Part shown: one piece after another, positions 1-64,000 of the stretch | Position numbering within the stretch: position 1 is the stretch's first letter | How the letters are laid out: each line of letters begins with the position of its first letter | DNA from: Dichotomicrobium thermohalophilum | GTDB taxonomy: Bacteria; Pseudomonadota; Alphaproteobacteria; Rhizobiales; Rhodomicrobiaceae | Direction of reading: 5' to 3' | DNA: 64,000 nucleotides | Assembly: GCF_003550175.1 (NCBI RefSeq) | Contig: NZ_QXDF01000002.1 | Span: 124,001 to 188,000 of the forward strand | Made by a program: the position numbers and the translations under genes | The notes under the pieces: generated by a model | What the model was told of the DNA's origin: nothing | What the model saw: only the letters and a program-made list of their open reading frames with translations | Databases searched by the model: none

Positions 1-1
1 G

Positions 2-1099
2 GGTGACGATGGCGTCGACGGCGAGGGCGACATCGCGACCCGCCGCGCCTCGGTCTATGTTGATAGCGATCGGTTCGGGCGTGCCACGATGGGTCTGACC
101 TCGTCCGCCACGGACGACCTCGTCTATACCTATCTGGGCAGCGTCAATGTGACGGGCGCCGAGTTTTTCGGCGGTGGGCTGCGCGTCCGCACCAGCGATG
201 GCGGTTTTGCCGGGACGAATATTCCTTTCGAGCAAGACTTTACCGGCTCGATTGCGTTGTCCGATATCGCGACGGACACCGATATCGGCCGCTGGGACGG
301 CGTGCGCTATGACAGCCCGTCGCTCTACGGGTTCATCCTCTCCGCGGCCTGGGGCGAGAGCGACAATTGGGACGTCGCCCTGCGCTTTAAGCAGGAATGG
401 AACTCGATCCAGTTCGTGGCCGCGGCCGGATACCGGTATGAGGGCGATACAGACAAATCGTTCTTTGATGGCACGCGTCTTGATGGCGGCGATGCCTTCG
501 AGGTCAGCGATAAGGAAAGCTTGATCCTCGCGGCGGGTATCAAGCACGTCCCGTCCGGCATCTTCCTGAATGGTGTCTGGGTCCAGCAGGATCGTGACGA
601 ACTGGATGCGCAAATTGTCGATCAGGCTCTCGCCGAGGGGGTCCAGTTCGATGGTGCAGCGATCACTGACGCTGATGCCCGGTTTGCCGAGGATTCCGCG
701 ACCTACTGGCAGGTCTTCGGCGGTATCGAGAAGAACTGGACCGGCTACGGCCTGACCTCCTTCTTCGGCCGCTATATCAGCTATGAGGGCTTTGGTGCAG
801 GCCAGTACGGCTACTTCGGACTGGCCGACGGGGTCGTTGCAACCGATGAGGACAATATCAATGGCTTCATCACCGATTCCGAAGTGAACGTCTGGGGCTT
901 CGGTATCGAGCAGGACTACGACGCCGCGGCGCTTGAGTTCTACGCCCACTACAACTACTGGGAGGTCGATAGCATCTCCTATCGTGCCGATACAGATCCC
1001 ACTGATGATACGACAGATCCAGCCCAAGTCGAAAACGGGAAGGTCAACGGTCTCGAAGACATGTGGACCGCCTATCTCGGCACCCGGATCAAATTCTAG
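2..1099 (+). CDS. Porin, C-terminal part (5' end outside window)
   Basis: Outer-membrane beta-barrel channel for small hydrophilic solutes. The frame is open from base 2, so the gene begins before the window; the first internal ATG (base 89) lies inside conserved sequence and is not the start. Upstream of it the frame reads RRASVYVDSDRFGRATMG, the pattern of alphaproteobacterial porins, where a barrel strand is followed by a GxxTSSATDD loop. The rest alternates short amphipathic strands with acidic Asp/Gly-rich loops, for example around residues 130-170 and 290-320 of the visible part. The protein ends in IKF; a terminal aromatic residue is the usual BAM recognition signal. A strong terminator follows. 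The acidic loops fit a marine or saline habitat, but that is inference. Confidence 0.85.
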   Translation, partial: GDDGVDGEGDIATRRASVYVDSDRFGRATMGLTSSATDDLVYTYLGSVNVTGAEFFGGGLRVRTSDGGFAGTNIPFEQDFTGSIALSDIATDTDIGRWDGVRYDSPSLYGFILSAAWGESDNWDVALRFKQEWNSIQFVAAAGYRYEGDTDKSFFDGTRLDGGDAFEVSDKESLILAAGIKHVPSGIFLNGVWVQQDRDELDAQIVDQALAEGVQFDGAAITDADARFAEDSATYWQVFGGIEKNWTGYGLTSFFGRYISYEGFGAGQYGYFGLADGVVATDEDNINGFITDSEVNVWGFGIEQDYDAAALEFYAHYNYWEVDSISYRADTDPTDDTTDPAQVENGKVNGLEDMWTAYLGTRIKF

Positions 1100-1150
1100 G
1101 CTCGCGTTTCCTCCTTCCTAGCGGGGCCGCCGGACTTGAGCCGGCAACTT

Positions 1151-1178
1151 GGGGCCATCTTCGGATGGCCCCTTTTTT
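1151..1178 (+). terminator. Rho-independent terminator of the porin gene
   Basis: Perfect 9-bp stem GGGGCCATC / GATGGCCCC closed by a TTCG tetraloop and followed directly by six T residues. It lies 51 bases after the porin stop codon and is oriented for it. Confidence 0.9.
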
Positions 1179-1214
1179 CGTCTCCGCCCGCGCCGACGAA
1201 ACGCCCACGCGCTC

Positions 1215-1500
1215 CGTCATTGCGAGCGAAGCGACGCAATCTAGCTTCGGGCACCAGCGCTGTTTTGCTTCGGCCCTTCTGGTCTCGCAAGGACGGTACG
1301 GCACGCTTTGCTGTCATCGCGAGCGTAGCGAAGCCGAAGGCCGGCGCGAAGCGACGACGCGATCCAGCCAAGAACGCCGTACCGTGCCGCTGAAGCCGAA
1401 GGCGGGCGCGGAGCCGCAAGGCCGACGCGAAGCGGCGAAGCGACCTCTTTGCTTCGGCCTGACGGCCTCGCAATGACGGTTACGCCGTCATCGCGAGCGC
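1215..1500. repeat. REP-like palindromic repeats, GTCATTGCGAG type
   Basis: Several partial copies of a short palindromic unit alternate in orientation: GTCATTGCGAGCGAAGCGAC near 1217, its inverse CTCGCAAGGACGG near 1285, GTCATCGCGAGCGTAGCG near 1313, the inverse CTCGCAATGACGG near 1467, and GTCATCGCGAGCG near 1488. Between them lie GCGAAGC/GCTTCG-rich blocks. Such units are typical extragenic elements of alphaproteobacteria. ORFs called across them are low-complexity artefacts. Confidence 0.7.
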
Positions 1501-1556
1501 AGCACGGCGTTGACGCTGAGGCGCGCTCTACCGTCATGCCCGTTCTTGACACGGGC

Positions 1557-1640
1557 ATCCAGAGGTTGCGCCGACCCCTGATGGGTAGATCAACGGGTTC
1601 CCCGGATCAGGGTCCGGGGACAGGCACGGCCGGTGGTGAC
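1557..1640 (+). repeat. 84-bp direct repeat, copy A
   Basis: This 84-base unit starts ATCCAGAGGTTGCGCC, contains GGGTTCCCCGGATC and ends GGTGGTGAC. It recurs at 1810-1893 with the same length and about six mismatches. It carries the inverted pair CCCCGGATC / GGTCCGGGG and is preceded by a GATGCCCG/CGGGCAT-type palindrome (CGTCATGCCCG, 1532). Confidence 0.75.
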
Positions 1641-1657
1641 GCCGGACACTGCTGTTA

Positions 1658-1766
1658 CGTCATTGCCGGGCCAAGCTGTGCTCGGGCTTGACACGATTAA
1701 CCCGGCAATCCAAAGAAACGCGCCGAGGCCTGGCCGCTGGATGCCCGGATCTTCGTCCGGGCATGA
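1658..1766. repeat. REP-like palindrome, GTCATTGCCGGG type
   Basis: The block opens with CGTCATTGCCGGGCC, contains AACCCGGCAATCC and ends with the strong hairpin GGATGCCCGGATCTTCGTCC followed by GGGCATGACG. It separates the two 84-bp direct repeats and belongs to the same extragenic family. Confidence 0.65.
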
Positions 1767-1809
1767 CGTCGGAGACTGTTGCCACGTCATTGCCGGACGT
1801 GATTCGGCA

Positions 1810-1893
1810 ATCCAGAGGTTGCGCCGAACCCTGATGGGTAGATCCCCGGGTTCCCCGGATCGGTGTCCGGGGACAGGCACGGCCGATGGTGAC
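1810..1893 (+). repeat. 84-bp direct repeat, copy B
   Basis: Second copy of the unit at 1557-1640, with about six substitutions and no indels. It is also preceded by a GTCATTGCCGGA/TCCGGCAATCC-type palindrome. The bases after it, to about 1990, hold no recognisable gene. Confidence 0.75.
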
Positions 1894-2077
1894 GAAAGAT
1901 TGGCCACCCGCGAGCGCCGTCCAGGTCATGAACCATGTGAGTGAATGAAGCGACGAACCGCCCTGGCAGCCGCCCCCGGTTGCGGATTGTTAAGGACGAT
2001 TGTGCCTTCCCACGCTACAAAATAGCATAAACCTGCAAAGGTTCCCGAGAACCGCTGGGTCAAGGGAGGCGATTGAA

Positions 2078-2287
2078 ATGACTGCGAATGTCGGACGAAT
2101 CGACCGGATCATCCGCGCTGTTGTCGGTGTGGTTCTGCTGGCGCTCGGCCTCGGTTATCTCGGCGCGGGTGTGACGACGCCCTGGGATTGGATCCTGGGC
2201 ATCGTCGGTGCGGTCCTGCTGGCGACAGCGGTGTTCAGCATCTGCCCGGCCTACGCGCTGTTCGGCGTGCGTACCTGCGAGCAGTAA
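2078..2287 (+). CDS. DUF2892 (YgaP-type transmembrane domain) protein, 69 aa
   Basis: Small inner-membrane protein of the DUF2892 family. It begins NVGRIDRIIR, has two hydrophobic helices at about residues 12-31 and 42-60, and ends with CPAYALFGVRTC, the family's hallmark C-P-x-Y-x-L-x-G-x-R-T-C tail. In some proteins this domain is fused to rhodanese; here it stands alone, and its biochemical role is not established. The ATG at 2078 is preferred over upstream in-frame codons because AGGGAGG lies 8-14 bases before it and because the conserved family sequence begins two residues in. No obvious operon partner: repeats flank it on both sides. Confidence 0.85.
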   Translation: MTANVGRIDRIIRAVVGVVLLALGLGYLGAGVTTPWDWILGIVGAVLLATAVFSICPAYALFGVRTCEQ

Positions 2288-2337
2288 GCGCGCTTTGGCC
2301 GGCTGCTAGGGCGTTTTGAATCTGTGAGAAACGACCC

Positions 2338-2477
2338 GAGCGTCGTCATTGCCGGACTTGCCTGTGCTCGGGGCCTGACCCGAGTAATCCGGCAATCCAG
2401 CTTGTAGGCTCTACGGCTGCCGTTATGGATGCCCGTGTTCCCCGGATCGCCGTCCGGGGGCAGGCAGCACGGGCATG
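2338..2477. repeat. REP-like repeat cluster downstream of pheT
   Basis: Diverged member of the repeat family at 1.5-1.9 kb: GTCATTGCCGGACTTG and TCCGGCAATCCAGC form one palindrome, followed by GGATGCCCGTG, TTCCCCGGATCGCCGTCCGG and CACGGGCATGCC. It lies between two convergent genes, so it may end both transcripts; no run of T follows. Confidence 0.6.
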
Positions 2478-2512
2478 CCGAGGGGCAAACCGATTGCAAA
2501 GCGCGCGTGCCG

Positions 2513-4939
2513 CTACTTGCGGATAACGCCGCCGGTCGCTTTTTGCACCGCCTGAATGATCCGTTTCGCGACGGCGTCGATCTGGTCGTCGGTGAGTGTC
2601 TTTTCCCGCGGCTGCAATGTGACCTCAACCGCCAGCGATTTCTTGCCCTTGCCGAGCGCCTCCTCGCTCTCGAACACGTCGAAGACGCTCGCCTCGGTGA
2701 TGAGCTTCTTGTCCGCGCCGCGCACGGCCGTCAGCACATCGCCCGCCGCCACATCCTGGTCCACGACGAACGCGAAGTCGCGCGTGACCGCCTGCAGGTC
2801 GCTCAGTTCCAGCGCCGGGCGCTGCGTGCCCTTGCGTTTCGGCTTTGGCAGCGCGTCCAGATAAATCTCGAACGCCACGACCGGCAGCGCCACGTCAAGC
2901 TGCTGTGCGACTGCCGGATGGACCACGCCGAACACGCCCAGCCGGTTCTTCGGGCCGAGCTGAATCGCCGCCGACTGGCCTGGATGAAACCAGTCCGGCA
3001 CCTCGCGCGAGAGCTTCACCGTGGCGGTTGACAGCCCCAGCGCCTCCAGCAGCGCAAGCGCGTCGGCCTTTGCGTCGATCCACGAGACCGCCGCGCCGGT
3101 CTCATCCCAGTGCCGGCCCGCGCCCTGAAGCCGCGCCGTTCCCGTGCGCACCCCGGCCACCGCCATGATCTGGTCGTCGGGCTTGTCGCCCTGATAGATA
3201 TTGCCGACCTCGAACAGTGCGGCGTCGCGGAAACCGCGATTGGCGTTGCTCCGCGCAGCCGTCAGCAAGCCCGGCAGCAGGCTCGGGCGCATGTCCGACA
3301 TATCGGTGGAGATCGGGTTCGCCAGTTCCAGTTCGCGCTGTCCGCCGCCGAAAAGCTCCGCCTGCGCCTTGGGGATGAACGCCCAGTTCACTGCCTCGGC
3401 CATGCCGCGCGCGGCCAGCAGCCGCCGCGCCCGCGACATGCGGCGCTGTGTCGGCGTGAGCACAGGCTTCGCAACACCCGAAGAGCGCGGCAGCGGCGCT
3501 CTTGGCACCTGATCGACGCCCGTTATGCGAATGACCTCTTCGACCAGATCGGCGCTCGCCCCGACATCCGGCCGCCAGCCCGGCACCTTCACCTGCAGCG
3601 ACGGCTCACGCCCCGTGATTTTGAAGCCGAGCTTGGTGAGGGTCTTGGTGATTTGCGCGGGCTTCAGGTCGACGCCGGTCAGCCGCTTTACTTGGCGCGT
3701 ATCGAATGAGACCATATGCCCCGTCGGCGGCGCGGCGCCGGCCTGCTCCAGCTTGCTTGGGCTTCCGCCGCAGAATTTCAGGATCATCGCCGTGGCGAGG
3801 TTCGCGCCCACGGTATGCGAGGTCGGGTCGATGCCGCGCTCAAAGCGGTAGCGCGCGTCGGACTGTACGCCGGTCTTGCGCCCGGTCATCGCGGTTCGCA
3901 CCGGGTCGAAATAGGCCGACTCGATGAAGACGTTGGTGGTCTCCTCGGTGCAGCCGGTCTCCGCACCCCCGATCACGCCGCCCAGGCCCAGCACGCCGCG
4001 ATCATCGGCGATCACGCACATGCTCTCATCGACCTCGTACTCGGCATCGTCGAGTGCCAGGAACGTCTCGCCTTCCTTGCCCAGCCGCGCGCGGATCGCG
4101 CCGCGCAGCTTGTCCGCGTCATAGACATGCAGCGGACGCGCGCGGTCGTAGGAGATGTAGTTGGTGACGTCGACAAGCGCGTTGATCGGGCGCAAGCCGA
4201 TGGCGCGCAGGCGCTTTTGCAGCCAGTCCGGGCTCGGTCCGTTCTTCACGCCGCGAATGACACGCCCGGTAAAGACGGGGCACGCGTCGGCGTGTTCCGG
4301 ATCGAACTCCAGCAGGATGTCGATCGGGCAATCGAATTCGCCCTCGCCGTCATAGCCGCGGTCCGCGCGCTTCAACTTGCCCAGCCCCGCGGCCGCCAGA
4401 TCGCGCGCCACGCCGCGCACGCCGAGGCAGTCCGGCCGGTTGGGCGTGATGGCGATATGGATCATCGGATCGTCCAGCCCGGCCGCTTCGGCGTAGGGTT
4501 CGCCGACGCTTGCGGCATATTTCTTCGGAAGCTCGATGATGCCTTCGTGTTCATCGGAAAGCTGAAGCTCGCGCTCCGAGCACAGCATCCCCGAAGATTC
4601 GACGCCGCGAATGCTCGCCTTGGACAGCGTCAGGTCGCTGCCGGGAATGTACGAACCGGGCGGCGCGAACACGCCTAGCATTCCGGCCTTCGCGTTCGGC
4701 GCGCCGCAGACGACCTGCACTGTGTCCGTGCCGGTGTCGACCTTGCACACCTTCAGCTTGTCGGCGTTCGGGTGCTTTTCGCACTCCAGCACGCGCGCGA
4801 CACTGAACGACGCGAGCTTTTCCGTCGGATCGACGATTTCCTCCACCTCCAGACCGATCAGGTCAAGCGTGGCGCGGATATCGTCGAGGCTCGCCTCGGT
4901 CTGCAGATGATCCTTGAGCCAGGACAGCGTGAATTTCAT
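2513..4939 (-). CDS. pheT: Phenylalanine--tRNA ligase beta subunit
   Basis: Beta subunit of the cytoplasmic (alpha-beta)2 phenylalanyl-tRNA synthetase, EC 6.1.1.20. It holds the tRNA-binding and editing regions while PheS carries catalysis. At 808 residues it has the full bacterial length. The order is N-terminal [12 protein letters not shown], an EMAP/tRNA-binding domain (about 40-150), the B3/4 editing domain (about 210-385), B5 (about 405-480), the catalytic-like core, and a C-terminal FDX-ACB anticodon-binding domain from about 715. Its ATG overlaps the pheS stop by four bases, so the two are translationally coupled in the leftward operon rpmI-rplT-pheS-pheT. Confidence 0.97.
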
Positions 4940-6021
4940 CGGCTCAGACCCCCGGCCAGCGTCGGCACATCGAGCATGGAAAAGCCGTAATGGCGCAGCC
5001 AGCGCAGATCGCTGGCGAACATCGTTCGCAGGTCCGGGATGCCGTATTTCAGCATGGTGATGCGGTCCAGCCCCATGCCGAAGGCGAAGCCCTGATATTT
5101 CTCCGGATCGAGGCCGACACCCCGCAGCACGTTCGGGTGAACCATGCCGCAGCCCAGGATCTCCAGCCAGTCGTCCTGCTTGCCGATCGCCTCCGCGCTG
5201 ATGTCCACTTCCATCGACGGCTCGGTGAACGGGAAGTGGGACGCGCGGTAGCGCATCTTCACGTCGTCGACCTCGAAGAACGCGCGGCAGAACTCCTCCA
5301 GCACCCAGCGCAGGTGGCCCATATGGGTGGTCTCGTCGATCACCAGTCCTTCGACCTGGTGGAACTGCGGCGTGTGGGTCTGGTCGGAGTCGGAGCGGTA
5401 GACGCGCCCTGGCGCGATAATGCGCATCGGCGGCTTCCGCTCCTGCATCGCGCGGATTTGCACCGGACTGGTATGGGTACGCAGCAGCGGGCGCGAGCCG
5501 TCGTCCTTCGGGTGGAAATAGAAGGTGTCGTGCTCCTGCCGCGCCGGATGCTCCTCGGGGATGTTGAGCTTGGTAAAGTTGTTTTCGTCGGTCTCGATGT
5601 CCGGGCCTTCGGCGACCTCGAAGCCCATATCGGCGAAGATCTCGGTCACCTCGTCCCAGACCTGGCTGAGCGGGTGAATGCGCCCTTCAAGCTGCGGGCC
5701 GAGGCGGACGGGCAGGGTTACGTCGGCCTTTTCACGTGCCAGCTTCTCGGCCAGCTCGCGCTCCTTCAGCTCGGCCTTGCGCGCCTCGATCTCATCGCTG
5801 ACCTTGCGCTTGAGTTTGTTCGCCGCCTTGCCGAAGGTCTGCTTCTCCTCCGGCGGGAGAGTGCCAATTTGCTTGGTGAGCGCCTGGATTTCACCGTTTC
5901 GGCCCAGAAGCTCCACGCGCACGTCCTCCAGCTCGGCGAGCGTTTTGGCGCCGCGCACTTTCTTCAGAGCGGATTTTTCCAGCGCCTTGAGATCCTGGCC
6001 GGATGCAGTTGCGACGCTCAT
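4936..6021 (-). CDS. pheS: Phenylalanine--tRNA ligase alpha subunit
   Basis: Catalytic subunit of phenylalanyl-tRNA synthetase, charging tRNA-Phe with phenylalanine at the expense of ATP. The 361-residue protein has an N-terminal coiled-coil arm (about 1-100, rich in Lys/Glu) that contacts tRNA, then the class II core: [11 protein letters not shown], motif 2 around [10 protein letters not shown], and motif 3 as [20 protein letters not shown] near residue 315. Length and motif order are normal for the family. It follows rplT after 49 bases and overlaps pheT by four. Confidence 0.97.
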
Positions 6022-6070
6022 CGTGGTCCCGTTCGGTGCAAGTGTGGTCGAAGCCGCCAGAGCGGCACGA

Positions 6071-6430
6071 TCAGGCGCTGACGGCGTCGCGCGCCTTGGT
6101 CACGAGCGAGGCGAAGGCGTCCGGCTCCCGCACGGCCAGATCGGCCAGCACCTTGCGGTCCACCTCGATACCGGCTTTCGACAGGCCGTGAATGAACCGC
6201 CCATAGGTCATGCCGTGTTCACGCGCCGCCGCGTTGATCCGCTGGATCCAGAGCGCGCGGAAATTGCGCTTGCGGGTCTTGCGGTCGCGATAGGCATATT
6301 GCCCGGCCTTCTCGACGGCCTGGTTGGCGATGCGGAAAGTGTTCTTGCGCCGGCCATAATAGCCTTTGGCGGCCTTGATGACCTTGCGGTGGCGAGCGTG
6401 CGTGGTCACGCCGCGTTTGACACGAGCCAT
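6071..6430 (-). CDS. rplT: 50S ribosomal protein L20
   Basis: Large-subunit protein L20, needed early in 50S assembly through binding to 23S rRNA. The 119 residues begin [19 protein letters not shown] and are strongly basic throughout, with the conserved [20 protein letters not shown] segment near residue 50. This is the standard length. It lies 48 bases downstream of rpmI and 49 upstream of pheS. The usual infC neighbour upstream of rpmI is absent here, so the operon begins at rpmI. Confidence 0.98.
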
Positions 6431-6478
6431 TGCTGAAACTCCTTCAAGTCAGGATGTCGCGCGCTTGCTGCGCCGCTC

Positions 6479-6682
6479 CTAACGCTTTGCGTAGGGGAGA
6501 AACTTCTTGACGATCCGCGCGTCGCAGTCCTCCAGGATGCGCGTGCCGCGCATCTGGCGGATGAACTTGTTGCTGCGCTTGATCATGCCGTGGCGCTTGC
6601 CCGCGTGCTGGCCGCGGACCTTGCCGGTCGCCGTCAGGCGAAATCGCTTCTTCGCCCCGCTTTTGGTCTTGAGTTTGGGCAT
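6479..6682 (-). CDS. rpmI: 50S ribosomal protein L35
   Basis: Large-subunit protein L35, 67 residues, beginning [20 protein letters not shown] and carrying the conserved [17 protein letters not shown] core; highly basic. The ATG at 6682 is fixed by the universally conserved [12 protein letters not shown] start; a longer reading frame extends upstream but has no family support. First gene of the leftward rpmI-rplT-pheS-pheT operon. A possible promoter lies at 6847-6873. Confidence 0.97.
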
Positions 6683-6846
6683 TTGCTTTCCTTTTGATGT
6701 CTGGAAGAGGCCAACCGGCCCGATCTTTCTCGTCCGCGCGATGCCTGCACCCGAGGCGTCGAGGTCCGCGCCGCTTTGCTTTGGTGAAAAGCGTTAAAAG
6801 CCGCCTCGGCATGCCCTGTACGCCGGACGGCTTAACGGTGCGTGAA

Positions 6847-6873
6847 ACTATATCCAATCGCCTTGACGTGCAA
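6847..6873 (-). promoter_or_regulatory. Possible sigma70-like promoter of rpmI-rplT-pheST
   Basis: On the minus strand, TTGCAC (bases 6868-6873) is followed 15 bases later by TATAGT (6847-6852). The hexamers are good but the spacing is short. It would give a leader of about 160 bases before rpmI, which is compatible with L20 autoregulation, although I could not recognise a specific L20-binding fold. Confidence 0.3.
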
Positions 6874-7040
6874 GGGGCTTGGCGTGCGAGAAACGCCGTT
6901 TTGTTGCGCCGCAGCGTGGCGTTTTGGCGCCATGGAAAGCGAAAATGCGAGCCAGCCGGTCGGAACATGTTGCCGGATGGCCCGCAGTGCGCCTAAAGGC
7001 AAGCTGCGCGCGGTGCGCCGATGGCAAACAAGGTGGGCGA

Positions 7041-7349
7041 ATGGCAATGCTTTTCAAGGCGAAACGGGTTTGGGTTGTGGCGTTCGTTCTGGGGCTAGGC
7101 CATGCGACGGCCTCGGACGTGCAGGCGCGCGAATGCACGCGGTTGGCCTTTTCCGTGAATGATTACGGCATAGAGATCCCCCGTCGCGACTCCCAGCGCC
7201 TGCTTGACGCGTACATCAAGGAGTGGACCGCCGAGCGCGGCATCACGAATTACACGGTCGGCAAGAAGGAAGTTTCCTGCGAGCTGTTTCTCGACTTTGG
7301 CTTCTTTGATGAGCACACCTGCCGCGCCGAAGCGCCCGTCTGCTGGTAG
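7041..7349 (+). CDS. Small secreted cysteine-containing hypothetical protein
   Basis: Unrecognised 102-residue protein. The N-terminus MAMLFKAKRVWVVAFVLGLG is a typical Sec signal peptide, with likely cleavage after about residue 29 (VQA|RE). The mature part is about 70 residues with four cysteines (REC at its start, VSC, HTC and the final VCW), suggesting two disulfides in the periplasm. The start at 7041 is chosen because it places a Lys/Arg region just before the hydrophobic stretch; the frame is open further upstream (to 6879) but that part looks non-coding. No operon partner: it sits between rpmI and ssrA. Function unknown. Confidence 0.6.
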   Translation: MAMLFKAKRVWVVAFVLGLGHATASDVQARECTRLAFSVNDYGIEIPRRDSQRLLDAYIKEWTAERGITNYTVGKKEVSCELFLDFGFFDEHTCRAEAPVCW

Positions 7350-7454
7350 CGCCCTCCAGGGGCAACGCTCAGGCGAAGTCCGATTCCCTGTTCGCGTTTT
7401 GCGCGACGGTCCTTTTATTTGGCCTCAAATCTATCTATATTACGTGTGTCAGCT

Positions 7455-7795
7455 TGGCTGACTATGGCGATAAACGGCCGTCGGAATAAGCCCATCGGAC
7501 CCGGGGGCAGTACCCGGCGCCTCCACCATAAACCCGCTCTCCACAGGCGCGCTGCACGGGCGGACGCGGGTTTTTGATGGGGGCGAACTAGGATCGACGA
7601 GGGTGTAAAGGACGGACCTTCGCCCGGCATGGTACCGCCGTTACAGGACCACAAACAGTAGTTGCGAACGACAACTATGCTCCGGTTGCTCAGGCTGCGT
7701 AAGGCAGCTTAGGCACCGAAATTCAAAGTCCTGGGCACTAAGCACGCCCAGGCGCGGTACGGAGGGCACCGGGCAACAGAAGCCCTCCATCTTAT
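7455..7795 (+). ncRNA. ssrA: Transfer-messenger RNA, circularly permuted two-piece form
   Basis: tmRNA rescues stalled ribosomes and adds a degradation tag. The gene is permuted, as in alphaproteobacteria generally. The acceptor piece comes first and ends CGCCTCCACCA (3' CCA at 7528), preceded by the T-arm CCGGG/CCCGG with a GGCAGTA loop. An intervening loop follows, then the coding piece starts GGGGGCG at 7579. GGGGGCG pairs with CGCCTCC to form the full 7-bp acceptor stem (one G-U). The tag frame GCG AAC GAC AAC TAT GCT CCG GTT GCT CAG GCT GCG TAA (7664-7702) encodes ANDNYAPVAQAA. Outer ends are approximate; the TATATT at 7436-7441 could be a -10 box. sspB, whose product recognises this tag, lies just downstream. 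Confidence 0.95.
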
Positions 7796-7842
7796 TATGT
7801 GCCGGCTTGTATGGGCACGCTGATCTCAGCCTGGTCCGAAAG

Positions 7843-8478
7843 ATGTCCAACGACGAATTCCGTTACGACATTCTTGCGCAAGAGGCTTTGCGCGGCGTTG
7901 TGCGCACCGTGTTGCGCCGTGTGGAGAAGCGGGGCCTTCCGGGCGACCATCATTTCGTTATCACCTTTGACACCACGGCGCCGGGCGTTTCGCTGTCCAA
8001 GCGGCTGCTCGACCGCTATCCCCACGAGATGACGATCGTCATCCAGTATCAGTTCTGGGGCCTCAAGGTGTACGAGAATGCCTTCGAGATCGGCCTGTCC
8101 TTCAACAACGTGCCCGAGACGCTGGTCATCCCCTTCCGCGCGATGAAGAGCTTCCAGGATCCGAGCGTCGGCTTCATGCTGCAGTTCGGCGGACTCGAGG
8201 GGCTGGGCGAGTCGGCAGCGCGCGAAGAGGCGGAGACAGAAGGTATACCGAGCGAGGAGACTTCGGCGCCGAGTGGTTCGAAGTTGCCGAGCCCGGCCGA
8301 GCCCGCCCTGCCGGGCCCGAGCGAACCGGCGCTTGCGGGTGCTGGTGATGCGGAGACGGCCGGCGAAACCGGTGATACTTCCGCGGCCCCCAGGGAGGGC
8401 CAGAAAACGGACGAGGAGTCCGATGACGAGAAGAAAGGCGCCGAAGTGGTCCACCTCGACGCCTTCCGCAAGAAGTAG
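7843..8478 (+). CDS. sspB: SspB family ClpXP adaptor protein
   Basis: Adaptor that delivers ssrA-tagged proteins to the ClpXP protease in the cytoplasm. The SspB fold covers residues 1 to about 125 (MSNDEFRYDILAQEALRGVV, DHHFVITFDTTAPGV, YPHEMTIVIQYQFW, NAFEIGLSF), as in alphaproteobacterial SspB. It is followed by a long low-complexity acidic/Pro/Ala linker (about 130-200) and a terminal VVHLDAFRKK, the conserved ClpX-docking tail of this branch. The ATG at 7843 matches the family start; the frame is open 12 codons further upstream. Its position right after ssrA puts tag and tag-reader side by side. It converges on the ETF-QO gene with 17 bases between stops. Confidence 0.92.
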   Translation: MSNDEFRYDILAQEALRGVVRTVLRRVEKRGLPGDHHFVITFDTTAPGVSLSKRLLDRYPHEMTIVIQYQFWGLKVYENAFEIGLSFNNVPETLVIPFRAMKSFQDPSVGFMLQFGGLEGLGESAAREEAETEGIPSEETSAPSGSKLPSPAEPALPGPSEPALAGAGDAETAGETGDTSAAPREGQKTDEESDDEKKGAEVVHLDAFRKK

Positions 8479-8495
8479 CGCAGCGCGATTTTTTT

Positions 8496-10169
8496 CTAGA
8501 GATTCGTGTAGTTCGGGCCGCCGCCGCCTTCCGGCGGAACCCAGTTGATGTTCTGTGCCGGATCCTTGATGTCGCAGGTCTTGCAGTGCACGCAGTTCTG
8601 CGCGTTGATCTGGAACTTCACTCCGTTTTCCGTCGAGACCACCTCATAGACCGCCGCCGGGCAGTAGCGCTGCGCCGGCTCGTCGAATTTCGGCAGGTTC
8701 TCCTCGATCGGGATCGACTCGTCGCTGAGCTGCAGGTGGACCGGCTGGTCCTCCTCGTGGTTCGTGCCCGACAGATAGACCGATGACAGCCGGTCAAAGG
8801 TCAGCACGCCGTCCGGCTTCGGATACTCGATCGGCTGGAACTCCGAGGCGGGCTTGAGTGTCTCATGATCCGGCTTGCCATGGCCCAGGGTGTAGCTGAG
8901 AGACGGGATCAGCGTGTTCACCCACATATCCATGCCGCCCAGCACCGTGCCAAGGCGTGTGCCGAACTTCGACAGCAGCGGCTTCACGTTGCGCACCTTC
9001 TTCAGATCCTTGGCGATCGCGCTGGTCTCATAGGCGCGCTCGTAAGCCTCCAGCCGGTCGTTCGCGCGGCCTTCGCTGACCGCCTCGAAAGCGGCCTCAG
9101 CCGCCAGGATGCCCGACAGCATGGCGTTGTGCGACCCCTTGATGCGCGGCACGTTCACGAAGCCCGCGCTGCAGCCGATCAGTGCCCCGCCAGGGAAGGT
9201 GAGCTGCGGCACCGACTGATAACCGCCTTCGCTGATCGCGCGCGCGCCATAGCCGATCCTCTTGCCGCCCTCCAGCATCGGTGCGATCGAAGGGTGCGTC
9301 TTGAATCGCTGTAGCTCGTCAAATGGCGAGATGTACGGGTTCTCGTAGTTCAGATGGACCACGAAGCCGACCGAGGCCAAGTTCTCGCCCCAGTGATAGA
9401 TGAACGACCCGCCGCCCGTGCGATCATCGAGCGGCCAACCAAGCGTGTGCTGCACCAGCCCCGGCTGATGCTTCTCCGGCGGCAGCTCCCAAAGCTCCTT
9501 GATGCCGATGCCGTATTTCTGCGGCTCGCGGCCCTCGTTCAGGTGGAACGCCCGGATCAGCCGCTTGGCGAGCGAGCCGCGCACGCCTTCGGCGATCAGC
9601 GTATACTTGCCGTGCAACTCGATGCCGCGCTCGAAGCCGGGCTTGGGCTGGCCGCGTGAGTCGAGACCCATGTCGCCGGTCGCCACGCCGATCACCGACC
9701 CCTCGCTGTCGGTCACCAGTTCGCTCGCCGCGAAGCCGGGATAGACCTCCACGCCCAGTTCTTCGGCCTGCTCGCCCAGCCAGCGGCAGACGTTGCCAAG
9801 GCTGACGATGTAGTTGCCGTGATTGTTCATCAGCGGCGGCATGGCAAAGTTCGGCAGGCGGATGGCGCTCTTCTCGCGCAGGTACAGGAAGCGATCGTCC
9901 GTAACCGGCGTGTCCAGCGGCGCGCCCTTCTCGCGCCAGTCCGGAATGAGCGTATCCAGCCCGATCGGGTCGACCACGGCGCCCGAAAGGATGTGAGCGC
10001 CGACCTCCGATCCTTTTTCGAGCACAACAACGGAGATGTCCTGATCCTTTTCGGCGGCAAGCTGCTTGAGCCGGATCGCGGCGGACAGGCCGGCCGGGCC
10101 GGCGCCGACGATCACGACGTCAAACTCCATCGCTTCGCGTTCGGGCAACTGCGTGTCTTGTTCGCTCAT
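8496..10169 (-). CDS. etfD: Electron transfer flavoprotein-ubiquinone oxidoreductase
   Basis: Membrane-associated ETF-QO, which passes electrons from ETF (fed by acyl-CoA and dimethylglycine/sarcosine-type dehydrogenases) to ubiquinone. The 557 residues begin with an FAD-binding Rossmann motif [17 protein letters not shown] (about 18-35). The ubiquinone-binding middle region includes [10 protein letters not shown]. The C-terminus carries the [4Fe-4S] ligands CPAAVYEV and [13 protein letters not shown], then PEGGGGPNY. Length and cysteine pattern are complete. AGGGAG precedes the ATG. Single gene; no etfAB adjacent. Confidence 0.96.
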
Positions 10170-10347
10170 GGAAACTCCCTGTTGAATGCCCGGAGATACT
10201 TGCGGGTTGCGGTGGCGTCAATGCGTCAACTCCGCTTGCGCCCCGCGCGCGTTCCGCGGCACATTATCACCGCTCCGGGGGCGTTGAAGGGCGCTTTGCG
10301 ACCTGCTCTTGGCGCGCGGGCGGCATGGCGCAGGATTGGTAGACCCG

Positions 10348-11085
10348 ATGGCCGACATCTCCCACACGGACAAGGTCCGCGCGATGCTTGAGTGGTATCA
10401 GGCCATGGGCGTGGACGACGCCGTAGCCGAGACCCCGCTGGATTGGGCCAAGGCGCGGTTCGAGATGCCTCGGCCAATGCAGACGCCCACCCAAAGCGCC
10501 GGCGGCAAACTCGCGCATATCGACACGCTGGAGGCGCTGCGCGCCGAAGTCGCCGCATTCGAGGGCTGCGGCCTGAAACGCACGGCCAAGTCGCTCTGCT
10601 TTGCGCGCGGCAACCCCGATGCCCGCGTCATGCTCATCGGCGAAGCGCCGGGCCGCGACGAGGACCTGCAGGGTCTGCCCTTCGTCGGCCGCGCCGGCCA
10701 GCTTCTCGACCGGATGCTACGGGCGATCGACCTGACTGCGGACAACGCGTATATCACGAACGTTGTCTATTGGCGGCCGCCGGGCAACCGCAACCCTTCG
10801 CCGCAGGAGGTCGAGGCTTGCCGCCCGTTCCTGACGCGGCAGGTCGAGCTGGTCGCGCCAGAAATCATGGTGCTCCTCGGGGGCGCGGCGGCGAAGCACA
10901 TACTTGGCGCGACCGACGGCATCATGAAGCTGCGCGGCAAGTGGCGCGACGTCACGATTGGCGGACATGCGTGCCGCGCCATCGCCACGCTGCATCCGGC
11001 TTATCTGCTGCGCAATCCCCTCGGCAAGCGGCTGGCCTGGCGTGACCTGCTGATGATCCGCGATGCGCTGGATACCAGCGGCTAG
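10348..11085 (+). CDS. Uracil-DNA glycosylase, family 4-like
   Basis: Base-excision repair enzyme removing uracil from DNA. The family 4 active-site motif [20 protein letters not shown] lies near residue 95 and the second motif HPAYLLRNP near 213. The first of the usual iron-sulfur cysteine pairs (C-x2-C) is not intact: the sequence reads [11 protein letters not shown], with another Cys in EVEACRPFL, so the cluster may be altered or absent, as in other alphaproteobacterial relatives (from memory). The ATG at 10348 is preferred because [10 protein letters not shown] begins the conserved part; the frame is open upstream to 10309. It converges on and overlaps by four bases a second UDG-superfamily gene. 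Confidence 0.9.
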
Positions 11086-11708
11086 AGAAGTCTGCGGACC
11101 TCGGCGCGCAGGTAGGGCACGACCTCGTCCTCGAACCAAGGATTGCGCTTCAGCCAGGCCGTATTGCGCCAAGACGGGTGCGGCAGCGGAAGATGGCGCG
11201 GCCGTTCGTGCCGCTCGGCGTAATGGCGCCAGTCGGCGACCGTCTCGGTCAGCGTCGGGCGGGCTTCACTGCCCAGATGCCATTTCTGTGCGTATTGGCC
11301 GATCAGCAGGATCAACTCGAACCGGGGCAGGGCCTTGAACAGCTCCGCTCGCCAGGTTGGCGGGCACTCCTTGCGCGGCGGCAGATCACCGCCCTTGCCG
11401 TTCGTCCCGGGGAAGCAGAAGCCCATTGGCACGATGGCGACCCGGCTTTCATCGTAGAACTCTTCTCGCGTGACGCCCATCCAGTGGCGCAGCCGGTCGC
11501 CGGAAGGGTCGTTGAACGGAATGCCGGTTTCATGCACGCGCGTCCCCGGCGCCTGCCCGCAAACGCAAAGCCGGGCGGTGGAACTGACGCTCAGGACGGG
11601 TCGCGGCTCATGCGGGAGCGGTTCTCCGATCGGCTCTTCGACGCAGACGCGGCAGGCGCGGATTCGCTTGACCAGCGCCTCCAGCCGGTCGGTCATCGGC
11701 GCGCTCAA
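11082..11708 (-). CDS. Uracil-DNA glycosylase superfamily protein
   Basis: The 208-residue protein belongs to the UDG-like superfamily but not to family 4. Near residue 50 it has GQAPGTRVHETGIPFNDPSG followed by LRHWMGV and FYDE; later comes PHPSWRN, corresponding to the second active-site loop. Near the N-terminus RACRVCVEE has a C-x2-C, which may help bind a metal or a cluster. Activity on uracil in DNA is likely by family but not shown. Its start overlaps the stop of the upstream MBL gene by four bases, and it converges on the family 4 gene. Confidence 0.85.
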   Translation of the reverse strand: MSAPMTDRLEALVKRIRACRVCVEEPIGEPLPHEPRPVLSVSSTARLCVCGQAPGTRVHETGIPFNDPSGDRLRHWMGVTREEFYDESRVAIVPMGFCFPGTNGKGGDLPPRKECPPTWRAELFKALPRFELILLIGQYAQKWHLGSEARPTLTETVADWRHYAERHERPRHLPLPHPSWRNTAWLKRNPWFEDEVVPYLRAEVRRLL

Positions 11709-12448
11709 ACCTCGATCACCATGCCGTCCTCAGCAAGCGAGCAACGTGCGTCTGTCACCTCGTGCTGTTCCGCCAGCATGGCATCGCTCATGTGAGTCAG
11801 CAGCACCCGCTTCGCGCCAATGTCGTCAAGGCGGTGGTGAATGGTGAGATAATCGAGATGCATATCCAGCCGCTTGTCGTATTGGAAGCATTCCATAATG
11901 TAGAGGTCGGCGTCGCGCCCGGCCTCGACCACGGAATCGACCCAGCCTGTGTCGCCCGTGTAGGCCAGCACCTTATTCTCCAAGGTGAAGCGCAGCGCGT
12001 AGGACGGAGCGCCGGAGTAATGTTTGACCTCGAACGGGGTGACGCTCACCGCCCCGACCCTGGTCGTTTCGCCCGCGTGCAGCGGCACAAAGGTCATCTC
12101 GAAATCGCGCTGGTTCTCGGTGGCCAGCGGGAACATCGCCTCACAGGCGATATGAAACCGCGCCTCCAACTCCGCCGGGCCGACCAGCGTGAGCGGCTTG
12201 GTCCGCTTGGCCATGAACATCGCGTCGATGAGGAAGAACGGCAGCCCGCCGAAGTGGTCGCCATGCAAATGGGTGATGAAGACGGTGTCGACGTCGTTCG
12301 TGCTCAGCCCTGCCTTTTTGAGCGAGATGAGCGCCGACGCGCCGCAGTCGATCAGGAAGCCTGTTTCGCCGCTTTGAACATGGAAGCAGGTGTTGAGTCG
12401 GCCGCCCGACCCGAAGGCATCGCCGCTGCCGGTGATCGTCAGTTTCAT
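11705..12448 (-). CDS. MBL-fold metal-dependent hydrolase, RNase Z-like
   Basis: Metallo-beta-lactamase-fold hydrolase of 247 residues. The dinuclear zinc motif THLHGDHFGG lies near residue 59, with later ligands in HYSG, AYTGDTGW and a C-terminal LLTHMS. The fold and length resemble RNase Z/ElaC-type and phosphodiesterase-like enzymes, but the long flexible arm that marks tRNase Z is not evident, so a specific substrate is not assigned. It starts three bases after the GST stop and overlaps the downstream UDG gene by four, giving a leftward operon GST-MBL-UDG. Confidence 0.85.
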   Translation of the reverse strand: MKLTITGSGDAFGSGGRLNTCFHVQSGETGFLIDCGASALISLKKAGLSTNDVDTVFITHLHGDHFGGLPFFLIDAMFMAKRTKPLTLVGPAELEARFHIACEAMFPLATENQRDFEMTFVPLHAGETTRVGAVSVTPFEVKHYSGAPSYALRFTLENKVLAYTGDTGWVDSVVEAGRDADLYIMECFQYDKRLDMHLDYLTIHHRLDDIGAKRVLLTHMSDAMLAEQHEVTDARCSLAEDGMVIEV

Positions 12449-12451
12449 GCG

Positions 12452-13072
12452 CTAGATTCCTGCTTGCGCTACGCTTTCGCGCGCTTTGACCGCGTCGTAC
12501 CACCGCGCGAGATGACCCAGCCCCTCGGGCAGCGCCATCCGCGCCGGCTTCATGAAGCCGACCGCCACGAAGGCAGTTATGTCGGCAATCGTGAATGTAC
12601 CGCCTGCTACATAGTCGCTCTGCACGAGCTGGTCATTCAACAAACGCAAGCCCCGGCCAGCGCGCTCACGATTCACATCGGCCCATTCCGGGATTTGCGG
12701 TGATTCGAGGGCGGCCATGCGCGGATTGGTGTGACGAAACACATTGGCGACAGGCCAGAACAGGCTGAACTCCATGCGCCGGTTCCACATCTCGATTCGC
12801 GCGGCCTCAAGCGGTTCCCGTCCGAACAGCGCGGGCTCAGGCGTCAGCGCCTCCAGATAGCGGCAAATGGCGACCGTCTCGCTCAGCGCTTCGCCGTCAT
12901 CAAGGACCAGCACGGGCACGCCGCCATAGGGATTCAGTTTCTCGAACCAGTCACTCCTGTGTTCGCCGGCCATCAGGTCGATGCCCTCACAGGGGATGTC
13001 CAGCCCCTTCTCAGCGGCGAAAATGCGGACCCGCCGGGGATTCGGTGCGCCCCGCGCCTCGATGATTTTCAT
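12452..13072 (-). CDS. Glutathione S-transferase
   Basis: Cytosolic GST of 206 residues. The thioredoxin-like N-terminal domain (about 1-78) has MKIIEARGAPNPRRVRIF, the cis-Pro segment GGVPVLVLDDG and the glutathione-gamma-Glu-binding SETVAICRYLE. The all-helical C-terminal domain includes YVAGGTFTIADITAFVAV near residue 150. The ATG at 13072 gives the family start; a frame extension of ten codons upstream has no support. First gene of the leftward GST-MBL-UDG cluster. Substrate unknown. Confidence 0.92.
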   Translation of the reverse strand: MKIIEARGAPNPRRVRIFAAEKGLDIPCEGIDLMAGEHRSDWFEKLNPYGGVPVLVLDDGEALSETVAICRYLEALTPEPALFGREPLEAARIEMWNRRMEFSLFWPVANVFRHTNPRMAALESPQIPEWADVNRERAGRGLRLLNDQLVQSDYVAGGTFTIADITAFVAVGFMKPARMALPEGLGHLARWYDAVKARESVAQAGI

Positions 13073-13327
13073 GCGCAATGACCTCGCTGTCTGCCGGCGC
13101 ACTCATCTCCGCCCCAGGCCGCATTTGCGTCAGAATGACGCAATTTGACGCGGCGACAGCCGGAGATTGTGCAATTCGACCCCACACGTAAACCGTCTAT
13201 TAGGCATTCTCACTGAAAACTGTACCAATTCGGCTCGGTGCCTTCATCCGGTCAGTGGCCGCGATTATCGTCCCGGGCCTGCAGAAAATGAGCGGCTTCG
13301 CGCCGCGCCAACCGGCATTGCAACATC

Positions 13328-14851
<1,524 letters not shown>

Positions 14852-15429
14852 TCCTGCAGCTCGCAAGTTATTCTTTACCATCCGCACGTGTAAATGACCT
14901 CCGCAAGCTTGCCAGACCCGTGTTTTGTCATTGCGGGAGCCGAGCTTTCCGCTATGCTGAAAGCTTGCGGATACCTCCAGGAGCGGCGCGATGGCCCGCG
15001 GTCGGAGGGATTGAACGCTCATCGTATTCGCAGAGATTTTTGAAGTATTCATCGAAGGGTCTCTGTATAACGAGACGCTTGAAGGCGCGCTGCCAGCCGA
15101 TTGCGCCATTAAACTGCAAACCGTCCTGATTGACCGCAGAGGTTGATTCTCGGCTTTGCTTGTTAGGGGTGGCGGGTGTGCTCGGCTTGTCTTTTCGCGG
15201 CATTTGGGGCTGCGCAAATTTGTCGGTTTGACTGCCGGCGGGAAGCGGTGTACCGTCTGAGCCGGAATGCACACACACCTACTGCTTCAACGGCTTCAAC
15301 CGCGGGCTGAGCAACATCATCTGTCCTGATATGACGCAATCGCGCCGCTGGATGGCGCATCTGGCTCGGCCGCTGGCTGCTCCCTGATGCTGTTATTGTC
15401 ACATCACCAACGACCAAATAGCGAAACGC
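14852..15429. other. Intergenic region, 578 bp, no gene recognised
   Basis: Separates the histidine kinase from the betaine transporter. Local composition is less GC-rich than the flanks. Short overlapping frames exist on both strands (for example minus-strand 14952-15278) but none has a convincing start, codon bias or family resemblance. A weak sigma70-like promoter for the downstream operon may lie at 15228-15256 (TTGACT, 17 bases, TACCGT). Confidence 0.5.
15228..15256 (+). promoter_or_regulatory. Possible promoter of the betaine transport operon
   Basis: TTGACT (15228-15233), a 17-base spacer, and TACCGT (15251-15256). The -35 box is good and the -10 box is weak. It lies about 175 bases before the first ATG of the operon, leaving room for osmotic regulation. 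Confidence 0.3.
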
Positions 15430-16695
15430 ATGAGCTATAAACTCACCGCAGAAAACGTCTATAAGATTTTCGGCCCTGAGCCGGACAGAGCGCTGGAGAT
15501 GTCCCAGCAGGGCGCTAGCAAGGACGAGGTCTTCCGCGAAACAAAGAGCGTGGTTGCCGTCAACGATGTCTCCTTCAAGGTGCCCGAGGGCCAGATCTTC
15601 GTGGTCATGGGCTTGTCCGGTTCGGGCAAGTCGACGCTGATCCGTTGCCTGAACCGCTTGTTCGAACCCACCGCCGGCAAGATCTACATTGATGATTTCG
15701 ACATCACCGCCGCTAACGAGGAGGAACTTCGCCAGGTCCGGCTAAAGCGGATGGCGATGGTGTTTCAGCATTTCGCGCTGTTCCCCCACATGAGTGTGTG
15801 GGAGAACGCCGCCTATGGCCTCAAGGCGCGCAACACCGATGTCTCCGAGCGTCGAGAGCAGGCGGTCGCGGCGCTGAAATCGGTCGGACTGGATGCCTGG
15901 GCAGACTCCTATCCGAAAAACCTCAGCGGTGGCATGCAACAGCGCGTCGGCCTTGCGCGGGCGCTGGCGGTTTCGCCGGAAGTGCTGCTGATGGACGAGC
16001 CGTTTTCCGCGCTCGACCCACTCATTCGCCGCGACACCCAGGACGAATTGATCGAAATTCAGGAACGTTTGGGCAGCACGATCGTTTTCATCACGCACGA
16101 CCTGCAGGAGGCCCTGAAGCTCGGCGACCAGATCGCCATCATGAAGGACGGCCGATTCGTGCAGGTCGGCACGCCGCAGCAAATCGTGATGGACCCGGCC
16201 GACGACTACGTCTTCGAGTTTACGCGCGATGTCGACCGTAGCCGGGTGCTCACCTTCGGCAGCATCCGGGACGAGGCCGAGACGCTGACGGGCGAGGAGC
16301 CGCTGGACGAGGTCACGCGGCGCTTTGAAGCGAACGAGAATCTGAAGGGCATGTTCGTGGTCGATGACAAGAACAAGCCGGTTGGTCTGGTCGACCGCGA
16401 CAGGATCGGCGAAGCCGAGGAGGGCGCGACGGCCCGCAGCCTGATGGATCGGCATTTCGCCAAGGTGCGCCGCTCGAGCTACATTTGTGAAAGCTTCGAC
16501 CGGCTTGGGGATCACAAGCTGTTCGCCGTGGTCGACCGCGAGGGCAAGTTGCGCGGCGTGGTCGATCCGATGAATGTCTTCCAGCATCTCGAGCCGCCCA
16601 CCGAGGAGGATGCGGTTCAGCCGGGCGGCCGTCCGGGCGAGCGCCCCGATGACTTGGAGGCGGCTTCCCAGCCCGTTGCGCAGGAGACGGCCTGA
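15430..16695 (+). CDS. proV: Glycine betaine/proline ABC transporter, ATP-binding subunit
   Basis: ATPase of a quaternary-amine importer of the ProU/OpuA type, on the cytoplasmic face. The 421 residues include the N-terminal FGPEPDRALEM signature of ProV, Walker A GLSGSGKST (61-69), the signature LSGGMQQRVGLARALA, Walker B VLLMDEPFSALD and the switch FITHD. From about residue 285 two CBS-like repeats follow, which in OpuA sense ionic strength. The gene is first in the operon proV-proW-proX; its stop overlaps the next start (TGATG). The substrate may include betaine, proline betaine or DMSP; the sequence cannot tell. Confidence 0.95.
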   Translation: MSYKLTAENVYKIFGPEPDRALEMSQQGASKDEVFRETKSVVAVNDVSFKVPEGQIFVVMGLSGSGKSTLIRCLNRLFEPTAGKIYIDDFDITAANEEELRQVRLKRMAMVFQHFALFPHMSVWENAAYGLKARNTDVSERREQAVAALKSVGLDAWADSYPKNLSGGMQQRVGLARALAVSPEVLLMDEPFSALDPLIRRDTQDELIEIQERLGSTIVFITHDLQEALKLGDQIAIMKDGRFVQVGTPQQIVMDPADDYVFEFTRDVDRSRVLTFGSIRDEAETLTGEEPLDEVTRRFEANENLKGMFVVDDKNKPVGLVDRDRIGEAEEGATARSLMDRHFAKVRRSSYICESFDRLGDHKLFAVVDREGKLRGVVDPMNVFQHLEPPTEEDAVQPGGRPGERPDDLEAASQPVAQETA

Positions 16696-17696
16696 TGTCT
16701 GATACCAATGCGACTTACGCGCAGGTGACGGCCAGCATGGAAGTGTTGCGTCCTTCGAACTATTTCCGCGTCCCCATGGATGATTGGGTGGACAGTGGCG
16801 TCGACTGGCTGGTCGACAATTTCCGCCCGGCTTTCCAGGCGGTCAAATGGCCGGTCGAGAAGGTGCTGAACGGTCTTGACGGACTGCTGCAGGCCACGCC
16901 TTTCATCGTGTTTACCGTCCTCGTGGCGCTCCTGGCATGGCGGCTGGCAGGCCGCGGCGTGGCCATCTTCACGATCATTTCGTTCCTGGTGCTCGACGCT
17001 GTGGGCGTCTGGAGCGAGACGATGACCACGCTGGCAATGATCCTGACAGCGGTGGTGTTCTGCGCCGTGATCGGCATTCCGTTGGGGATTTCCGCCGCCG
17101 CGAGCGACCGGTTCGCATCGGGCATCCGCCCCGTGCTCGACATCATGCAGACGATACCGCCCTTCGTTTATCTGGTGCCGATCGTCATGCTGTTCGGCGT
17201 CGGGCTTGTGCCGGGGGTTATCGCGACGATCATCTTCGCGCTGCCGCCAATCGTGCGTCTTACCAATCTTGGGATTCGACAAGTGCAGGGTGAGCTCGTG
17301 GAGGCGGGCTACGCCTTCGGATCAACGCCGCGCCAGGTTCTCTGGGAAATCCAGATTCCGTTGGCGCTACGCACCATCATGGCGGGTCTCAACCAGACAC
17401 TCATGCTGGCGCTGTCGATGGCCGTTATCGCTGCCTTGATCGGCGCGGGCGGACTGGGCCTGACCGTCTACACGGGTCTTGGACGCCTGGACGTCGGCCA
17501 GGCCTTCCTGGGCGGTCTCGGCATCGTGCTGCTGGCCATCGTGCTTGACCGGATTACGCAGGCGCTTGGCACGCAGGGCGAGGAAAAACAGCCCGGATGG
17601 ACCTTTAAGGGCATCCTGCGAATGCTGACAGGTCAGGGCCGCGAGTCCTCTTCCGAAGAACGGGAAGGGAAGGCGGCCTCTTCAGCCGCGGAATAA
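16695..17696 (+). CDS. proW: Glycine betaine/proline ABC transporter, permease subunit
   Basis: Inner-membrane permease with the BPD_transp_1 fold. After a hydrophilic N-terminus of about 65 residues, as in ProW, there are some seven hydrophobic helices. The cytoplasmic coupling loop is around GYAFGSTPRQVLWEIQIPLA (near residue 205), the EAA motif that docks on ProV. The C-terminal 35 residues are hydrophilic and Ser/Glu-rich. Start and proV stop share one base, so translation is coupled. About 115 bases separate it from proX. Confidence 0.94.
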   Translation: MSDTNATYAQVTASMEVLRPSNYFRVPMDDWVDSGVDWLVDNFRPAFQAVKWPVEKVLNGLDGLLQATPFIVFTVLVALLAWRLAGRGVAIFTIISFLVLDAVGVWSETMTTLAMILTAVVFCAVIGIPLGISAAASDRFASGIRPVLDIMQTIPPFVYLVPIVMLFGVGLVPGVIATIIFALPPIVRLTNLGIRQVQGELVEAGYAFGSTPRQVLWEIQIPLALRTIMAGLNQTLMLALSMAVIAALIGAGGLGLTVYTGLGRLDVGQAFLGGLGIVLLAIVLDRITQALGTQGEEKQPGWTFKGILRMLTGQGRESSSEEREGKAASSAAE

Positions 17697-17811
17697 CGCG
17701 GCATCCTGCGGCGAGCGGGCCGCAGGGTTCGTTAAACGACGTGGACGGCCGCAAATGGTTGCCACGCCGTTCTTTATTGCAGAAGCAGATTTGAACAGAG
17801 GAGGAGTTAGC

Positions 17812-18831
17812 ATGAACGCTGTTAAGTTCTTGTCGCGGCTTGCTCTCGGCGCCGCGGCGGCGTTCGCGATCACGTCGACCGCCATTACGAGTGACGTCGC
17901 TGCCCAGGAGCCGGGTGAAGGCAAGTCGGTTTCGATGGCCCGTGCCACCTGGGACACCGGCTGGTTCCAGGCCGAGATTTACAAGCAGCTTTTCGAGAAG
18001 CTCGGTTATGACGTCGGCCAGGTGCGTACGCTTGACAACCCACCATTTTACCAGGCTGTCGGCCAGGGCGACATCGACCTGTGGGTGAACGGCTGGTTCC
18101 CGCTGCACGACACCTATCGTGATGCCTTCGAGGAAGGCGCCTCGATCATCGGTTACGTTGCCAAGGGCGGCGCGCTTCAGGGCTATCTCGTGGACAAGAA
18201 GTCGGCCGAAGAGTACGGCATCACCAACATCATGGACTTCACCAAGCCCGAGATTAAGGAAGCCTTCGACGCCAATGGCGACGGCAAGGCGGACCTGGTT
18301 GCCTGCCCGCCGGGCTGGGGTTGCGAGAAGAAGATCGCCAATGACCTCGACGAACTCGAGCTTCGCGATCACATCAACCCGATCAAGGCCGGCTATTCAT
18401 CCTCGATGGCGGACGCGCTCGGCCGCTTCAGGCAGGGTGATCCGATCCTGTTCTACACCTGGACGCCGAACTGGACGGTCGGCATTCTTCAGCCGGGCAA
18501 GGACGTCGTCTGGATCGAGATGCCGAACGCGACCGAGGAAACCACGGTTGCCGGTGTCGAGGGCTGTGTGAATGATCCCTGCGCTCTCGGTTGGAAGGCC
18601 AACGACATCCGTCCGGTCGCCAACGACGAGTTCCTGAACAACAACCCGGCCGTAAAGACCCTGCTGGAAGAAGCCCGCATCCCGCTCGATGACATCTTCG
18701 CTCAGAACGCGAAGATGAACCAGGGCGAGGATTCCCCGGAAGACATCCAGCGCCACGCGTCCGAGTGGATCGAGAACAACTCGGACCTGGTCGACGGCTG
18801 GATGAAGAAGGCGCGCGAAGCCGCGATGTAA
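17812..18831 (+). CDS. proX: Glycine betaine ABC transporter, substrate-binding protein
   Basis: Periplasmic binding protein of 339 residues, with a Sec signal peptide (about 1-31, ending VAAQ). Tryptophans that could build the aromatic betaine-binding box are in DTGWF, VNGWFPLH and WTPNWT. Two cysteine pairs in the middle (CPPGWGC; GCVNDPC) match ProX relatives that carry a disulfide. The start at 17812 has a very strong ribosome-binding site (GAGGAGG, 7 bases before), fitting the high expression of binding proteins; the frame extends upstream without support. Last gene of the operon, followed by two hairpins. Confidence 0.95.
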   Translation: MNAVKFLSRLALGAAAAFAITSTAITSDVAAQEPGEGKSVSMARATWDTGWFQAEIYKQLFEKLGYDVGQVRTLDNPPFYQAVGQGDIDLWVNGWFPLHDTYRDAFEEGASIIGYVAKGGALQGYLVDKKSAEEYGITNIMDFTKPEIKEAFDANGDGKADLVACPPGWGCEKKIANDLDELELRDHINPIKAGYSSSMADALGRFRQGDPILFYTWTPNWTVGILQPGKDVVWIEMPNATEETTVAGVEGCVNDPCALGWKANDIRPVANDEFLNNNPAVKTLLEEARIPLDDIFAQNAKMNQGEDSPEDIQRHASEWIENNSDLVDGWMKKAREAAM

Positions 18832-18910
18832 TCGTGAAAACGGGGGCGGTCGGAGACCGTCCCCGGCCTTCGCCGCAGCGGTAAGGGATGGCCCTGCACC
18901 GCAAAAGAAA

Positions 18911-18940
18911 GGGCGCGATCACCGCGCCCTTTTTATTTCT
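18911..18940 (+). terminator. Rho-independent terminator of the proVWX operon
   Basis: Stem GGGCGCG / CGCGCCC with the loop ATCAC, followed by a T-rich run TTTTTATTTCT. A second, stronger hairpin without a T run lies just upstream at 18842-18864 (10-bp stem GGGGGCGGTC / GACCGTCCCC, loop GGA), 11 bases after the proX stop, and may protect the mRNA end. Confidence 0.85.
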
Positions 18941-18966
18941 TTCGATATTTTTCGGTCGTAAGGCGC

Positions 18967-19383
18967 CTATTCGTCGCGATAGATCTTCTCGCGCTTCTCG
19001 TGCCGCTCCTGCGCCTCGACGCTCAGCGTCGCGATCGGCCGGGCATCAAGCCGCTTCACGCCAATGGGTTCGCCCGTCTCTTCGCAATAGCCGTAGGTAC
19101 CGTCCTCGATCCGCTCCAGCGCCGCGTCGATCTTGGCGATTAGCTTGCGCTGCCGATCCCGCGCGCGCAGTTCCAGCGCCCGGTCGGTTTCCGAGGAGGC
19201 GCGGTCCGTCAGGTCGGGATGCTGTTCGGAGTCCTGAAGATTGTCGAGTGTCTCACGGCTTGAGCGCAAAATTTCGTCTTTCCAGTCGAGGAGTTTCCTC
19301 CGGAAATATTCGCGCTGCCGGTCGTTCATAAACGGTTCGTCTTCCGACGGCCGATAATCGTCCGGCAGGTCCGTCACGCCCAT
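18967..19383 (-). CDS. dksA: RNA polymerase-binding protein DksA
   Basis: Transcription factor that enters the RNA polymerase secondary channel and acts with ppGpp. The 138 residues have a coiled-coil domain (about 20-100) and a C-terminal globule. The usual four-cysteine zinc finger is mostly lost: GTYGYCEETGEPI keeps only one Cys, and the second pair is replaced within ARPIATLSVEAQERHEKRE. This one-cysteine form is known among alphaproteobacterial DksA proteins, so the gene is not defective. The ATG at 19383 matches the family start MGVTDLPDDYRPSEDEPFMN; 24 upstream codons in frame are not conserved. A good promoter lies about 210 bases upstream. Confidence 0.93.
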   Translation of the reverse strand: MGVTDLPDDYRPSEDEPFMNDRQREYFRRKLLDWKDEILRSSRETLDNLQDSEQHPDLTDRASSETDRALELRARDRQRKLIAKIDAALERIEDGTYGYCEETGEPIGVKRLDARPIATLSVEAQERHEKREKIYRDE

Positions 19384-19591
19384 GCATGCCTCTTTGAAAG
19401 TGATTGGCGTCTCAACGCACACGTTTCGAATTCGGCCGGCGCGGGGCCGATCCACGGTCGCTTGAAGCTGGCGGTTCGTGGCTTCATCCAGCCCTGGGGA
19501 GGCTCTCCCTCTGCTCGCCGGCGTCCGACGCTTCTCATCTGCCCAAAACGAAGCGGTCTTTGTGTGGGACCGATGCCACAGATTTCCGCTG

Positions 19592-19619
19592 TCTATGTAC
19601 CGTTATGCCGTAGGGTGTC
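19592..19619 (-). promoter_or_regulatory. Likely sigma70 promoter of dksA
   Basis: On the minus strand a consensus -35 TTGACA (bases 19614-19619), a 16-base spacer, and TACATA (19592-19597). Transcription would run left into dksA, with a leader of about 200 bases. Confidence 0.45.
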
Positions 19620-19681
19620 AAGTCTTGGGAAAGGGGGGCGGTTCAAGCGGAAGGCAGGTCAGCTTCCTGCGCCGAACCGCA

Positions 19682-20632
19682 TCACGCTGCCCAGCGCATG
19701 TCCTCGCGCGGACCGCTGTCGGCAAAGGCAGCGACGCCCAGAAGACCGACCCGACCGTTATCGAAACAGCCCAGAACCCGGCCGTCTTCGCGTAACGCCA
19801 CCTCCCGCAGGGCGGCCTGCGGCCAGCCGTTCTGTGAACAGGCGAGCACCTTGATCAGTCCTGTGCTGTCCGGGAATTGCGTCAGGCCACAGCGACCGAA
19901 TTCGAAGCTCACTGGATCAAGTCCGCGCCCGAGATCCAGCATCACGGGGACGTGGTCAGCCAGTCGCCCGCGCGCATCGAAGGCGAAGTCCTGATCCACG
20001 GCCTGCCACCCGCGGGCAGCCGCCGGCGTCGTGAGCGCATCGCTCATGACGCGGTAAAGCAGCCGCCAGCGATCCGCCCCGATTTTCGCCCAGCGTAGCC
20101 GGACTGTGACGGCGCGCCCGCGACTGTCGAAAATGCGGATCTCGCCGCCAGCCAGCGCCTGTTGCGCGAGCGTGTCGGGCGCGGTGTCCAATTCTTCGCC
20201 CGGCTGTGTCGCCGGGTTGCTGGGCAGGTTCGCCTTGTAGCGGATCGTGCTTGTGCCGCGCGCCGGCATGACGGGGCCTTCCTCCAGGCGGATCGGTGTT
20301 AGGCGCAGCCCCTGCGCCGGCCCGTCGCTATCGTCCGCCCGACCCATCAGCACCAGGCCCTCGTCATTGACCAGATAGCCGAGGCGGTCGGGCACGAAAT
20401 CAAGCTGGCTTGTCAAGCGCGGCGTGGTATCGAAGATGAGTTGATCGTCCTCCATGGCGACCGGCGCGCCGGCGTAAACCGGTCGCGGCGCCGGAGCTTC
20501 CTCGCGCGGCGGCTGTGCGGTCCAGGGGGCGGAAGGCGCATCGGGCTGGAGATAGCGCGCAATATCCTCAAGCCGTGAGATCGGCTTGCCGATCTGGCTC
20601 ATCGCGGTGCTGAACAGGCGATAGGCCCACAT
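19682..20632 (-). CDS. Flagellar hook protein FlgE-like protein lacking the D0 helices
   Basis: The 316-residue protein resembles the middle of FlgE. DRLGYLVNDEGLVLMGRADD matches the hook segment around GxLVNxxGYYLMG; TSTIRYKANLPSNPAT matches the D2 entry; EIRIFDSRGRAVTVRLRWAK matches the D2 core; and GLTQFPDSTGLIKVLACSQNGWP with LREDGRVLGCFDNGRVGLLG matches the D1 return strand. The conserved N-terminal and C-terminal D0 coiled-coil helices that build the hook are replaced by an unrelated proline-rich start and a short end. No flagellar genes are nearby, so a true hook role is unlikely. The first ATG at 20632 is used; MSQIGKPISR ten codons later is an alternative. Confidence 0.65.
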   Translation of the reverse strand: MWAYRLFSTAMSQIGKPISRLEDIARYLQPDAPSAPWTAQPPREEAPAPRPVYAGAPVAMEDDQLIFDTTPRLTSQLDFVPDRLGYLVNDEGLVLMGRADDSDGPAQGLRLTPIRLEEGPVMPARGTSTIRYKANLPSNPATQPGEELDTAPDTLAQQALAGGEIRIFDSRGRAVTVRLRWAKIGADRWRLLYRVMSDALTTPAAARGWQAVDQDFAFDARGRLADHVPVMLDLGRGLDPVSFEFGRCGLTQFPDSTGLIKVLACSQNGWPQAALREVALREDGRVLGCFDNGRVGLLGVAAFADSGPREDMRWAA

Positions 20633-20753
20633 GTCGCTACTCCCGACAATCTCCGGTGCCGTGCGCTACCCAAGGCGGCAAATTTCAATTTGACACGAAA
20701 GTGATTAACGAATTGACAACGCATGACTCACCCCGGCCAGCGGATTGCCGTGC

Positions 20754-22220
20754 ATGAGCCTCACCGATTTCACCGGCAAACCGACTGATGCGCTGCGCAA
20801 CGCCGGCGCGTTGGCCAGCGACCTCATACGGCCGACCGTGCGTCTCGGTGTGACGGGGCTGGCGCGCGCGGGCAAGACGGTGTTCATCACCTCAATTGTG
20901 CACAACCTGCTGCATGGCGGGCGCCTGCCGTTTTTCGATCCGATGGCGCAGGGCCGGATCGTGCGCGTGTACCTGGAGCCGCAGCCGGACGACGACGTAC
21001 CCCGCTTTGCTTATGAGGACCACCTGGCCGCCATGACCGGCGCGGACCGAGACTGGCCGGAGAGCACGCGGCATATCAGCGAACTGCGCCTGACGATCGA
21101 ATACGAGCCGGAAGCGTTCTGGCGGCGGCAGCTTGGCCCGGCGCGGTTGCACATCGACATCGTCGACTATCCGGGCGAGTGGCTGCTCGATTTGGCGCTT
21201 CTGGACATGAGCTATGAGACGTGGTCGCGCCTCGCGCTGGAGATGGCCGAGCGGCCCGAGCGGGCTCAGGCGGCCGCGCCGTTTCGACGGTTTCTGCGCG
21301 AGGTTGATCCATCCGGCGCGCAGGAGGAGGCGCAGGCGCGGGAGGGCGCGCAACTCTTCACCGACTATCTGCGTGCAAGCCGGGATGCCGCGCTCGGGCT
21401 GGTGGCAACGCCGGGGCGCTTCCTGCTGCCCGGCCAGTTCGAGGGGACGCCTGCCGTTACATTCTGTCCCTTGCCGCCGCCGGAGGGCCAAAAGCCGGGG
21501 CGCGGCACGCTTTGGGCGATGATGGACCGGCGCTTCGAGTCCTACAAATCCGCGGTGGTACGTCCCTTCTTCCGCGACCACTTTGCGCGGCTGGACCGGC
21601 AGATCGTGCTGGTCGACGTGCTGTCCGCGCTGGCGAACGGGGCGCAGGCAATGGCCGAGGTGGAGCGGGCGCTGGCACGCATTCTCGAATGCTTCAATCC
21701 GGGTGCCAAGAGCTGGCTGGAGCTGGTGCTGGGCCGACGGATCGACCGGGTACTGTTCGCCGCGACCAAGGCCGATCATGTTCACAGTGAAAGCCACGAC
21801 CGGCTGGAGGCGATCCTGCGGCACATGGTGCGCGCGGCGTCCGGACGGGCGGAAGGCGCGGGGGCGGACGTCGATGCGGTGGCGCTGGCGGCGGTGCGCG
21901 CGACGCGGGAGGCGGAGGTGCGCCAGGGAGGCGAGCCGCTGCCAACGGTGGTGGGCTGCCCCCGCGCAGGCGAGCAGGTCGGCGGCGAGAGCTTCGACGG
22001 CACGCGCGAGGCGGCGATCTTCCCCGGCGACTTGCCGGCGGACCCGGCCGCCGCGCTCGCGCCGGACTTCACCCTCACGGATGCGTCTGGTGGCGAATTC
22101 GCTTTCGTTCGCTTCCGCCCGCCGAAACTGCAGCGAGGCGCCCTTGGCGAACTCCCGCCGCTGCCGCATATCCGGCTGGACCGCGCGCTCAACTTCCTGA
22201 TCGGAGACCGCATCGCATGA
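20754..22220 (+). CDS. ycjX: YcjX family P-loop NTPase
   Basis: Conserved YcjX/DUF463 GTPase-like protein of 488 residues. The P loop GLARAGKTVF lies near residue 36 and the Walker B-like DIVDYPGEWLLDL near 138, followed by DMSYETWSR. In Enterobacteria the gene sits in the phage-shock/envelope-stress region next to ycjF, as it does here; the molecular role is not settled. The ATG at 20754 (MSLTDFTGKPTDALRNA) is preferred to the TTG nine bases upstream. Its last four bases overlap the ycjF start. Confidence 0.92.
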   Translation: MSLTDFTGKPTDALRNAGALASDLIRPTVRLGVTGLARAGKTVFITSIVHNLLHGGRLPFFDPMAQGRIVRVYLEPQPDDDVPRFAYEDHLAAMTGADRDWPESTRHISELRLTIEYEPEAFWRRQLGPARLHIDIVDYPGEWLLDLALLDMSYETWSRLALEMAERPERAQAAAPFRRFLREVDPSGAQEEAQAREGAQLFTDYLRASRDAALGLVATPGRFLLPGQFEGTPAVTFCPLPPPEGQKPGRGTLWAMMDRRFESYKSAVVRPFFRDHFARLDRQIVLVDVLSALANGAQAMAEVERALARILECFNPGAKSWLELVLGRRIDRVLFAATKADHVHSESHDRLEAILRHMVRAASGRAEGAGADVDAVALAAVRATREAEVRQGGEPLPTVVGCPRAGEQVGGESFDGTREAAIFPGDLPADPAAALAPDFTLTDASGGEFAFVRFRPPKLQRGALGELPPLPHIRLDRALNFLIGDRIA

Positions 22221-23239
22221 GCAAGCCGCGCAAGCCCGCCGTGTTCAGCGCCGACGACCCCGCGATTCGCGTGAGCGCGCCGCCTGAGCAGGATCCAGAG
22301 GCCGAACTGCACGCGCCCGAACCGGCTCCGAAGCGCGGGTGGCGCTGGGGCGCGCTGCTGTTGTCCGCGCTGGGCGGCCTGGTGGTGCTGGCGCTGACCT
22401 CCTGGGCGACGCAGACCGTGTCAGCGCTGTTCGTCAGGGGCGGCTGGTTGGGCTGGCTGGCGCTCGGTCTGGCGATCCTCGCGGGTTTTTCAGCATTGAT
22501 GCTGCTCATTGCCGAGATTGCCGGGCTGATGCGTCTGGGGCGCGTCACGCGGCTGCGCGCGAAGGCCGAAAGCGCACTGGCCGCGGCGGAGGACGCCGCA
22601 GAGCCGGAGCGACGCCGGCTGAAGACGGTCCGGGGCGTCGTCAGCGGCCTTGAGCGGCTGCTTGATGACCGATCGGATACCGCGTGGCAGCTCCGCCGCT
22701 TCCGCGAGCATCGCGGCGATGTCATAGCCCCGCGCGGGATAATGGTGCTGGCTGAGCGCGAGCTGCTCCAGCCGCTCGATCAGCGGGCCAGCGCCATGAT
22801 TGCTGCATCCGCCCGGCGAGTCTCCGTCATCACGGCGATCAGCCCGTCGGCGCTCGTCGATGTCGGTTTTGCAGCCTACGAGAACCTGCGGTTGATGCGC
22901 CGGCTGGCAACGCTCTACGGTGGCCGGCCCGGCTTTCTCGGTTTGATGCGGCTAGCGCGCATGGTGATCGCCCATCTGGCCGTAACGGGCGGTGTGGCCA
23001 TGGGCGACGATGTCGTGCAGCAGGTCGTCGGCCACGGCTTGACGGCGCGGCTCTCGGCCCGGCTGGGCGAGGGGATCGTGAACGGCGCCTTCACCGCGCG
23101 GATCGGGATTGCCACGCTGTCGCAGTGCCGCCCGCTGCCCTATATCGAAGCGCCGCCGCCGCGTTTGCGCGCGCTCATCGCTGATCTTATCCGCCGCGAG
23201 CGCCGCGCCGCGCGCACCGAGCCGTCTAACGCCGGATGA
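22217..23239 (+). CDS. ycjF: YcjF family (TIGR01620/DUF697) inner-membrane protein
   Basis: Membrane partner of YcjX, 340 residues. A proline-rich cytoplasmic N-terminus (1 to about 42) is followed by two transmembrane helices (about 45-65 and 75-100), a coiled region with Ala/Glu/Arg repeats (about 108-150), and a C-terminal DUF697 domain containing AISPSALVDVGFAAYENLRL and the glycine-rich TGGVAMGDD. Co-translation with ycjX (ATGA overlap) matches the family. Its 3' end overlaps the convergent L,D-transpeptidase gene by 14 bases. Confidence 0.92.
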   Translation: MSKPRKPAVFSADDPAIRVSAPPEQDPEAELHAPEPAPKRGWRWGALLLSALGGLVVLALTSWATQTVSALFVRGGWLGWLALGLAILAGFSALMLLIAEIAGLMRLGRVTRLRAKAESALAAAEDAAEPERRRLKTVRGVVSGLERLLDDRSDTAWQLRRFREHRGDVIAPRGIMVLAERELLQPLDQRASAMIAASARRVSVITAISPSALVDVGFAAYENLRLMRRLATLYGGRPGFLGLMRLARMVIAHLAVTGGVAMGDDVVQQVVGHGLTARLSARLGEGIVNGAFTARIGIATLSQCRPLPYIEAPPPRLRALIADLIRRERRAARTEPSNAG

Positions 23240-23651
23240 CGATGCGGGTCCGGCCTGGGCCGTGCCTTCGGACAAGGTAAAACAGCGTGCGTGCCGCGCG
23301 CGGATGCAGCCTGACGCAGCCATGGGAGGCGCGCCGCCCAAGCCGGCTGACCTCATGCGTGCCGTGGATCGCATAGCCGCGATGGAAGAAGATTGAATAG
23401 GGCATCGGCGAATTGTTGTAGCGGCTGGAATAGTGCATCCGCCGCATGACCGTCGGGCGGAATGTGCCGCGCGGCGTGCGGTAGCGCCCCCGCCCGGTGG
23501 AGACTGGCCACGAGTGGCGCAGGCGGCCATCCACGTAAACATTCATCTGCTGGGCGCTGAGGTCGATGCGGGCAACAATACCGGCGGAGGCCGGCGCAAC
23601 CATCAGGACAAGCGTCAAAGCGGTGACAAGCACCGTGAGGACGCGAAACAT
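23226..23651 (-). CDS. L,D-transpeptidase (YkuD domain)
   Basis: Periplasmic peptidoglycan enzyme that makes 3-3 cross-links or attaches proteins to the wall. The 141 residues have a signal peptide (about 1-23, ending ASA) and one YkuD domain. The active site is present: HGTHEVSRLGRRASHGCVRL, with catalytic Cys in SHGC and the conserved upstream His. GRYRTPRGTF is the typical TPxGxF motif. This minimal form has no LysM or other wall-binding domain. It converges on ycjF with a 14-base overlap. Confidence 0.93.
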   Translation of the reverse strand: MFRVLTVLVTALTLVLMVAPASAGIVARIDLSAQQMNVYVDGRLRHSWPVSTGRGRYRTPRGTFRPTVMRRMHYSSRYNNSPMPYSIFFHRGYAIHGTHEVSRLGRRASHGCVRLHPRAARTLFYLVRRHGPGRTRIVIRR

Positions 23652-23759
23652 ACTAGCCTCCCGAACCCGTCAGAACTGTGCCAAAGGATAACACGGAATG
23701 CCTGGCCGAATAACGCGGGAGAACCGGCAAAGTTTCGGGAATATGGTGGAGAGAAGGGC

Positions 23760-23872
23760 GAGAGACGGAGCCCGAGCGGGGGGCGGGGTATGACGGGCAC
23801 GGTGGCTCCGTCTCTCAACTCGGTGTTCTGGGCGCGCCGTGCACAAGTGAGGGGCGAACTTGCGCACGGCGC
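23760..23872. other. Two strong intergenic stem-loops, possible structured RNA
   Basis: A perfect 13-bp inverted repeat GAGAGACGGAGCC (23760-23772) / GGCTCCGTCTCTC (23804-23816) encloses a G-rich 31-base loop. Seventeen bases later GCGCCGTGC-A-CAAGT (23834-23848) pairs with ACTTG-C-GCACGGCGC (23858-23872), enclosing GAGGGGCGA. No T run follows, so they are not simple terminators. Nothing in the 23652-24169 gap looks protein-coding. They could be a small RNA or a REP-type element. Confidence 0.5.
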
Positions 23873-24123
23873 TATCAGGGGCACGCGGGAGCCGCAAAAA
23901 CGCGCGGCAGGGATACGCAGTTGTTATAGTCGCCAGGCCGATCCGCGGCTTTTCGCCTGAACCAGCCTGGCTTTGTATTGGCCAGAGACGCTTGGCCGTT
24001 GCCGGTCAGTCGGAAGCAGAACGGCCACTCACCGCTGCCTCCCTGCGCCGCAAACCTGCTCGGCGTCTCGGATAAAGGCCTTTGACGCCACTCGCACTTC
24101 ACGCAACTTTAACACGCGGGCAA

Positions 24124-24154
24124 CGCAACGCTTACGCCGACGCAACGCTTACGC
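24124..24154. repeat. Short tandem repeat, period 17
   Basis: CGCAACGCTTACGC occurs twice (24124-24137 and 24141-24154) with three bases between, shortly downstream of the small ORF on the minus strand. Confidence 0.6.
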
Positions 24155-24169
24155 GACCCGTGGCGACTC

Positions 24170-24364
24170 TCAGGAGAGCCGCAAAGCCATCGAGGGATCC
24201 GGGAAGCGGTCGCGCACCTGGCGCGCTTCCTGCAACGCCTCGGGATCGTCTGAGCGCAGGCACTCTGCAATCAGTTCCAGCAGCGAGGCGTGCATCTGCC
24301 GCTCTGCATTCGTCTGGGGCGGCGTCTGTGCCAGGAACCGCAGAATTTCACCGTAATCAGGCAT
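24170..24364 (-). CDS. Small hypothetical protein, 64 aa
   Basis: Starts MPDYGEILRFLAQTPPQTNA and reads as an amphipathic, mostly helical protein (HASLLELIAECLRSDDPEALQEARQVRD). A GAG-rich sequence lies upstream of the ATG. The frame is open for 58 more codons upstream, but that part has low-quality composition. It is divergent from phnM, with about 295 bases between starts. No family recognised; the helical, polar composition supports a real protein only moderately. Confidence 0.45.
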   Translation of the reverse strand: MPDYGEILRFLAQTPPQTNAERQMHASLLELIAECLRSDDPEALQEARQVRDRFPDPSMALRLS

Positions 24365-24659
24365 CTCGCTCGACCCGTTCCGCTGCTGTTTCGCGCCTTG
24401 CTTGGTCGTGTATTCGGTTGCTGCGCTGTCTGTTGTGATATTTGTGTCCCGCGCGTGTGACGAAAAAAAGGCCGAGGCGAGAAAATATCTTGACACGTGC
24501 AAACACCACACAGCCACACTGCGGCCCCGATGCGACACTGCGTTGTTGGGGAGAACGGCGCGCTCCTTTCATCCAGCAGCCATACGTCGCTGGCAGACTG
24601 GTGCGCATAGGTTAGTCTTGGCGTCAAAACGCCCAACAGATCGCAGTTTGAGTTCGTTG

Positions 24660-25820
24660 ATGCCGATAGGTTTGTCCGAAAAAGAACACGTCTTGACCAA
24701 TGCGCGCGTCGTGCTGCGCAACTCCGTAATCGAAGGATCGGTCGTGCTTCGCGACGGCGCGATTAGGGCGGTCGATGATTCGCCGAGCCACCTGCCCGGC
24801 GCGGAGGACTTTGAAGGGGATTTGCTGCTGCCCGGTCTCGTCGAGTTGCATAGCGACAACCTGGAGCGCCATGTGATGCCGCGCCCGGGTACGCAGTGGC
24901 CGGTGGATGCTGCGGTGCTCAACCACGACCGTGAAATGACCGCCTTCGGGGTGACAACGGTCTGCAATGCACTCTCCGTCGGCGAGGTTCACAGTCAGGC
25001 GATGCGGCTGGCCCTTCTGGAGGAGATGGCGAGCGGGCTCGACCGCCAGATCGCTGCGGGCACGCTGAAGGCCGACCATCACCTGCACTGGCGATGCGAG
25101 CTGAGCTACGGTGGGCTGCTGGAGTTGCTTGAGCCGCTGCTGGAGCATTCGCGCCTGCGCATTCTTTCGCTGATGGATCACACGCCGGGGCAGCGCCAGT
25201 TCACCGACGAAGAGCGCTACGCGACCTATTACCAAGGCAAGTTCAACATGTCGGATGCCGACCTGGCCGCGTTTATCGCGGAGCGCAAGTCGGACCAGCA
25301 GCGCTACAGCCAGCGTAACCGGGCGCAGACGGTGCGCTGGGCGCATGAACGCGGTCTGGTGCTGGCGAGCCATGATGACGCCACGCTCGCGCATGTGGCC
25401 GAAGCCGCAGCGGACGGCGTGGCGGTTGCAGAGTTTCCGACAACGCTGGAAGCCGCACGCGCCGCGCATGAAGCCGGGCAGGCTGTGCTCATGGGCGGAC
25501 CAAACATCGTCCGGGGCGGTTCGCATTCCGGTAACGTGAACGCGCTTGAGTTGGCTGAGGCCGGGACGCTCGACGTTCTCTCCGGCGACTACGTGCCGGC
25601 GGCGCTGGGCCACGCGATGCTGCTGTTGCCGCGGCTATGCGAACAGATCAGCTTGCCGCAGGCGGTCGCGATGGCGACGCGCAACCCGGCGCGGGCGATC
25701 GGATTGGAGGATCGCGGTGAGATCGCGGCCGGGCAGCGCGCCGACCTGGTCCGCGTGCATGACCGCGACGGGATGCCGGGCGTGCGCGCCGTCTGGTGCG
25801 TGGGCGAACGGATTGCGTGA
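24660..25820 (+). CDS. phnM: Alpha-D-ribose 1-methylphosphonate 5-triphosphate diphosphatase
   Basis: Amidohydrolase-superfamily enzyme of the C-P lyase pathway that releases diphosphate from ribose 1-methylphosphonate 5-triphosphate. The 386 residues have a typical start (VLTNARVVLRNSVIEGSVVL), the metal-binding region LLLPGLVELHSDNLERH near residue 58, LSLMDHTPGQRQF near 176, GLVLASHDDAT near 236 and GGPNIVRGGSHSGNV near 282, all hallmarks of PhnM. The core phnGHIJKL genes are not in this window. The ATG at 24660 gives the family start. It overlaps phnN by one base (TGATG). Confidence 0.94.
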   Translation: MPIGLSEKEHVLTNARVVLRNSVIEGSVVLRDGAIRAVDDSPSHLPGAEDFEGDLLLPGLVELHSDNLERHVMPRPGTQWPVDAAVLNHDREMTAFGVTTVCNALSVGEVHSQAMRLALLEEMASGLDRQIAAGTLKADHHLHWRCELSYGGLLELLEPLLEHSRLRILSLMDHTPGQRQFTDEERYATYYQGKFNMSDADLAAFIAERKSDQQRYSQRNRAQTVRWAHERGLVLASHDDATLAHVAEAAADGVAVAEFPTTLEAARAAHEAGQAVLMGGPNIVRGGSHSGNVNALELAEAGTLDVLSGDYVPAALGHAMLLLPRLCEQISLPQAVAMATRNPARAIGLEDRGEIAAGQRADLVRVHDRDGMPGVRAVWCVGERIA

Positions 25821-26437
25821 TGGCGGGCGCGAAGGAAGCCGGGCCGGGCGTTCTGGTGCTGGTGGCTGGGCCATCGGGGGCGGGCAAGGACACGTTGATT
25901 GGCGCGGCCCGCGCGCATTTTCACGGTGATGAGCGGTTCGCATTCCCGCGGCGCATCGTGACCCGGGCGAGCGATGGCACCGAACAGGTCCGCGAAGTTT
26001 CGTTGGCTGAATTCGATGCGATGGAGCATCGTGGCGGGCTTTTCCTCGCCTGGCGCGCGCATGGGCTGGCCTATGGCGTGCCAGTTGACGCCCGCGATCA
26101 TCTTGGCGAAGGACGCGTGGTCGTCGTCAACGTCTCGCGGCGGATTATCCGGGCGGCGTTCAGCGTCTGGCCGCGCAGCCATGCCGTGTACGTCCATGTC
26201 GCGCAGGAGATCTTGCAGGCCCGGCTACAGCGCCGGGGGCGCGAGACCGCCGAGCAGATCGGGGCCCGCCTCTCTCGTGCCGCGACAATGGCCGGGTCCG
26301 CGAGCCATGCGCCGGAGGGCACTACCGTCATCGACAATTCCGGCCCGCTGGAGCACGCCACGCGCGCTTTCATCGACACGCTCGAAGCTCAGGCGGACAG
26401 GGCGCAGCGCGCGATGAGCCGGAAGGGCGCGGCCTGA
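25820..26437 (+). CDS. phnN: Ribose 1,5-bisphosphokinase
   Basis: PhnN converts ribose 1,5-bisphosphate to PRPP, the salvage step after C-P lyase. The 205-residue protein is a guanylate-kinase-like P-loop enzyme: LVAGPSGAGKDTLI near residue 15, RIVTRASDG in the acceptor-binding region, LAWRAHGLAYGVP, and a lid with RLQRRGRETAEQIGARLSRA. Its start shares a base with the phnM stop. Its last 49 bases overlap the convergent DUF1045 gene, an unusually long convergent overlap. Confidence 0.93.
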   Translation: MAGAKEAGPGVLVLVAGPSGAGKDTLIGAARAHFHGDERFAFPRRIVTRASDGTEQVREVSLAEFDAMEHRGGLFLAWRAHGLAYGVPVDARDHLGEGRVVVVNVSRRIIRAAFSVWPRSHAVYVHVAQEILQARLQRRGRETAEQIGARLSRAATMAGSASHAPEGTTVIDNSGPLEHATRAFIDTLEAQADRAQRAMSRKGAA

Positions 26438-27087
26438 TCCGGCTCGCCGAGCAGGCAGAGATCGCCAATGTTAAGCGGTTCGCCGGTGAGGGGGCCGAGG
26501 CGCGGGGCGAGCGTGGCCTGGACCCGGTCAAGCTGCTCCGGCGCGAGCGGGCCGGCGAGCGTGATGTGAAAGATGAACTCGCTCAGCACATAAGGATAGC
26601 CGAAGTCGCGCACATTCTGTCGCTGCCGTTCCGAATGCTGCTCGGCCGGGTAGCGCGCGAGATCGGCTTCCGTGGTCGGCGCGCGGAAGGCGTTGAAATG
26701 CGTCACCGCCTCGGCCGCCAGCCAGTCAAGCCGCGCCGTGCCGCCCTCCGGGATCAGCGCCAGATGGCGCGAGAGCCGCCAAAAGCCCAGCGGCCCCGTT
26801 CGCCGGACCGCGCGCCGCGCGCAGAACACCCGTAGTTCGTCGGCTAGCGCCTCGCCGCTCACGCCCTCGGCTGGCCGGAACGGCGCGACGACCGTGCCAT
26901 GCAGCGTGTAACGACGCGGCCGCTGGATCGCCTCAGCCGCCAACTCTTCGGGCAGCCCAAAAGTCGCCGGCGCTCCGACCTCGCCCCGCTCCGGGCACGT
27001 TCCGAACCATTCGCGCCCGAATGCGGCCAGCGGGCTATCCGCCGGCGGCAGCCAGAAGATGGCGTAGCGCTGGAAGCTCTCGCTCAC
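26389..27087 (-). CDS. DUF1045 phosphonate-metabolism-associated 2H phosphoesterase-like protein
   Basis: A 232-residue protein of the DUF1045 family, found in alphaproteobacterial phosphonate operons. Two H-x-T motifs of the 2H phosphoesterase fold are present, YTLHGTVVAPF (near 61) and FIFHITLAGPL (near 174), so a cyclic phosphodiesterase activity is likely; this fits the 1,2-cyclic phosphate ribose product of C-P lyase, but the exact substrate is not known from sequence. It is convergent with phnN (49-base overlap) and overlaps the otsB start region by four bases on its own strand, downstream of otsB. Confidence 0.88.
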   Translation of the reverse strand: MSESFQRYAIFWLPPADSPLAAFGREWFGTCPERGEVGAPATFGLPEELAAEAIQRPRRYTLHGTVVAPFRPAEGVSGEALADELRVFCARRAVRRTGPLGFWRLSRHLALIPEGGTARLDWLAAEAVTHFNAFRAPTTEADLARYPAEQHSERQRQNVRDFGYPYVLSEFIFHITLAGPLAPEQLDRVQATLAPRLGPLTGEPLNIGDLCLLGEPDQAAPFRLIARCALSA

Positions 27088-27869
27088 GCCGCACCCCTCA
27101 GCGCCTCAGCCAGCCGCTTCAGAAAGACGCGCACTTCGTCCGGGTCGTCCAGCCGATATTGCGCCGCAGTCTCGCGGTCGGTTTCATTGACCAGAATGCC
27201 GATGCCCTTGCCCGCGATGGCCCGGAATGCGTCCTCGTCCGTCACGTCGTCACCGATATAGAGCACGCCTTCAAGCGGCACCTCCAGCCGTTCGGCCAGC
27301 AGCGCCACCGCGCGGCCCTTGTCCCAGTCGATGCGGGGCTGAAACTCGGAGACCTTCTTGCCCTGCAGCACGCGCAGGCCCGGATGCTGCTCCTGCAGTT
27401 CCGCGACCAGTTTGCTGACCTTCGGCATGTCCTCCGGTGCGGCCTTGCGGAAATGCACAGCCGTCGAGAAGGGCTTGCGCTCGATCATGACGCCTTCGAT
27501 GTCACTTGCTCCTTCCTCGGCCGAATCCGCGGTGTCGGAAATGGCCTCGCGATAGGCTTCGGCAGGCTCATAGGCCTGCGCGGGTTCATCGGGGAATTTC
27601 AGTTCGAAGCCGTGGCTCGCGGCGTAGATCAGGTCGATGTCGACCATCTGCCGCGCATCGCTCAGTTCGCGCCCGGTCACGATGGCAACCGGGCTCTGCT
27701 CAGCCAGCTTGACCAGCGCCTTGCGCATCTCGTCACCCAGGACTGCTTCCGGCGGCGAAGGGCGTATCGGCGTGAGCGTGCCATCGTAATCCAGGCAAAT
27801 GACATGCGCCTGACGGGTGAGGTGCCGCGCGATGTCATCGACCCGCGCCAGCGCGTGTTCGGTCGTCAT
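27084..27869 (-). CDS. otsB: Trehalose-6-phosphate phosphatase
   Basis: HAD-superfamily phosphatase releasing trehalose from trehalose 6-phosphate, the last step of the OtsAB route for a compatible solute and stress protectant. The catalytic motif DYDGTLTPI lies near residue 25, the Thr motif in AIVTGRELSD near 61, and the metal-binding motif YIGDDVTDEDAF near 204. The 261 residues from the ATG at 27869 are the usual length; further upstream in-frame codons overlap the divergent aldose dehydrogenase promoter. No otsA is present in the window. It precedes DUF1045 with a four-base overlap. Confidence 0.94.
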   Translation of the reverse strand: MTTEHALARVDDIARHLTRQAHVICLDYDGTLTPIRPSPPEAVLGDEMRKALVKLAEQSPVAIVTGRELSDARQMVDIDLIYAASHGFELKFPDEPAQAYEPAEAYREAISDTADSAEEGASDIEGVMIERKPFSTAVHFRKAAPEDMPKVSKLVAELQEQHPGLRVLQGKKVSEFQPRIDWDKGRAVALLAERLEVPLEGVLYIGDDVTDEDAFRAIAGKGIGILVNETDRETAAQYRLDDPDEVRVFLKRLAEALRGAA

Positions 27870-28063
27870 TTTGGCTTGTCCCGTGGTCGGTGATCCCGTC
27901 CGGCAGTTGAGCTTGCGTGCAGACAACAGGTGTGGCGCCGCAGGCTCCCTTTAAACCGGCTTCTGCGCTGCAACAAGGCGAAATCGCGCAGGCGGGCGCT
28001 AGACCGCGGCGCGCTGACACCCTAACTGAAAAAGAACCGTACATTGAAGCCAAGGGGAGAACC

Positions 28064-29236
28064 GTGGCCGACCTCAGCAACAGTTCGCCGGCGCGTGGCA
28101 CAAGCCGATTTGCATCAGTGATCACCTTCGCGCTGCTCGCGGCGGTGCTGTGGCGCGGCCCGGCAGTCGCGGAGGTCTATCAGTCCGAACAGCATGACTA
28201 CCGCGTTGTAACGGTCGCAAGCGGGCTGGCGCACCCCTGGGGCATGGCCTTCTTGCCCGGCGGCGAGATGCTTGTGACCGAGAGGGACGGGCGCCTGCGC
28301 GTGGTGCGCGACGGCAACCTGGATCCCGAGCCGGTTTCCGGGCTACCGCGCATGATGGTCGGTGGGCAGGGCGGCCTGCTGGATGTGGCGCTCGACCCGG
28401 ATTACGAACAGAACGGCTTGATCTACTTCGCCTATGCCGGCGGGCGGCCCGGCAATGCGGGAACGGAAGTCGCGCGCGCTCGGCTTGATCTCGACGCGAT
28501 GACGCTGCGCGACGTGGAGACGATCTTCGCGGTCGAGCCGAAGACGCCGGGCGGCGCGCATTACGGCGGGCGGCTGCAGTTTCACCCGGACGGCACGCTC
28601 TTCGTTACACTCGGTGACCGCTACAGCTACATGGATCAGGCGCAGAGCCTCGAAAACCATCTCGGCACCATCGTGCGCATCAACCCGGATGGCAGCGTGC
28701 CGGAAGACAACCCGTTCGTCGGACGTGAGGATGCTCAGCCGGAAATCTACACGTACGGCAATCGCAACGTGCAAGGCATCGCGCTGCGCCCAGGCACGTC
28801 GACGATCTGGTTTCACGAGCACGGGCCGCGCGGCGGTGATGAGCTGAACATTCTCCAGGCTGGCGTAAATTACGGCTGGCCGGAGATCACCTACGGTATC
28901 GACTACTCCGGCGCGATCATCTCGGAGAAGACCGAAGCACCGGGCATGGAACAGCCGGTCGTCTACTGGGACCCGTCGATCGCGCCGAGCGGGATGACGT
29001 TCTATAACGGCGAGGCATTTCCGAACTGGCGCGGCGACATTTTTTTGGGCGCGCTGGCGCACCAGCATCTGCGCCGCCTTGAGATGGAAGGTAACGAGGT
29101 TATCGGCCAGGAGGAACTGCTGACAGCGTTGAACGCGCGCATCCGCGATGTTGTCGAGGGGCCTGACGGCATGCTCTACGTCTTGACAGACGCAGCGAAC
29201 GGGCGGATTTTGCGCCTGGAGCCTGCCGAGGAGTGA
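28064..29236 (+). CDS. Secreted PQQ-dependent aldose sugar dehydrogenase-like protein
   Basis: Soluble six-bladed beta-propeller dehydrogenase of the YliI/Asd and sorbosone dehydrogenase type, acting in the periplasm. A signal peptide (FASVITFALLAAVLW...AVAEV) precedes GLAHPWGMAFLPGGEMLVTERDG, GGQGGLLDVALDPDY, GGRLQFHPDGTLFVTLGDR, GNRNVQGIALRPG and WFHEHGPRGGDELN, the last being a PQQ/Ca-site signature. The proposed start is the GTG at 28064, preceded by AAGGGGAGA; this gives a short n-region and 390 residues. An upstream ATG in frame (27917) would add 49 residues of poor composition overlapping otsB's promoter. It is divergent from otsB. Confidence 0.9.
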   Translation: MADLSNSSPARGTSRFASVITFALLAAVLWRGPAVAEVYQSEQHDYRVVTVASGLAHPWGMAFLPGGEMLVTERDGRLRVVRDGNLDPEPVSGLPRMMVGGQGGLLDVALDPDYEQNGLIYFAYAGGRPGNAGTEVARARLDLDAMTLRDVETIFAVEPKTPGGAHYGGRLQFHPDGTLFVTLGDRYSYMDQAQSLENHLGTIVRINPDGSVPEDNPFVGREDAQPEIYTYGNRNVQGIALRPGTSTIWFHEHGPRGGDELNILQAGVNYGWPEITYGIDYSGAIISEKTEAPGMEQPVVYWDPSIAPSGMTFYNGEAFPNWRGDIFLGALAHQHLRRLEMEGNEVIGQEELLTALNARIRDVVEGPDGMLYVLTDAANGRILRLEPAEE

Positions 29237-29314
29237 GCGCACGGGCGCGTGGAAGGCCGCAACGCCGTACAGCGCGATGAGGCCGTTGTCCGGTTACCTC
29301 GCAGGGCCGATTAT

Positions 29315-29390
29315 GCCGGCTTAGCTCAGTTGGTAGAGCGGCTGATTTGTAATCAGTAGGTCGCGGGTTCGAATCCTGCAGCCGGCACCA
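29315..29390 (+). tRNA. tRNA-Thr (anticodon TGT)
   Basis: 76 bases including an encoded CCA. Acceptor stem GCCGGCT/AGCCGGC, D-arm GCTCAGTTGGTAGAGC, anticodon stem GCTGA/TCAGT with loop TTTGTAA (anticodon TGT at 29348-29350), and T-arm GCGGGTTCGAATCCTGC. All expected invariant bases are present. Confidence 0.98.
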
Positions 29391-29727
29391 ATAAGTTTCA
29401 GGGTTGTGGCAGTCTGCAGCCGAATAGACGTTTCCGCTTTCTGTTCGTGTCGGAACGGTACTGGAAAGAGCGCCAAGGTACTTGCTGCCAAGGGCCGGGC
29501 CGGGTTTGTGTGTTGCTCTTACCGGAGCTGAGGCCCCGAAGCATGGCAAAAATCCCAAGCCATGCAGAATCCCGCAAGCTACTGTTTCTGTCCGGTTTTT
29601 CTGCGACGCTCGGCCTGTGCTGACTGAGCCGAATTTTCGCGGAAAAGGCGTTTCGCCCCCCGGACGCGCATTTGACTGTCATGAGGTTACCTGACCGGGG
29701 CCGCCTTCCGCCCCCACTGAGGCGAGG

Positions 29728-30039
29728 TCTGCGGATGTCGTGATGACAGACAATATCCCGGCTCACGAGGGCGCTGGCACGCGCGGGAGCCGAATCCGGC
29801 GGCGCGGGCTGCTCGATCTGCTGCCCTGGTTGCCCGATTTCAACTGCGTTGAGATCGCCTTCACGAGGCTCAAGGTCTTGCAGCAAAACACTGCCGCCCG
29901 GTCGGCCGATGAGCCGTGGGAGGCTATCCCCCCAAGCCTCGACGCTCTCACACCAACCAGATGCGCCAATAGCTTTGCCGCCTCCGGTTTTGCCCCGGAT
30001 CAAGTTGAGTCGGTTCTAGCAGACTCATTATGGGAATAA
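29728..30039 (+). pseudogene. IS630-family transposase, degraded C-terminal fragment
   Basis: Only about 100 residues remain of a protein usually over 300. DVVMTDNIPAHEG matches the second catalytic Asp region (VVMDNLxxHK), and DFNCVEIAFTRLKVL matches the final DDE glutamate motif DxNPIExAFxKLK, followed by the family's tail (LTPTRCANSFAASGFAPDQ). The block usually reading LPPYSPDLNP has changed to LPWLPDFNC, and the N-terminal two thirds are missing. Terminal inverted repeats were not found. The remnant lies about 340 bases downstream of tRNA-Thr and its end overlaps the convergent response-regulator gene by 12 bases. The 29391-29727 stretch holds no gene. Confidence 0.75.
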
Positions 30040-30390
30040 ACCGCTGAGGAAGGCATGAAGACGGTGCATTACAATGGGTTTGTCAAGCAGCGGCGTATCA
30101 GCATATTTCTCGCTGAGTCCCTCTCGCCCGAAACCTGAAATGAAGATGAAAGGGACGTTGCGTTCCAGAAGAGCATCCGCGACAGGGTAAGCCATTTCTC
30201 CGCCGAGATCGATGTCCAGAAGTGCCGCGTCCAACGAGTCGGCCGTGCGGGACAGGCGCAGCGCCGCGTCGATCGAGGCGCTCGGCCCAAGGATTTCAGC
30301 TCCGTTCTTTTCCAGTTCCTGCCGAAGCTCCGTGGCAATGAAAAATTTGTCTTCGGCAACCAGAATTCGCCGTCCCTCAAGATTCGTCAC
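30028..30390 (-). CDS. Single-domain response regulator
   Basis: A 120-residue REC domain with no output domain. The acidic pocket is in VAEDKFF, the phosphoacceptor Asp in LLDIDLGGE, the conserved Ser in FISGFG and Lys in LDKPI. The sequence style (LDIDLGGExxYPVADALxxRNVPFIFISGFG) is that of regulators paired with HWE-family kinases. It is divergent from the CheB-CheR-PAS-HWE kinase gene, its likely phosphodonor. With no effector domain it would act by protein contact or as a phosphate sink. Confidence 0.9.
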   Translation of the reverse strand: MTNLEGRRILVAEDKFFIATELRQELEKNGAEILGPSASIDAALRLSRTADSLDAALLDIDLGGEMAYPVADALLERNVPFIFISGFGREGLSEKYADTPLLDKPIVMHRLHAFLSGLFP

Positions 30391-30639
30391 CTTTTCTCCC
30401 GCTCCTGTGCAATAACGGTGCGCGTGAACATCATTCCACCCGATCTTCCCGACGAGTTCGCCGCAGTCAGGATAAGTTTTAAACAGCTATCATGGCCCGG
30501 CTGAAAAAGTCTGCAAAGCCCGAAAATGGGTCTGCGCGTGACAAAATTTTCCGGTCAATCTAGCATCTGCCAAATCGTTAGATGAAAACCCGGCCAATGC
30601 GCCGTGCTGGAGAACGACCCTCAAGGCAACAAAGGTACA

Positions 30640-33600
30640 ATGGATAACGATAATGGCCTGAAGGGCCTGGAAGCCGGCGTGATACCAGTATGCGCCATCG
30701 GCGCATCAGCCGGTGGTCTTGCTCCCCTTCAAGACCTGTTTAACAACCTCGCGCCGGATCTAGGCCTCGCTTACGTCGTTGTCGTCCACCTGGCGCCCGA
30801 GCAGCCGAGCGAGCTTGCAAGCATTCTGGGCGGTTTCACCACGATGCCAGTGCAGCAGGTGAAGGGCAGCACCAAACTCGAGCCAAATCGCGTGTACGTC
30901 ATTCCGCCGGATCGCGCGCTGTCGATCGACGGCAATGAATTATCGCCCGCGCCCTTCAAGGAACCGCACGGCAAGCGCGCGCCGATCGACATGCTCTTGA
31001 ACTCGATCGCCTCGGGGCGCGGCGATGGCATGGCCGTCATCCTCAGCGGTACCGGCTCGGACGGCGCGCTTGGCGTGCGCGCGATCAAGGAAGCGGGTGG
31101 CATCATCCTGGTGCAGGACCCTGAGGAAGCTGAGTACGGCATGATGCCCCGCGGGGCCATCACAACCGGCGGGGCTGACTTTATCGGCCCGGCCAGCCGG
31201 ATTGCCGAGCGGATCGGTGAACTTGCGCGGGGCGAGACGGAACTGAAGCGTCAAGCCACGGAAAACGCGGATGAGGTCGTACCGCGAATCCTTGGCCTTC
31301 TTCACAACAGGACCGGACACGATTTCTCGGGCTACAAGCGAAACACAATGCTGCGCCGAATGGCGCGGCGTTTGCAGGTGACCCGCTGCTCAAGCCTGAA
31401 CGAATACCTTGTATATTTACGCGAAACACCCGCCGAGACCCAGGCGCTGCTGCAGGACCTTCTGATCTCGGTCACACACTTCTTCCGGGACCCGGAAGCC
31501 TTCGACGCGCTGGCCGAACAGGCCATCACACCGCTGTTCGACAATGTGGGCGAAGAAGGCATTCGCGTGTGGGTGGTCGGCTGCGCAACCGGTGAGGAAG
31601 CCTACAGCATCGCGATCCTGCTGCTCGAGGAAGCGGAGCGGCGCAGAATTAGGGTGCCGATCCAGATATTCGCCACGGACCTGGATGAAGCGGCCCTGGA
31701 GACCGCGCGGGAGGGCCGGTACCCGGCGACCATCGAGGCGAACGTTTCGGAGGGGCGGCTGCGGCGGTTCTTCGACAAGGATGGCTCCGTGTACAGCGTC
31801 AAGAGCGAGGTCCGTGAACTGATCATCTTCGCCGTGCATGACGTGCTGAAGGATCCGCCATTCATGCGCCTGCACCTGATCAGTTGCCGAAACCTGCTGA
31901 TCTATCTTGAACGGCAGATGCAGCGCCTGGCCTGCTCGATTTTCCATTACGCGCTCATGCCGCAAGGATGTCTTTTCCTCGGCTCGGCCGAGTCGATTGA
32001 CAGTGTGCCGGAACTGTTCACGCCGGTCCGCCAGAAGGAGCGTATTTACCGGCCCCGTATCGGCACTGCCGTCGCCCTGCCCCAGTTGCAGCGATCCGCG
32101 GATCACCTGTCATACCGATATGGTCTGCATGAGGAGCCGGGTTTGGCGTTCCGGGGGCGCGCCGAGCGCGACCAGCGTATCGGCAAAATGCACCTTGCGG
32201 CTCTCGAAGAGGAAGCGCCGCCCAGCGTCCTCGTCGATGAGATGCGCAACGTCCAGCATCTTTCGCCGAGGGCCGGCTACTTCATGGGGCCACCCGGCGG
32301 GCCGTTCTCGGCCGATTTGAGTACGCTTGTGCGTCCCGAGCTGCGCATGGACGTCGCCATGGCGCTGAGACGTGCGCTGGAACACGGGGAGTCGATGCTC
32401 ACGGCGCCGGTTGCCGTCGGCTTCAACGGAACGAAGCGCCGCGTCGCGATCCACGCGGTCCCTGTGCGCGAGGAGACGGACACCCACGCGGGTCCGCCGC
32501 AGGCGCTGGTTTTCTTCCTCGATGGCGGCCCCATCGAGGAGATGCCGGCAGAGTCGCCGACAGAGACGGCGGACGAAGAAAAAATACGGCGCCTGCGCGA
32601 GGATTTGCGCGCGGCGGAGGAGCGGCTGGCCGCAAGCCAGAAGGAGCAGGAAGACACAATTCAGGAATTGCGCATCGCCAACGAGGAACTGCAATCGACC
32701 AACGAGGAGTACCGTTCCGCCTCGGAAGAACTGGAGACCTCGAAAGAGGAACTGCAGTCGATGAACGAGGAGTTGCAGACCGTCAACAGCGAGCTGAAAA
32801 GCAAGCTTGAAAGCATTTCACAAGCGCACAGCGACTTGCGCAACCTCGCCGCGGCGACGGAGATCGGTACGCTGTTCCTGGACCCTCAACTCCGGATTCG
32901 CATGACGACGCCGCCGGTGGCGGGGCTATTCAACGTGACCGAGGCGGATGCCGGCCGGCTGCTTTCCGACTTCACCCACCAGCTACGTTACAAGGGTTTG
33001 ATCAGGGATGCGGAGCAGGTCCTGAGCGACCTTACGTCGGTCGAACGCGAGGTGCAAAGCGATGACGGGCGCTGGTTCGCCGCACGTCTGCGGCCTTACC
33101 GCACGGTGGACAACCGGATCGACGGCGTGGTGGTGACCTTCGTCGACATCACCGAACGGCGCAAAGCCCTGGAAATCATGCGGAAGAGTGAAGAGCGGTT
33201 CCGCGCCTTAACCGAGGCAAGCAGCGATGTGATCTACCAGATGAGCCCCGACTGGAGCGAGATGCGACAACTCTCCGGCGGCGGTTTCCTCGCAGATACG
33301 CCGGGCCCGATCACCAATTGGCTGGACAAATATATTCCCGCGGAGGATCAGCCCGAGGTTATGGCGGCGATCCGCGATGCCATCAGGACCAAAAGTGTTT
33401 TCGAACTCGAACATCGTGTTCGCAGGTCAGACGGTACAGTCGGCTGGACCTTCTCGCGCGCGGTGCCCATCGTCCGGGACGGCGAGATCAGCGAGTGGTT
33501 CGGTGCCGCAAGCGACGAAACCGATCGCAAGATGCTCGAAGAGCAACAACAACTCCTGATCCGTGAACTCAATCACAGGGTTCGGAACATGCTTGCGGTT

Positions 33601-34149
33601 GTGCAATCCCTCGCGGAGCAAACATGGCGGACCGCGGAAACAGAAGAGGACTTCCTTGAGCGCTTTCGTCAGCGCCTGCGTGCTTACAGCGAAACGCACA
33701 GCTTACTGACCCGCAGCAACTGGGAAGGCGCGAGCCTTGAGGATTTGGTGCGCGAGGTCGGTTCGACATTCTGTGAGGAGGGCACGACCGTGGGCATCGA
33801 CGGTCCCACGGTGATGCTGACCCCTGACGCGGCGACGACACTGGCGATGGCGCTGCACGAACTCGGCACCAACGCGCTCAAATACGGCGCCTGGTCACAA
33901 CCGGGGGGCCATGTCAATATCACCTGGCGGTTCGAGAGTGAGCCGGCTGGCGGGGACCGCCTCCATCTGGAATGGGGCGAGCAGGGCGGACCAAGCGTCT
34001 CTCCCCCGGAGCGCCGCGGTTTCGGCTCGGAGGTGCTCAAAGGGGCGCTGGCTTACGAGTTCGGCGGGACGGTCAACCTCGATTACCGCCCCGAGGGTCT
34101 TCTGTGCACCATGGACTTGCCGCTTGACCACAAGCTGTTCCGCGGCTGA
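30640..34149 (+). CDS. CheB-CheR-PAS-HWE histidine kinase fusion protein
   Basis: Cytoplasmic multidomain signalling protein of 1,169 residues (numbering from the ATG at 30640). In order: a CheB methylesterase-like domain (about 10-190; IGASAGG, VVHLAPEQ and SGTGSDG carry the Ser/His/Asp triad); a CheR methyltransferase (about 215-485; WVVGCATGEEAYS and FATDLDEAALETAREGRYP form the SAM site); a PAS-like region; a heptad-rich coiled coil of NEELQS/NEEYRS repeats (about 640-730); two PAS domains; and an HWE kinase with ELNHRVRNMLAVVQ as the His box and HELGTNALKYGAWS plus LEWGEQGGP as hallmark motifs. An upstream GTG at 30604 is an alternative start. No chemoreceptor or CheB receiver is nearby. 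Confidence 0.93.
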   Translation: MDNDNGLKGLEAGVIPVCAIGASAGGLAPLQDLFNNLAPDLGLAYVVVVHLAPEQPSELASILGGFTTMPVQQVKGSTKLEPNRVYVIPPDRALSIDGNELSPAPFKEPHGKRAPIDMLLNSIASGRGDGMAVILSGTGSDGALGVRAIKEAGGIILVQDPEEAEYGMMPRGAITTGGADFIGPASRIAERIGELARGETELKRQATENADEVVPRILGLLHNRTGHDFSGYKRNTMLRRMARRLQVTRCSSLNEYLVYLRETPAETQALLQDLLISVTHFFRDPEAFDALAEQAITPLFDNVGEEGIRVWVVGCATGEEAYSIAILLLEEAERRRIRVPIQIFATDLDEAALETAREGRYPATIEANVSEGRLRRFFDKDGSVYSVKSEVRELIIFAVHDVLKDPPFMRLHLISCRNLLIYLERQMQRLACSIFHYALMPQGCLFLGSAESIDSVPELFTPVRQKERIYRPRIGTAVALPQLQRSADHLSYRYGLHEEPGLAFRGRAERDQRIGKMHLAALEEEAPPSVLVDEMRNVQHLSPRAGYFMGPPGGPFSADLSTLVRPELRMDVAMALRRALEHGESMLTAPVAVGFNGTKRRVAIHAVPVREETDTHAGPPQALVFFLDGGPIEEMPAESPTETADEEKIRRLREDLRAAEERLAASQKEQEDTIQELRIANEELQSTNEEYRSASEELETSKEELQSMNEELQTVNSELKSKLESISQAHSDLRNLAAATEIGTLFLDPQLRIRMTTPPVAGLFNVTEADAGRLLSDFTHQLRYKGLIRDAEQVLSDLTSVEREVQSDDGRWFAARLRPYRTVDNRIDGVVVTFVDITERRKALEIMRKSEERFRALTEASSDVIYQMSPDWSEMRQLSGGGFLADTPGPITNWLDKYIPAEDQPEVMAAIRDAIRTKSVFELEHRVRRSDGTVGWTFSRAVPIVRDGEISEWFGAASDETDRKMLEEQQQLLIRELNHRVRNMLAVVQSLAEQTWRTAETEEDFLERFRQRLRAYSETHSLLTRSNWEGASLEDLVREVGSTFCEEGTTVGIDGPTVMLTPDAATTLAMALHELGTNALKYGAWSQPGGHVNITWRFESEPAGGDRLHLEWGEQGGPSVSPPERRGFGSEVLKGALAYEFGGTVNLDYRPEGLLCTMDLPLDHKLFRG

Positions 34150-34281
34150 CCCGAAAGCGGCCGCTGTCGATCCGTTTTTTGCCTGGATGTGGATAGGACA
34201 GCGAAAGCGAACATCAGCTGCGGATCAAAAGGAACATGACAGGTGGCTCACCGCCAATCGGTGCGCCAAGCGGGATTCAGA

Positions 34282-34557
34282 TTAATCGGCGCTGGCGTCG
34301 GGCGGCCAGGGCCACGATGTAGCCGCGTCCTCGGGCGACCAGGCCATACCCGTTATCAGGCCCTGTGCGCGCGAAAAGTTGGCCGCATAAGCGATATTGC
34401 CGGCATACTCTCTTTCGATAAGCGCGCTGATGGCGGAGGCCTTGTCATGGAGCTCGCCGAGAAATGTTGTGCTCGCGCCGGCGCCGGCATCTGCGCCAAC
34501 AGGCAGATCAATGGTCGCGGCCTTTGAAAGGCCAGCACTCTCTTGTGCTCTCGGCAT
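34282..34557 (-). CDS. Small hypothetical protein, 91 aa
   Basis: Unrecognised. Starts MPRAQESAGLSKAATIDLPV; Ala-rich, with a helical middle (FLGELHDKASAISALIEREYAGNIAYAANF) and no signal peptide or membrane helix. A plausible ribosome-binding site GAGGGA lies 8 bases before the ATG at 34557. It converges on the kinase fusion gene. The stretch from 34558 to 34882 holds nothing recognisable. Confidence 0.45.
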   Translation of the reverse strand: MPRAQESAGLSKAATIDLPVGADAGAGASTTFLGELHDKASAISALIEREYAGNIAYAANFSRAQGLITGMAWSPEDAATSWPWPPDASAD

Positions 34558-34882
34558 GTGAAGTCCCTCACTCGGTATTGTGGACTGGGCGTAAGCGAGG
34601 GTAAGTGTGCTGGCGAAAGATGCAACCCAAGGGTGTGGACAGCGGGGATATCCGCCCTGGGCGGCGCCGTTCTCATCCGCCGGGCCCTTGGCGGGTTGGC
34701 CGAAAGATGACGGCTGCTCCGTATCATGGGCGTCTTGCTGCCGGGCGCCCCCATGACGGCCCGTCGATGCCGTAATCCTGATTTCCGCCGCCCGAAGCTG
34801 GCCGCATTGGGGGTCAATTTGCCGCGTTCCCGGCAGCGGCCAACACGGAACACAGCGGCGGTCGGTGACGTTTTAAGGGTAC

Positions 34883-34888
34883 GGAGGG
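34883..34888 (+). promoter_or_regulatory. Shine-Dalgarno site in front of an ATC start
   Basis: GGAGGG, a near-perfect ribosome-binding site, lies seven bases before the ATC codon at 34896, from which the conserved N-terminus of the MFS protein is read. The first in-frame ATG is 69 bases downstream, inside the first membrane helix. Confidence 0.55.
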
Positions 34889-34895
34889 CAGAGCC

Positions 34896-36089
34896 ATCAC
34901 TTATTTCTGGCGGCTGTCAGCAGCCGGTTTTGCCGCGACCGCCATCAGCTTCGGACCGGCGCGAATGGGGTTTGGTCTATTCGTGCCCGAGTTCAGGTCG
35001 GCGTTCTCGATCTCGACGTCCGCCGTCGGCTTTGTCTCCTCTCTCGGGTTCCTCGGCTTCTTTCTGGGACTGATCGCAGCTCAGACCTTGCTGATGCGGC
35101 TGGGACCGAGATTGCCCATTTTGAGCGGTCTCTTCGCCGCCACGTTCGGCATGATAATCGTGGCCCTCGCCACGAACACCTACATTCTCGCGATCGGGGT
35201 GTTCCTCGCCACCTCAAGCGCGGGGTTTGCATGGACCCCGTTCAACGACGCGGTTCATCGCACGGTCAATGACGCGCAGAGGCCCGCCGCGCTGTCGATG
35301 ATCAGCACGGGCACCGGCGTGGGCATCGCGGCGGCCGGCGCCGCGGCGCTGGCGCTGGTCCTCACGGGGCTCTCATGGCGCGTTTGCTGGACGCTGTTTG
35401 CGATCGCAAGCTGCGTCGTGCTTCTGGGCAACCGCGCGGCCTTGCGCGGCATCGGCAAGGCTCGCCACGGCAGACCGCCGGACGCCTGGAAGGAGCTTCT
35501 GGATTTCGCGGCCCTGCCTCTCTACGCGGTCGCCTTTGCCTACGGGGCCAACTCTGCGGTCTACATCGCCTTCGCTGCGGACCACCTGGTCGGTGGGGGC
35601 GGCGTGCCGGGCCTTCCGACGGCTGCGACGCCCGCCCTCCTCTTCATTTCCTACGGTGTCTTCGGTCTCGCCGCGCTTGGCACGGGGCGCGCGAAGGCCG
35701 CCCTTGGCCTGCCAATGCTCCTGCGCCTGATCATGCTGGCTGGAGCGGCTTCGGTTGCGCTTGTGGCAGTTCTGCCGCCGACATGGGGCGGGTTGGTCCT
35801 GTCGGCCGGGCTTCAGGGGCTGCACGTGATGATGACGAGCGCGGTTCTCGCGTTCTGGTCGGACCGTCTTTTTCCAACGCTACCGTCGCTGAGCTTCACG
35901 GCGGCGCTGCTGGCCACCGCCACGGGCAACGTGATCGGCCCGGCGGTCGCCGGGGTCGTTTCCGACGCTTTCGGAGCCGAGGCGATGTTCCTTGGCACGG
36001 CGCTCCTGCCGGCGATCACCGCAGCAGCCATGCTCGACCGCGTCGTTCATGAGCGTCCTGTCAGAATTGCAGGTCCTGAGCACGAATAG
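34896..36089 (+). CDS. MFS transporter, apparently starting at ATC
   Basis: Major facilitator superfamily protein of 397 residues with about twelve membrane helices; substrate unknown. The frame opens after a stop at 34866 and contains no ATG, GTG or TTG until 34965. That ATG would remove the first half of helix 1, although YFWRLSAAGFAATAISFGPARMGFG directly upstream is clearly helix-1 sequence. The reading ITYFWRLS from the ATC at 34896, with a strong ribosome-binding site, is therefore the probable start; many relatives begin M-T-x-Y-F-W-R. Either ATC is used, a rare near-cognate start, or it is a G-to-C mutation or error. Helix 1-2 loop FVPEFRSAFSISTSAVGFV is normal. Confidence 0.8.
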   Translation: MTYFWRLSAAGFAATAISFGPARMGFGLFVPEFRSAFSISTSAVGFVSSLGFLGFFLGLIAAQTLLMRLGPRLPILSGLFAATFGMIIVALATNTYILAIGVFLATSSAGFAWTPFNDAVHRTVNDAQRPAALSMISTGTGVGIAAAGAAALALVLTGLSWRVCWTLFAIASCVVLLGNRAALRGIGKARHGRPPDAWKELLDFAALPLYAVAFAYGANSAVYIAFAADHLVGGGGVPGLPTAATPALLFISYGVFGLAALGTGRAKAALGLPMLLRLIMLAGAASVALVAVLPPTWGGLVLSAGLQGLHVMMTSAVLAFWSDRLFPTLPSLSFTAALLATATGNVIGPAVAGVVSDAFGAEAMFLGTALLPAITAAAMLDRVVHERPVRIAGPEHE

Positions 36090-36398
36090 CCCGCAGTGAC
36101 ACGGGTTAGGGGCGAAAGGCTGAACGCCGAGGGCAAAGGAATGCCGATGCTCTCCAATAAGCGGGTGTCGGCTTCGGCATGCAGTCCAGCAAGCCGCCTG
36201 GCTGCGATGCGCAATGCTGTCGCCGTTGGTCCCGCCATCATGGTGCGACAGCGCAATTTCGTGCCGCTCTAGGGCTGGAATGGCGCTTTGAGAAATTCGC
36301 GCGCATTTTTATGGCCGAGCAGGCGTTGATGAGTCCGTGGCGAACCCTTCGCCGGAGCAAATGTTCGCCCGCTGGCAGCCGGCGAATGATACTCCCGT
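36090..36398. other. Intergenic region, 309 bp, no gene recognised
   Basis: Lies between the ends of two convergent genes (MFS and iron alcohol dehydrogenase). Short frames on the minus strand (36047-36256 and near 36270) have no family resemblance. No terminator hairpin with a T run was seen. Confidence 0.4.
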
Positions 36399-37544
36399 TC
36401 AGATGACCCGGTTGAACAGGGCAATGGCATCATCCTTCGTGAAGCTTCGGGGATTCCCGCCGGCTGTGGGATCGACCACCGCCATATCGGCCATTTCTTC
36501 GATCCGGTTGGTGTCAACGCCAAGCTCGGAAAGCCGCGCAGGAATGCCCAATTCCGCGTTAAGCGCCTCGATCCAGGCAATGACGCCGTCGATCCCGCCC
36601 TCCAGGTCAAGATATGCTGCTGCGCGCGCCATCTTGCCCTCGATTTCGGGGCGGTTGAAGCGCAGAACGGTGGGCATGACCACCGCGTTCGTCGTGCCAT
36701 GATGGGTGTTGTAGACCGCGCCGACGGGGTGGGACAGCGCATGAACCGCACCCAATCCTTTCTGGAAGGCGACAGACCCCATCGCCGCCGCGCTCATCAT
36801 ATGCGCGCGCGCTTTGATGTCCTGCCCGTCCCGGAAGGCGGTCAAAAGGTTCTCCTTGACCAGCCGTAGACCTTCGAGCGCGATCCCGGCGCTCATCGGG
36901 TGATAGTGTGGGCTGCAATAGGCTTCGAGGCAATGCGCCAGCGCATCCATGCCTGTCCCGGCCGTGATCGCAGGCGGCATCGAAACGGTCAGCTCCGGAT
37001 CGCAGATTGTTACCGCCGGGAGCATCCTGGGGTGGAATATCACCTTCTTGCTGTGCGTGGCGGAATTGGTGATGACCGAGGCGCGCCCGACCTCCGAACC
37101 AGTCCCGGCGGTGGTTGGCACCGCTACATTGGGAACGATGGCGTCGGCATCGGCCCGCTTCCACCAGTCACCGATATCCTCGAACTCCCAGACGGGCAGA
37201 GTCTGCCCCTGCATGAAGGCGACGCATTTCGCAAGGTCGAGACCCGATCCGCCGCCGAAGGCGACGACGCCGTCATGCCCGCCACGCCTGAAGGCGTCAA
37301 TTCCTGCTGCAAGGTTCACCTCCGTGGGGTTCGGGTCCACTTCGCTGAACATCGCCCGGCCGAGCCCCTCACCTTCGAGGACGTCGAGGGCATGCTGGGT
37401 GATGGGCAGATTGCTCAAGCCCCGATCTGTGATCAGCAGCGGATTCCCTATCCCGGCGGAGCGGCAGGCGTCGGCCAGTTCGCTGATCCGCCCGGCCCCG
37501 AATCGGATTTCGGTTGGATAGGACCAAGTCGCAGTAAGCGTCAT
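36399..37544 (-). CDS. Iron-containing alcohol dehydrogenase
   Basis: Group III NAD(P)-dependent alcohol dehydrogenase, 381 residues. The nucleotide-binding GGGSGLDLAKCVAFM lies near residue 95. The iron ligands are in GTGMDALAHCLEAYCSPHYHP and GAVHALSHPVGAVYNTHHG (one Asp and three His), the standard arrangement. The start at 37544 overlaps the aldehyde dehydrogenase stop by four bases (ATGA). Last gene of a seven-gene leftward operon. Together with the aldehyde dehydrogenase and the glutamine-synthetase-like ligase it probably oxidises an alcohol group of the imported substrate or its gamma-glutamyl derivative; that is inference. Confidence 0.92.
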   Translation of the reverse strand: MTLTATWSYPTEIRFGAGRISELADACRSAGIGNPLLITDRGLSNLPITQHALDVLEGEGLGRAMFSEVDPNPTEVNLAAGIDAFRRGGHDGVVAFGGGSGLDLAKCVAFMQGQTLPVWEFEDIGDWWKRADADAIVPNVAVPTTAGTGSEVGRASVITNSATHSKKVIFHPRMLPAVTICDPELTVSMPPAITAGTGMDALAHCLEAYCSPHYHPMSAGIALEGLRLVKENLLTAFRDGQDIKARAHMMSAAAMGSVAFQKGLGAVHALSHPVGAVYNTHHGTTNAVVMPTVLRFNRPEIEGKMARAAAYLDLEGGIDGVIAWIEALNAELGIPARLSELGVDTNRIEEMADMAVVDPTAGGNPRSFTKDDAIALFNRVI

Positions 37545-38920
37545 TCGCCTTTCCTCAGGTGATAGGATTTCGGACGGGTCACGGAATGGAAGCCGAGCAC
37601 AGAAAGCGCTGCGCCGCGGCCGGTGTCTTTGCAGCCTGTCCAGCACAGCGCCGGATCCAGATAATCGCAGCGGTTCATGTAGACCGTGCCCGTGTCCAGC
37701 GCGGCGCCGATATGAGAAGCGGCTTCGCTGTCAGCGGTGTAAATCGCAGCCGTTAATCCGTAAGGGCTGTCGTTCATCAACTCGATCGCCTCGTCATCGC
37801 CTGCCACGGGCATGATACCGACGACCGGCCCGAAGGTTTCCTCACGCATCACGCGCATCTGGTGGGTGACGTTGGTGAGAACCTGCGGCATCAGGTAAGC
37901 GCCGCCGTCGTCCTCGGGGAAGTCGCCTCGGTCGATGTGGGCGGTCGCGCCGGAATTGACCGCTTCTGCCACCTGGACCCGGGCCTCCTCCGCAAAGCGG
38001 GGGTGTGCCATCGGGCCGAGGGTCGTCTCGGGATCAAGCGGGTTGCCCAGCTTGAGCGCCCGAGCCCATGCGACGGCTTTCTCGACAAAGGCCTCAAAAA
38101 GATCGGCGTGAACATAGATACGCTCGATGCCGCAGCAGCATTGGCCGGCGTTGAACATGGCACCGTCCATGAGCCCGTCTACAGCGCTGTCCAGGTCGGC
38201 GTCGGCGCGCACATACCCAGGGTCCTTCCCTCCCAGCTCAAGTCCCAGGGGCAGGAATGTTCCGGCTGCCGCGCGCTCTATCCGCCGGCCGGCAGCGACG
38301 GATCCGGTAAAGGACACAAAGTCGAACGCGCGCGCCTCAATCAGGGCTTCTATCGTTGCATGATCTCCGAAGAACGGGGCGAAGATCTCTTCAGGGACGC
38401 CGCAATCCGCGAAGGCGCGGACCATGCGCTCGGCGGTCAGCAGCGTCTGCGTCGCCGGCTTGAGCATCACCGCGTTTCCGGCGATTAGCGCAGGTGCGAC
38501 CGCGTTGATGGCGGTCATGTAGGGATAATTCCAGGGGGCGATGACAAGGCAAACACCGTGGGGCTCGCGTTCGATCCGCCGCTCGAAGCGTTCGGAGGAC
38601 TCGACAACGAGCGGTGAAAGCGCCTCCGCCGCGATGTCGCACATGTAATAGGCACGCTCGGTCACGCCGCCGAATTCGCCACCGTATCGCACGGGGCGGC
38701 CCATCATGCGGGCAAGTTCCTCCACAGCGTCGTCCATGCCCGCAAGGCGCGCGACGCCCTCGCGGACAGCTGTTACCCGGTCTTCCAGCGGCCGAGCAGC
38801 CCACTCGGGTTGGGCGCGGCGGACGCGCTCGAGGAGTGCGCCGGCCTGCGTTTCGGTCAAGGCCTCGCGCTCCGCGACGACGGCGCCATCAATCGGCGAC
38901 ACACAGCTTAACGTGGTCAT
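37541..38920 (-). CDS. NAD(P)-dependent aldehyde dehydrogenase
   Basis: Aldehyde dehydrogenase superfamily, 459 residues. The oxyanion Asn is in APWNYPY near residue 130, the general-base Glu in GLELGGKDP near 227, and the catalytic nucleophile in FNAGQCCCGIERIYV near 258, which has three consecutive cysteines. ETFGPVVGIMPV is the usual C-terminal motif. The substrate is not determined by sequence; it resembles semialdehyde or gamma-glutamyl-aminoaldehyde dehydrogenases. It overlaps the downstream iron alcohol dehydrogenase by four bases and lies 92 bases after the ligase gene. Confidence 0.93.
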   Translation of the reverse strand: MTTLSCVSPIDGAVVAEREALTETQAGALLERVRRAQPEWAARPLEDRVTAVREGVARLAGMDDAVEELARMMGRPVRYGGEFGGVTERAYYMCDIAAEALSPLVVESSERFERRIEREPHGVCLVIAPWNYPYMTAINAVAPALIAGNAVMLKPATQTLLTAERMVRAFADCGVPEEIFAPFFGDHATIEALIEARAFDFVSFTGSVAAGRRIERAAAGTFLPLGLELGGKDPGYVRADADLDSAVDGLMDGAMFNAGQCCCGIERIYVHADLFEAFVEKAVAWARALKLGNPLDPETTLGPMAHPRFAEEARVQVAEAVNSGATAHIDRGDFPEDDGGAYLMPQVLTNVTHQMRVMREETFGPVVGIMPVAGDDEAIELMNDSPYGLTAAIYTADSEAASHIGAALDTGTVYMNRCDYLDPALCWTGCKDTGRGAALSVLGFHSVTRPKSYHLRKGE

Positions 38921-39012
38921 GGTCCTCGGTCATTCGAAGGTAGAGCCGGCGCCGAGCACTCGGCCCCCGGCAAGCCTCGGTACGGCAAGATCAAGTTCGC
39001 GCGTTTGCGCGG

Positions 39013-40374
39013 TCAGGACCGCTCGAACCCGCGGTTGATCTCCCAGTCGGTAACGCGGCGGTCATATTCGCTTTGCTCCCAGCGGGCGGCGTGCACATAG
39101 TGGTCAACCACATCGTCGCCAAAGGCGGCGCGCAGCATCTCCGAGCGATCCGCTGCCGCCGCGGCATCGCGCAGGGTCCCCGGGATCACCCGACCGTCGC
39201 CGGAATAGGCGTCCCCCTCGAACTCCGGTTCCAACGCGTAACCTCGTTCAATGCCTGCCAGGCCCGCTGCGATTTGCGCGGCAAATGCTAGGTACGGGTT
39301 CAGATCAGCACCACCGACCCGGCATTCGACGCGCACTGCTTTTGTTCCTTCTCCGCAGATGCGGTAGCCCGCGGTGCGGTTGTCGCGGCTCCAGACCGCC
39401 TTGGTCGGCGCAAAGGTTTGTGCCTGGAAGCGCTTGTAGGAGTTGATGTTCGGCGCAAGGAAGAGGGTGATCTCATCCGCATGCGCCAGCTGTCCCGCAA
39501 GATAGGCGCGCATCATGGCCGACATGCCGTACTCACCAGCAGGATCGAAGAATGCCGGCGTGTCCCCGCGCCAGAGCGACTGGTGCAGGTGGCAGGACGA
39601 GCCTGCCGCGGCGTAGTCGTACTTGGCCATGAAGGTGGCAGCGCGGCCTTGCTGCCATGCGATCTCCTTTGTCGCGTTCTTGACGAGCACATGGGTGTCC
39701 GCAGCCTCCAGAGCATCGGAATATCTGACGTTGATCTCCTCCTGGCCGGCCCAGGCTTCGCCCTTGGTGTTCTCGACCGCTATGCCCGCGCCATAGAGGC
39801 CGTTGCGCAGGGCGCGCATGACATTCTCTTCCTTCGAGGTCTGGAAGACGTGGTAGTCCTCATTATAAGGCGCGATGGGGTTCAGATCGCGATAGCCCTT
39901 TGCGTGCGCCTCCTCAAAGCTTTCCTGGAAAAGATAGAATTCAAGCTCGGAAGCGAACTTCGCCGTCAGCCCTTTTTCGGCGAGCCGGCGCATCTGGCGC
40001 TTCAGGATCGCGCGCGGCGACACGGGGATTTCGTGGTGACCGTGATGGTCAAGGATGTCGCAGAGAACGACGGCCGTCCCCGCCATCCACGGCGTGCGGC
40101 GCAATGTCGAGAGGTCCGGCTTCATCATGTAATCGCCGTAGCCCTGTGACCAGGAGGCCGACTTGTAACCCGGCACCGGCTCCATCTCGGCATCGACGGT
40201 GAGCAAGTAGTTGCAGGAGTGGGTCTCGTGCACGCCGCTATCAAGGAAATGCCGAGCGTGGAAGCGCTTGCCCATCAACCGGCCCTGCATATCGACCTGA
40301 GCCATCACGACCGTGTCGATTTCGCCCGCCGCCAAGGCTTCCTCCAGCTGTTCGACGGTTAGGTTTCCCGGCAT
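39013..40374 (-). CDS. Glutamine synthetase family protein, likely gamma-glutamyl-amine ligase
   Basis: The 453-residue protein has the GS fold: an N-terminal beta-grasp part (LTVEQLEEALAAGEIDTVVMAQVDMQGRLMGKR) and a catalytic domain with FASELEFYLF, AGQEEINVRYSD, GSSCHLHQSLW, NINSYKRFQAQTFAPT, W-SRDNRTAGYRI and ECRVGGADLNPYLA (Mg/ATP and glutamate sites). The Tyr-adenylylation loop of housekeeping GlnA is not evident. Such GS-like enzymes (PuuA, IpuC, ethanolamine GlnA4 types) attach glutamate to amines. Neighbouring TRAP transporter, ALDH and alcohol dehydrogenase support a catabolic role rather than ammonium assimilation. The exact amine is unknown. Confidence 0.88.
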   Translation of the reverse strand: MPGNLTVEQLEEALAAGEIDTVVMAQVDMQGRLMGKRFHARHFLDSGVHETHSCNYLLTVDAEMEPVPGYKSASWSQGYGDYMMKPDLSTLRRTPWMAGTAVVLCDILDHHGHHEIPVSPRAILKRQMRRLAEKGLTAKFASELEFYLFQESFEEAHAKGYRDLNPIAPYNEDYHVFQTSKEENVMRALRNGLYGAGIAVENTKGEAWAGQEEINVRYSDALEAADTHVLVKNATKEIAWQQGRAATFMAKYDYAAAGSSCHLHQSLWRGDTPAFFDPAGEYGMSAMMRAYLAGQLAHADEITLFLAPNINSYKRFQAQTFAPTKAVWSRDNRTAGYRICGEGTKAVRVECRVGGADLNPYLAFAAQIAAGLAGIERGYALEPEFEGDAYSGDGRVIPGTLRDAAAAADRSEMLRAAFGDDVVDHYVHAARWEQSEYDRRVTDWEINRGFERS

Positions 40375-40480
40375 GTCCTGTCCTCATACGCGTTTTTGAA
40401 CGACCTTCCGGTGCCCTCAGAGGCCGCCGGAACAGAATCCAAGCGGCCCCGGGAGCAGAGAGGCCCCGGGGCCGATGACA

Positions 40481-41527
40481 TCAGGCGTACCGGTAAGGCC
40501 GGCCCGCCTTACGCATCACGTCGTTATAGTCCTTGATGATCTGGACGACCTTCTGCCGCGTTGCGTTGTCGCCCGCGATCTCGTCCCAGAAAGCCTTGGC
40601 CTCTTCCTCGACCTTTGCCCATTCTTCATCGGGAATGGAGGTCAGCTCCATCTTCTCGCCGCGCACGCGAAGCTCGGCCTCGCCACCCCAGTACCACCAC
40701 TGCCGGTAGTAGTGACTTGAGTCGAACGTGACGCGCAGGAGTTCCTTCAGGTTGTCGGGCAACTCGTTCCAGCGGTCCATATTGGCGAAGAAGTGACCGA
40801 TCCAGGCGCCGGAGATGTTGTTTGTGAGGAAGTAGTCGGTCACATCGGCCCAGCCCACGGTGTAGTCCTCCGTGATGCCGGACCAGGCGATCCCGTCGAG
40901 CTCGCCGGTCTGAACCGCGACCTCGATGTCCTCCCACGGCAGCGTCACCGGCACCACGCCGAAGCGGCTCAGGAAGCGCCCAGCCGTCGGGAACGTGAAA
41001 ACACGCTTGCCGTTCAGATCCGCTAGGCTGCGGATCGGTTCCTTGGTTGCGAAATGGCAGGGGTCCCAGGCACCCGCGGAGATCCATTTGACGCCGACAT
41101 CCGCGTACTGCTGATCCCAGATTTCGCCTAGGCCGTACTGGTTGAACAGCACAGGCACATCCAGCGAGTAGCGCAGCGCGAAGGGGAAGTAACCGCCGAA
41201 CACGCGTACATCCGTGGGCGAGGCCATGGAGTCATCGTCCGACTGAACCGCGTCGATTGTGCCTTGCTGCATGGCGCGGAACAGCTCACCTGTCGGAACA
41301 AGCTGATCAGCGAAGTACAGCTCGATCTCCATCTGGCCTTCCGCGATCTTGTTAAAGCTGTCTACGGCTGGCTTGATCACGTGCTCGGCCAGAGCGGGCC
41401 CCGCATAAGTTTGCAGACGCCAGCGGATCGGGGACTGCGCTTTGACGTATGGCGCCGCAAGCGCGCCGGTTCCAACGGCGGCACCGGCTACACCGGCTTT
41501 ACGGAGAAAGTCGCGCCTTGTGGTCAT
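40481..41527 (-). CDS. dctP: TRAP transporter substrate-binding protein, DctP family
   Basis: Periplasmic solute receptor, 348 residues. The N-terminus MTTRRDFLRKAGVAGAAVGT is a twin-arginine signal, with cleavage after about residue 30 (VKAQ). IRWRLQTYAG begins the mature fold, and the conserved arginine that binds carboxylates is expected in the region around NGKRVFTFPTAGRFLSRFG. The sequence is of the FcbT/YiaO-like subgroup often paired with alpha-keto or aromatic acids, but the ligand cannot be named. The start at 41527 is chosen because it puts RR close to the N-terminus. It follows dctM by 32 bases. Confidence 0.92.
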   Translation of the reverse strand: MTTRRDFLRKAGVAGAAVGTGALAAPYVKAQSPIRWRLQTYAGPALAEHVIKPAVDSFNKIAEGQMEIELYFADQLVPTGELFRAMQQGTIDAVQSDDDSMASPTDVRVFGGYFPFALRYSLDVPVLFNQYGLGEIWDQQYADVGVKWISAGAWDPCHFATKEPIRSLADLNGKRVFTFPTAGRFLSRFGVVPVTLPWEDIEVAVQTGELDGIAWSGITEDYTVGWADVTDYFLTNNISGAWIGHFFANMDRWNELPDNLKELLRVTFDSSHYYRQWWYWGGEAELRVRGEKMELTSIPDEEWAKVEEEAKAFWDEIAGDNATRQKVVQIIKDYNDVMRKAGRPYRYA

Positions 41528-41559
41528 GATGTCCTCCTTTTTTGACTCTCGACCTACGC

Positions 41560-42888
41560 TCACTTCCCGTAGACCGTCTGCGGCAGCCACAGCGCGATCT
41601 GCGGAAACGCTATCACGATCGCCAGCGCCAGGATCATGACTCCGACGAACGGGACGATGGACCTGTAGATGTCACCGATGCTGATCTCCGGGGGCGCCAT
41701 CGCGCGCATCAGGAAAAGGTTGTAGCCAAACGGCGGCGTCATGTACGCGATCTGGCAGGTGATTGTGTAGAGGACCCCGTACCAGATTAAGTCGTAGCCA
41801 AGGCTCGCCACCAACGGAACATAGAGCGGGGCCACGATCACCAGCATGGCGGTGTCATCGAGAAAGGTGCCGAGCAGCAGAAACGAGAGCTGCATCAGTA
41901 TCAGGATCATCAGCGGATCAAGCGCGAGCCGCTCGACAAACAGCGTCTCGATGGCCCGGACCGCCCCAAGACCATCGAACACGGCCGCAAAACACAGCGC
42001 CGCGACGATGATCCACATGAACATGCAGGAGATGCCGAGCGTCTTGGTGACCGAACTCTCGAAGACTTCCCAGGTCAGACGTCTTTTCAGGGCGGCGGCG
42101 ATCAGCGCCGTGAGTGCCCCCAATGCGGAACTCTCCACGAGGGAAGTCCATCCATTCACGAAGGGCACCATCATGACCGCAAAGATCGCGAGGGGGAGGA
42201 TGCCGGCGCGCAGTAACCGGAATTTCTCAGCCCGCGACACATTGCGTTCGTCCGCTGGAAGGGCGGGGCCCAGCTTGGGCTGAAAGCGACAGCGAATTGC
42301 GATATAGAGGATGAACAGCGTCGCCATCATCAGCCCCGGGATCAGACCGGCAAGCCAGAGTTGACCCACCGGCTGGCGCGCGATCATGGCGTAAAGAACA
42401 AGTACGACAGAAGGCGGAACCAATATACCAAGCGATGAGCCCGCCTGGATTACGCCGGTGACCATCCGCTTGTCATAGTTGCGGCGCAGGAGCTCCGGCA
42501 GGGCAATCGTGGCGCCGATGGCCATACCCGCGACGGAAAGCCCGTTCATCGCCGAGATCAGGACCATCAGCCCGATCGTGCCGATCGCCAGCCCGCCGTT
42601 TACCGGCCCCATCCAGACGTGGAACATCCGGTAAAGGTCATCGGCAAGCCGGCTCTCGGCGATGATGTAGCCCATGAATATGAACATCGGCAGGGTCAGC
42701 AGCGGATACCACTTCATGGCCTTCATGGCGGCCGTGAAAGCGAACTGTCCGCCTCCCTCGCCATAGAGAGCAAGCGCTGCAACCACCGCGACGAACCCTA
42801 TGACGGCGAAGACCCGCTGCCCCGTGAGCAGCATCACCATCATGGAAGCGAACATGGTCAGCGCGATCGCCTCGTATGACACGCTCAA
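41560..42888 (-). CDS. dctM: TRAP transporter large permease, DctM family
   Basis: Main ion-coupled permease subunit, 442 residues with about twelve membrane helices. Family landmarks include the start region MLLTGQRVFAVIGFV, the segment PLLTLPMFIFMGYI, and the pore-lining repeats GLSVAGMAIGATIALPELL and TPPFGYNLFLMRAM. Full length. Its start overlaps the dctQ stop by four bases and it precedes dctP, the standard Q-M-P set in one operon. Confidence 0.94.
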   Translation of the reverse strand: MSVSYEAIALTMFASMMVMLLTGQRVFAVIGFVAVVAALALYGEGGGQFAFTAAMKAMKWYPLLTLPMFIFMGYIIAESRLADDLYRMFHVWMGPVNGGLAIGTIGLMVLISAMNGLSVAGMAIGATIALPELLRRNYDKRMVTGVIQAGSSLGILVPPSVVLVLYAMIARQPVGQLWLAGLIPGLMMATLFILYIAIRCRFQPKLGPALPADERNVSRAEKFRLLRAGILPLAIFAVMMVPFVNGWTSLVESSALGALTALIAAALKRRLTWEVFESSVTKTLGISCMFMWIIVAALCFAAVFDGLGAVRAIETLFVERLALDPLMILILMQLSFLLLGTFLDDTAMLVIVAPLYVPLVASLGYDLIWYGVLYTITCQIAYMTPPFGYNLFLMRAMAPPEISIGDIYRSIVPFVGVMILALAIVIAFPQIALWLPQTVYGK

Positions 42889-43391
42889 ATCTCCTCGCCG
42901 CGGGTTATAGCGATGTCACGGATCAGGCACGCTATGGCCTGCAGAAGCATCAAGACGCCTGCCAGGACCATCAGGCTCTTGATCGGCCACATCAGGGGCG
43001 CCCAGGCGGAATAGCTACGCTCGTTGTATTCAAGGGCGTAGGTCGTCGATGAAATCCCGCCCCAGATGAAAACGCTCAGATAGACCAGCAGCGCGACGAT
43101 CGTGAACGCGTCGACCCAGGCGCGCTGACGCCGTGTCCAGCGGCTGTAAAGGAGATCCATGCGGACATGCATGCCCATCTGCATCGAGTAAGGGCCGCCG
43201 AGCATGTAGTAGGCGACAAGCGTGAATTGCGCCATCTCCAGCGTCCAGAGCGAGGGCAGGAAAAAGGTCTTGGAGATGGAGGACCACAGCAGGATCGCCA
43301 TCATCACGAAAAGCAGGTAGATGACGATGCGTCCGATCCGATAGTTGAGACCTTCAACCCAGCGGACATAAGCGCGCGCCCATCCCGGCAT
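42885..43391 (-). CDS. dctQ: TRAP transporter small permease, DctQ family
   Basis: Small membrane subunit of 168 residues with four hydrophobic helices (about 20-40, 55-75, 95-115 and 140-160). The family motif is seen in GGPYSMQMGMHVRMDLLYSR (near 75). It begins three bases after the N-formylglutamate amidohydrolase-like gene and overlaps dctM by four, so all are one transcript. Confidence 0.93.
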   Translation of the reverse strand: MPGWARAYVRWVEGLNYRIGRIVIYLLFVMMAILLWSSISKTFFLPSLWTLEMAQFTLVAYYMLGGPYSMQMGMHVRMDLLYSRWTRRQRAWVDAFTIVALLVYLSVFIWGGISSTTYALEYNERSYSAWAPLMWPIKSLMVLAGVLMLLQAIACLIRDIAITRGEEI

Positions 43392-43394
43392 GGC

Positions 43395-44177
43395 TCAGTC
43401 CTCCTCGTCCAGTGCGTCGAGGCCGGCACGTACCAGTGCTGCGAGGTCCCGCCCCACGCGATCCTGCGAGTGCGCGTCGGCCACAAGGTCCGAGCGAATT
43501 TCGAGCATCACGTTTGGAAGGCCCCGAGGGAGGGCGTGACTGCGCAGGGTGTGTGTAACGCCGTCAGCCGGGCCGTATGGGGCATTGCGTTCGGATCTTA
43601 GCCCGGTGACCTGCGTCGCGCGGGCCAGCAACGCGTCGGCGAGACGGCTGTCCGCGTCGTGCAGAACCCCAAGCTCCACCTCACGCCGCTGGCCGTGATA
43701 GACCGGCGTGAAGGTATGGACACTGACCAACGCCCGCGGCGCCTTGGTCTCGATCATCGCGACGAGGGTGTCGCGAAACGGCTGAAAGATCGCCGCCGCG
43801 CGTCTTTCCCGCTCCTGATCCGAAATACCGGCGTTTCCGGGCACCTCGAACCGCTCACTTTTTGCGGTGATGGCATCAGCGCGTTCGGGTGAACGGTTGC
43901 AGTCATAAGCAAGGCGGGAGAAACGCGCAGCAACCAGAGCAGCGTCGAGGTCCTTGGCCATGGTTCGCGCGACGGCGAGCGCTCCGGGGTCCCAAGCCAC
44001 ATGACTTTCCAGTGCCCGGGGCGACAGCCCCAGATCGCCCAATGCCTCCGGCAGCGCAGCGCTCGCATGTTCGCAGACCAGCAGCACATCGCCCTTGCCG
44101 GTCTGGTTCTCTACCATCACCGGCGGGCCATCGGAGGGCGTTAACAGCGGATTTAAATTGCTCCCGTCCAGCACCAT
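43395..44177 (-). CDS. N-formylglutamate amidohydrolase family protein
   Basis: Zinc-dependent amidohydrolase of the HutG2/DUF3089-like N-formylglutamate deformylase family, 260 residues. LLVCEHASAALPEALG near residue 33 holds the metal/substrate histidine motif, and AYDCNRSPERADA, VSVHTFTPVYHG and VMLEIRSDLVAD are conserved family blocks. In histidine degradation such enzymes cleave N-formylglutamate; here no hut genes are near, so a gamma-glutamyl or N-acyl hydrolase role in the adjacent pathway is possible. The ATG at 44177 is preferred because the upstream in-frame codons run into the divergent promoter. First gene of the seven-gene operon. Confidence 0.88.
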   Translation of the reverse strand: MVLDGSNLNPLLTPSDGPPVMVENQTGKGDVLLVCEHASAALPEALGDLGLSPRALESHVAWDPGALAVARTMAKDLDAALVAARFSRLAYDCNRSPERADAITAKSERFEVPGNAGISDQERERRAAAIFQPFRDTLVAMIETKAPRALVSVHTFTPVYHGQRREVELGVLHDADSRLADALLARATQVTGLRSERNAPYGPADGVTHTLRSHALPRGLPNVMLEIRSDLVADAHSQDRVGRDLAALVRAGLDALDEED

Positions 44178-44192
44178 GTGTAAAGAATTGTT

Positions 44193-44209
44193 CAGGCTGC
44201 TGCGGCCTG
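44193..44209. promoter_or_regulatory. Dyad between the operon and rpiR, candidate operator
   Basis: CAGGC-TGCTGCG-GCCTG, extended outward by TTGTT on the left and TCAA on the right (TTGnnCAGGC / GCCTGTCAA). It lies in the 81-base divergent region. A minus-strand -35 TTGACA overlaps its right arm, so a bound RpiR-type regulator could block the operon promoter. Confidence 0.4.
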
Positions 44210-44258
44210 TCAATTATTTTATAAGAGAATGCTCCAGCCTCATCGGGCGCGCACGGCA

Positions 44259-45128
44259 ATGACCGATACCACCACCGTCGAGGAACGTCTGCGAGCCAGC
44301 TACGACCGGCTTACCCGCGCCGAGCGCCAGGTCGCTGCGGCCCTGCTTGAAAGCTACCCGGCGCTCGGACTGTCCTCGATCACGCATCTCGCGGCGACCG
44401 CGAAAGTGTCGACACCGACGGTGCTGCGGCTGGTGCACAAGCTCGGTTACGACGGTTTTGGCGCTTTTCAGGATGCGCTGCGCACGGAACTGCAGGCGCG
44501 CATGTCGGGCCCGATGGACAAACGCGCCCTGCGCTCCACCGGGGCACCTGGCGGGCACATCCTCAACCGCTTTGCTGAGGCGGCCGTCACAAACCTTCAA
44601 GGCACGCTTGCCCAGATGGAAAGCGAAGGTTTCGACGCTGCAGTGCAGATCATTTCCGATCCCAAGCGGCGCGTGTTTGTAACGGGCGGCCGTATCACGC
44701 GCGCTCTTGCGGATTATCTTTTCACTCACCTGCAGGTGTTGCGCCCGGGTGTCACGCAGCTCGGCACCGCCCCCGGAGTTTGGCCGCACTACCTTCTGGA
44801 CATCGCAGAGGGCGACGTGCTGGTCTTGTTCGACATCCGGCGGTATGAAACCGTCCTTCAACGACTTGCCGAAATGGCTCATGGTCGCGGCGCACAAATC
44901 GTGCTCCTGACCGACCAGTGGGGGTCCCCGATCGCGCCACTGGCGCAGCACCGGTTCGCATGCCGGGTTGAGGCGCCCTCGGCGTGGGATTCCACGTTGG
45001 CCCTTCTGTTCGTGGTCGAAGCTCTCGTCGGCGGCGTGGAGGAAAAGGCCTGGGCACAGGCCCGCGGGCGGATGCAAACGCTCGAAGACATCTTCGATCA
45101 GACCCGACTGTTCCGGAAATTTACCTGA
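44259..45128 (+). CDS. MurR/RpiR family transcriptional regulator
   Basis: 289-residue regulator. An N-terminal helix-turn-helix (about 1-75: VEERLRASYDRLTRAERQVA, then ITHLAATAKVSTPTVLRLVHKLGYDGFGAFQ) is followed by a SIS domain (about 120-260) that binds a phosphosugar or related ligand (VFVTGGRITRALADYLFTHLQVL, VLVLFDIRRYETVLQRLAEMA). The classical SIS Ser motif is not strong. Start at 44259 (MTDTTTVEERL); an in-frame ATG at 44229 is possible. Divergent from the amine/amino-alcohol operon, which it probably controls. Confidence 0.9.
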   Translation: MTDTTTVEERLRASYDRLTRAERQVAAALLESYPALGLSSITHLAATAKVSTPTVLRLVHKLGYDGFGAFQDALRTELQARMSGPMDKRALRSTGAPGGHILNRFAEAAVTNLQGTLAQMESEGFDAAVQIISDPKRRVFVTGGRITRALADYLFTHLQVLRPGVTQLGTAPGVWPHYLLDIAEGDVLVLFDIRRYETVLQRLAEMAHGRGAQIVLLTDQWGSPIAPLAQHRFACRVEAPSAWDSTLALLFVVEALVGGVEEKAWAQARGRMQTLEDIFDQTRLFRKFT

Positions 45129-46097
45129 CGCTGCTGCGGGAACGCCGCCTCGAAAATGTCGAGCCGGGCCGTCGCCGGTCATCCGCAACTAGGTCAGTGT
45201 TGGTCGACAAGGATCGGCAAGGACAAGAACACTTGTTGACACAATAACTTGACGCCGCTGATCTCCCGTGGAAAGTCACTCGGCGCAAGGTGCCCATTCA
45301 CGGCCTTCTCCACGATTTGCTGGAGCAATCCGGTAAAAGCCGTGTGCTGAATAACATCAAGCCCTTTACTTTACCGTTATTGAGGCACGCATCTATTCCT
45401 CGTACGAAGAATTTGCTTGGATCAATTGCGTGCGTGAAGGCGCCTTCACCAGAATCAAGAAATCTGATGTCGCGCTCCCAGCCGACGAATGCGAGCGATC
45501 TGTTCGTCGGTTCGTCGTCGCCAAATGTATCGAGACCGAAGGAAAAACGTGCCCGTTGTATTCGCTACGAATTTGCGATGCAGCTTGAGATAACAAGAGG
45601 TGCCCGCCGTTCGCCAATCGTGATGCCGAAACGCCGCGTCTCGGCGTTTCGGGATCTCCGAGGTAAGGATGTCGTTTGACGCAACGCCCGTCACGCGGAT
45701 GGATTGAATTTCTCCGCGTAGATGCGCTTCTTCAGCATGGACCGAGGACGCCAAGAACGCGCAGAAGCTGGCGGCAAGGAGGCAGCGTGCCACCGGCAGA
45801 CGTATCGTGAGCAATGCATGCTGACATTCAGTTTTTCATACCCAAACCCTCCTTCCCCAGATCCGCCGTCGGGCATAAGATTGCGCCAGCGCGATTGAAT
45901 AACACGCTTCTCCGGCGCTTCAGCATTTTTGAGACAGGCGCCTCGCTCGCCGGTAAAGTACCCGTCAGGAAAGACAGGGCATTGGTCTCGGCTGGGGGCA
46001 GAAGCCGTGCTAGCTGATATCGAAGTTGGGCCGTTTGCGCGGCGCCCCCATCAAGACAATTGCGCGCCGCAAGGCGCGGAGATTCATGTGAGCCGGA
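45129..46097. other. 969-bp intergenic region with decayed ORFs and atypical composition
   Basis: Visibly less GC-rich than its surroundings. On the plus strand 45355-45588 reads SSYEEFAWINCVREGAFTRI and onward for about 77 codons with no start codon. On the minus strand 45455-45814 begins at TTG and encodes a credible signal peptide (LPVARCLLAASFCAFLASSV, cut HAE) but then loses protein-like character. The two overlap, so at most one can be real; both may be remnants. From 45815 to 46097 nothing is recognised. Confidence 0.5.
45455..45814 (-). pseudogene. Possible remnant of a secreted protein gene
   Basis: TTG-initiated frame of 119 codons. The first 28 residues form a well-made Sec signal peptide ending VHA|EEA; the following 60 residues (LRGEIQSIRVTGVASNDILT onward) could be mature protein, while the last 40 are Arg-rich and look frameshifted. 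No family recognised. Treated as a likely degraded gene; it could also be chance. Confidence 0.25.
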
Positions 46098-46916
46098 ATG
46101 ACTGGATCAGAGACGAACGCAGAGGCCTCGGCAGCATACTACGACGACGCGAATGTCGCAGAGTTTTACCGTCTCTTCTGGGGTGGAAGCGATATTCACA
46201 TTGGCCGGTACGACAGCGGCGACGAAAGCATTGCCGACGCCTCGGCGGCGATGACGCGTTATCTCATCGGGCTGGCAGGTCTGGACGAAGGGGACAAGGT
46301 ACTGGATATCGCCTGCGGCTATGGCGGCACATTGAGAATGCTGGCGCACATGGGATGTAAGCCGAACGGCATAGACATCTCCTCGGTCTGCGTGGACGAA
46401 GCACGCAGGGCGAATGCCGAACAGGGCCTTGCCGACAGGATCGACGCCGTGGTTGGCGATTTTCATGACATCCCCGTTGAGGCTGACAGTTGGGATGCTG
46501 TGATTTGCCAGGACTCGCTAATTCATTCGACCGATCGCCCGCGGGTGTTCTCGGAGGTCTTCCGGGTCCTGCGTCCCGGCGGCATTTTCGCGTTTTCCGA
46601 CATCATGACAGCAGAGGGCGCCGACCTCGAACTTGTGAACCAGGCTTTCGAGCGGTTGGGCGTCAAAGGAGGGGCGACGCCGCGGGACTATAAGGACATG
46701 GCGGTTGCGGCGGGCTTTCAGGTCACCCACGCCGAAGAACGGCCGGCCGATATTCGAACCCACTATGACAAGCTGGCCGAACAGCTTGCGGGGTCGGACA
46801 CAGGGCTTGCAGCCGAGACGGCGAAGAAAATCGCCGCAAGCATAGGGCGGTGGCAGAAGGCGCTCCATGGCGGTCACATTACGTGGGCCTGTTTCATTGC
46901 GAGAAAGCCGGGGTGA
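46098..46916 (+). CDS. SAM-dependent methyltransferase, sarcosine/dimethylglycine N-methyltransferase-like
   Basis: Class I methyltransferase of 272 residues. The N-terminal AEFYRLFWGGSDIHIGRYDS is characteristic of the SDMT/GSMT-type betaine-forming enzymes, as is YLIGLAGLDEGDKVLDIACGYGG (SAM motif I, near residue 75), GDFHDIPVEADSWDAVICQD and HSTDRPRVFSEVFRVLRPGG. SDMT methylates sarcosine and dimethylglycine to glycine betaine. The partner GSMT is not in the window, so the substrate is an inference; related enzymes act on other small amines. It stands alone and converges on the acyl-CoA ligase gene. Confidence 0.75.
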   Translation: MTGSETNAEASAAYYDDANVAEFYRLFWGGSDIHIGRYDSGDESIADASAAMTRYLIGLAGLDEGDKVLDIACGYGGTLRMLAHMGCKPNGIDISSVCVDEARRANAEQGLADRIDAVVGDFHDIPVEADSWDAVICQDSLIHSTDRPRVFSEVFRVLRPGGIFAFSDIMTAEGADLELVNQAFERLGVKGGATPRDYKDMAVAAGFQVTHAEERPADIRTHYDKLAEQLAGSDTGLAAETAKKIAASIGRWQKALHGGHITWACFIARKPG

Positions 46917-47204
46917 TCTGCCCCAGATAGCGATATCAGGGCCCGCACCTGAACAAGAGGTATTCCGACGACCGCTCAAATGCTCCACTGCCCGCAGCGG
47001 ACGCGTGGCCACCGACGAGGCTTCAGAACGCCGCCTTGGTCGGCACCTTCTTGCTCTTGGCTGCACCGGCGGAGCACCAGGCGCGCTCCGTCAAACCTTT
47101 GCCCGGCTCACGTGACACTCCGTGCGGCTTTGAGAGTTCCGCGGCCCGTAACGATATAGTCTCAGATTCCTTTCTGAGGAAACATCTGCCCCAAGTGAGA
47201 GGAA

Positions 47205-48863
47205 CTATGAAGCATTGCTCTGCATTTCTCGCGCAATATCTTTTGCCTTCTCCCGCAATGCAAATTTCTGAATCTTGCCGGTCGATGTTCTCGGGATGGG
47301 GGTGAACAAAAACCTGTCAGGGACTTTGTAAGAGGCCAACTGCTCGCGGCACCACTGGCGGAGATCATCGGCGTCAGCCTGCTCTCCGGCAGCAAGTTCT
47401 ATGAAGGCGCACGGTCTTTCGCCCCACTTGTCATCGGGCATCGCCACGACTGCCGCAACCGCGACCGCCGGATGCCGATAAAGCGCTTCCTCGACTTCTA
47501 TGGAGGAAATATTCTCCCCGCCCGAGATGATGATATCCTTTGATCTGTCCTTGAGCTGGATGTAACCGTCGGGATGGATCACCCCGAGATCGCCAGAGTG
47601 AAACCAGCCGCCGGCGAAGGCCTTTTGCGTCGCCTCGGCGTCGCGGAAATATCCCTTCATCACGACGTTTCCGCGGAACATGACCTCGCCGAGGGTTTCC
47701 CCGTCACGTGGCACAGCGGTCATGGTTTCCGGGTCCAGAACGTCCAGTTGCTCCAGCGGCAGATACCGAACCCCCTGGCGGGATTTCAGCGTGGCCTGCT
47801 CGGCCGCAGGTCGTGCTGACCAGTCCTGATGCCAGTCGTTGACCACCGCCGGGCCGTAGGTTTCCGTCAGGCCATAGAGGTGGGTCACGTCAAATCCGGC
47901 GGTATTCATGTCCGCCAGAAGCTTTTCCGGGGGCGGCGCGGCGGCGGTGAAGAACTGTACGGTACGCTCAAGATCCCGTTTGACCGCATCGGGCGCCGAG
48001 ATGATCAGGGACATGACAACCGGCGCGCCGCACAGATGGGTCACGCTCTCGTCCGCAAGCGCCGCCCAGATGGGCTCGGCCCGCACCTGACGCAGGCAAA
48101 CATGGGTCCCGATGATGGCGGACAGCGTCCAGGGGAAGCACCAGCCGTTGCAGTGAAACATCGGCAGGGTCCAGAGGTAGACCGCATGTTTCTCCATCGA
48201 CGTGGTCAGCGCGTTACCCTGCGCCAGCAGGTACGCACCCCGGTGATGGCACACCACGCCCTTCGGGTTCCCGGTCGTGCCGGAGGTGTAGTTGATCGAG
48301 ATCGCGTCCCACTCATCTTCCGGCATCAGCCATGCGAAGTCCGGGTCACCGCCAGACAGGAACGCCTCGTAATCGACGGCTCCAGCGGATGTCTCCGGTC
48401 CCGCATATTCCGGGTCATCATACTGGATCAGAGCAGGCGCGACGGATGCCAGCGCGAGCGCTTCCTTCGCCAGCGGCATGAATTCACGGTCGACGATCAG
48501 CACTCTGGACATCGCGTGATCAAGCTGAAACGCGACGGTGCCGGCATCCAGGCGGGTGTTGATCGAATGCAGGACGGCTCCGGACATGGGCACGCCGTAG
48601 TGGCACTCCAGCATCGCCGGGGTGTTCGCCAGCAATACGGATACGGTATGCCCCCGTCCGATGCCGCATTGCTGCGCCAGGGCAGAAGCAAGCTGCCGCG
48701 AGCGCGCGTAGAACGCCGCATAGCTGCGCCGCAAACCGCCGTGAACGATCGCTGTGTGATCAGGAAAGACGCTTGCCGCGCGCTCAAGGAAAGTCAGCGG
48801 GGTCAGAGGCTGGAAATTGGCCGGATTGCGATCCAGGTCGGTGTTGTAGGGATTTGCCGGCAT
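47205..48863 (-). CDS. Acyl-CoA synthetase, AMP-binding (DmdB/ACSM-like)
   Basis: ANL-superfamily ligase of 552 residues that activates a carboxylic acid to its acyl-CoA with ATP. Motifs: A3 YTSGTTGNPKGVVCHHRG near residue 200, YGLTETYGP near 315, GGWFHSGDLGVIHPDGYIQL near 423, the hinge KDRSKDIIISGGENISSIEVE, and the A10 lysine in RTSTGKIQKFALR near 530. This subgroup includes 3-methylmercaptopropionyl-CoA ligase DmdB and medium-chain acid ligases. Operon position downstream of a DmdA-like gene makes DmdB plausible, but the sequence alone does not settle it. Its start is four bases after the crotonase stop. Confidence 0.9.
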   Translation of the reverse strand: MPANPYNTDLDRNPANFQPLTPLTFLERAASVFPDHTAIVHGGLRRSYAAFYARSRQLASALAQQCGIGRGHTVSVLLANTPAMLECHYGVPMSGAVLHSINTRLDAGTVAFQLDHAMSRVLIVDREFMPLAKEALALASVAPALIQYDDPEYAGPETSAGAVDYEAFLSGGDPDFAWLMPEDEWDAISINYTSGTTGNPKGVVCHHRGAYLLAQGNALTTSMEKHAVYLWTLPMFHCNGWCFPWTLSAIIGTHVCLRQVRAEPIWAALADESVTHLCGAPVVMSLIISAPDAVKRDLERTVQFFTAAAPPPEKLLADMNTAGFDVTHLYGLTETYGPAVVNDWHQDWSARPAAEQATLKSRQGVRYLPLEQLDVLDPETMTAVPRDGETLGEVMFRGNVVMKGYFRDAEATQKAFAGGWFHSGDLGVIHPDGYIQLKDRSKDIIISGGENISSIEVEEALYRHPAVAVAAVVAMPDDKWGERPCAFIELAAGEQADADDLRQWCREQLASYKVPDRFLFTPIPRTSTGKIQKFALREKAKDIAREMQSNAS

Positions 48864-48867
48864 GAGA

Positions 48868-49668
48868 TTATGAATCCTGCCACTGGGGCGCGCGTTTCTC
48901 GATGAAGGCGCCGATGCCCTCCTCGGCGTCGCGGGCCAGCATATTCTCGACCATCACGTTGGACGCGTAATCATATGCCGCGGCCAGGTCCATCTCGCGC
49001 TGCGCGTAGAAGGCTTTTTTCCCGGTAGCGAGCGTCATGCTGGATTTCGACGCGATCTTGCGCGCCATCTCCATGGCGGTCTCGGTAAGGTCGTCGGGCG
49101 CGACAGCCCGGTTCACCAGCCCGATCTCGGCCGCGCGGTGCGCAGAGGTCATATCGCCGGTGAGGAGCATCTCCATGGCATGCTTGCCAGCGACGTTGCG
49201 CGACAGGGCGACCATCGGGGTGGAGCAGAACAGACCAATATGCACGCCCGGCGTGCTGAACTGCGCCGTATCCGCCGCCACGGCGAGATCGCAACTCGCA
49301 ACGAGCTGACACCCCGCAGCGGTCGCTACGCCCGCAACCTCGGCAATGACGGGTTTGGGGCAATTCACAATCCCCTGCATGACGCTGGAGCATTGCGCCA
49401 TGACTTTTGTGAAATACGCCCGTCCACCGTCAGGAGCGTCGCGACCGGCCGTCATTTCCTTGAGGTCGTGCCCCGCACAGAAGGCCGGCCCGTTCGCGGC
49501 CAGCACGATCACGCGGACCGTTGGGTCGTCGCCAGCCTCGGCGAAGGTGGCGCCCAATTGCTCAAGCATCGCTGCGGACAACGCATTGCGCCGCGCTGCA
49601 TCGTTCAGGGTGAGACGCAGAACGCCGTTATTGTCCAGATCGCGCAGCAGAATGTCGCTCGCTTCCAT
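48868..49668 (-). CDS. Crotonase-superfamily protein, ECHDC3-like, lacking both hydratase glutamates
   Basis: 266-residue crotonase-fold protein. The CoA-binding FCAGHDLKEM and the oxyanion-hole GVATAAGCQLVASCDLAVAA are intact. Where enoyl-CoA hydratases have catalytic Glu in GCELA and PEIxxG, this protein reads GCQL and TPGVHIG, so both acids are missing. The full pattern (GCQLVASCD, STPGVHIGLFCSTP) is that of ECHDC3-type proteins. Hydration of an enoyl-CoA, and therefore a DmdD role, is doubtful; another CoA reaction or a regulatory role is more likely. The ATG at 49668 is preferred over 49689. It is third in the dmdA-like operon. Confidence 0.85.
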   Translation of the reverse strand: MEASDILLRDLDNNGVLRLTLNDAARRNALSAAMLEQLGATFAEAGDDPTVRVIVLAANGPAFCAGHDLKEMTAGRDAPDGGRAYFTKVMAQCSSVMQGIVNCPKPVIAEVAGVATAAGCQLVASCDLAVAADTAQFSTPGVHIGLFCSTPMVALSRNVAGKHAMEMLLTGDMTSAHRAAEIGLVNRAVAPDDLTETAMEMARKIASKSSMTLATGKKAFYAQREMDLAAAYDYASNVMVENMLARDAEEGIGAFIEKRAPQWQDS

Positions 49669-49685
49669 TGGCCCTGTTCCTTTCT

Positions 49686-50141
49686 TCAATCGGAAACAAT
49701 GTTGATCTCGACGCCGTCTGCGAGCGTGTTGGCGATGAAGCAGTAGCGATGCGCCCTGTCCTGCATCTGTTCCAACTCGGCTGGATCGACCGTAAAGCCT
49801 GTGTCAAAACGCACGACCGGATGCAGGTCTATGCGCGTCACCGACATCTGACCCATGGTATTCTTTCCGAGATGGGCGACAGCACGATCACGATAGCTCG
49901 CCACTGGCCAGCCGGCTTTGGCGGCAAGGGCCAGGAACGTCATCATGTGGCAGCTGGACAGCGCCGATGCCAATGCTTGTTCCGGATTGGTGTGGCCGGG
50001 GTCCCCGCCCCAATCGGGGGCAGCGTCGACGCGCACGTCATGGCTGTCGTTATATTCGACAGTGTGTGCATTGGAATATTTGCCTGTCTTCAGTTCAGGC
50101 TCTGTGCGCTGCCAGTGCAGCTCGATAGAAAGCTCGGACAT
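49686..50141 (-). CDS. OsmC family protein
   Basis: 151-residue OsmC/Ohr-fold protein. The conserved NPEQALASALSSCHMMTFLALAAKAG near residue 55 contains the peroxidatic Cys, but the second redox Cys of Ohr (near the C-terminus) appears only as YCFIAN, so the protein fits the OsmC-like rather than the Ohr branch. It lies between the dmdA-like gene (26 bases) and the crotonase (17 bases), suggesting detoxification of peroxide or a reactive sulfur or acryloyl product of that pathway. Confidence 0.88.
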   Translation of the reverse strand: MSELSIELHWQRTEPELKTGKYSNAHTVEYNDSHDVRVDAAPDWGGDPGHTNPEQALASALSSCHMMTFLALAAKAGWPVASYRDRAVAHLGKNTMGQMSVTRIDLHPVVRFDTGFTVDPAELEQMQDRAHRYCFIANTLADGVEINIVSD

Positions 50142-50167
50142 TTTGGGCTCGAATCTGGTTGATATGA

Positions 50168-51310
50168 TCAGGCGGCGGCCAGTTTCTTCTTCGGGTCGAA
50201 GAATGGCCGTTCCACGACCGTGGCTTGAACGGCCCCATCCGGCATGGATACCTCGACTCCCGCACCGATGTGGGCATACGCCACGGCGACCATTGCCAGG
50301 GCGATGTTCTGTTGGAGACGGGGGGAATAGACCGCGGATGTGACCTTGCCGATCGTGCTGCCGTCCTTGCTGACAGGCCAGAAGGTGGTGTTTGGTCGCC
50401 TGAGCGGTTCGCCTGAAATGCGCAAGCCGACCTGTTTGCGGCTGACCCCGTTTTCCCGAATGCGGCGCAAGGCGGCCTTCCCAATGAAGTCGGCCTCCAT
50501 GTCGAGGTCAACCAGGCGGTCCAGCCCAAGCTCGTAAGGGTTCGTGTGGATGTCTGCATCGGCATGATAGGACAGCATCGCGCCTTCGATGCGGCGGATG
50601 GTCGAGGTGTGGCCAGGTTGCAAGCCGAAGGGTCTCCCGGCCGCCATGATCTTTTCCCACAACTCGTCACCGCGCGCGCTGTCCCGCAGGTAGAGCTCAT
50701 AACCCAGTTCGCTCGACCAGCCGGTGCGCGAGACGACCAGCGGAATGCCGTCCAGTTCGACCTCGCGCAGCCAGTAATAGCGCAGGTCCATGATGCTCTC
50801 TCCAAAGAGCACTCTCATGATTTGCCCGGATTTCGGACCTTGCAACTGGAGTGGCGAAACGTCCGGTTCCCGGATCGTGACATCCAGGCCCGAATGCACG
50901 GCCACGCCCTGCGCCCACAGCAGGATGTCGCTGTCGGCAAGGGATAGCCAGAAATGGTTTTCACCGAGCCGCAACAGCACCGGATCGTTCAGGATGCCGC
51001 CGTCCGCGTTGGTGATGAGAACATATTTGCATTGCCCGACGCGCAGCTTCGACAGATCGCGCGGTGTCAGAAGCTGCGTGAATTTGGCCGCATCCGGCCC
51101 CGTGATCTCGACCTGCCGCTCCACGGCCACGTCGCACAGGATCGCGGTATTCACGAGGTTCCAGAAGTTCTGTTCCGGATCCCCGAAATCGCGCGGGATA
51201 TACATGTGGTTATAAACCGAAAACCCTTGGGCGCCCCAGCGGACGGTCGCGTCGAAATAGGGGGACTTGCGGATCTGCGTGCCGAAGCCGAAGGAATCTG
51301 ACTGGGTCAT
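50168..51310 (-). CDS. dmdA: DmdA-like tetrahydrofolate-dependent methyltransferase (GcvT family)
   Basis: 380-residue protein of the GcvT/DmdA family, which transfers a methyl group to THF; DmdA demethylates dimethylsulfoniopropionate to methylmercaptopropionate. Matches to DmdA style include SVYNHMYIPRDFGDPEQNFW, CDVAVERQVEITGPDAAKF, WLSLADSDILLWAQGVAVHS, EPDVSPLQLQGPKSGQIM, SRTGWSSELGYELYL, TIRRIEGAMLSY and TSAVYSPRLQQNIALAMV. It differs from the SAR11 and roseobacter proteins near the YHADADIHTNPYELGLDRLV segment, so it may act on another methylated osmolyte. The ATG at 51310 is used; 51328 is possible. First gene of the four-gene operon, 161 bases after lrp. Confidence 0.7.
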   Translation of the reverse strand: MTQSDSFGFGTQIRKSPYFDATVRWGAQGFSVYNHMYIPRDFGDPEQNFWNLVNTAILCDVAVERQVEITGPDAAKFTQLLTPRDLSKLRVGQCKYVLITNADGGILNDPVLLRLGENHFWLSLADSDILLWAQGVAVHSGLDVTIREPDVSPLQLQGPKSGQIMRVLFGESIMDLRYYWLREVELDGIPLVVSRTGWSSELGYELYLRDSARGDELWEKIMAAGRPFGLQPGHTSTIRRIEGAMLSYHADADIHTNPYELGLDRLVDLDMEADFIGKAALRRIRENGVSRKQVGLRISGEPLRRPNTTFWPVSKDGSTIGKVTSAVYSPRLQQNIALAMVAVAYAHIGAGVEVSMPDGAVQATVVERPFFDPKKKLAAA

Positions 51311-51471
51311 GTCGTTCGCCCTTACCAATCGGCGGGGTCAGAGTGCCGTGGACTATCTCAGTAATGGCGAAGAATAACGCCCCAGGCGCCTTATAGCGGA
51401 CTAAAGACAAACGGCGCGAAGACTAAACAGGCCATTATGGAAGGCGAGACAGGCCGCTCGGTCGCGTCCGT

Positions 51472-51963
51472 CTATGGGGCGGCCGTCGCGACCAGCTTGG
51501 CAAGGTTGGGGTGACCGGCCTTGATCTGCCGCGTGGCGATGTAGGTCATGTACCTGTCGATGCCGAGATCAGCCGAGAGCAGCGTGTCCATGAGGTTTTG
51601 GAAGTCCGGCAGTCCAGGGACGACCACCTTCATGACGTAATCCATGCCGCCGCCCGTGGCCATACATTCGGTAATTTCGTCCAGGTCCCGGATGTAGGCC
51701 TCGAACTTGTCAAAGTCCGATTTGCGATGTTGCCGCAAGGCGACAGTCACCACGACTTGTGTGAAGTCCACGATCCGATCGAGGGCGAGGTCAGCATGGT
51801 ATCCGCGTATGAAACCCGCCGCCTTCAATTTGTCCAGACGGGCCCAACACGGCGTGGGCGACAGATTGACGATCTCGGCCAGCTTGGTCTTGCTCAGTTG
51901 GCCATGCTTCTGGATGGCGGCAAGGATACGAATATCGGCTGCATCAAGGCCGGATTTTCTCAT
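51472..51963 (-). CDS. Lrp/AsnC family transcriptional regulator
   Basis: 163-residue regulator with an N-terminal helix-turn-helix (about 5-60: LDAADIRILAAIQKHGQLSKTKLAEIVNLSPTP is split here into LDAADIRILAAI and LAEIVNLSPTPCWARLDKLK) and a C-terminal RAM/AsnC ligand-binding domain (about 70-150; ECMATGGGMDYVMKVVVPGL). The start at 51963 gives the family's RKSGLDAAD; an 11-codon extension upstream is unsupported. It lies directly upstream of the dmdA-like operon on the same strand with its own 161-base gap, so it likely regulates that operon. Confidence 0.9.
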   Translation of the reverse strand: MRKSGLDAADIRILAAIQKHGQLSKTKLAEIVNLSPTPCWARLDKLKAAGFIRGYHADLALDRIVDFTQVVVTVALRQHRKSDFDKFEAYIRDLDEITECMATGGGMDYVMKVVVPGLPDFQNLMDTLLSADLGIDRYMTYIATRQIKAGHPNLAKLVATAAP

Positions 51964-52306
51964 ACGTGCCCCCTTTCCGGGAGATGCTGAAGACACAACC
52001 GAGCCTGTTCACCCAAGACTCGCCTTGCCCAGGAAGGAGCAGGCTCTTGAACAATCCGGTATTCTGCAACGGCTTTTGGCTGATCGCGATCACAGAACGG
52101 CTGCGTTGAAGCTTTATGGTGTCTGGCAATCAGATGGCCAAAATTTTACGCAATGTGATCCGCCGCTCAAAGCGGTACCAGTTGCCACTACAGCATCGCC
52201 AACGAGCGATGGGTGAGCGTGCATATTCGGCTCAGTGAAAGAAGCCGGTGTCGGCTGCGGGCCCCGGTGCCGGTCTCAAGTCTTCCAACACCCGGGCAAT
52301 CCTTGA

Positions 52307-52798
52307 GTTTCGTTCCTGACCACCGGTGTCGAACAGATCACGCTTGTCCTGAAGCAAGCCGCGGCGCAGCAGCTCGGGCATCGCATCATCACGACGGGCG
52401 GCTCTTCCTCTCCGAGCCAGCTCATCGACCAGGCCGGTCCGGCCGCGAACGGCTCGTATCATCTCCTGTTCTTCGCGCCCTGGTTCCCGGAAACCGCGCC
52501 GAACCCCGAGGTGGCGAAGAAGTTCGTCGAAGCCTGGAACGCCAAGGACTACAACTTTGCCGGCCTGACCGAAGGCTTCCGCGGCTATGACGGCATCATG
52601 ACGATTGCTGCCGGCATCGAGGCCGCTGGCAAAGCCGAGCCCAAGGCAATCCAGGAAGCGCTTTGGGGCGTCGAGGTCGATGGCGTGAACGGCGATATCT
52701 CGTTCATCAAGCAGGGGCCGGAGGGCTGCGAAAGCGGTCAGAACGTTCCGAACGTCTACATCGTGAAGATCGAAGACGGCGAGGTCACCAAGCCATAG
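52307..52798 (+). pseudogene. Truncated branched-chain-type ABC substrate-binding protein gene (livK-like)
   Basis: Only the C-terminal 160 residues or so of a protein normally near 390 are present. TGVEQITLVLKQAAAQQLGH leads into IITTGGSSSPSQLIDQAGPA, YHLLFFAPWFPETAPNPEVA, GYDGIMTIAAGIEAAGKAEP and QNVPNVYIVKIEDGEV, the second lobe of a periplasmic binding protein. The frame is closed upstream by TGA at 52304-52306 and no signal peptide or first lobe is found in 51997-52306. It has no start codon of its own before the GTG at 52511. It sits in the normal place of livK, directly before livHMGF, so the transporter seems to have lost its local receptor. A CCCGGG-type hairpin lies at about 52814-52833. 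Confidence 0.85.
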
Positions 52799-52955
52799 CG
52801 AGAAGTAGGCGGCCCGGGTCTCGTGCCCGGGTCGTCCTTCGCGCTTCAGGCGGTCCGACGTCAACGAATCTTATCGGGCTGAAGTTTCCTTTCCACCATG
52901 CAAGACGGGCACGGGATCAAGGGCCGGCGTCCTTGCATCAACATGAGGCGCTGAC

Positions 52956-53828
52956 GTGGATCAGCTACTGCAGCACCTGCTGAACGCGGTCGTTCTCGGC
53001 GGAACCTATGCTCTCCTGGGCATCGGCCTGACGCTGATTTTCGGCATCATGCGCGTGGTGAACTTCACGCACGGCGAGCTGTACACTTTCGGCGCGTACA
53101 TGATGTTCATGTTCGTGATGTCGATCGGCGTGAATTTCTTTCTCGCGCTGGTGCTCGCCGTCCTGCTGGGCATGCTGCTTGGCGCGGCCATCGAGATCAC
53201 GCTGTTGCGGCCCATTCGCGGGGCCGACATCGACACCACCATGCTTGTGATGATCGGTGCCTGGATCGCGCTTCAGAATACCGAGCAGTGGGTGTGGACC
53301 GGTATTGCGAAGTCGATCGATACCCCGTTTCCGGCCGAGCCGCTCGTCATCGGACCCGTGTCGGTGGCGTGGAGCCGCGTCTTCGTGATCGTGGTTGCGG
53401 TCGCCCTCATCATCGGGACTTATCTGCTCATTAATCGGACCAAGCTCGGACAGGCCATGCGCGCCACCTTTCAGGACCCCGAGACGGCCGCGCTCATGGG
53501 CGTGAAGATCAATCGCGTCTATACGGCGACCTTTGCTCTCGGCTCCGGCCTTGCGGCGGCGGCGGGCTCTCTGCTTGGGCCTGTCTTCGTTGTCTACCCG
53601 ACAATGGGCGATCTGGCCGCGCTCAAGTCCTTCGCCATCGTCATCCTTGGCGGCTTGGGCAACCTGGTCGGCGCGACCATCGGCGGCTTTATCCTTGCCT
53701 TCATGGAAGAACTCGGGGCCGGTTACGTGTCTTCGGGCTACCGTGACGCCATGGGCTTCCTGCTCATCATTCTGATCCTGTTGTTCAAGCCGACAGGGCT
53801 GTTTGCACAGAAGGAGCGGATCGGGTGA
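52956..53828 (+). CDS. livH: Branched-chain-type amino acid ABC transporter permease LivH
   Basis: Inner-membrane permease, 290 residues, about eight helices. It starts with GTG, with GAGG eight bases before. LNAVVLGGTYALLGIGLTLIFGIMRVVNFTHGELYTFGAY and FGIMRVVNFTHGEL are classic LivH N-terminal blocks; MRATFQDPETAALMGVKINR is the cytoplasmic coupling loop. Overlap with livM is four bases (GTGA). Substrates of this family range from branched-chain amino acids to urea and short amides; nothing in the sequence fixes it here. Confidence 0.94.
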   Translation: MDQLLQHLLNAVVLGGTYALLGIGLTLIFGIMRVVNFTHGELYTFGAYMMFMFVMSIGVNFFLALVLAVLLGMLLGAAIEITLLRPIRGADIDTTMLVMIGAWIALQNTEQWVWTGIAKSIDTPFPAEPLVIGPVSVAWSRVFVIVVAVALIIGTYLLINRTKLGQAMRATFQDPETAALMGVKINRVYTATFALGSGLAAAAGSLLGPVFVVYPTMGDLAALKSFAIVILGGLGNLVGATIGGFILAFMEELGAGYVSSGYRDAMGFLLIILILLFKPTGLFAQKERIG

Positions 53829-54886
53829 AATACGTCGTCAACGGCCTGCTGATCGCCTTCCTGTTCTCCATCCCGCTGTGGCTGGACAACCTGTATTATC
53901 TGCACATCCTGATCTCGACAGGCATCTTCATCATCGCGGCGATGAGCCTGAACCTGCTGCTGGGCTACACCGGGCAGCTCAGCCTCGGCCATGTCGCGTT
54001 CTTCGGCATCGGCGCCTATACCAGCGCCCTGATATCCCTCGGCTTCGACCTGCGGATCTCCGATACGTACACCTACGTGTTCGATCCCAAGCCGGTCTGG
54101 TTCGCCATGCTTTGCGGCATCCTCGTCGCCGCGTTCTTCGGCTGGCTTATCGGAAAGCTGTCCTTCAAGGTCCGCGGCGCCTACTTCGTCATCGTCACGA
54201 TCAGCTTTGCCGAAGTGACGCGCCTCGTCGCGCTCAACTGGGTCGACCTGACGGAGGGGCCGATGGCGCTGAACAACATACCGCCCGTTTCGCTGTCCAT
54301 CCCCGGCGTCTGGAGCATGACCTTCTGGCAGAAAGAGCCGAACTACTACCTCGTGCTGGTTTTCTGCATCATCGCGTATTTCATCATCTACCGGCTTGTG
54401 AATTCCCGCGCCGGGCGTGCCATGGTCGCGCTGCGCGAAAACGAGCCCCTCGCGACCTCCGTGGGCGTGGACGTCACGAAATATCTTGTGCTGGCGACGG
54501 TTGTCGCCGCCGGTCTCGCGGGCGCCGCCGGCGGGCTTTACACGCACTATGTCCGGATCGTCGATCCCGATGTGTTCCTGTTCATCTACACCGTCACGAT
54601 GGTCATCATGGTCATCACCGGCGGGAAGGGGACACTTGCCGGTCCGGTTGTCGGAGGCCTGATCTTCGGGATCCTGCCGGAGGTGCTCCGTGAGTTCGCC
54701 GCGCCGGAGGTCCAGTGGATCATCTACGGCATCCTGATGATCCTGGTGGTCTTCTTCCTGCCGCAGGGGATCGCGCCCGCCGCGGTCTCGGCCTGGAAAC
54801 GCTTGATGTCGATCTTCCGGTCTCAGGAAAGCGCCTCGCCAGGCGGCGCGCTCACCGAACAAGGTGGAGAAAGGGCGGGTCAATGA
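53825..54886 (+). CDS. livM: Branched-chain-type amino acid ABC transporter permease LivM
   Basis: Second permease, 353 residues with about ten helices. Starts with GTG overlapping the livH stop. The motifs LNLLLGYTGQLSLGHVAFFGIGAY near residue 42 and MVALRENEPLATSVGVDVTKY (coupling loop) near 200 define LivM. The hydrophilic C-terminal tail of about 35 residues ends with EQGGERAGQ. Overlaps livG by four bases. Confidence 0.94.
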   Translation: MKYVVNGLLIAFLFSIPLWLDNLYYLHILISTGIFIIAAMSLNLLLGYTGQLSLGHVAFFGIGAYTSALISLGFDLRISDTYTYVFDPKPVWFAMLCGILVAAFFGWLIGKLSFKVRGAYFVIVTISFAEVTRLVALNWVDLTEGPMALNNIPPVSLSIPGVWSMTFWQKEPNYYLVLVFCIIAYFIIYRLVNSRAGRAMVALRENEPLATSVGVDVTKYLVLATVVAAGLAGAAGGLYTHYVRIVDPDVFLFIYTVTMVIMVITGGKGTLAGPVVGGLIFGILPEVLREFAAPEVQWIIYGILMILVVFFLPQGIAPAAVSAWKRLMSIFRSQESASPGGALTEQGGERAGQ

Positions 54887-55687
54887 GTGCTGAAGCTATC
54901 CCTTCTGCTCCGCGCGATGACTATACGCAGGCCCTCGTCGTGGACTCCCTGTCGGTGCGGTTTGGCGGCCTGCTCGCTATCGAAAGCATGAGCTTTCATG
55001 TCAACGAGGGCGAGGTGCTCAGCCTGATAGGTCCTAACGGCGCGGGAAAGACCACCGCCTTCAATGCGATCACGGGGTATCTCCAGCCGAGCAGAGGCGA
55101 GATTCGCTACCGTGGGGAACCGCTCACCGGCCTTCCGCCCAATGAGATCGCCGAGCGCGGCGTCATTCGCACATTCCAGAAAACAAGCGTCTTCGGCGGG
55201 GAAACCGTGCTCGACAACATATTGATCGGGCTGCACCGCAAGTCGCGCCAGAAGGCGTGGCAGATCATCCTCGGATTGCCGAGCGTGTATCGCGAAGAGC
55301 GTCAGCTTCGCGAGCGGGCCATGGAGATCCTCGCCTTCATCGGACTGGAGAAACGGGCCGGTGAACTCGGGGCCGCGCTCCCCTATGGCGAGCAGCGGCT
55401 GCTTGAAGTGGCCATTGCATTGGCCGCCGAGCCAACGCTTCTTCTCCTCGACGAACCGGTTTCCGGGATGAACCCATCGGAGACCTCCAGCTTCATGGAC
55501 AAGCTGGCCGAGATCCGCAAGCTCGATGTGACCGTGCTTCTGGTCGAGCACGACATGCGCATGGTCATGGGCGTTTCCGATCGCGTCATTGTCCTCAACC
55601 AGGGACGCATCATCGCTGACGGTGCGCCCGAGGACGTGCAGAACAACCCCGATGTGATCCGGGCATACCTGGGGGATAGGTATCAGC

Positions 55688-55701
<14 letters not shown>
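54883..55701 (+). CDS. livG: Branched-chain-type ABC transporter ATP-binding protein LivG
   Basis: ATPase of 272 residues. Walker A GPNGAGKTT near residue 49, the LivG-specific GVIRTFQKTSVFGGETVLDN, an ABC signature in which LSGGxQ is replaced by LPYGEQRLLEVAIALA, and Walker B LLLLDEPVSGMNPSE with EHDMRMVMGVSDRVIVL after it. The signature YGEQ in place of SGGQ is usual for LivG. The ATG at 54883 overlaps the livM stop; an earlier start in this frame is not supported. Confidence 0.94.
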
Positions 55702-56392
<691 letters not shown>

Positions 56393-56440
56393 TCCTTCGC
56401 CGGCAACCGGCTGGTCGCGACGGCGGGGGCGCTTGCGAAC

Positions 56441-57667
56441 TTAACGGCCGAAGAGCCGGACGAAGAACGCGCGGATGCGCTGCCAGACCACCGAAAAGAA
56501 CATCCCACCGGCGTCCAGCGCCTGTGCTTCGCCGCGCGCTTGTTCGCCGCGGCCAGAAAGCCGGCCTTCGAGGTTCGCGGCGAACGCCGCCGCCATGCGC
56601 GAGACAAGATCGCGCACCAATCTGGAGCGGCTGAACTGTGCCAGCGGGCCGGCGACCGCATACGCCAGATCGACATGAACGCGGGTGGCGTTGCCGCCGT
56701 CCGTCTCTTCGAGCCGGTAATCGACCCGTCCGCGCACGCGCGAGGCGCTCTTGCTGTCGCGCCCGGCGCCTTCGACAACTCCTTGATAGTGCGCATCGTC
56801 GATGGCTACCTCGCCCTCGCCGGCGAAGCTGGGGGTCATGGGGCCAAGCTTGACCGATATGCGCCCGGCCAGCTTGCCGTCCCTGACCGGGCCGTCCAGC
56901 GTCACGCCGGGCATGCAGGTTGCAACCTTCTCGACATCGGCCATGGTGCGCCAAACGGCCTCGCGCGGATACGCGACGACGAAGCTCTGGCTGAGCCGTG
57001 TGAAACCGCCTTCCTCGCGGATTTCACCGACCTCCACCTCGATATCGTGCGCCGGGGCGGCGGTCGTCGCGGAGGTCGCAGGGGGCGCGGTTTGGTCCGG
57101 TCCGGGGGCGGGGGCCCTTTCGCCGGAACCGGCGGCAAACCGCGGCGCGTCCGGGCCGGGTGCGGGCCCAAGACGCCGGACTGTGGCGTCGGCGTCTGCC
57201 CCCGCGCCGGCATCCTGCATCACGCTGGCGATCGCCGCGGTAATGCCCATGTAGCCGGTGCAGCGGCACAGATTGCCACTCATCTCCTTGCGAATTTCCT
57301 GGTCGCTCAACCCCTTCTTCCGCCGGATGAGGTCGCGTGCGGCGATCAGCATCCCCGGCGTACAGTACCCGCACTGCAGCGCATGGTTCTCCGAGAAAGC
57401 CCGGCGCAGCCGCGCCATCAGAGGGTCGGTGTCGAATCCCTCGATCGTGCGGATGTTCGCGCCGTCGCATGCCACGGCATAGGTGATGCACGAGCGCGCG
57501 ATCTCTCCGTCGATTTCCACCGTGCAGGCGCCGCAGATACCGTGCTCGCAGCCCAGATGCGTGCCGGTGAGCAGCAATTGCTCGCGCAGGCAATCCGCGA
57601 GGTGGGTGCGCGGCGCGACGTCCACGCGCATATCCTTGCCGTTGACGTTGAGCGCGATGGTCTTCAT
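56441..57667 (-). CDS. Fusion of CoxS-type 2Fe-2S subunit and CoxG-like SRPBCC domain
   Basis: 408 residues. The first 160 form the small subunit of a xanthine-dehydrogenase/CO-dehydrogenase-family molybdenum hydroxylase, with the plant-type ferredoxin cluster CEHGICGACTVEIDGEIARSC and the second cluster CGYCTPGM plus CRCTGYMG. A proline/alanine-rich linker of about 50 residues follows. Residues from about 215 to 360 are a CoxG/SRPBCC domain (FTRLSQSFVVAYPREAVWRTMADVEKVATCMPG; GRDSKSASRVRGRVDYRL), and the last 25 (GMFFSVVWQRIRAFFVRLFG) form an amphipathic membrane-binding tail. CoxG is normally a separate protein that helps anchor or mature CO dehydrogenase. Last gene of the operon; overlaps the FAD-subunit stop by four bases. 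Confidence 0.9.
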   Translation of the reverse strand: MKTIALNVNGKDMRVDVAPRTHLADCLREQLLLTGTHLGCEHGICGACTVEIDGEIARSCITYAVACDGANIRTIEGFDTDPLMARLRRAFSENHALQCGYCTPGMLIAARDLIRRKKGLSDQEIRKEMSGNLCRCTGYMGITAAIASVMQDAGAGADADATVRRLGPAPGPDAPRFAAGSGERAPAPGPDQTAPPATSATTAAPAHDIEVEVGEIREEGGFTRLSQSFVVAYPREAVWRTMADVEKVATCMPGVTLDGPVRDGKLAGRISVKLGPMTPSFAGEGEVAIDDAHYQGVVEGAGRDSKSASRVRGRVDYRLEETDGGNATRVHVDLAYAVAGPLAQFSRSRLVRDLVSRMAAAFAANLEGRLSGRGEQARGEAQALDAGGMFFSVVWQRIRAFFVRLFGR

Positions 57668-58503
57668 GCGCGGCAGGCCTCCGTGATGGCGCGTGTCAGC
57701 GCGACCGCGTGGGTTTGCAGCTCATAGGCGTCCAGCCCCGGCTCATGGGCGGCGATAGCCTCCCGTGCCGCGTTTGAAAGCTGCGCGTCCGGTGGCGGCA
57801 ACGGCTGATCCGCCGCCAGCCCGAGCGCCTCTGCGTCGAGCACGATGGGGGCGCCCTGCGTTGCCCCGACGACGAAGCGCATAACGTCGCGTTCGGGATC
57901 GCTGACCGCCACGCCGATCGCATCGGCAAACTCGCCGGTCTTGCGGCAGATCTTGGCATAGCCACCGCGTGCGCTGGCCGAGAGCCGCGGGATCGAGATA
58001 CCGTCGATGATTTCGTCGGGGCCGAGATCGCTCATCATCGCGCCACGCGCGAAGTCCGACAGCTTGAGCGTGCGCGCGCCGGCCGCCCCGGTCAGGTGCA
58101 GCGATGCGTCGAGCGCCAGGAAACAGGACAGCCAGTCCGCCGCCGGGTCGCAATGCGCGAGGCTCCCGCCGAGCGTGCCGCGCGTGCGCACCGCACGATA
58201 GGCGATGCCGGAAGCCACTCGGCGCATCAGGCCACCGGCCGGATCAGGCACGAGGCCATCCTCCACCGCGGCATGGGATACGCAGGCGCCGAAGGTAATC
58301 CGGTCATTTTTCTCCTCGACCCGCAGCAAGTCTTTGATACGGGTGATGTCGATCAGCAGGTCCGGCCTTGCCAGCCGGAGATTGAGCATCGGTCCGAGGG
58401 TCTGGCCTCCCGCGATCAACTTGGCGCCCGGCGCTTGGGTGAGCAGACTCACGGCTTCGTCGAGTTGCGCGGGACATTCATAGTCGAAAGCCGCTGCCTT
58501 CAT
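57664..58503 (-). CDS. Molybdenum hydroxylase FAD-binding (medium) subunit
   Basis: CoxM/CutM-type flavoprotein, 279 residues. YECPAQLDEAVSLLTQAPGAKLIAGGQTLGPMLNLR has the FAD-binding AGGQT motif near residue 33, and TLGGSLAHCDPAADW near 111 is the second flavin motif (TLGGxxxxADPxxD). Passes electrons from the iron-sulfur clusters to an acceptor. Four-base overlaps on both sides tie it to the large and small subunits. Confidence 0.92.
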   Translation of the reverse strand: MKAAAFDYECPAQLDEAVSLLTQAPGAKLIAGGQTLGPMLNLRLARPDLLIDITRIKDLLRVEEKNDRITFGACVSHAAVEDGLVPDPAGGLMRRVASGIAYRAVRTRGTLGGSLAHCDPAADWLSCFLALDASLHLTGAAGARTLKLSDFARGAMMSDLGPDEIIDGISIPRLSASARGGYAKICRKTGEFADAIGVAVSDPERDVMRFVVGATQGAPIVLDAEALGLAADQPLPPPDAQLSNAAREAIAAHEPGLDAYELQTHAVALTRAITEACRA

Positions 58504-60890
58504 GCGCGCGCCTCCGCGGCCCGTTGCTGGCCAGCCCTGGCGGCCTCGATCGCCTCGACGATGCGCCGCGGCGTCACCGGCGAAACGGCCAGTTCCGCGC
58601 CGAGCGGGCGCAGGGCGTCGTTTATGGCATTGGTGATTGCCGCCGGCGGGGCGATCGCGCCGCCTTCGCCGATCCCCTTCACGCCGAATTGGGTGTAAGG
58701 CGAGGGCGTCTCCATGTGGAAGATACGCAGCGGCGGCACCTCGGTCGGACCGGGCAGGATGTAGTCGGACAGCGTTGAGGCCAGCGGCTGGCCTTGCGCG
58801 TCGAAGAGCATCTCTTCGTAGAGCGCGGTGCCGACCCCTTGCGCGACGCCGCCGATGATCTGGCCGTCCACGATCATGGGGTTCACGAGCACGCCGCCAT
58901 CCTCGACGATCACGTAGTCCAGAAGCTCGACCTCGCCAGTCTGCGGATCAACGGCGACCGTCACGGCGTGGGTGGCGTAGCTGAAGGTGCCGGAATCCCT
59001 CTCCGGCTTGTAGCCCGCCGTTACGTCGAGCCCGCCGGGGTTGACGTCCGGCGGCAGGTCCTGCGGCTTGCGGTACCAGGTGCGCGCGACTTCGGTGATC
59101 GGGATACTGCCGGACGGGCCGATGACTTCGCCGTTTTCAAGCCGCACGCTTGCTTCGTCGCATTGCAGCAGCGCCGCGCCGATGCGCTTGAGCCTGTCGG
59201 CCAGCTCATGACAGGCGCGGGCGACCGCGCCGCCTGACATCACCATGGAGCGCGAGCCCCAGGTTCCGGTGGAATACGGCGTCAGGCTGGTGTCGCCGTG
59301 AACCAGCCGCACGCGCTCGATGGGCAGCCCAAGGATTTCGTTCGCGACCTGCGCCATGGTGGTTTCCATGCCCTGACCATGCGAGTGCGCGCCGATGCGC
59401 AACTCCAGCCCGCCATCGGGCGTCATGCGGGCGCTGCACTGCTCGTGTCCGGGCACCATGGGAATGCCCCATCCCGCATAGACGCTGGTGCCGTGCGCGG
59501 CCTGCTCGCAGTACATGGCAAAGCCGATGCCGATCAGCCGGCCGTCCGGCTCGCCCTGCTCCTGGCGCTTGCGCACCCCTTCAAGGTCGATCGCCTCGAT
59601 AGTGCGGTTGAGACATTCCGGGTAGTCGCCGCTGTCGAAATGCTTTCCCGTAATATTGTCGAACGGCATCTGATCCGGGCGGACGAGGTTGGCGTGGCGC
59701 ACCTTCGTCGGCTCCAGCGAGAGTTCGCGCGCGAGCGCGTCGATGATCAACTCCATTGCGAAGCACACCCCGGTGCGCGCCACCCCTCGATACGGAAGGA
59801 TCGGCGGCTTGTTTGTGGCGGCCGAATAGGTGCGGCAGCGATAGGCATCGAAATCGTAGACGCCGGGCAGGATGCTGCCCACCTGGGCGGCCTCGAGACA
59901 GGCGGAAAAGGGGTAGGCGGAATAGGCCCCGGAGTCGACGGTCGCCTCCGCGTCTATGGCGAGCAGCTTGCCGTCGGCATCGCCATAGGCGGTAATGACG
60001 TAGTGATGCTCCCGGCAGTTGGCCGAGGCGGTCAGGTTCTCCCGCCGGTCCTCCAGCCAGCGCAGCGGGAAGCCGAGCCGCCGCGCGCCCCAGGCGAGAC
60101 AGACCTCCTCGGGCAGCAGAATGCCCTTGTAGCCGAACCCGCCGCCGACATCCGGCGCCACGACGCGGATCTGTCCTTCCTCAAGCCCGAGACACTCCGA
60201 CAAACCGGAGCGCACGATGTGCGACATCTGGGTGGAGGAATAGACAAGGAGTTGCTCCATCCGGGGCTGCCACTGCGCGATCGCGCCGCGTCCCTCGATC
60301 GGACTCATGCACTGGCGCGCGGTGCGGAATTCGCGTGTGACAACGGCGGCTGCGCGCTCTCGGACGGCGTCGATGTCGCCGTCAATGAAGGTTTCCAGGA
60401 AGAGGTTGTCACCCCATTCCTCGTGCACCAGCGGCGCATCGGCCTCGCGCGCCTGCAGCATGTCATGGACCGCGGGCAATTCCTCGAAATCCACCGAGAC
60501 GGATTCGGCGATGTCCTCGGCCTCCGCGCGGGTCGGAGCGACGCACATCGCGATCAGTTCGCCGACGTGGCGGACTTTTCTGTCGGCAAGCGCCGGCTGG
60601 CCCGAGACCTTGAAGCCCTTCAGGGCCGAGCGCGCATAGATGGGCGCCACGCCTTCCATGTCGCGGCAGGTGAAAACGCGCTCGACGTGTTCTTCCGGGA
60701 TGTGAACATCACGGATGAGGCCGTGCGCGATCGGACTGCGGACGAACGCGACCTCCTGCATGCCCGCCAGCTGGATGTCGCCGACATATTCGCCCTGACC
60801 GCGCATGTAGCGGTCGTCTTCCTTGCGCAGAACCCGTGCGCCGACGCCCGAACCGGTCAACCGCCCCTCTCCCGCGAATGTTGCGGCCAA
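58500..60890 (-). CDS. Molybdenum hydroxylase large subunit, CoxL-like (xanthine dehydrogenase family)
   Basis: 796-residue molybdopterin-cytosine-dinucleotide subunit. Landmarks: GARVLRKEDDRYMRGQGEYVGD at the start, APDVGGGFGYKG near residue 250, GAHSHGQGMETTMAQVANEI near 500, and VKGIGEGGAIAPPAAITNAI near 745 with the catalytic Glu. The active-site loop reads PYRGVARTG, not the AYRCSFR of true form I CO dehydrogenase, so oxidation of CO is not supported; an N-heterocycle, aldehyde or similar compound is more likely. The start is TTG at 60890 (a stop lies two codons upstream in frame; the first ATG is inside the conserved N-terminus). First of the three subunits. Confidence 0.9.
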   Translation of the reverse strand: MAATFAGEGRLTGSGVGARVLRKEDDRYMRGQGEYVGDIQLAGMQEVAFVRSPIAHGLIRDVHIPEEHVERVFTCRDMEGVAPIYARSALKGFKVSGQPALADRKVRHVGELIAMCVAPTRAEAEDIAESVSVDFEELPAVHDMLQAREADAPLVHEEWGDNLFLETFIDGDIDAVRERAAAVVTREFRTARQCMSPIEGRGAIAQWQPRMEQLLVYSSTQMSHIVRSGLSECLGLEEGQIRVVAPDVGGGFGYKGILLPEEVCLAWGARRLGFPLRWLEDRRENLTASANCREHHYVITAYGDADGKLLAIDAEATVDSGAYSAYPFSACLEAAQVGSILPGVYDFDAYRCRTYSAATNKPPILPYRGVARTGVCFAMELIIDALARELSLEPTKVRHANLVRPDQMPFDNITGKHFDSGDYPECLNRTIEAIDLEGVRKRQEQGEPDGRLIGIGFAMYCEQAAHGTSVYAGWGIPMVPGHEQCSARMTPDGGLELRIGAHSHGQGMETTMAQVANEILGLPIERVRLVHGDTSLTPYSTGTWGSRSMVMSGGAVARACHELADRLKRIGAALLQCDEASVRLENGEVIGPSGSIPITEVARTWYRKPQDLPPDVNPGGLDVTAGYKPERDSGTFSYATHAVTVAVDPQTGEVELLDYVIVEDGGVLVNPMIVDGQIIGGVAQGVGTALYEEMLFDAQGQPLASTLSDYILPGPTEVPPLRIFHMETPSPYTQFGVKGIGEGGAIAPPAAITNAINDALRPLGAELAVSPVTPRRIVEAIEAARAGQQRAAEARA

Positions 60891-61044
60891 CGCTCATGCG
60901 ACCACCCGGCAAGGGCGAACGCAGGAACTTTGCTTAATATTAGAACAATAAGACCTATGCTACCGGCTGGCCGCGCTGGATTCAAGCGGCAATCCGTCCC
61001 GGTCGGGCTCCCGGTCGTGGGTGGCGGCAGCCGGTCTCGCCGGC

Positions 61045-61806
61045 TCAGCCCTCATTCTGTCCGCGATTGAACAACTCGATATTGAGCTGAACGCAGTCGC
61101 CCGGATAGATGATCTCGCCCAGATAGATCAGCACACCTTCGGTGTCGGTGACGAAACAGCGCGCCTCTGCGACAGGCGCATTCAGATCGATCTCGAGGTG
61201 CTCGGCCACTTCGACATCCGCCGCGCCGATCGTCAGGATCTGGTGCGCACGGGCGATTTCAAGGTCGGGGAATTCAGCAATCACCGCCAAGGCGGCGTGC
61301 TTGCCGAATTCTGCTGGAGCCTGATTATAAATGTGGTCAGCGACATAGACATCGGCGAGCGCATAGGGGTCCTCGCCGCGCATCTGGATGCTGCGAAAGA
61401 ACATGTAGCCGGATGCCGGCTCGCCTTCGTCCGGTTCGACCCGCAAGGTGGGAGCATGCTCGATCTGGAGAAAGCGGGGAACGTTGTGCTTGATGGGACG
61501 GACCATCTCGTCCCAATCGGTCGCGAGTTCGAGCCAGCGCCGGCTTTCGGGCACGCGGGTGACGAAGGTGCCCTTGCCCTGGTGTGACCGCAGGATACCC
61601 TCACTCTGTAGCAGGTCGATCGCCTGGCGAACCGTGACACGCGCGACCTGGAATTCCTGTTCCAGAGTCTCCAATGTCGCAATTTTCTCGCCTACGGCCC
61701 ACTTGCCGTTCTTGATGCGCTGGCGCAGCGCGGAGGCCACCTGCAGATAGCGCGGTACCCGGTTGTGCGCATCCAGTTCGCTCTTTCTTCGGATCGTCTT
61801 TTTCAT
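61045..61806 (-). CDS. GntR family transcriptional regulator, UTRA (HutC) type
   Basis: 253-residue regulator. The winged helix-turn-helix (about 15-82) contains RYLQVASALRQRIKNGKWAVGEKIATLETLEQEFQVARVTVRQAI, broken here as RYLQVASALRQRI and LEQEFQVARVTVRQAIDLL, and SHQGKGTFV. The UTRA ligand domain runs from about 100 to 245 (YMFFRSIQMRGEDPYAL; IYLGEIIYPGDCVQ). It lies between pxpBC and coxLMS on the same strand, 178 and 154 bases from its neighbours, so it could control either or both. Confidence 0.9.
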   Translation of the reverse strand: MKKTIRRKSELDAHNRVPRYLQVASALRQRIKNGKWAVGEKIATLETLEQEFQVARVTVRQAIDLLQSEGILRSHQGKGTFVTRVPESRRWLELATDWDEMVRPIKHNVPRFLQIEHAPTLRVEPDEGEPASGYMFFRSIQMRGEDPYALADVYVADHIYNQAPAEFGKHAALAVIAEFPDLEIARAHQILTIGAADVEVAEHLEIDLNAPVAEARCFVTDTEGVLIYLGEIIYPGDCVQLNIELFNRGQNEG

Positions 61807-61984
61807 CGTCTCGCTTTACTAATGGGGCGGGGTCGCGCTCGGCATCATATGTCCAAAGGCCTAACGGAGGCCGGGCGCGCGGTCGAAGCCATTGCGGTGT
61901 GCCTCAGCACGCGGGACGTTCCACGTGCCCCGTGATGTCCCGCCGATCCCGACCACTTGATACCTGATTTTCAGCCCGTCTGGT

Positions 61985-63019
61985 TCAGTCCACCTCTGTG
62001 GCGTGCACCACACCGCCGATTATGTTTTCGGAATGCAGCAGGTATTCGTCCGGTGTCCATTCGGTATTTACGTGCGTCAGGGTTTTGCACAACCGGGCAA
62101 ACCGCTTCTTCGCCTCGCGACGCGCTTCGGCCGCCGCTTCGAGCGTGACCGTTTCGAAGCGGATTTCGTCGCCCGGACGCAACCGGCCCAGCGCGGGCAG
62201 ATCGCAGGAGATCACGGTGGCGATCTTCGGATAGCCGCCGGTCGTCTGGCGGTCGGCGAGCAGGATGATCGGCTGCGCATCGCCGGGCACCTGTATGGCG
62301 CCGGGCGCGATGCCGTCCGAGACGATGTTGAACTGGTCGCGGTGGGACAGCGCCGGGCCTTCGAGCCGCATTCCCATGCGGTCCGTCGCGCGGCTGACGC
62401 GGTACGTGCTCTCGCGCAGGGCGTCGATGGCCGAATGGGTGAAATAGTCGTCCTGAGGGCCCAGGATCACGCGAACTCTCTCGGGCCGCGGCAGACCCCC
62501 CTGCGTCAGCATCCGCTCCGGCCGTGTCTCGACCTGACATCTGCGCAGGGGCAAGACATCGCCCGCGTCGAGCGCGCGGCCGAAATGCCCGCCGAAGCCG
62601 CCGCGCGCATAGGTTGAGCGGCTGCTCAAGACTTCCGCTATGTCGAAGCCGCCTTCCACAGCAAGGTAGGCCGTGGCCGACTCGCCCGAAGCGGTCACCC
62701 GAAAGCGGTCGCCGCGCTGAAGCCGCACGCTGTGAAAGCCCGGAACGGGCTGCGCCTGTCCTTCGACCTCGATAGTGCCGCTGCCGCCGGCCAGAGCGAT
62801 GCGCACCGACTCCGAGCAGACTTCGAGCGTCGGCCCGAGATGCATGATTTCCAGCGCGGCCTCACCATGGGCGTTACCGACCAGCAGATTGGCGAGGCGC
62901 AGGGCTTCCGTATCAAGCGCGCCCGAGACCGGCACGCCGAGGTGCTGAAAGCCAGTACGGCCAAGATCCTGAATGCTCGTGTGCATGCCGGGTGCAACGA
63001 CCCTGAGCGAAGCCGTCAT
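61985..63019 (-). CDS. pxpC: 5-oxoprolinase subunit PxpC, biotin-dependent carboxyltransferase-like
   Basis: 344-residue PxpC/KipA-type protein. MHTSIQDLGRTGFQHLGVPVSGALD near the start and GPQDDYFTHSAIDALRESTYRVS plus SDRMGMRLEG-type sequence (DRMGMRLEGPALSH) near residue 215 are family blocks. With PxpA and PxpB it forms the ATP-dependent enzyme that opens 5-oxoproline (pyroglutamate) to glutamate. It overlaps pxpB by four bases. The related allophanate hydrolase subunit 2 is the alternative, but pxpA next door supports 5-oxoprolinase. Confidence 0.92.
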   Translation of the reverse strand: MTASLRVVAPGMHTSIQDLGRTGFQHLGVPVSGALDTEALRLANLLVGNAHGEAALEIMHLGPTLEVCSESVRIALAGGSGTIEVEGQAQPVPGFHSVRLQRGDRFRVTASGESATAYLAVEGGFDIAEVLSSRSTYARGGFGGHFGRALDAGDVLPLRRCQVETRPERMLTQGGLPRPERVRVILGPQDDYFTHSAIDALRESTYRVSRATDRMGMRLEGPALSHRDQFNIVSDGIAPGAIQVPGDAQPIILLADRQTTGGYPKIATVISCDLPALGRLRPGDEIRFETVTLEAAAEARREAKKRFARLCKTLTHVNTEWTPDEYLLHSENIIGGVVHATEVD

Positions 63020-63741
63020 GCCGTAACCTTTTCCGGCGTCAACGCGTACTCCCCCGCCGCGACCTGTGCGGTGATGCGCTCGAACACGTCGCGGGAAACC
63101 GGTTCGAAGATGACCTTGTCACCTGGGCTTAGAAGCGCGGGCGATGGGTCGGCGACGTCGAAGAAGCGGATGGGCGTGCGTCCCAGGATATGCCATCCGC
63201 CCGGACTCTCCAGCGTGTAGACGGCGGTCATGCTGGTGGCAATCGCGATGGAGCCTTTCGGCACGCGCGTGCGCGGCGTCTCCAGCCTTGGCAGCGCGAT
63301 GGCGTCGGGGACATTGCCCATGTAGGGAAAGCCGGGAAGAAAGCCCATCATGTAAACGATATACGCGCGGGAAGCGTGGCATTCGACCACCTGATCCGTG
63401 GTCAGGCCCGCCTTTTCGCCGACGGCCAGCAGATCGGGACCGAATTCGGCGTCATAGCAGCCGGGAATGCGCCAGAGCAGGGTATGCGCGTCTTCGGCCT
63501 CCACCTCCTCGGCCATCAGACAGAGCTGCTCACCCAGCGCATCGAAGCTGACGGTGTCGGGATCGTAATGAACCGCCAAGGACCGGAAAGTCGGCACGGT
63601 CTCTATGACACCGGCCGGCGGATCGCGCCGCAGACGGCGTTCGAGCGCGTTGACGCGCCGGCTGATGCGCCAGTCGATCGCGTCGCCGAATTCCAGGACA
63701 AGGACGGTATCGCCGCTTGCCAGAAGGCGGGGTTCGGTCAT
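63016..63741 (-). CDS. pxpB: 5-oxoprolinase subunit PxpB
   Basis: 241-residue PxpB/KipI-like cyclophilin-fold protein. IPGCYDAEFGPDLLAVGEKAG, YMMGFLPGFPYMGNV near residue 140 and LPRLETPRTRVPKGSIAI, followed by GGWHILGRTPIRFFD, are the invariant features. The ATG at 63741 (MTEPRLLASGD) is preferred over the extension to 63774. It heads the leftward set and is divergent from pxpA across 161 bases that contain the dyad at 63803-63816. Overlaps pxpC by four bases. Confidence 0.93.
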   Translation of the reverse strand: MTEPRLLASGDTVLVLEFGDAIDWRISRRVNALERRLRRDPPAGVIETVPTFRSLAVHYDPDTVSFDALGEQLCLMAEEVEAEDAHTLLWRIPGCYDAEFGPDLLAVGEKAGLTTDQVVECHASRAYIVYMMGFLPGFPYMGNVPDAIALPRLETPRTRVPKGSIAIATSMTAVYTLESPGGWHILGRTPIRFFDVADPSPALLSPGDKVIFEPVSRDVFERITAQVAAGEYALTPEKVTA

Positions 63742-63802
63742 GCTCTCCTCTTGTGAGTCAGAAACGCGCTTCACGCGGCGCCCAATTTAGCTTATATGGT
63801 TA

Positions 63803-63816
63803 TACTATAAATAGTA
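63803..63816. promoter_or_regulatory. Dyad between pxpB and pxpA, candidate operator
   Basis: TACTAT-AA-ATAGTA, a perfect 6-bp inverted repeat with a 2-base centre, in an AT-rich patch that stands out from its GC-rich setting. It lies 62 bases from the pxpB start and 87 bases from the pxpA start. The size fits a GntR-family operator; the AT-rich sequence may also contain the -10 boxes. Confidence 0.45.
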
Positions 63817-63902
63817 ACACATGTCTGGCGCCCCGGTTTTGGCTCAGGCGCCGTGCTCGCGCGGTCGTCGCCCGGCAACAGGAGCAATCGAGAAGCTGCG
63901 AT

Positions 63903-64000
63903 ATGGTCCAGAAGATAAATCTCAACGCCGATATTGGGGAAGGCCATGGTGCCTATGACATAGGCGACGACGCCGCCCTGCTGAAGATCATCAAGTCCGC
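63903..64000 (+). CDS. pxpA: 5-oxoprolinase subunit PxpA, N-terminal part (runs off the window)
   Basis: LamB/YcsF family. The 32 visible codons read MVQKINLNADIGEGHGAYDI then GDDAALLKIIKS; the N-L-N-x-D-I/M-G-E-G start is the family signature. Divergent from pxpBC. AGGAGCAATCGAGAAG lies upstream, a usable ribosome-binding region. The rest of the gene continues beyond base 64000. Confidence 0.93.
   Translation, partial: MVQKINLNADIGEGHGAYDIGDDAALLKIIKS

Follow-up and report, generated by a model that had tools for sequence, protein, structure and literature searches.

A D0-less flagellar hook core retained with and without flagella in the family of Dichotomicrobium thermohalophilum

In flagellar hooks, the D0 halves of the axial protein FlgE make up the inner tube and contribute to export, and loss of a flagellum is expected to remove the hook gene as well. 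The gene reported here has its closest described counterparts within this machinery. It shares the D1-D2 core sequence and the predicted fold of FlgE itself (FlgE31, 1wlg; NF004242), from which it differs in having no D0 at either end, in carrying cysteines and in turning up in genomes that lack rod and FlhA genes. The rod proteins FlgF and FlgG belong to the same superfamily (TIGR03506, FlgEFG, E 1.1e-7), but no FlgF- or FlgG-specific model appeared among the 10 NCBIfam matches of our protein at E values up to 10, and FlgE2 of Helicobacter pylori (5npy), a hook-type protein, has the same core fold (Z 11.3) but a very weak sequence match (E 1.2). Closest of all are the FlgE proteins of other Hyphomicrobiales, which begin with MGIF or a similar start and are probably subpolar, a label reached by elimination. 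The actinobacterial homologues of FlgE described in a passage of PMC10746217 are missing D2 rather than D0, and the titles and abstract openings of the best literature matches listed contained no report of a D0-less FlgE-core protein.

The window analysed here is a stretch of 64,000 nucleotides (contig NZ_QXDF01000002.1, positions 124,001 to 188,000), on whose minus strand an intact, ATG-initiated open reading frame of 316 amino acids occupies 19682..20632, with a likely ribosome-binding site, GGGAG, read from the sequence 7 nt upstream of the ATG (20640..20644, minus strand). This orphan gene sits between dksA (18967..19455, minus strand; NCBIfam dksA, 2e-43), its downstream neighbour in the same orientation, and a divergent pair consisting of ycjX (DUF463; 20745..22220, plus strand; Pfam, 6.6e-168), 112 nt away, and a DUF697/TIGR01620 gene; a YkuD gene and a ProV/W/X-type transporter complete the neighbours examined in the window, none of which is flagellar. 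The original prediction had described a protein resembling the D1/D2 segments of FlgE, lacking the FlgE termini and having no flagellar genes nearby; the segments that it quoted, YKANLPSNPAT and RLRWAKIG among them, are all found in the frame, and each of the three observations is borne out by the results given here. Elsewhere in the window, a tmRNA lies at 7433-7793, with the tag ANDNYAPVAQAA.

Three NCBIfam FlgE models match the 316-residue protein, at 1.1e-16 (NF004242), 1.4e-13 and 1.9e-10, and phmmer pairs its residues 81-309 with 1wlg, the core fragment FlgE31 (2.7e-9). Residues 47-316 (19685..20494, minus strand), aligned to residues 77-333 of 1wlg, represent the D1-D2 core, within which the D2 part (residues 161-253; 19874..20152, minus strand) is recognized by PF07559, FlgE_D2, with 19 bits and E 0.0021, below the curated cut-off of 22.7 bits. 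All NCBIfam FlgE scores likewise stay below their cut-offs, for NF004242 at 60.7 against 365 bits, a weak criterion in that the family's own full-length FlgE proteins (227-253 bits) and four control genomes miss it too. An AlphaFold2 model, computed from an alignment in which nine FlgE proteins and a pair of orphan relatives accompanied the window protein, adopts the FlgE31 fold with a mean pLDDT of 77 and matches 1wlg in Foldseek (E 6.5e-15) and VIA-align (Z 16.0, with 238 residues superposed at rmsd 3.7), although, given the FlgE proteins in the input alignment, the structural match cannot count as evidence separate from the sequence match. Taken together, the NCBIfam, phmmer and VIA-align scores rule out a chance similarity, and by them the frame is homologous to the D1-D2 core of FlgE; profile search and structure prediction were among the checks proposed at the outset. 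Weak LAMTOR4 rows in phmmer and unrelated structural rows under Z 4 were taken as chance.

Neither D0 segment is matched, since the FlgE matches from Pfam, NCBIfam and phmmer are all confined to residues 70-309, none starting before or ending past these limits. In place of the N-terminal half, residues 1-40 (20513..20632, minus strand) form a low-confidence tail (pLDDT below 50) that is weakly conserved across genera. The D0 halves of seven FlgE proteins, used as queries, gave no match at E ≤ 1 within 18900-21000 and a best E of 0.37, away from the frame, in the entire window; as a control, the same queries detect the FlgE of locus L106 at 5e-19 to 1e-29, self-matches excluded. With no D0 similarity around the gene a frameshifted or split flgE is ruled out, and the broken frame and nearby remnants of missing parts that would mark a flgE pseudogene are both lacking in the window frame. 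Going by its domain content, the protein is expected to be unable to polymerise into a hook.

The family was sampled in eight genomes from four genera, among them the window's own genome (G000), a Hyphomicrobiales MAG (G001), Rhodomicrobium sp. R_RK_3 (G002) and a genus represented by four genomes (g4). The window genome (2.99 Mb, 99.84% complete) yielded no match to FHIPEP (PF00771), Flg_bbr_C (PF06429) or Flg_bb_rod (PF00460) at E ≤ 0.001, and its sole FlgE match is the 316-residue frame; by these marker genes it appears to have no flagellum. A D0-less FlgE-core protein occurs in seven of the eight genomes, including all six that are at least 90% complete, the exception being G007 (88% complete), in which a true FlgE was found and no orphan. 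Full-length FlgE proteins of 412-422 residues together with rod proteins are encoded in G001, G003, G005, G006 and G007, and in the first four of these the orphan stands beside the different, full-length FlgE. G000, G002 and G004, on the other hand, gave no rod match, and the orphan is their sole hook match; each of these three retains it as an intact frame. The original prediction had proposed looking for the gene in non-motile relatives, and it is indeed present in all three family genomes without flagellar genes, as it is in four of the five that have them. FHIPEP matches are lacking in G000 and G004. G002 has an FHIPEP protein that is an SctV of a non-flagellar type III system; G006 has two, of which one is likewise SctV; that of G005 is FlhA, and G001, G003 and G007 encode FHIPEP proteins as well. 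The orphans measure 316 residues in the window genome, 381 from the first ATG in G002 and 255 from the likely start in g4, and that of G001 is cut at a contig end that puts its C-terminus out of view. We define a D0-less FlgE-core family, consisting of the FlgE core without D0 and found in seven genomes of four genera as one clade.

Beyond the family, 397 genomes of the order were drawn evenly, with a completeness of 90 asked and at most five candidates scored per genome, and 387 genomes of the class were searched at E ≤ 1e-30, limits under which a more diverged orphan elsewhere would escape notice. Among the order matches listed (to about E 3e-37), all those outside the family have frames of at least 435 residues, and the Hyphomicrobiales FlgE sequences read there carry both D0 ends, unlike the orphans. 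When all candidates were rechecked in 12 genomes of the order, two of them previously without a match and the other ten with weak ones, matches at E ≤ 0.01 came from 10, all with frames of at least 422 residues; the class survey gave 12 non-window matches in 11 genomes, with frames of at least 452 residues and none short. An extension of the D0-less family beyond the eight family genomes is therefore unsupported, the survey matches outside it all being long frames. An initial contig scan with the window protein alone as query had given no match, and a weak match in genome G011, containing one stop and covering residues 7-76 at E 4.1e-4, was put down to chance, the corresponding locus L049 showing no orphan match.

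The gene's provenance can be approached through its position as well as its sequence. In nine of 12 full-length FlgE loci, and in all three further loci considered (L050-L052), flgE has a divergent AAA-ATPase gene at a distance of less than 1 kb; L103 and L108 lack it near flgE, and in L116 it is some 4 kb off. This gene, called moxR here, gave in NCBIfam only a match below the cut-off, to an ATPase of the MadB type. In Rhodomicrobium sp. R_RK_3 the orphan occupies just this divergent flgE slot, 122 nt from the AAA-ATPase gene, a position it shares with flgE of other Hyphomicrobiales, whereas neither the window nor G001 has the ATPase gene next to its orphan. Likewise, ycjX is close to flgE in several other Hyphomicrobiales loci, and in L108 the two genes are divergent, about 0.9 kb apart, an orientation that orphan and ycjX share in the window. 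From these positions and the sequence identities below, the gene seems to descend from flgE at that gene's old position.

Phylogenetic analysis was based on 244 core columns and 50 rows, namely seven orphans, five family FlgE proteins and 38 other FlgE proteins (among them L095, whose frame is truncated at the edge of its locus), obtained by reducing 95 distinct frames to 63 (orphans, family FlgE and frames with the QQAY motif) and removing 13 frames of at least 570 residues. The seven orphans form one clade (UFBoot 96), and the FlgE in use by flagellated family members forms a separate one (support 100). The backbone next to the orphans is weak, with supports of 18 and 26, too low to fix their exact sister group, and the orphans evolve fast, with 28-36% identity to the window copy and long branches, so that long-branch attraction may contribute to their grouping. 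Over these same columns the window protein has identities of 30-38% with the 38 FlgE proteins from other families but of 19-24% with the five from its own; for the G002 orphan the corresponding ranges are 31-41% and 20-22%. By these identities the orphans resemble the FlgE of other families more than that of their own.

Two flagellar systems in this order are described in section 3.4 and Table 1 of PMC6406911, where Table 1 assigns two Rhodomicrobium species, whose genomes may differ from the present ones, a lateral and no subpolar flagellum, and the conclusions speak of a tendency to retain one of the two systems. Given these passages, the orphan would most simply be the leftover of a lost subpolar flgE, with "subpolar" again a label by elimination. 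This bears on the fragment of a disrupted flgE that the original prediction had named as the outcome that would overturn it: descent from flgE at its old position holds up, but a fresh fragment does not, because the gene is common to four genera and under purifying selection in the one of them that allowed a good measurement.

A slowly decaying relic is a different matter, in which the frame would be non-functional in the window genome even if its relatives make use of theirs. Out of 20 pairs examined for dN/dS (YN00 gave no value for three), the six among the four g4 orphans range over 0.11-0.26 by NG86 and 0.08-0.21 by YN00, and by these ratios the orphan is under purifying selection in that genus; two neighbouring genes in g4 have lower values of 0.01-0.08. 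The G001 and G002 orphans give 0.25 (NG86 only). For the window copy against G002 the value is 0.69 (NG86), uninformative at so high a dS (1.1), and differences at codon positions 1, 2 and 3 (0.51, 0.47 and 0.61) constitute a weak coding signal. For this copy, a selection signal too poor to measure, the weak codon-position bias and the fast evolution speak for a relic, and the weak backbone around the orphans slightly strengthens this reading while slightly weakening the one we prefer. Against it stand the intact 316-residue frame with its ribosome-binding motif, the intact frames of the other two genomes without rod or hook genes, and a substitution-only simulation (500 runs) in which neutrally evolving frames remained stop-free in 5.4% of runs at 0.3 changes per site and in 0.2% at 1.0. 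On balance we regard decay in the window genome as unlikely, though it is the alternative to be taken most seriously.

The orphans also depart from FlgE in composition. All seven contain two to five cysteines, and none occurs in 42 of the 43 FlgE rows (the same rows as in the tree), the sole cysteine-bearing row having its two upstream of the likely start. No strongly hydrophobic stretch was found in the four orphans measured, the highest 19-residue mean in the window protein being 1.28. From the cysteines, the absence of such a stretch and the loss of D0 we infer that the orphan product is probably cytoplasmic. An exported, adhesin-like surface protein, for instance one secreted by a type III system other than the flagellar one, would accord with the extracellular nature of hooks and with the SctV-type genes of G002 and G006, but the window genome and G004 have no FHIPEP match, the protein has neither a signal-like hydrophobic stretch nor a type III export end, and cysteines have been gained; the surface protein contemplated in the original prediction consequently fits poorly, and we consider it very unlikely.

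Much the same holds for the regulator or decoy put forward there, a D0-less hook core that would titrate a hook chaperone, FlgD or a length-control factor. Such a role would be in keeping with the coexistence of orphan and true FlgE in four of five flagellated family genomes, but it is hard to reconcile with retention in all three family genomes without rod or hook genes, and with a sequence closer to the FlgE of other families than to the family's current one; we give it little credence. Exaptation, the remaining suggestion, is the best-fitting of the original readings.

We accordingly favour, as somewhat more probable than the alternatives combined, that the gene is the core of a lost flagellum's flgE, retained as a non-polymerising, non-exported cytoplasmic binding or scaffold module unrelated to motility. 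An ancestor of the family would have lost a flagellar system, of whose flgE the orphan would be the remnant; both D0 halves would have gone and the folded D1-D2 core would have been kept; the product would be a soluble, cytoplasmic protein that neither polymerises nor is exported; and its beta domains may serve binding or scaffolding in a process apart from motility. A new function for this D0-less hook descendant is likely, and the retention of the shortened gene with and without flagella suggests reuse of one component of a swimming apparatus since lost. Whether this amounts to full domestication, with an axial protein turned into an intracellular housekeeping one whose role is independent of motility, we judge to be an even call. 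If the favoured account is true, a hook core has outlived its whole system, having shed the ends that polymerise and acquired cysteines, a clear case of a second life for a machine part. A FlgE match in an annotation need not imply a flagellum.

No gene neighbour is constant enough across the orphan loci to name a partner. The gene adjoins dksA in both the window and Rhodomicrobium sp. R_RK_3, but the g4 neighbourhood differs from theirs, and since dksA there and a glucan exporter in g4 disagree, no function was drawn from neighbours. The g4 exporter, of the chvA/ndvA type, lies downstream on the same strand at 52 nt (L042) or 65 nt (L043), and in L042:7861-10441 orphan and exporter (NF010178, 1.9e-251) form a possible operon. 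Between orphan and ycjX, G001 and G002 encode related proteins (L048:1438-2283 and L047:11835-12890), 57% identical in part; the former has no Pfam match, and the pair is without a match in the window at 1e-6. Farther along the Rhodomicrobium sp. R_RK_3 locus, within L047:136-5085, three frames of regularly spaced cysteine repeats (136-807, 588-1832 and 1826-2830, the first and third without a Pfam match) are followed by a radical SAM protein (L047:3409-5085; PF04055, 9.3e-11), and the whole resembles a cluster for radical-SAM-modified peptides whose precursors are large repeat proteins.
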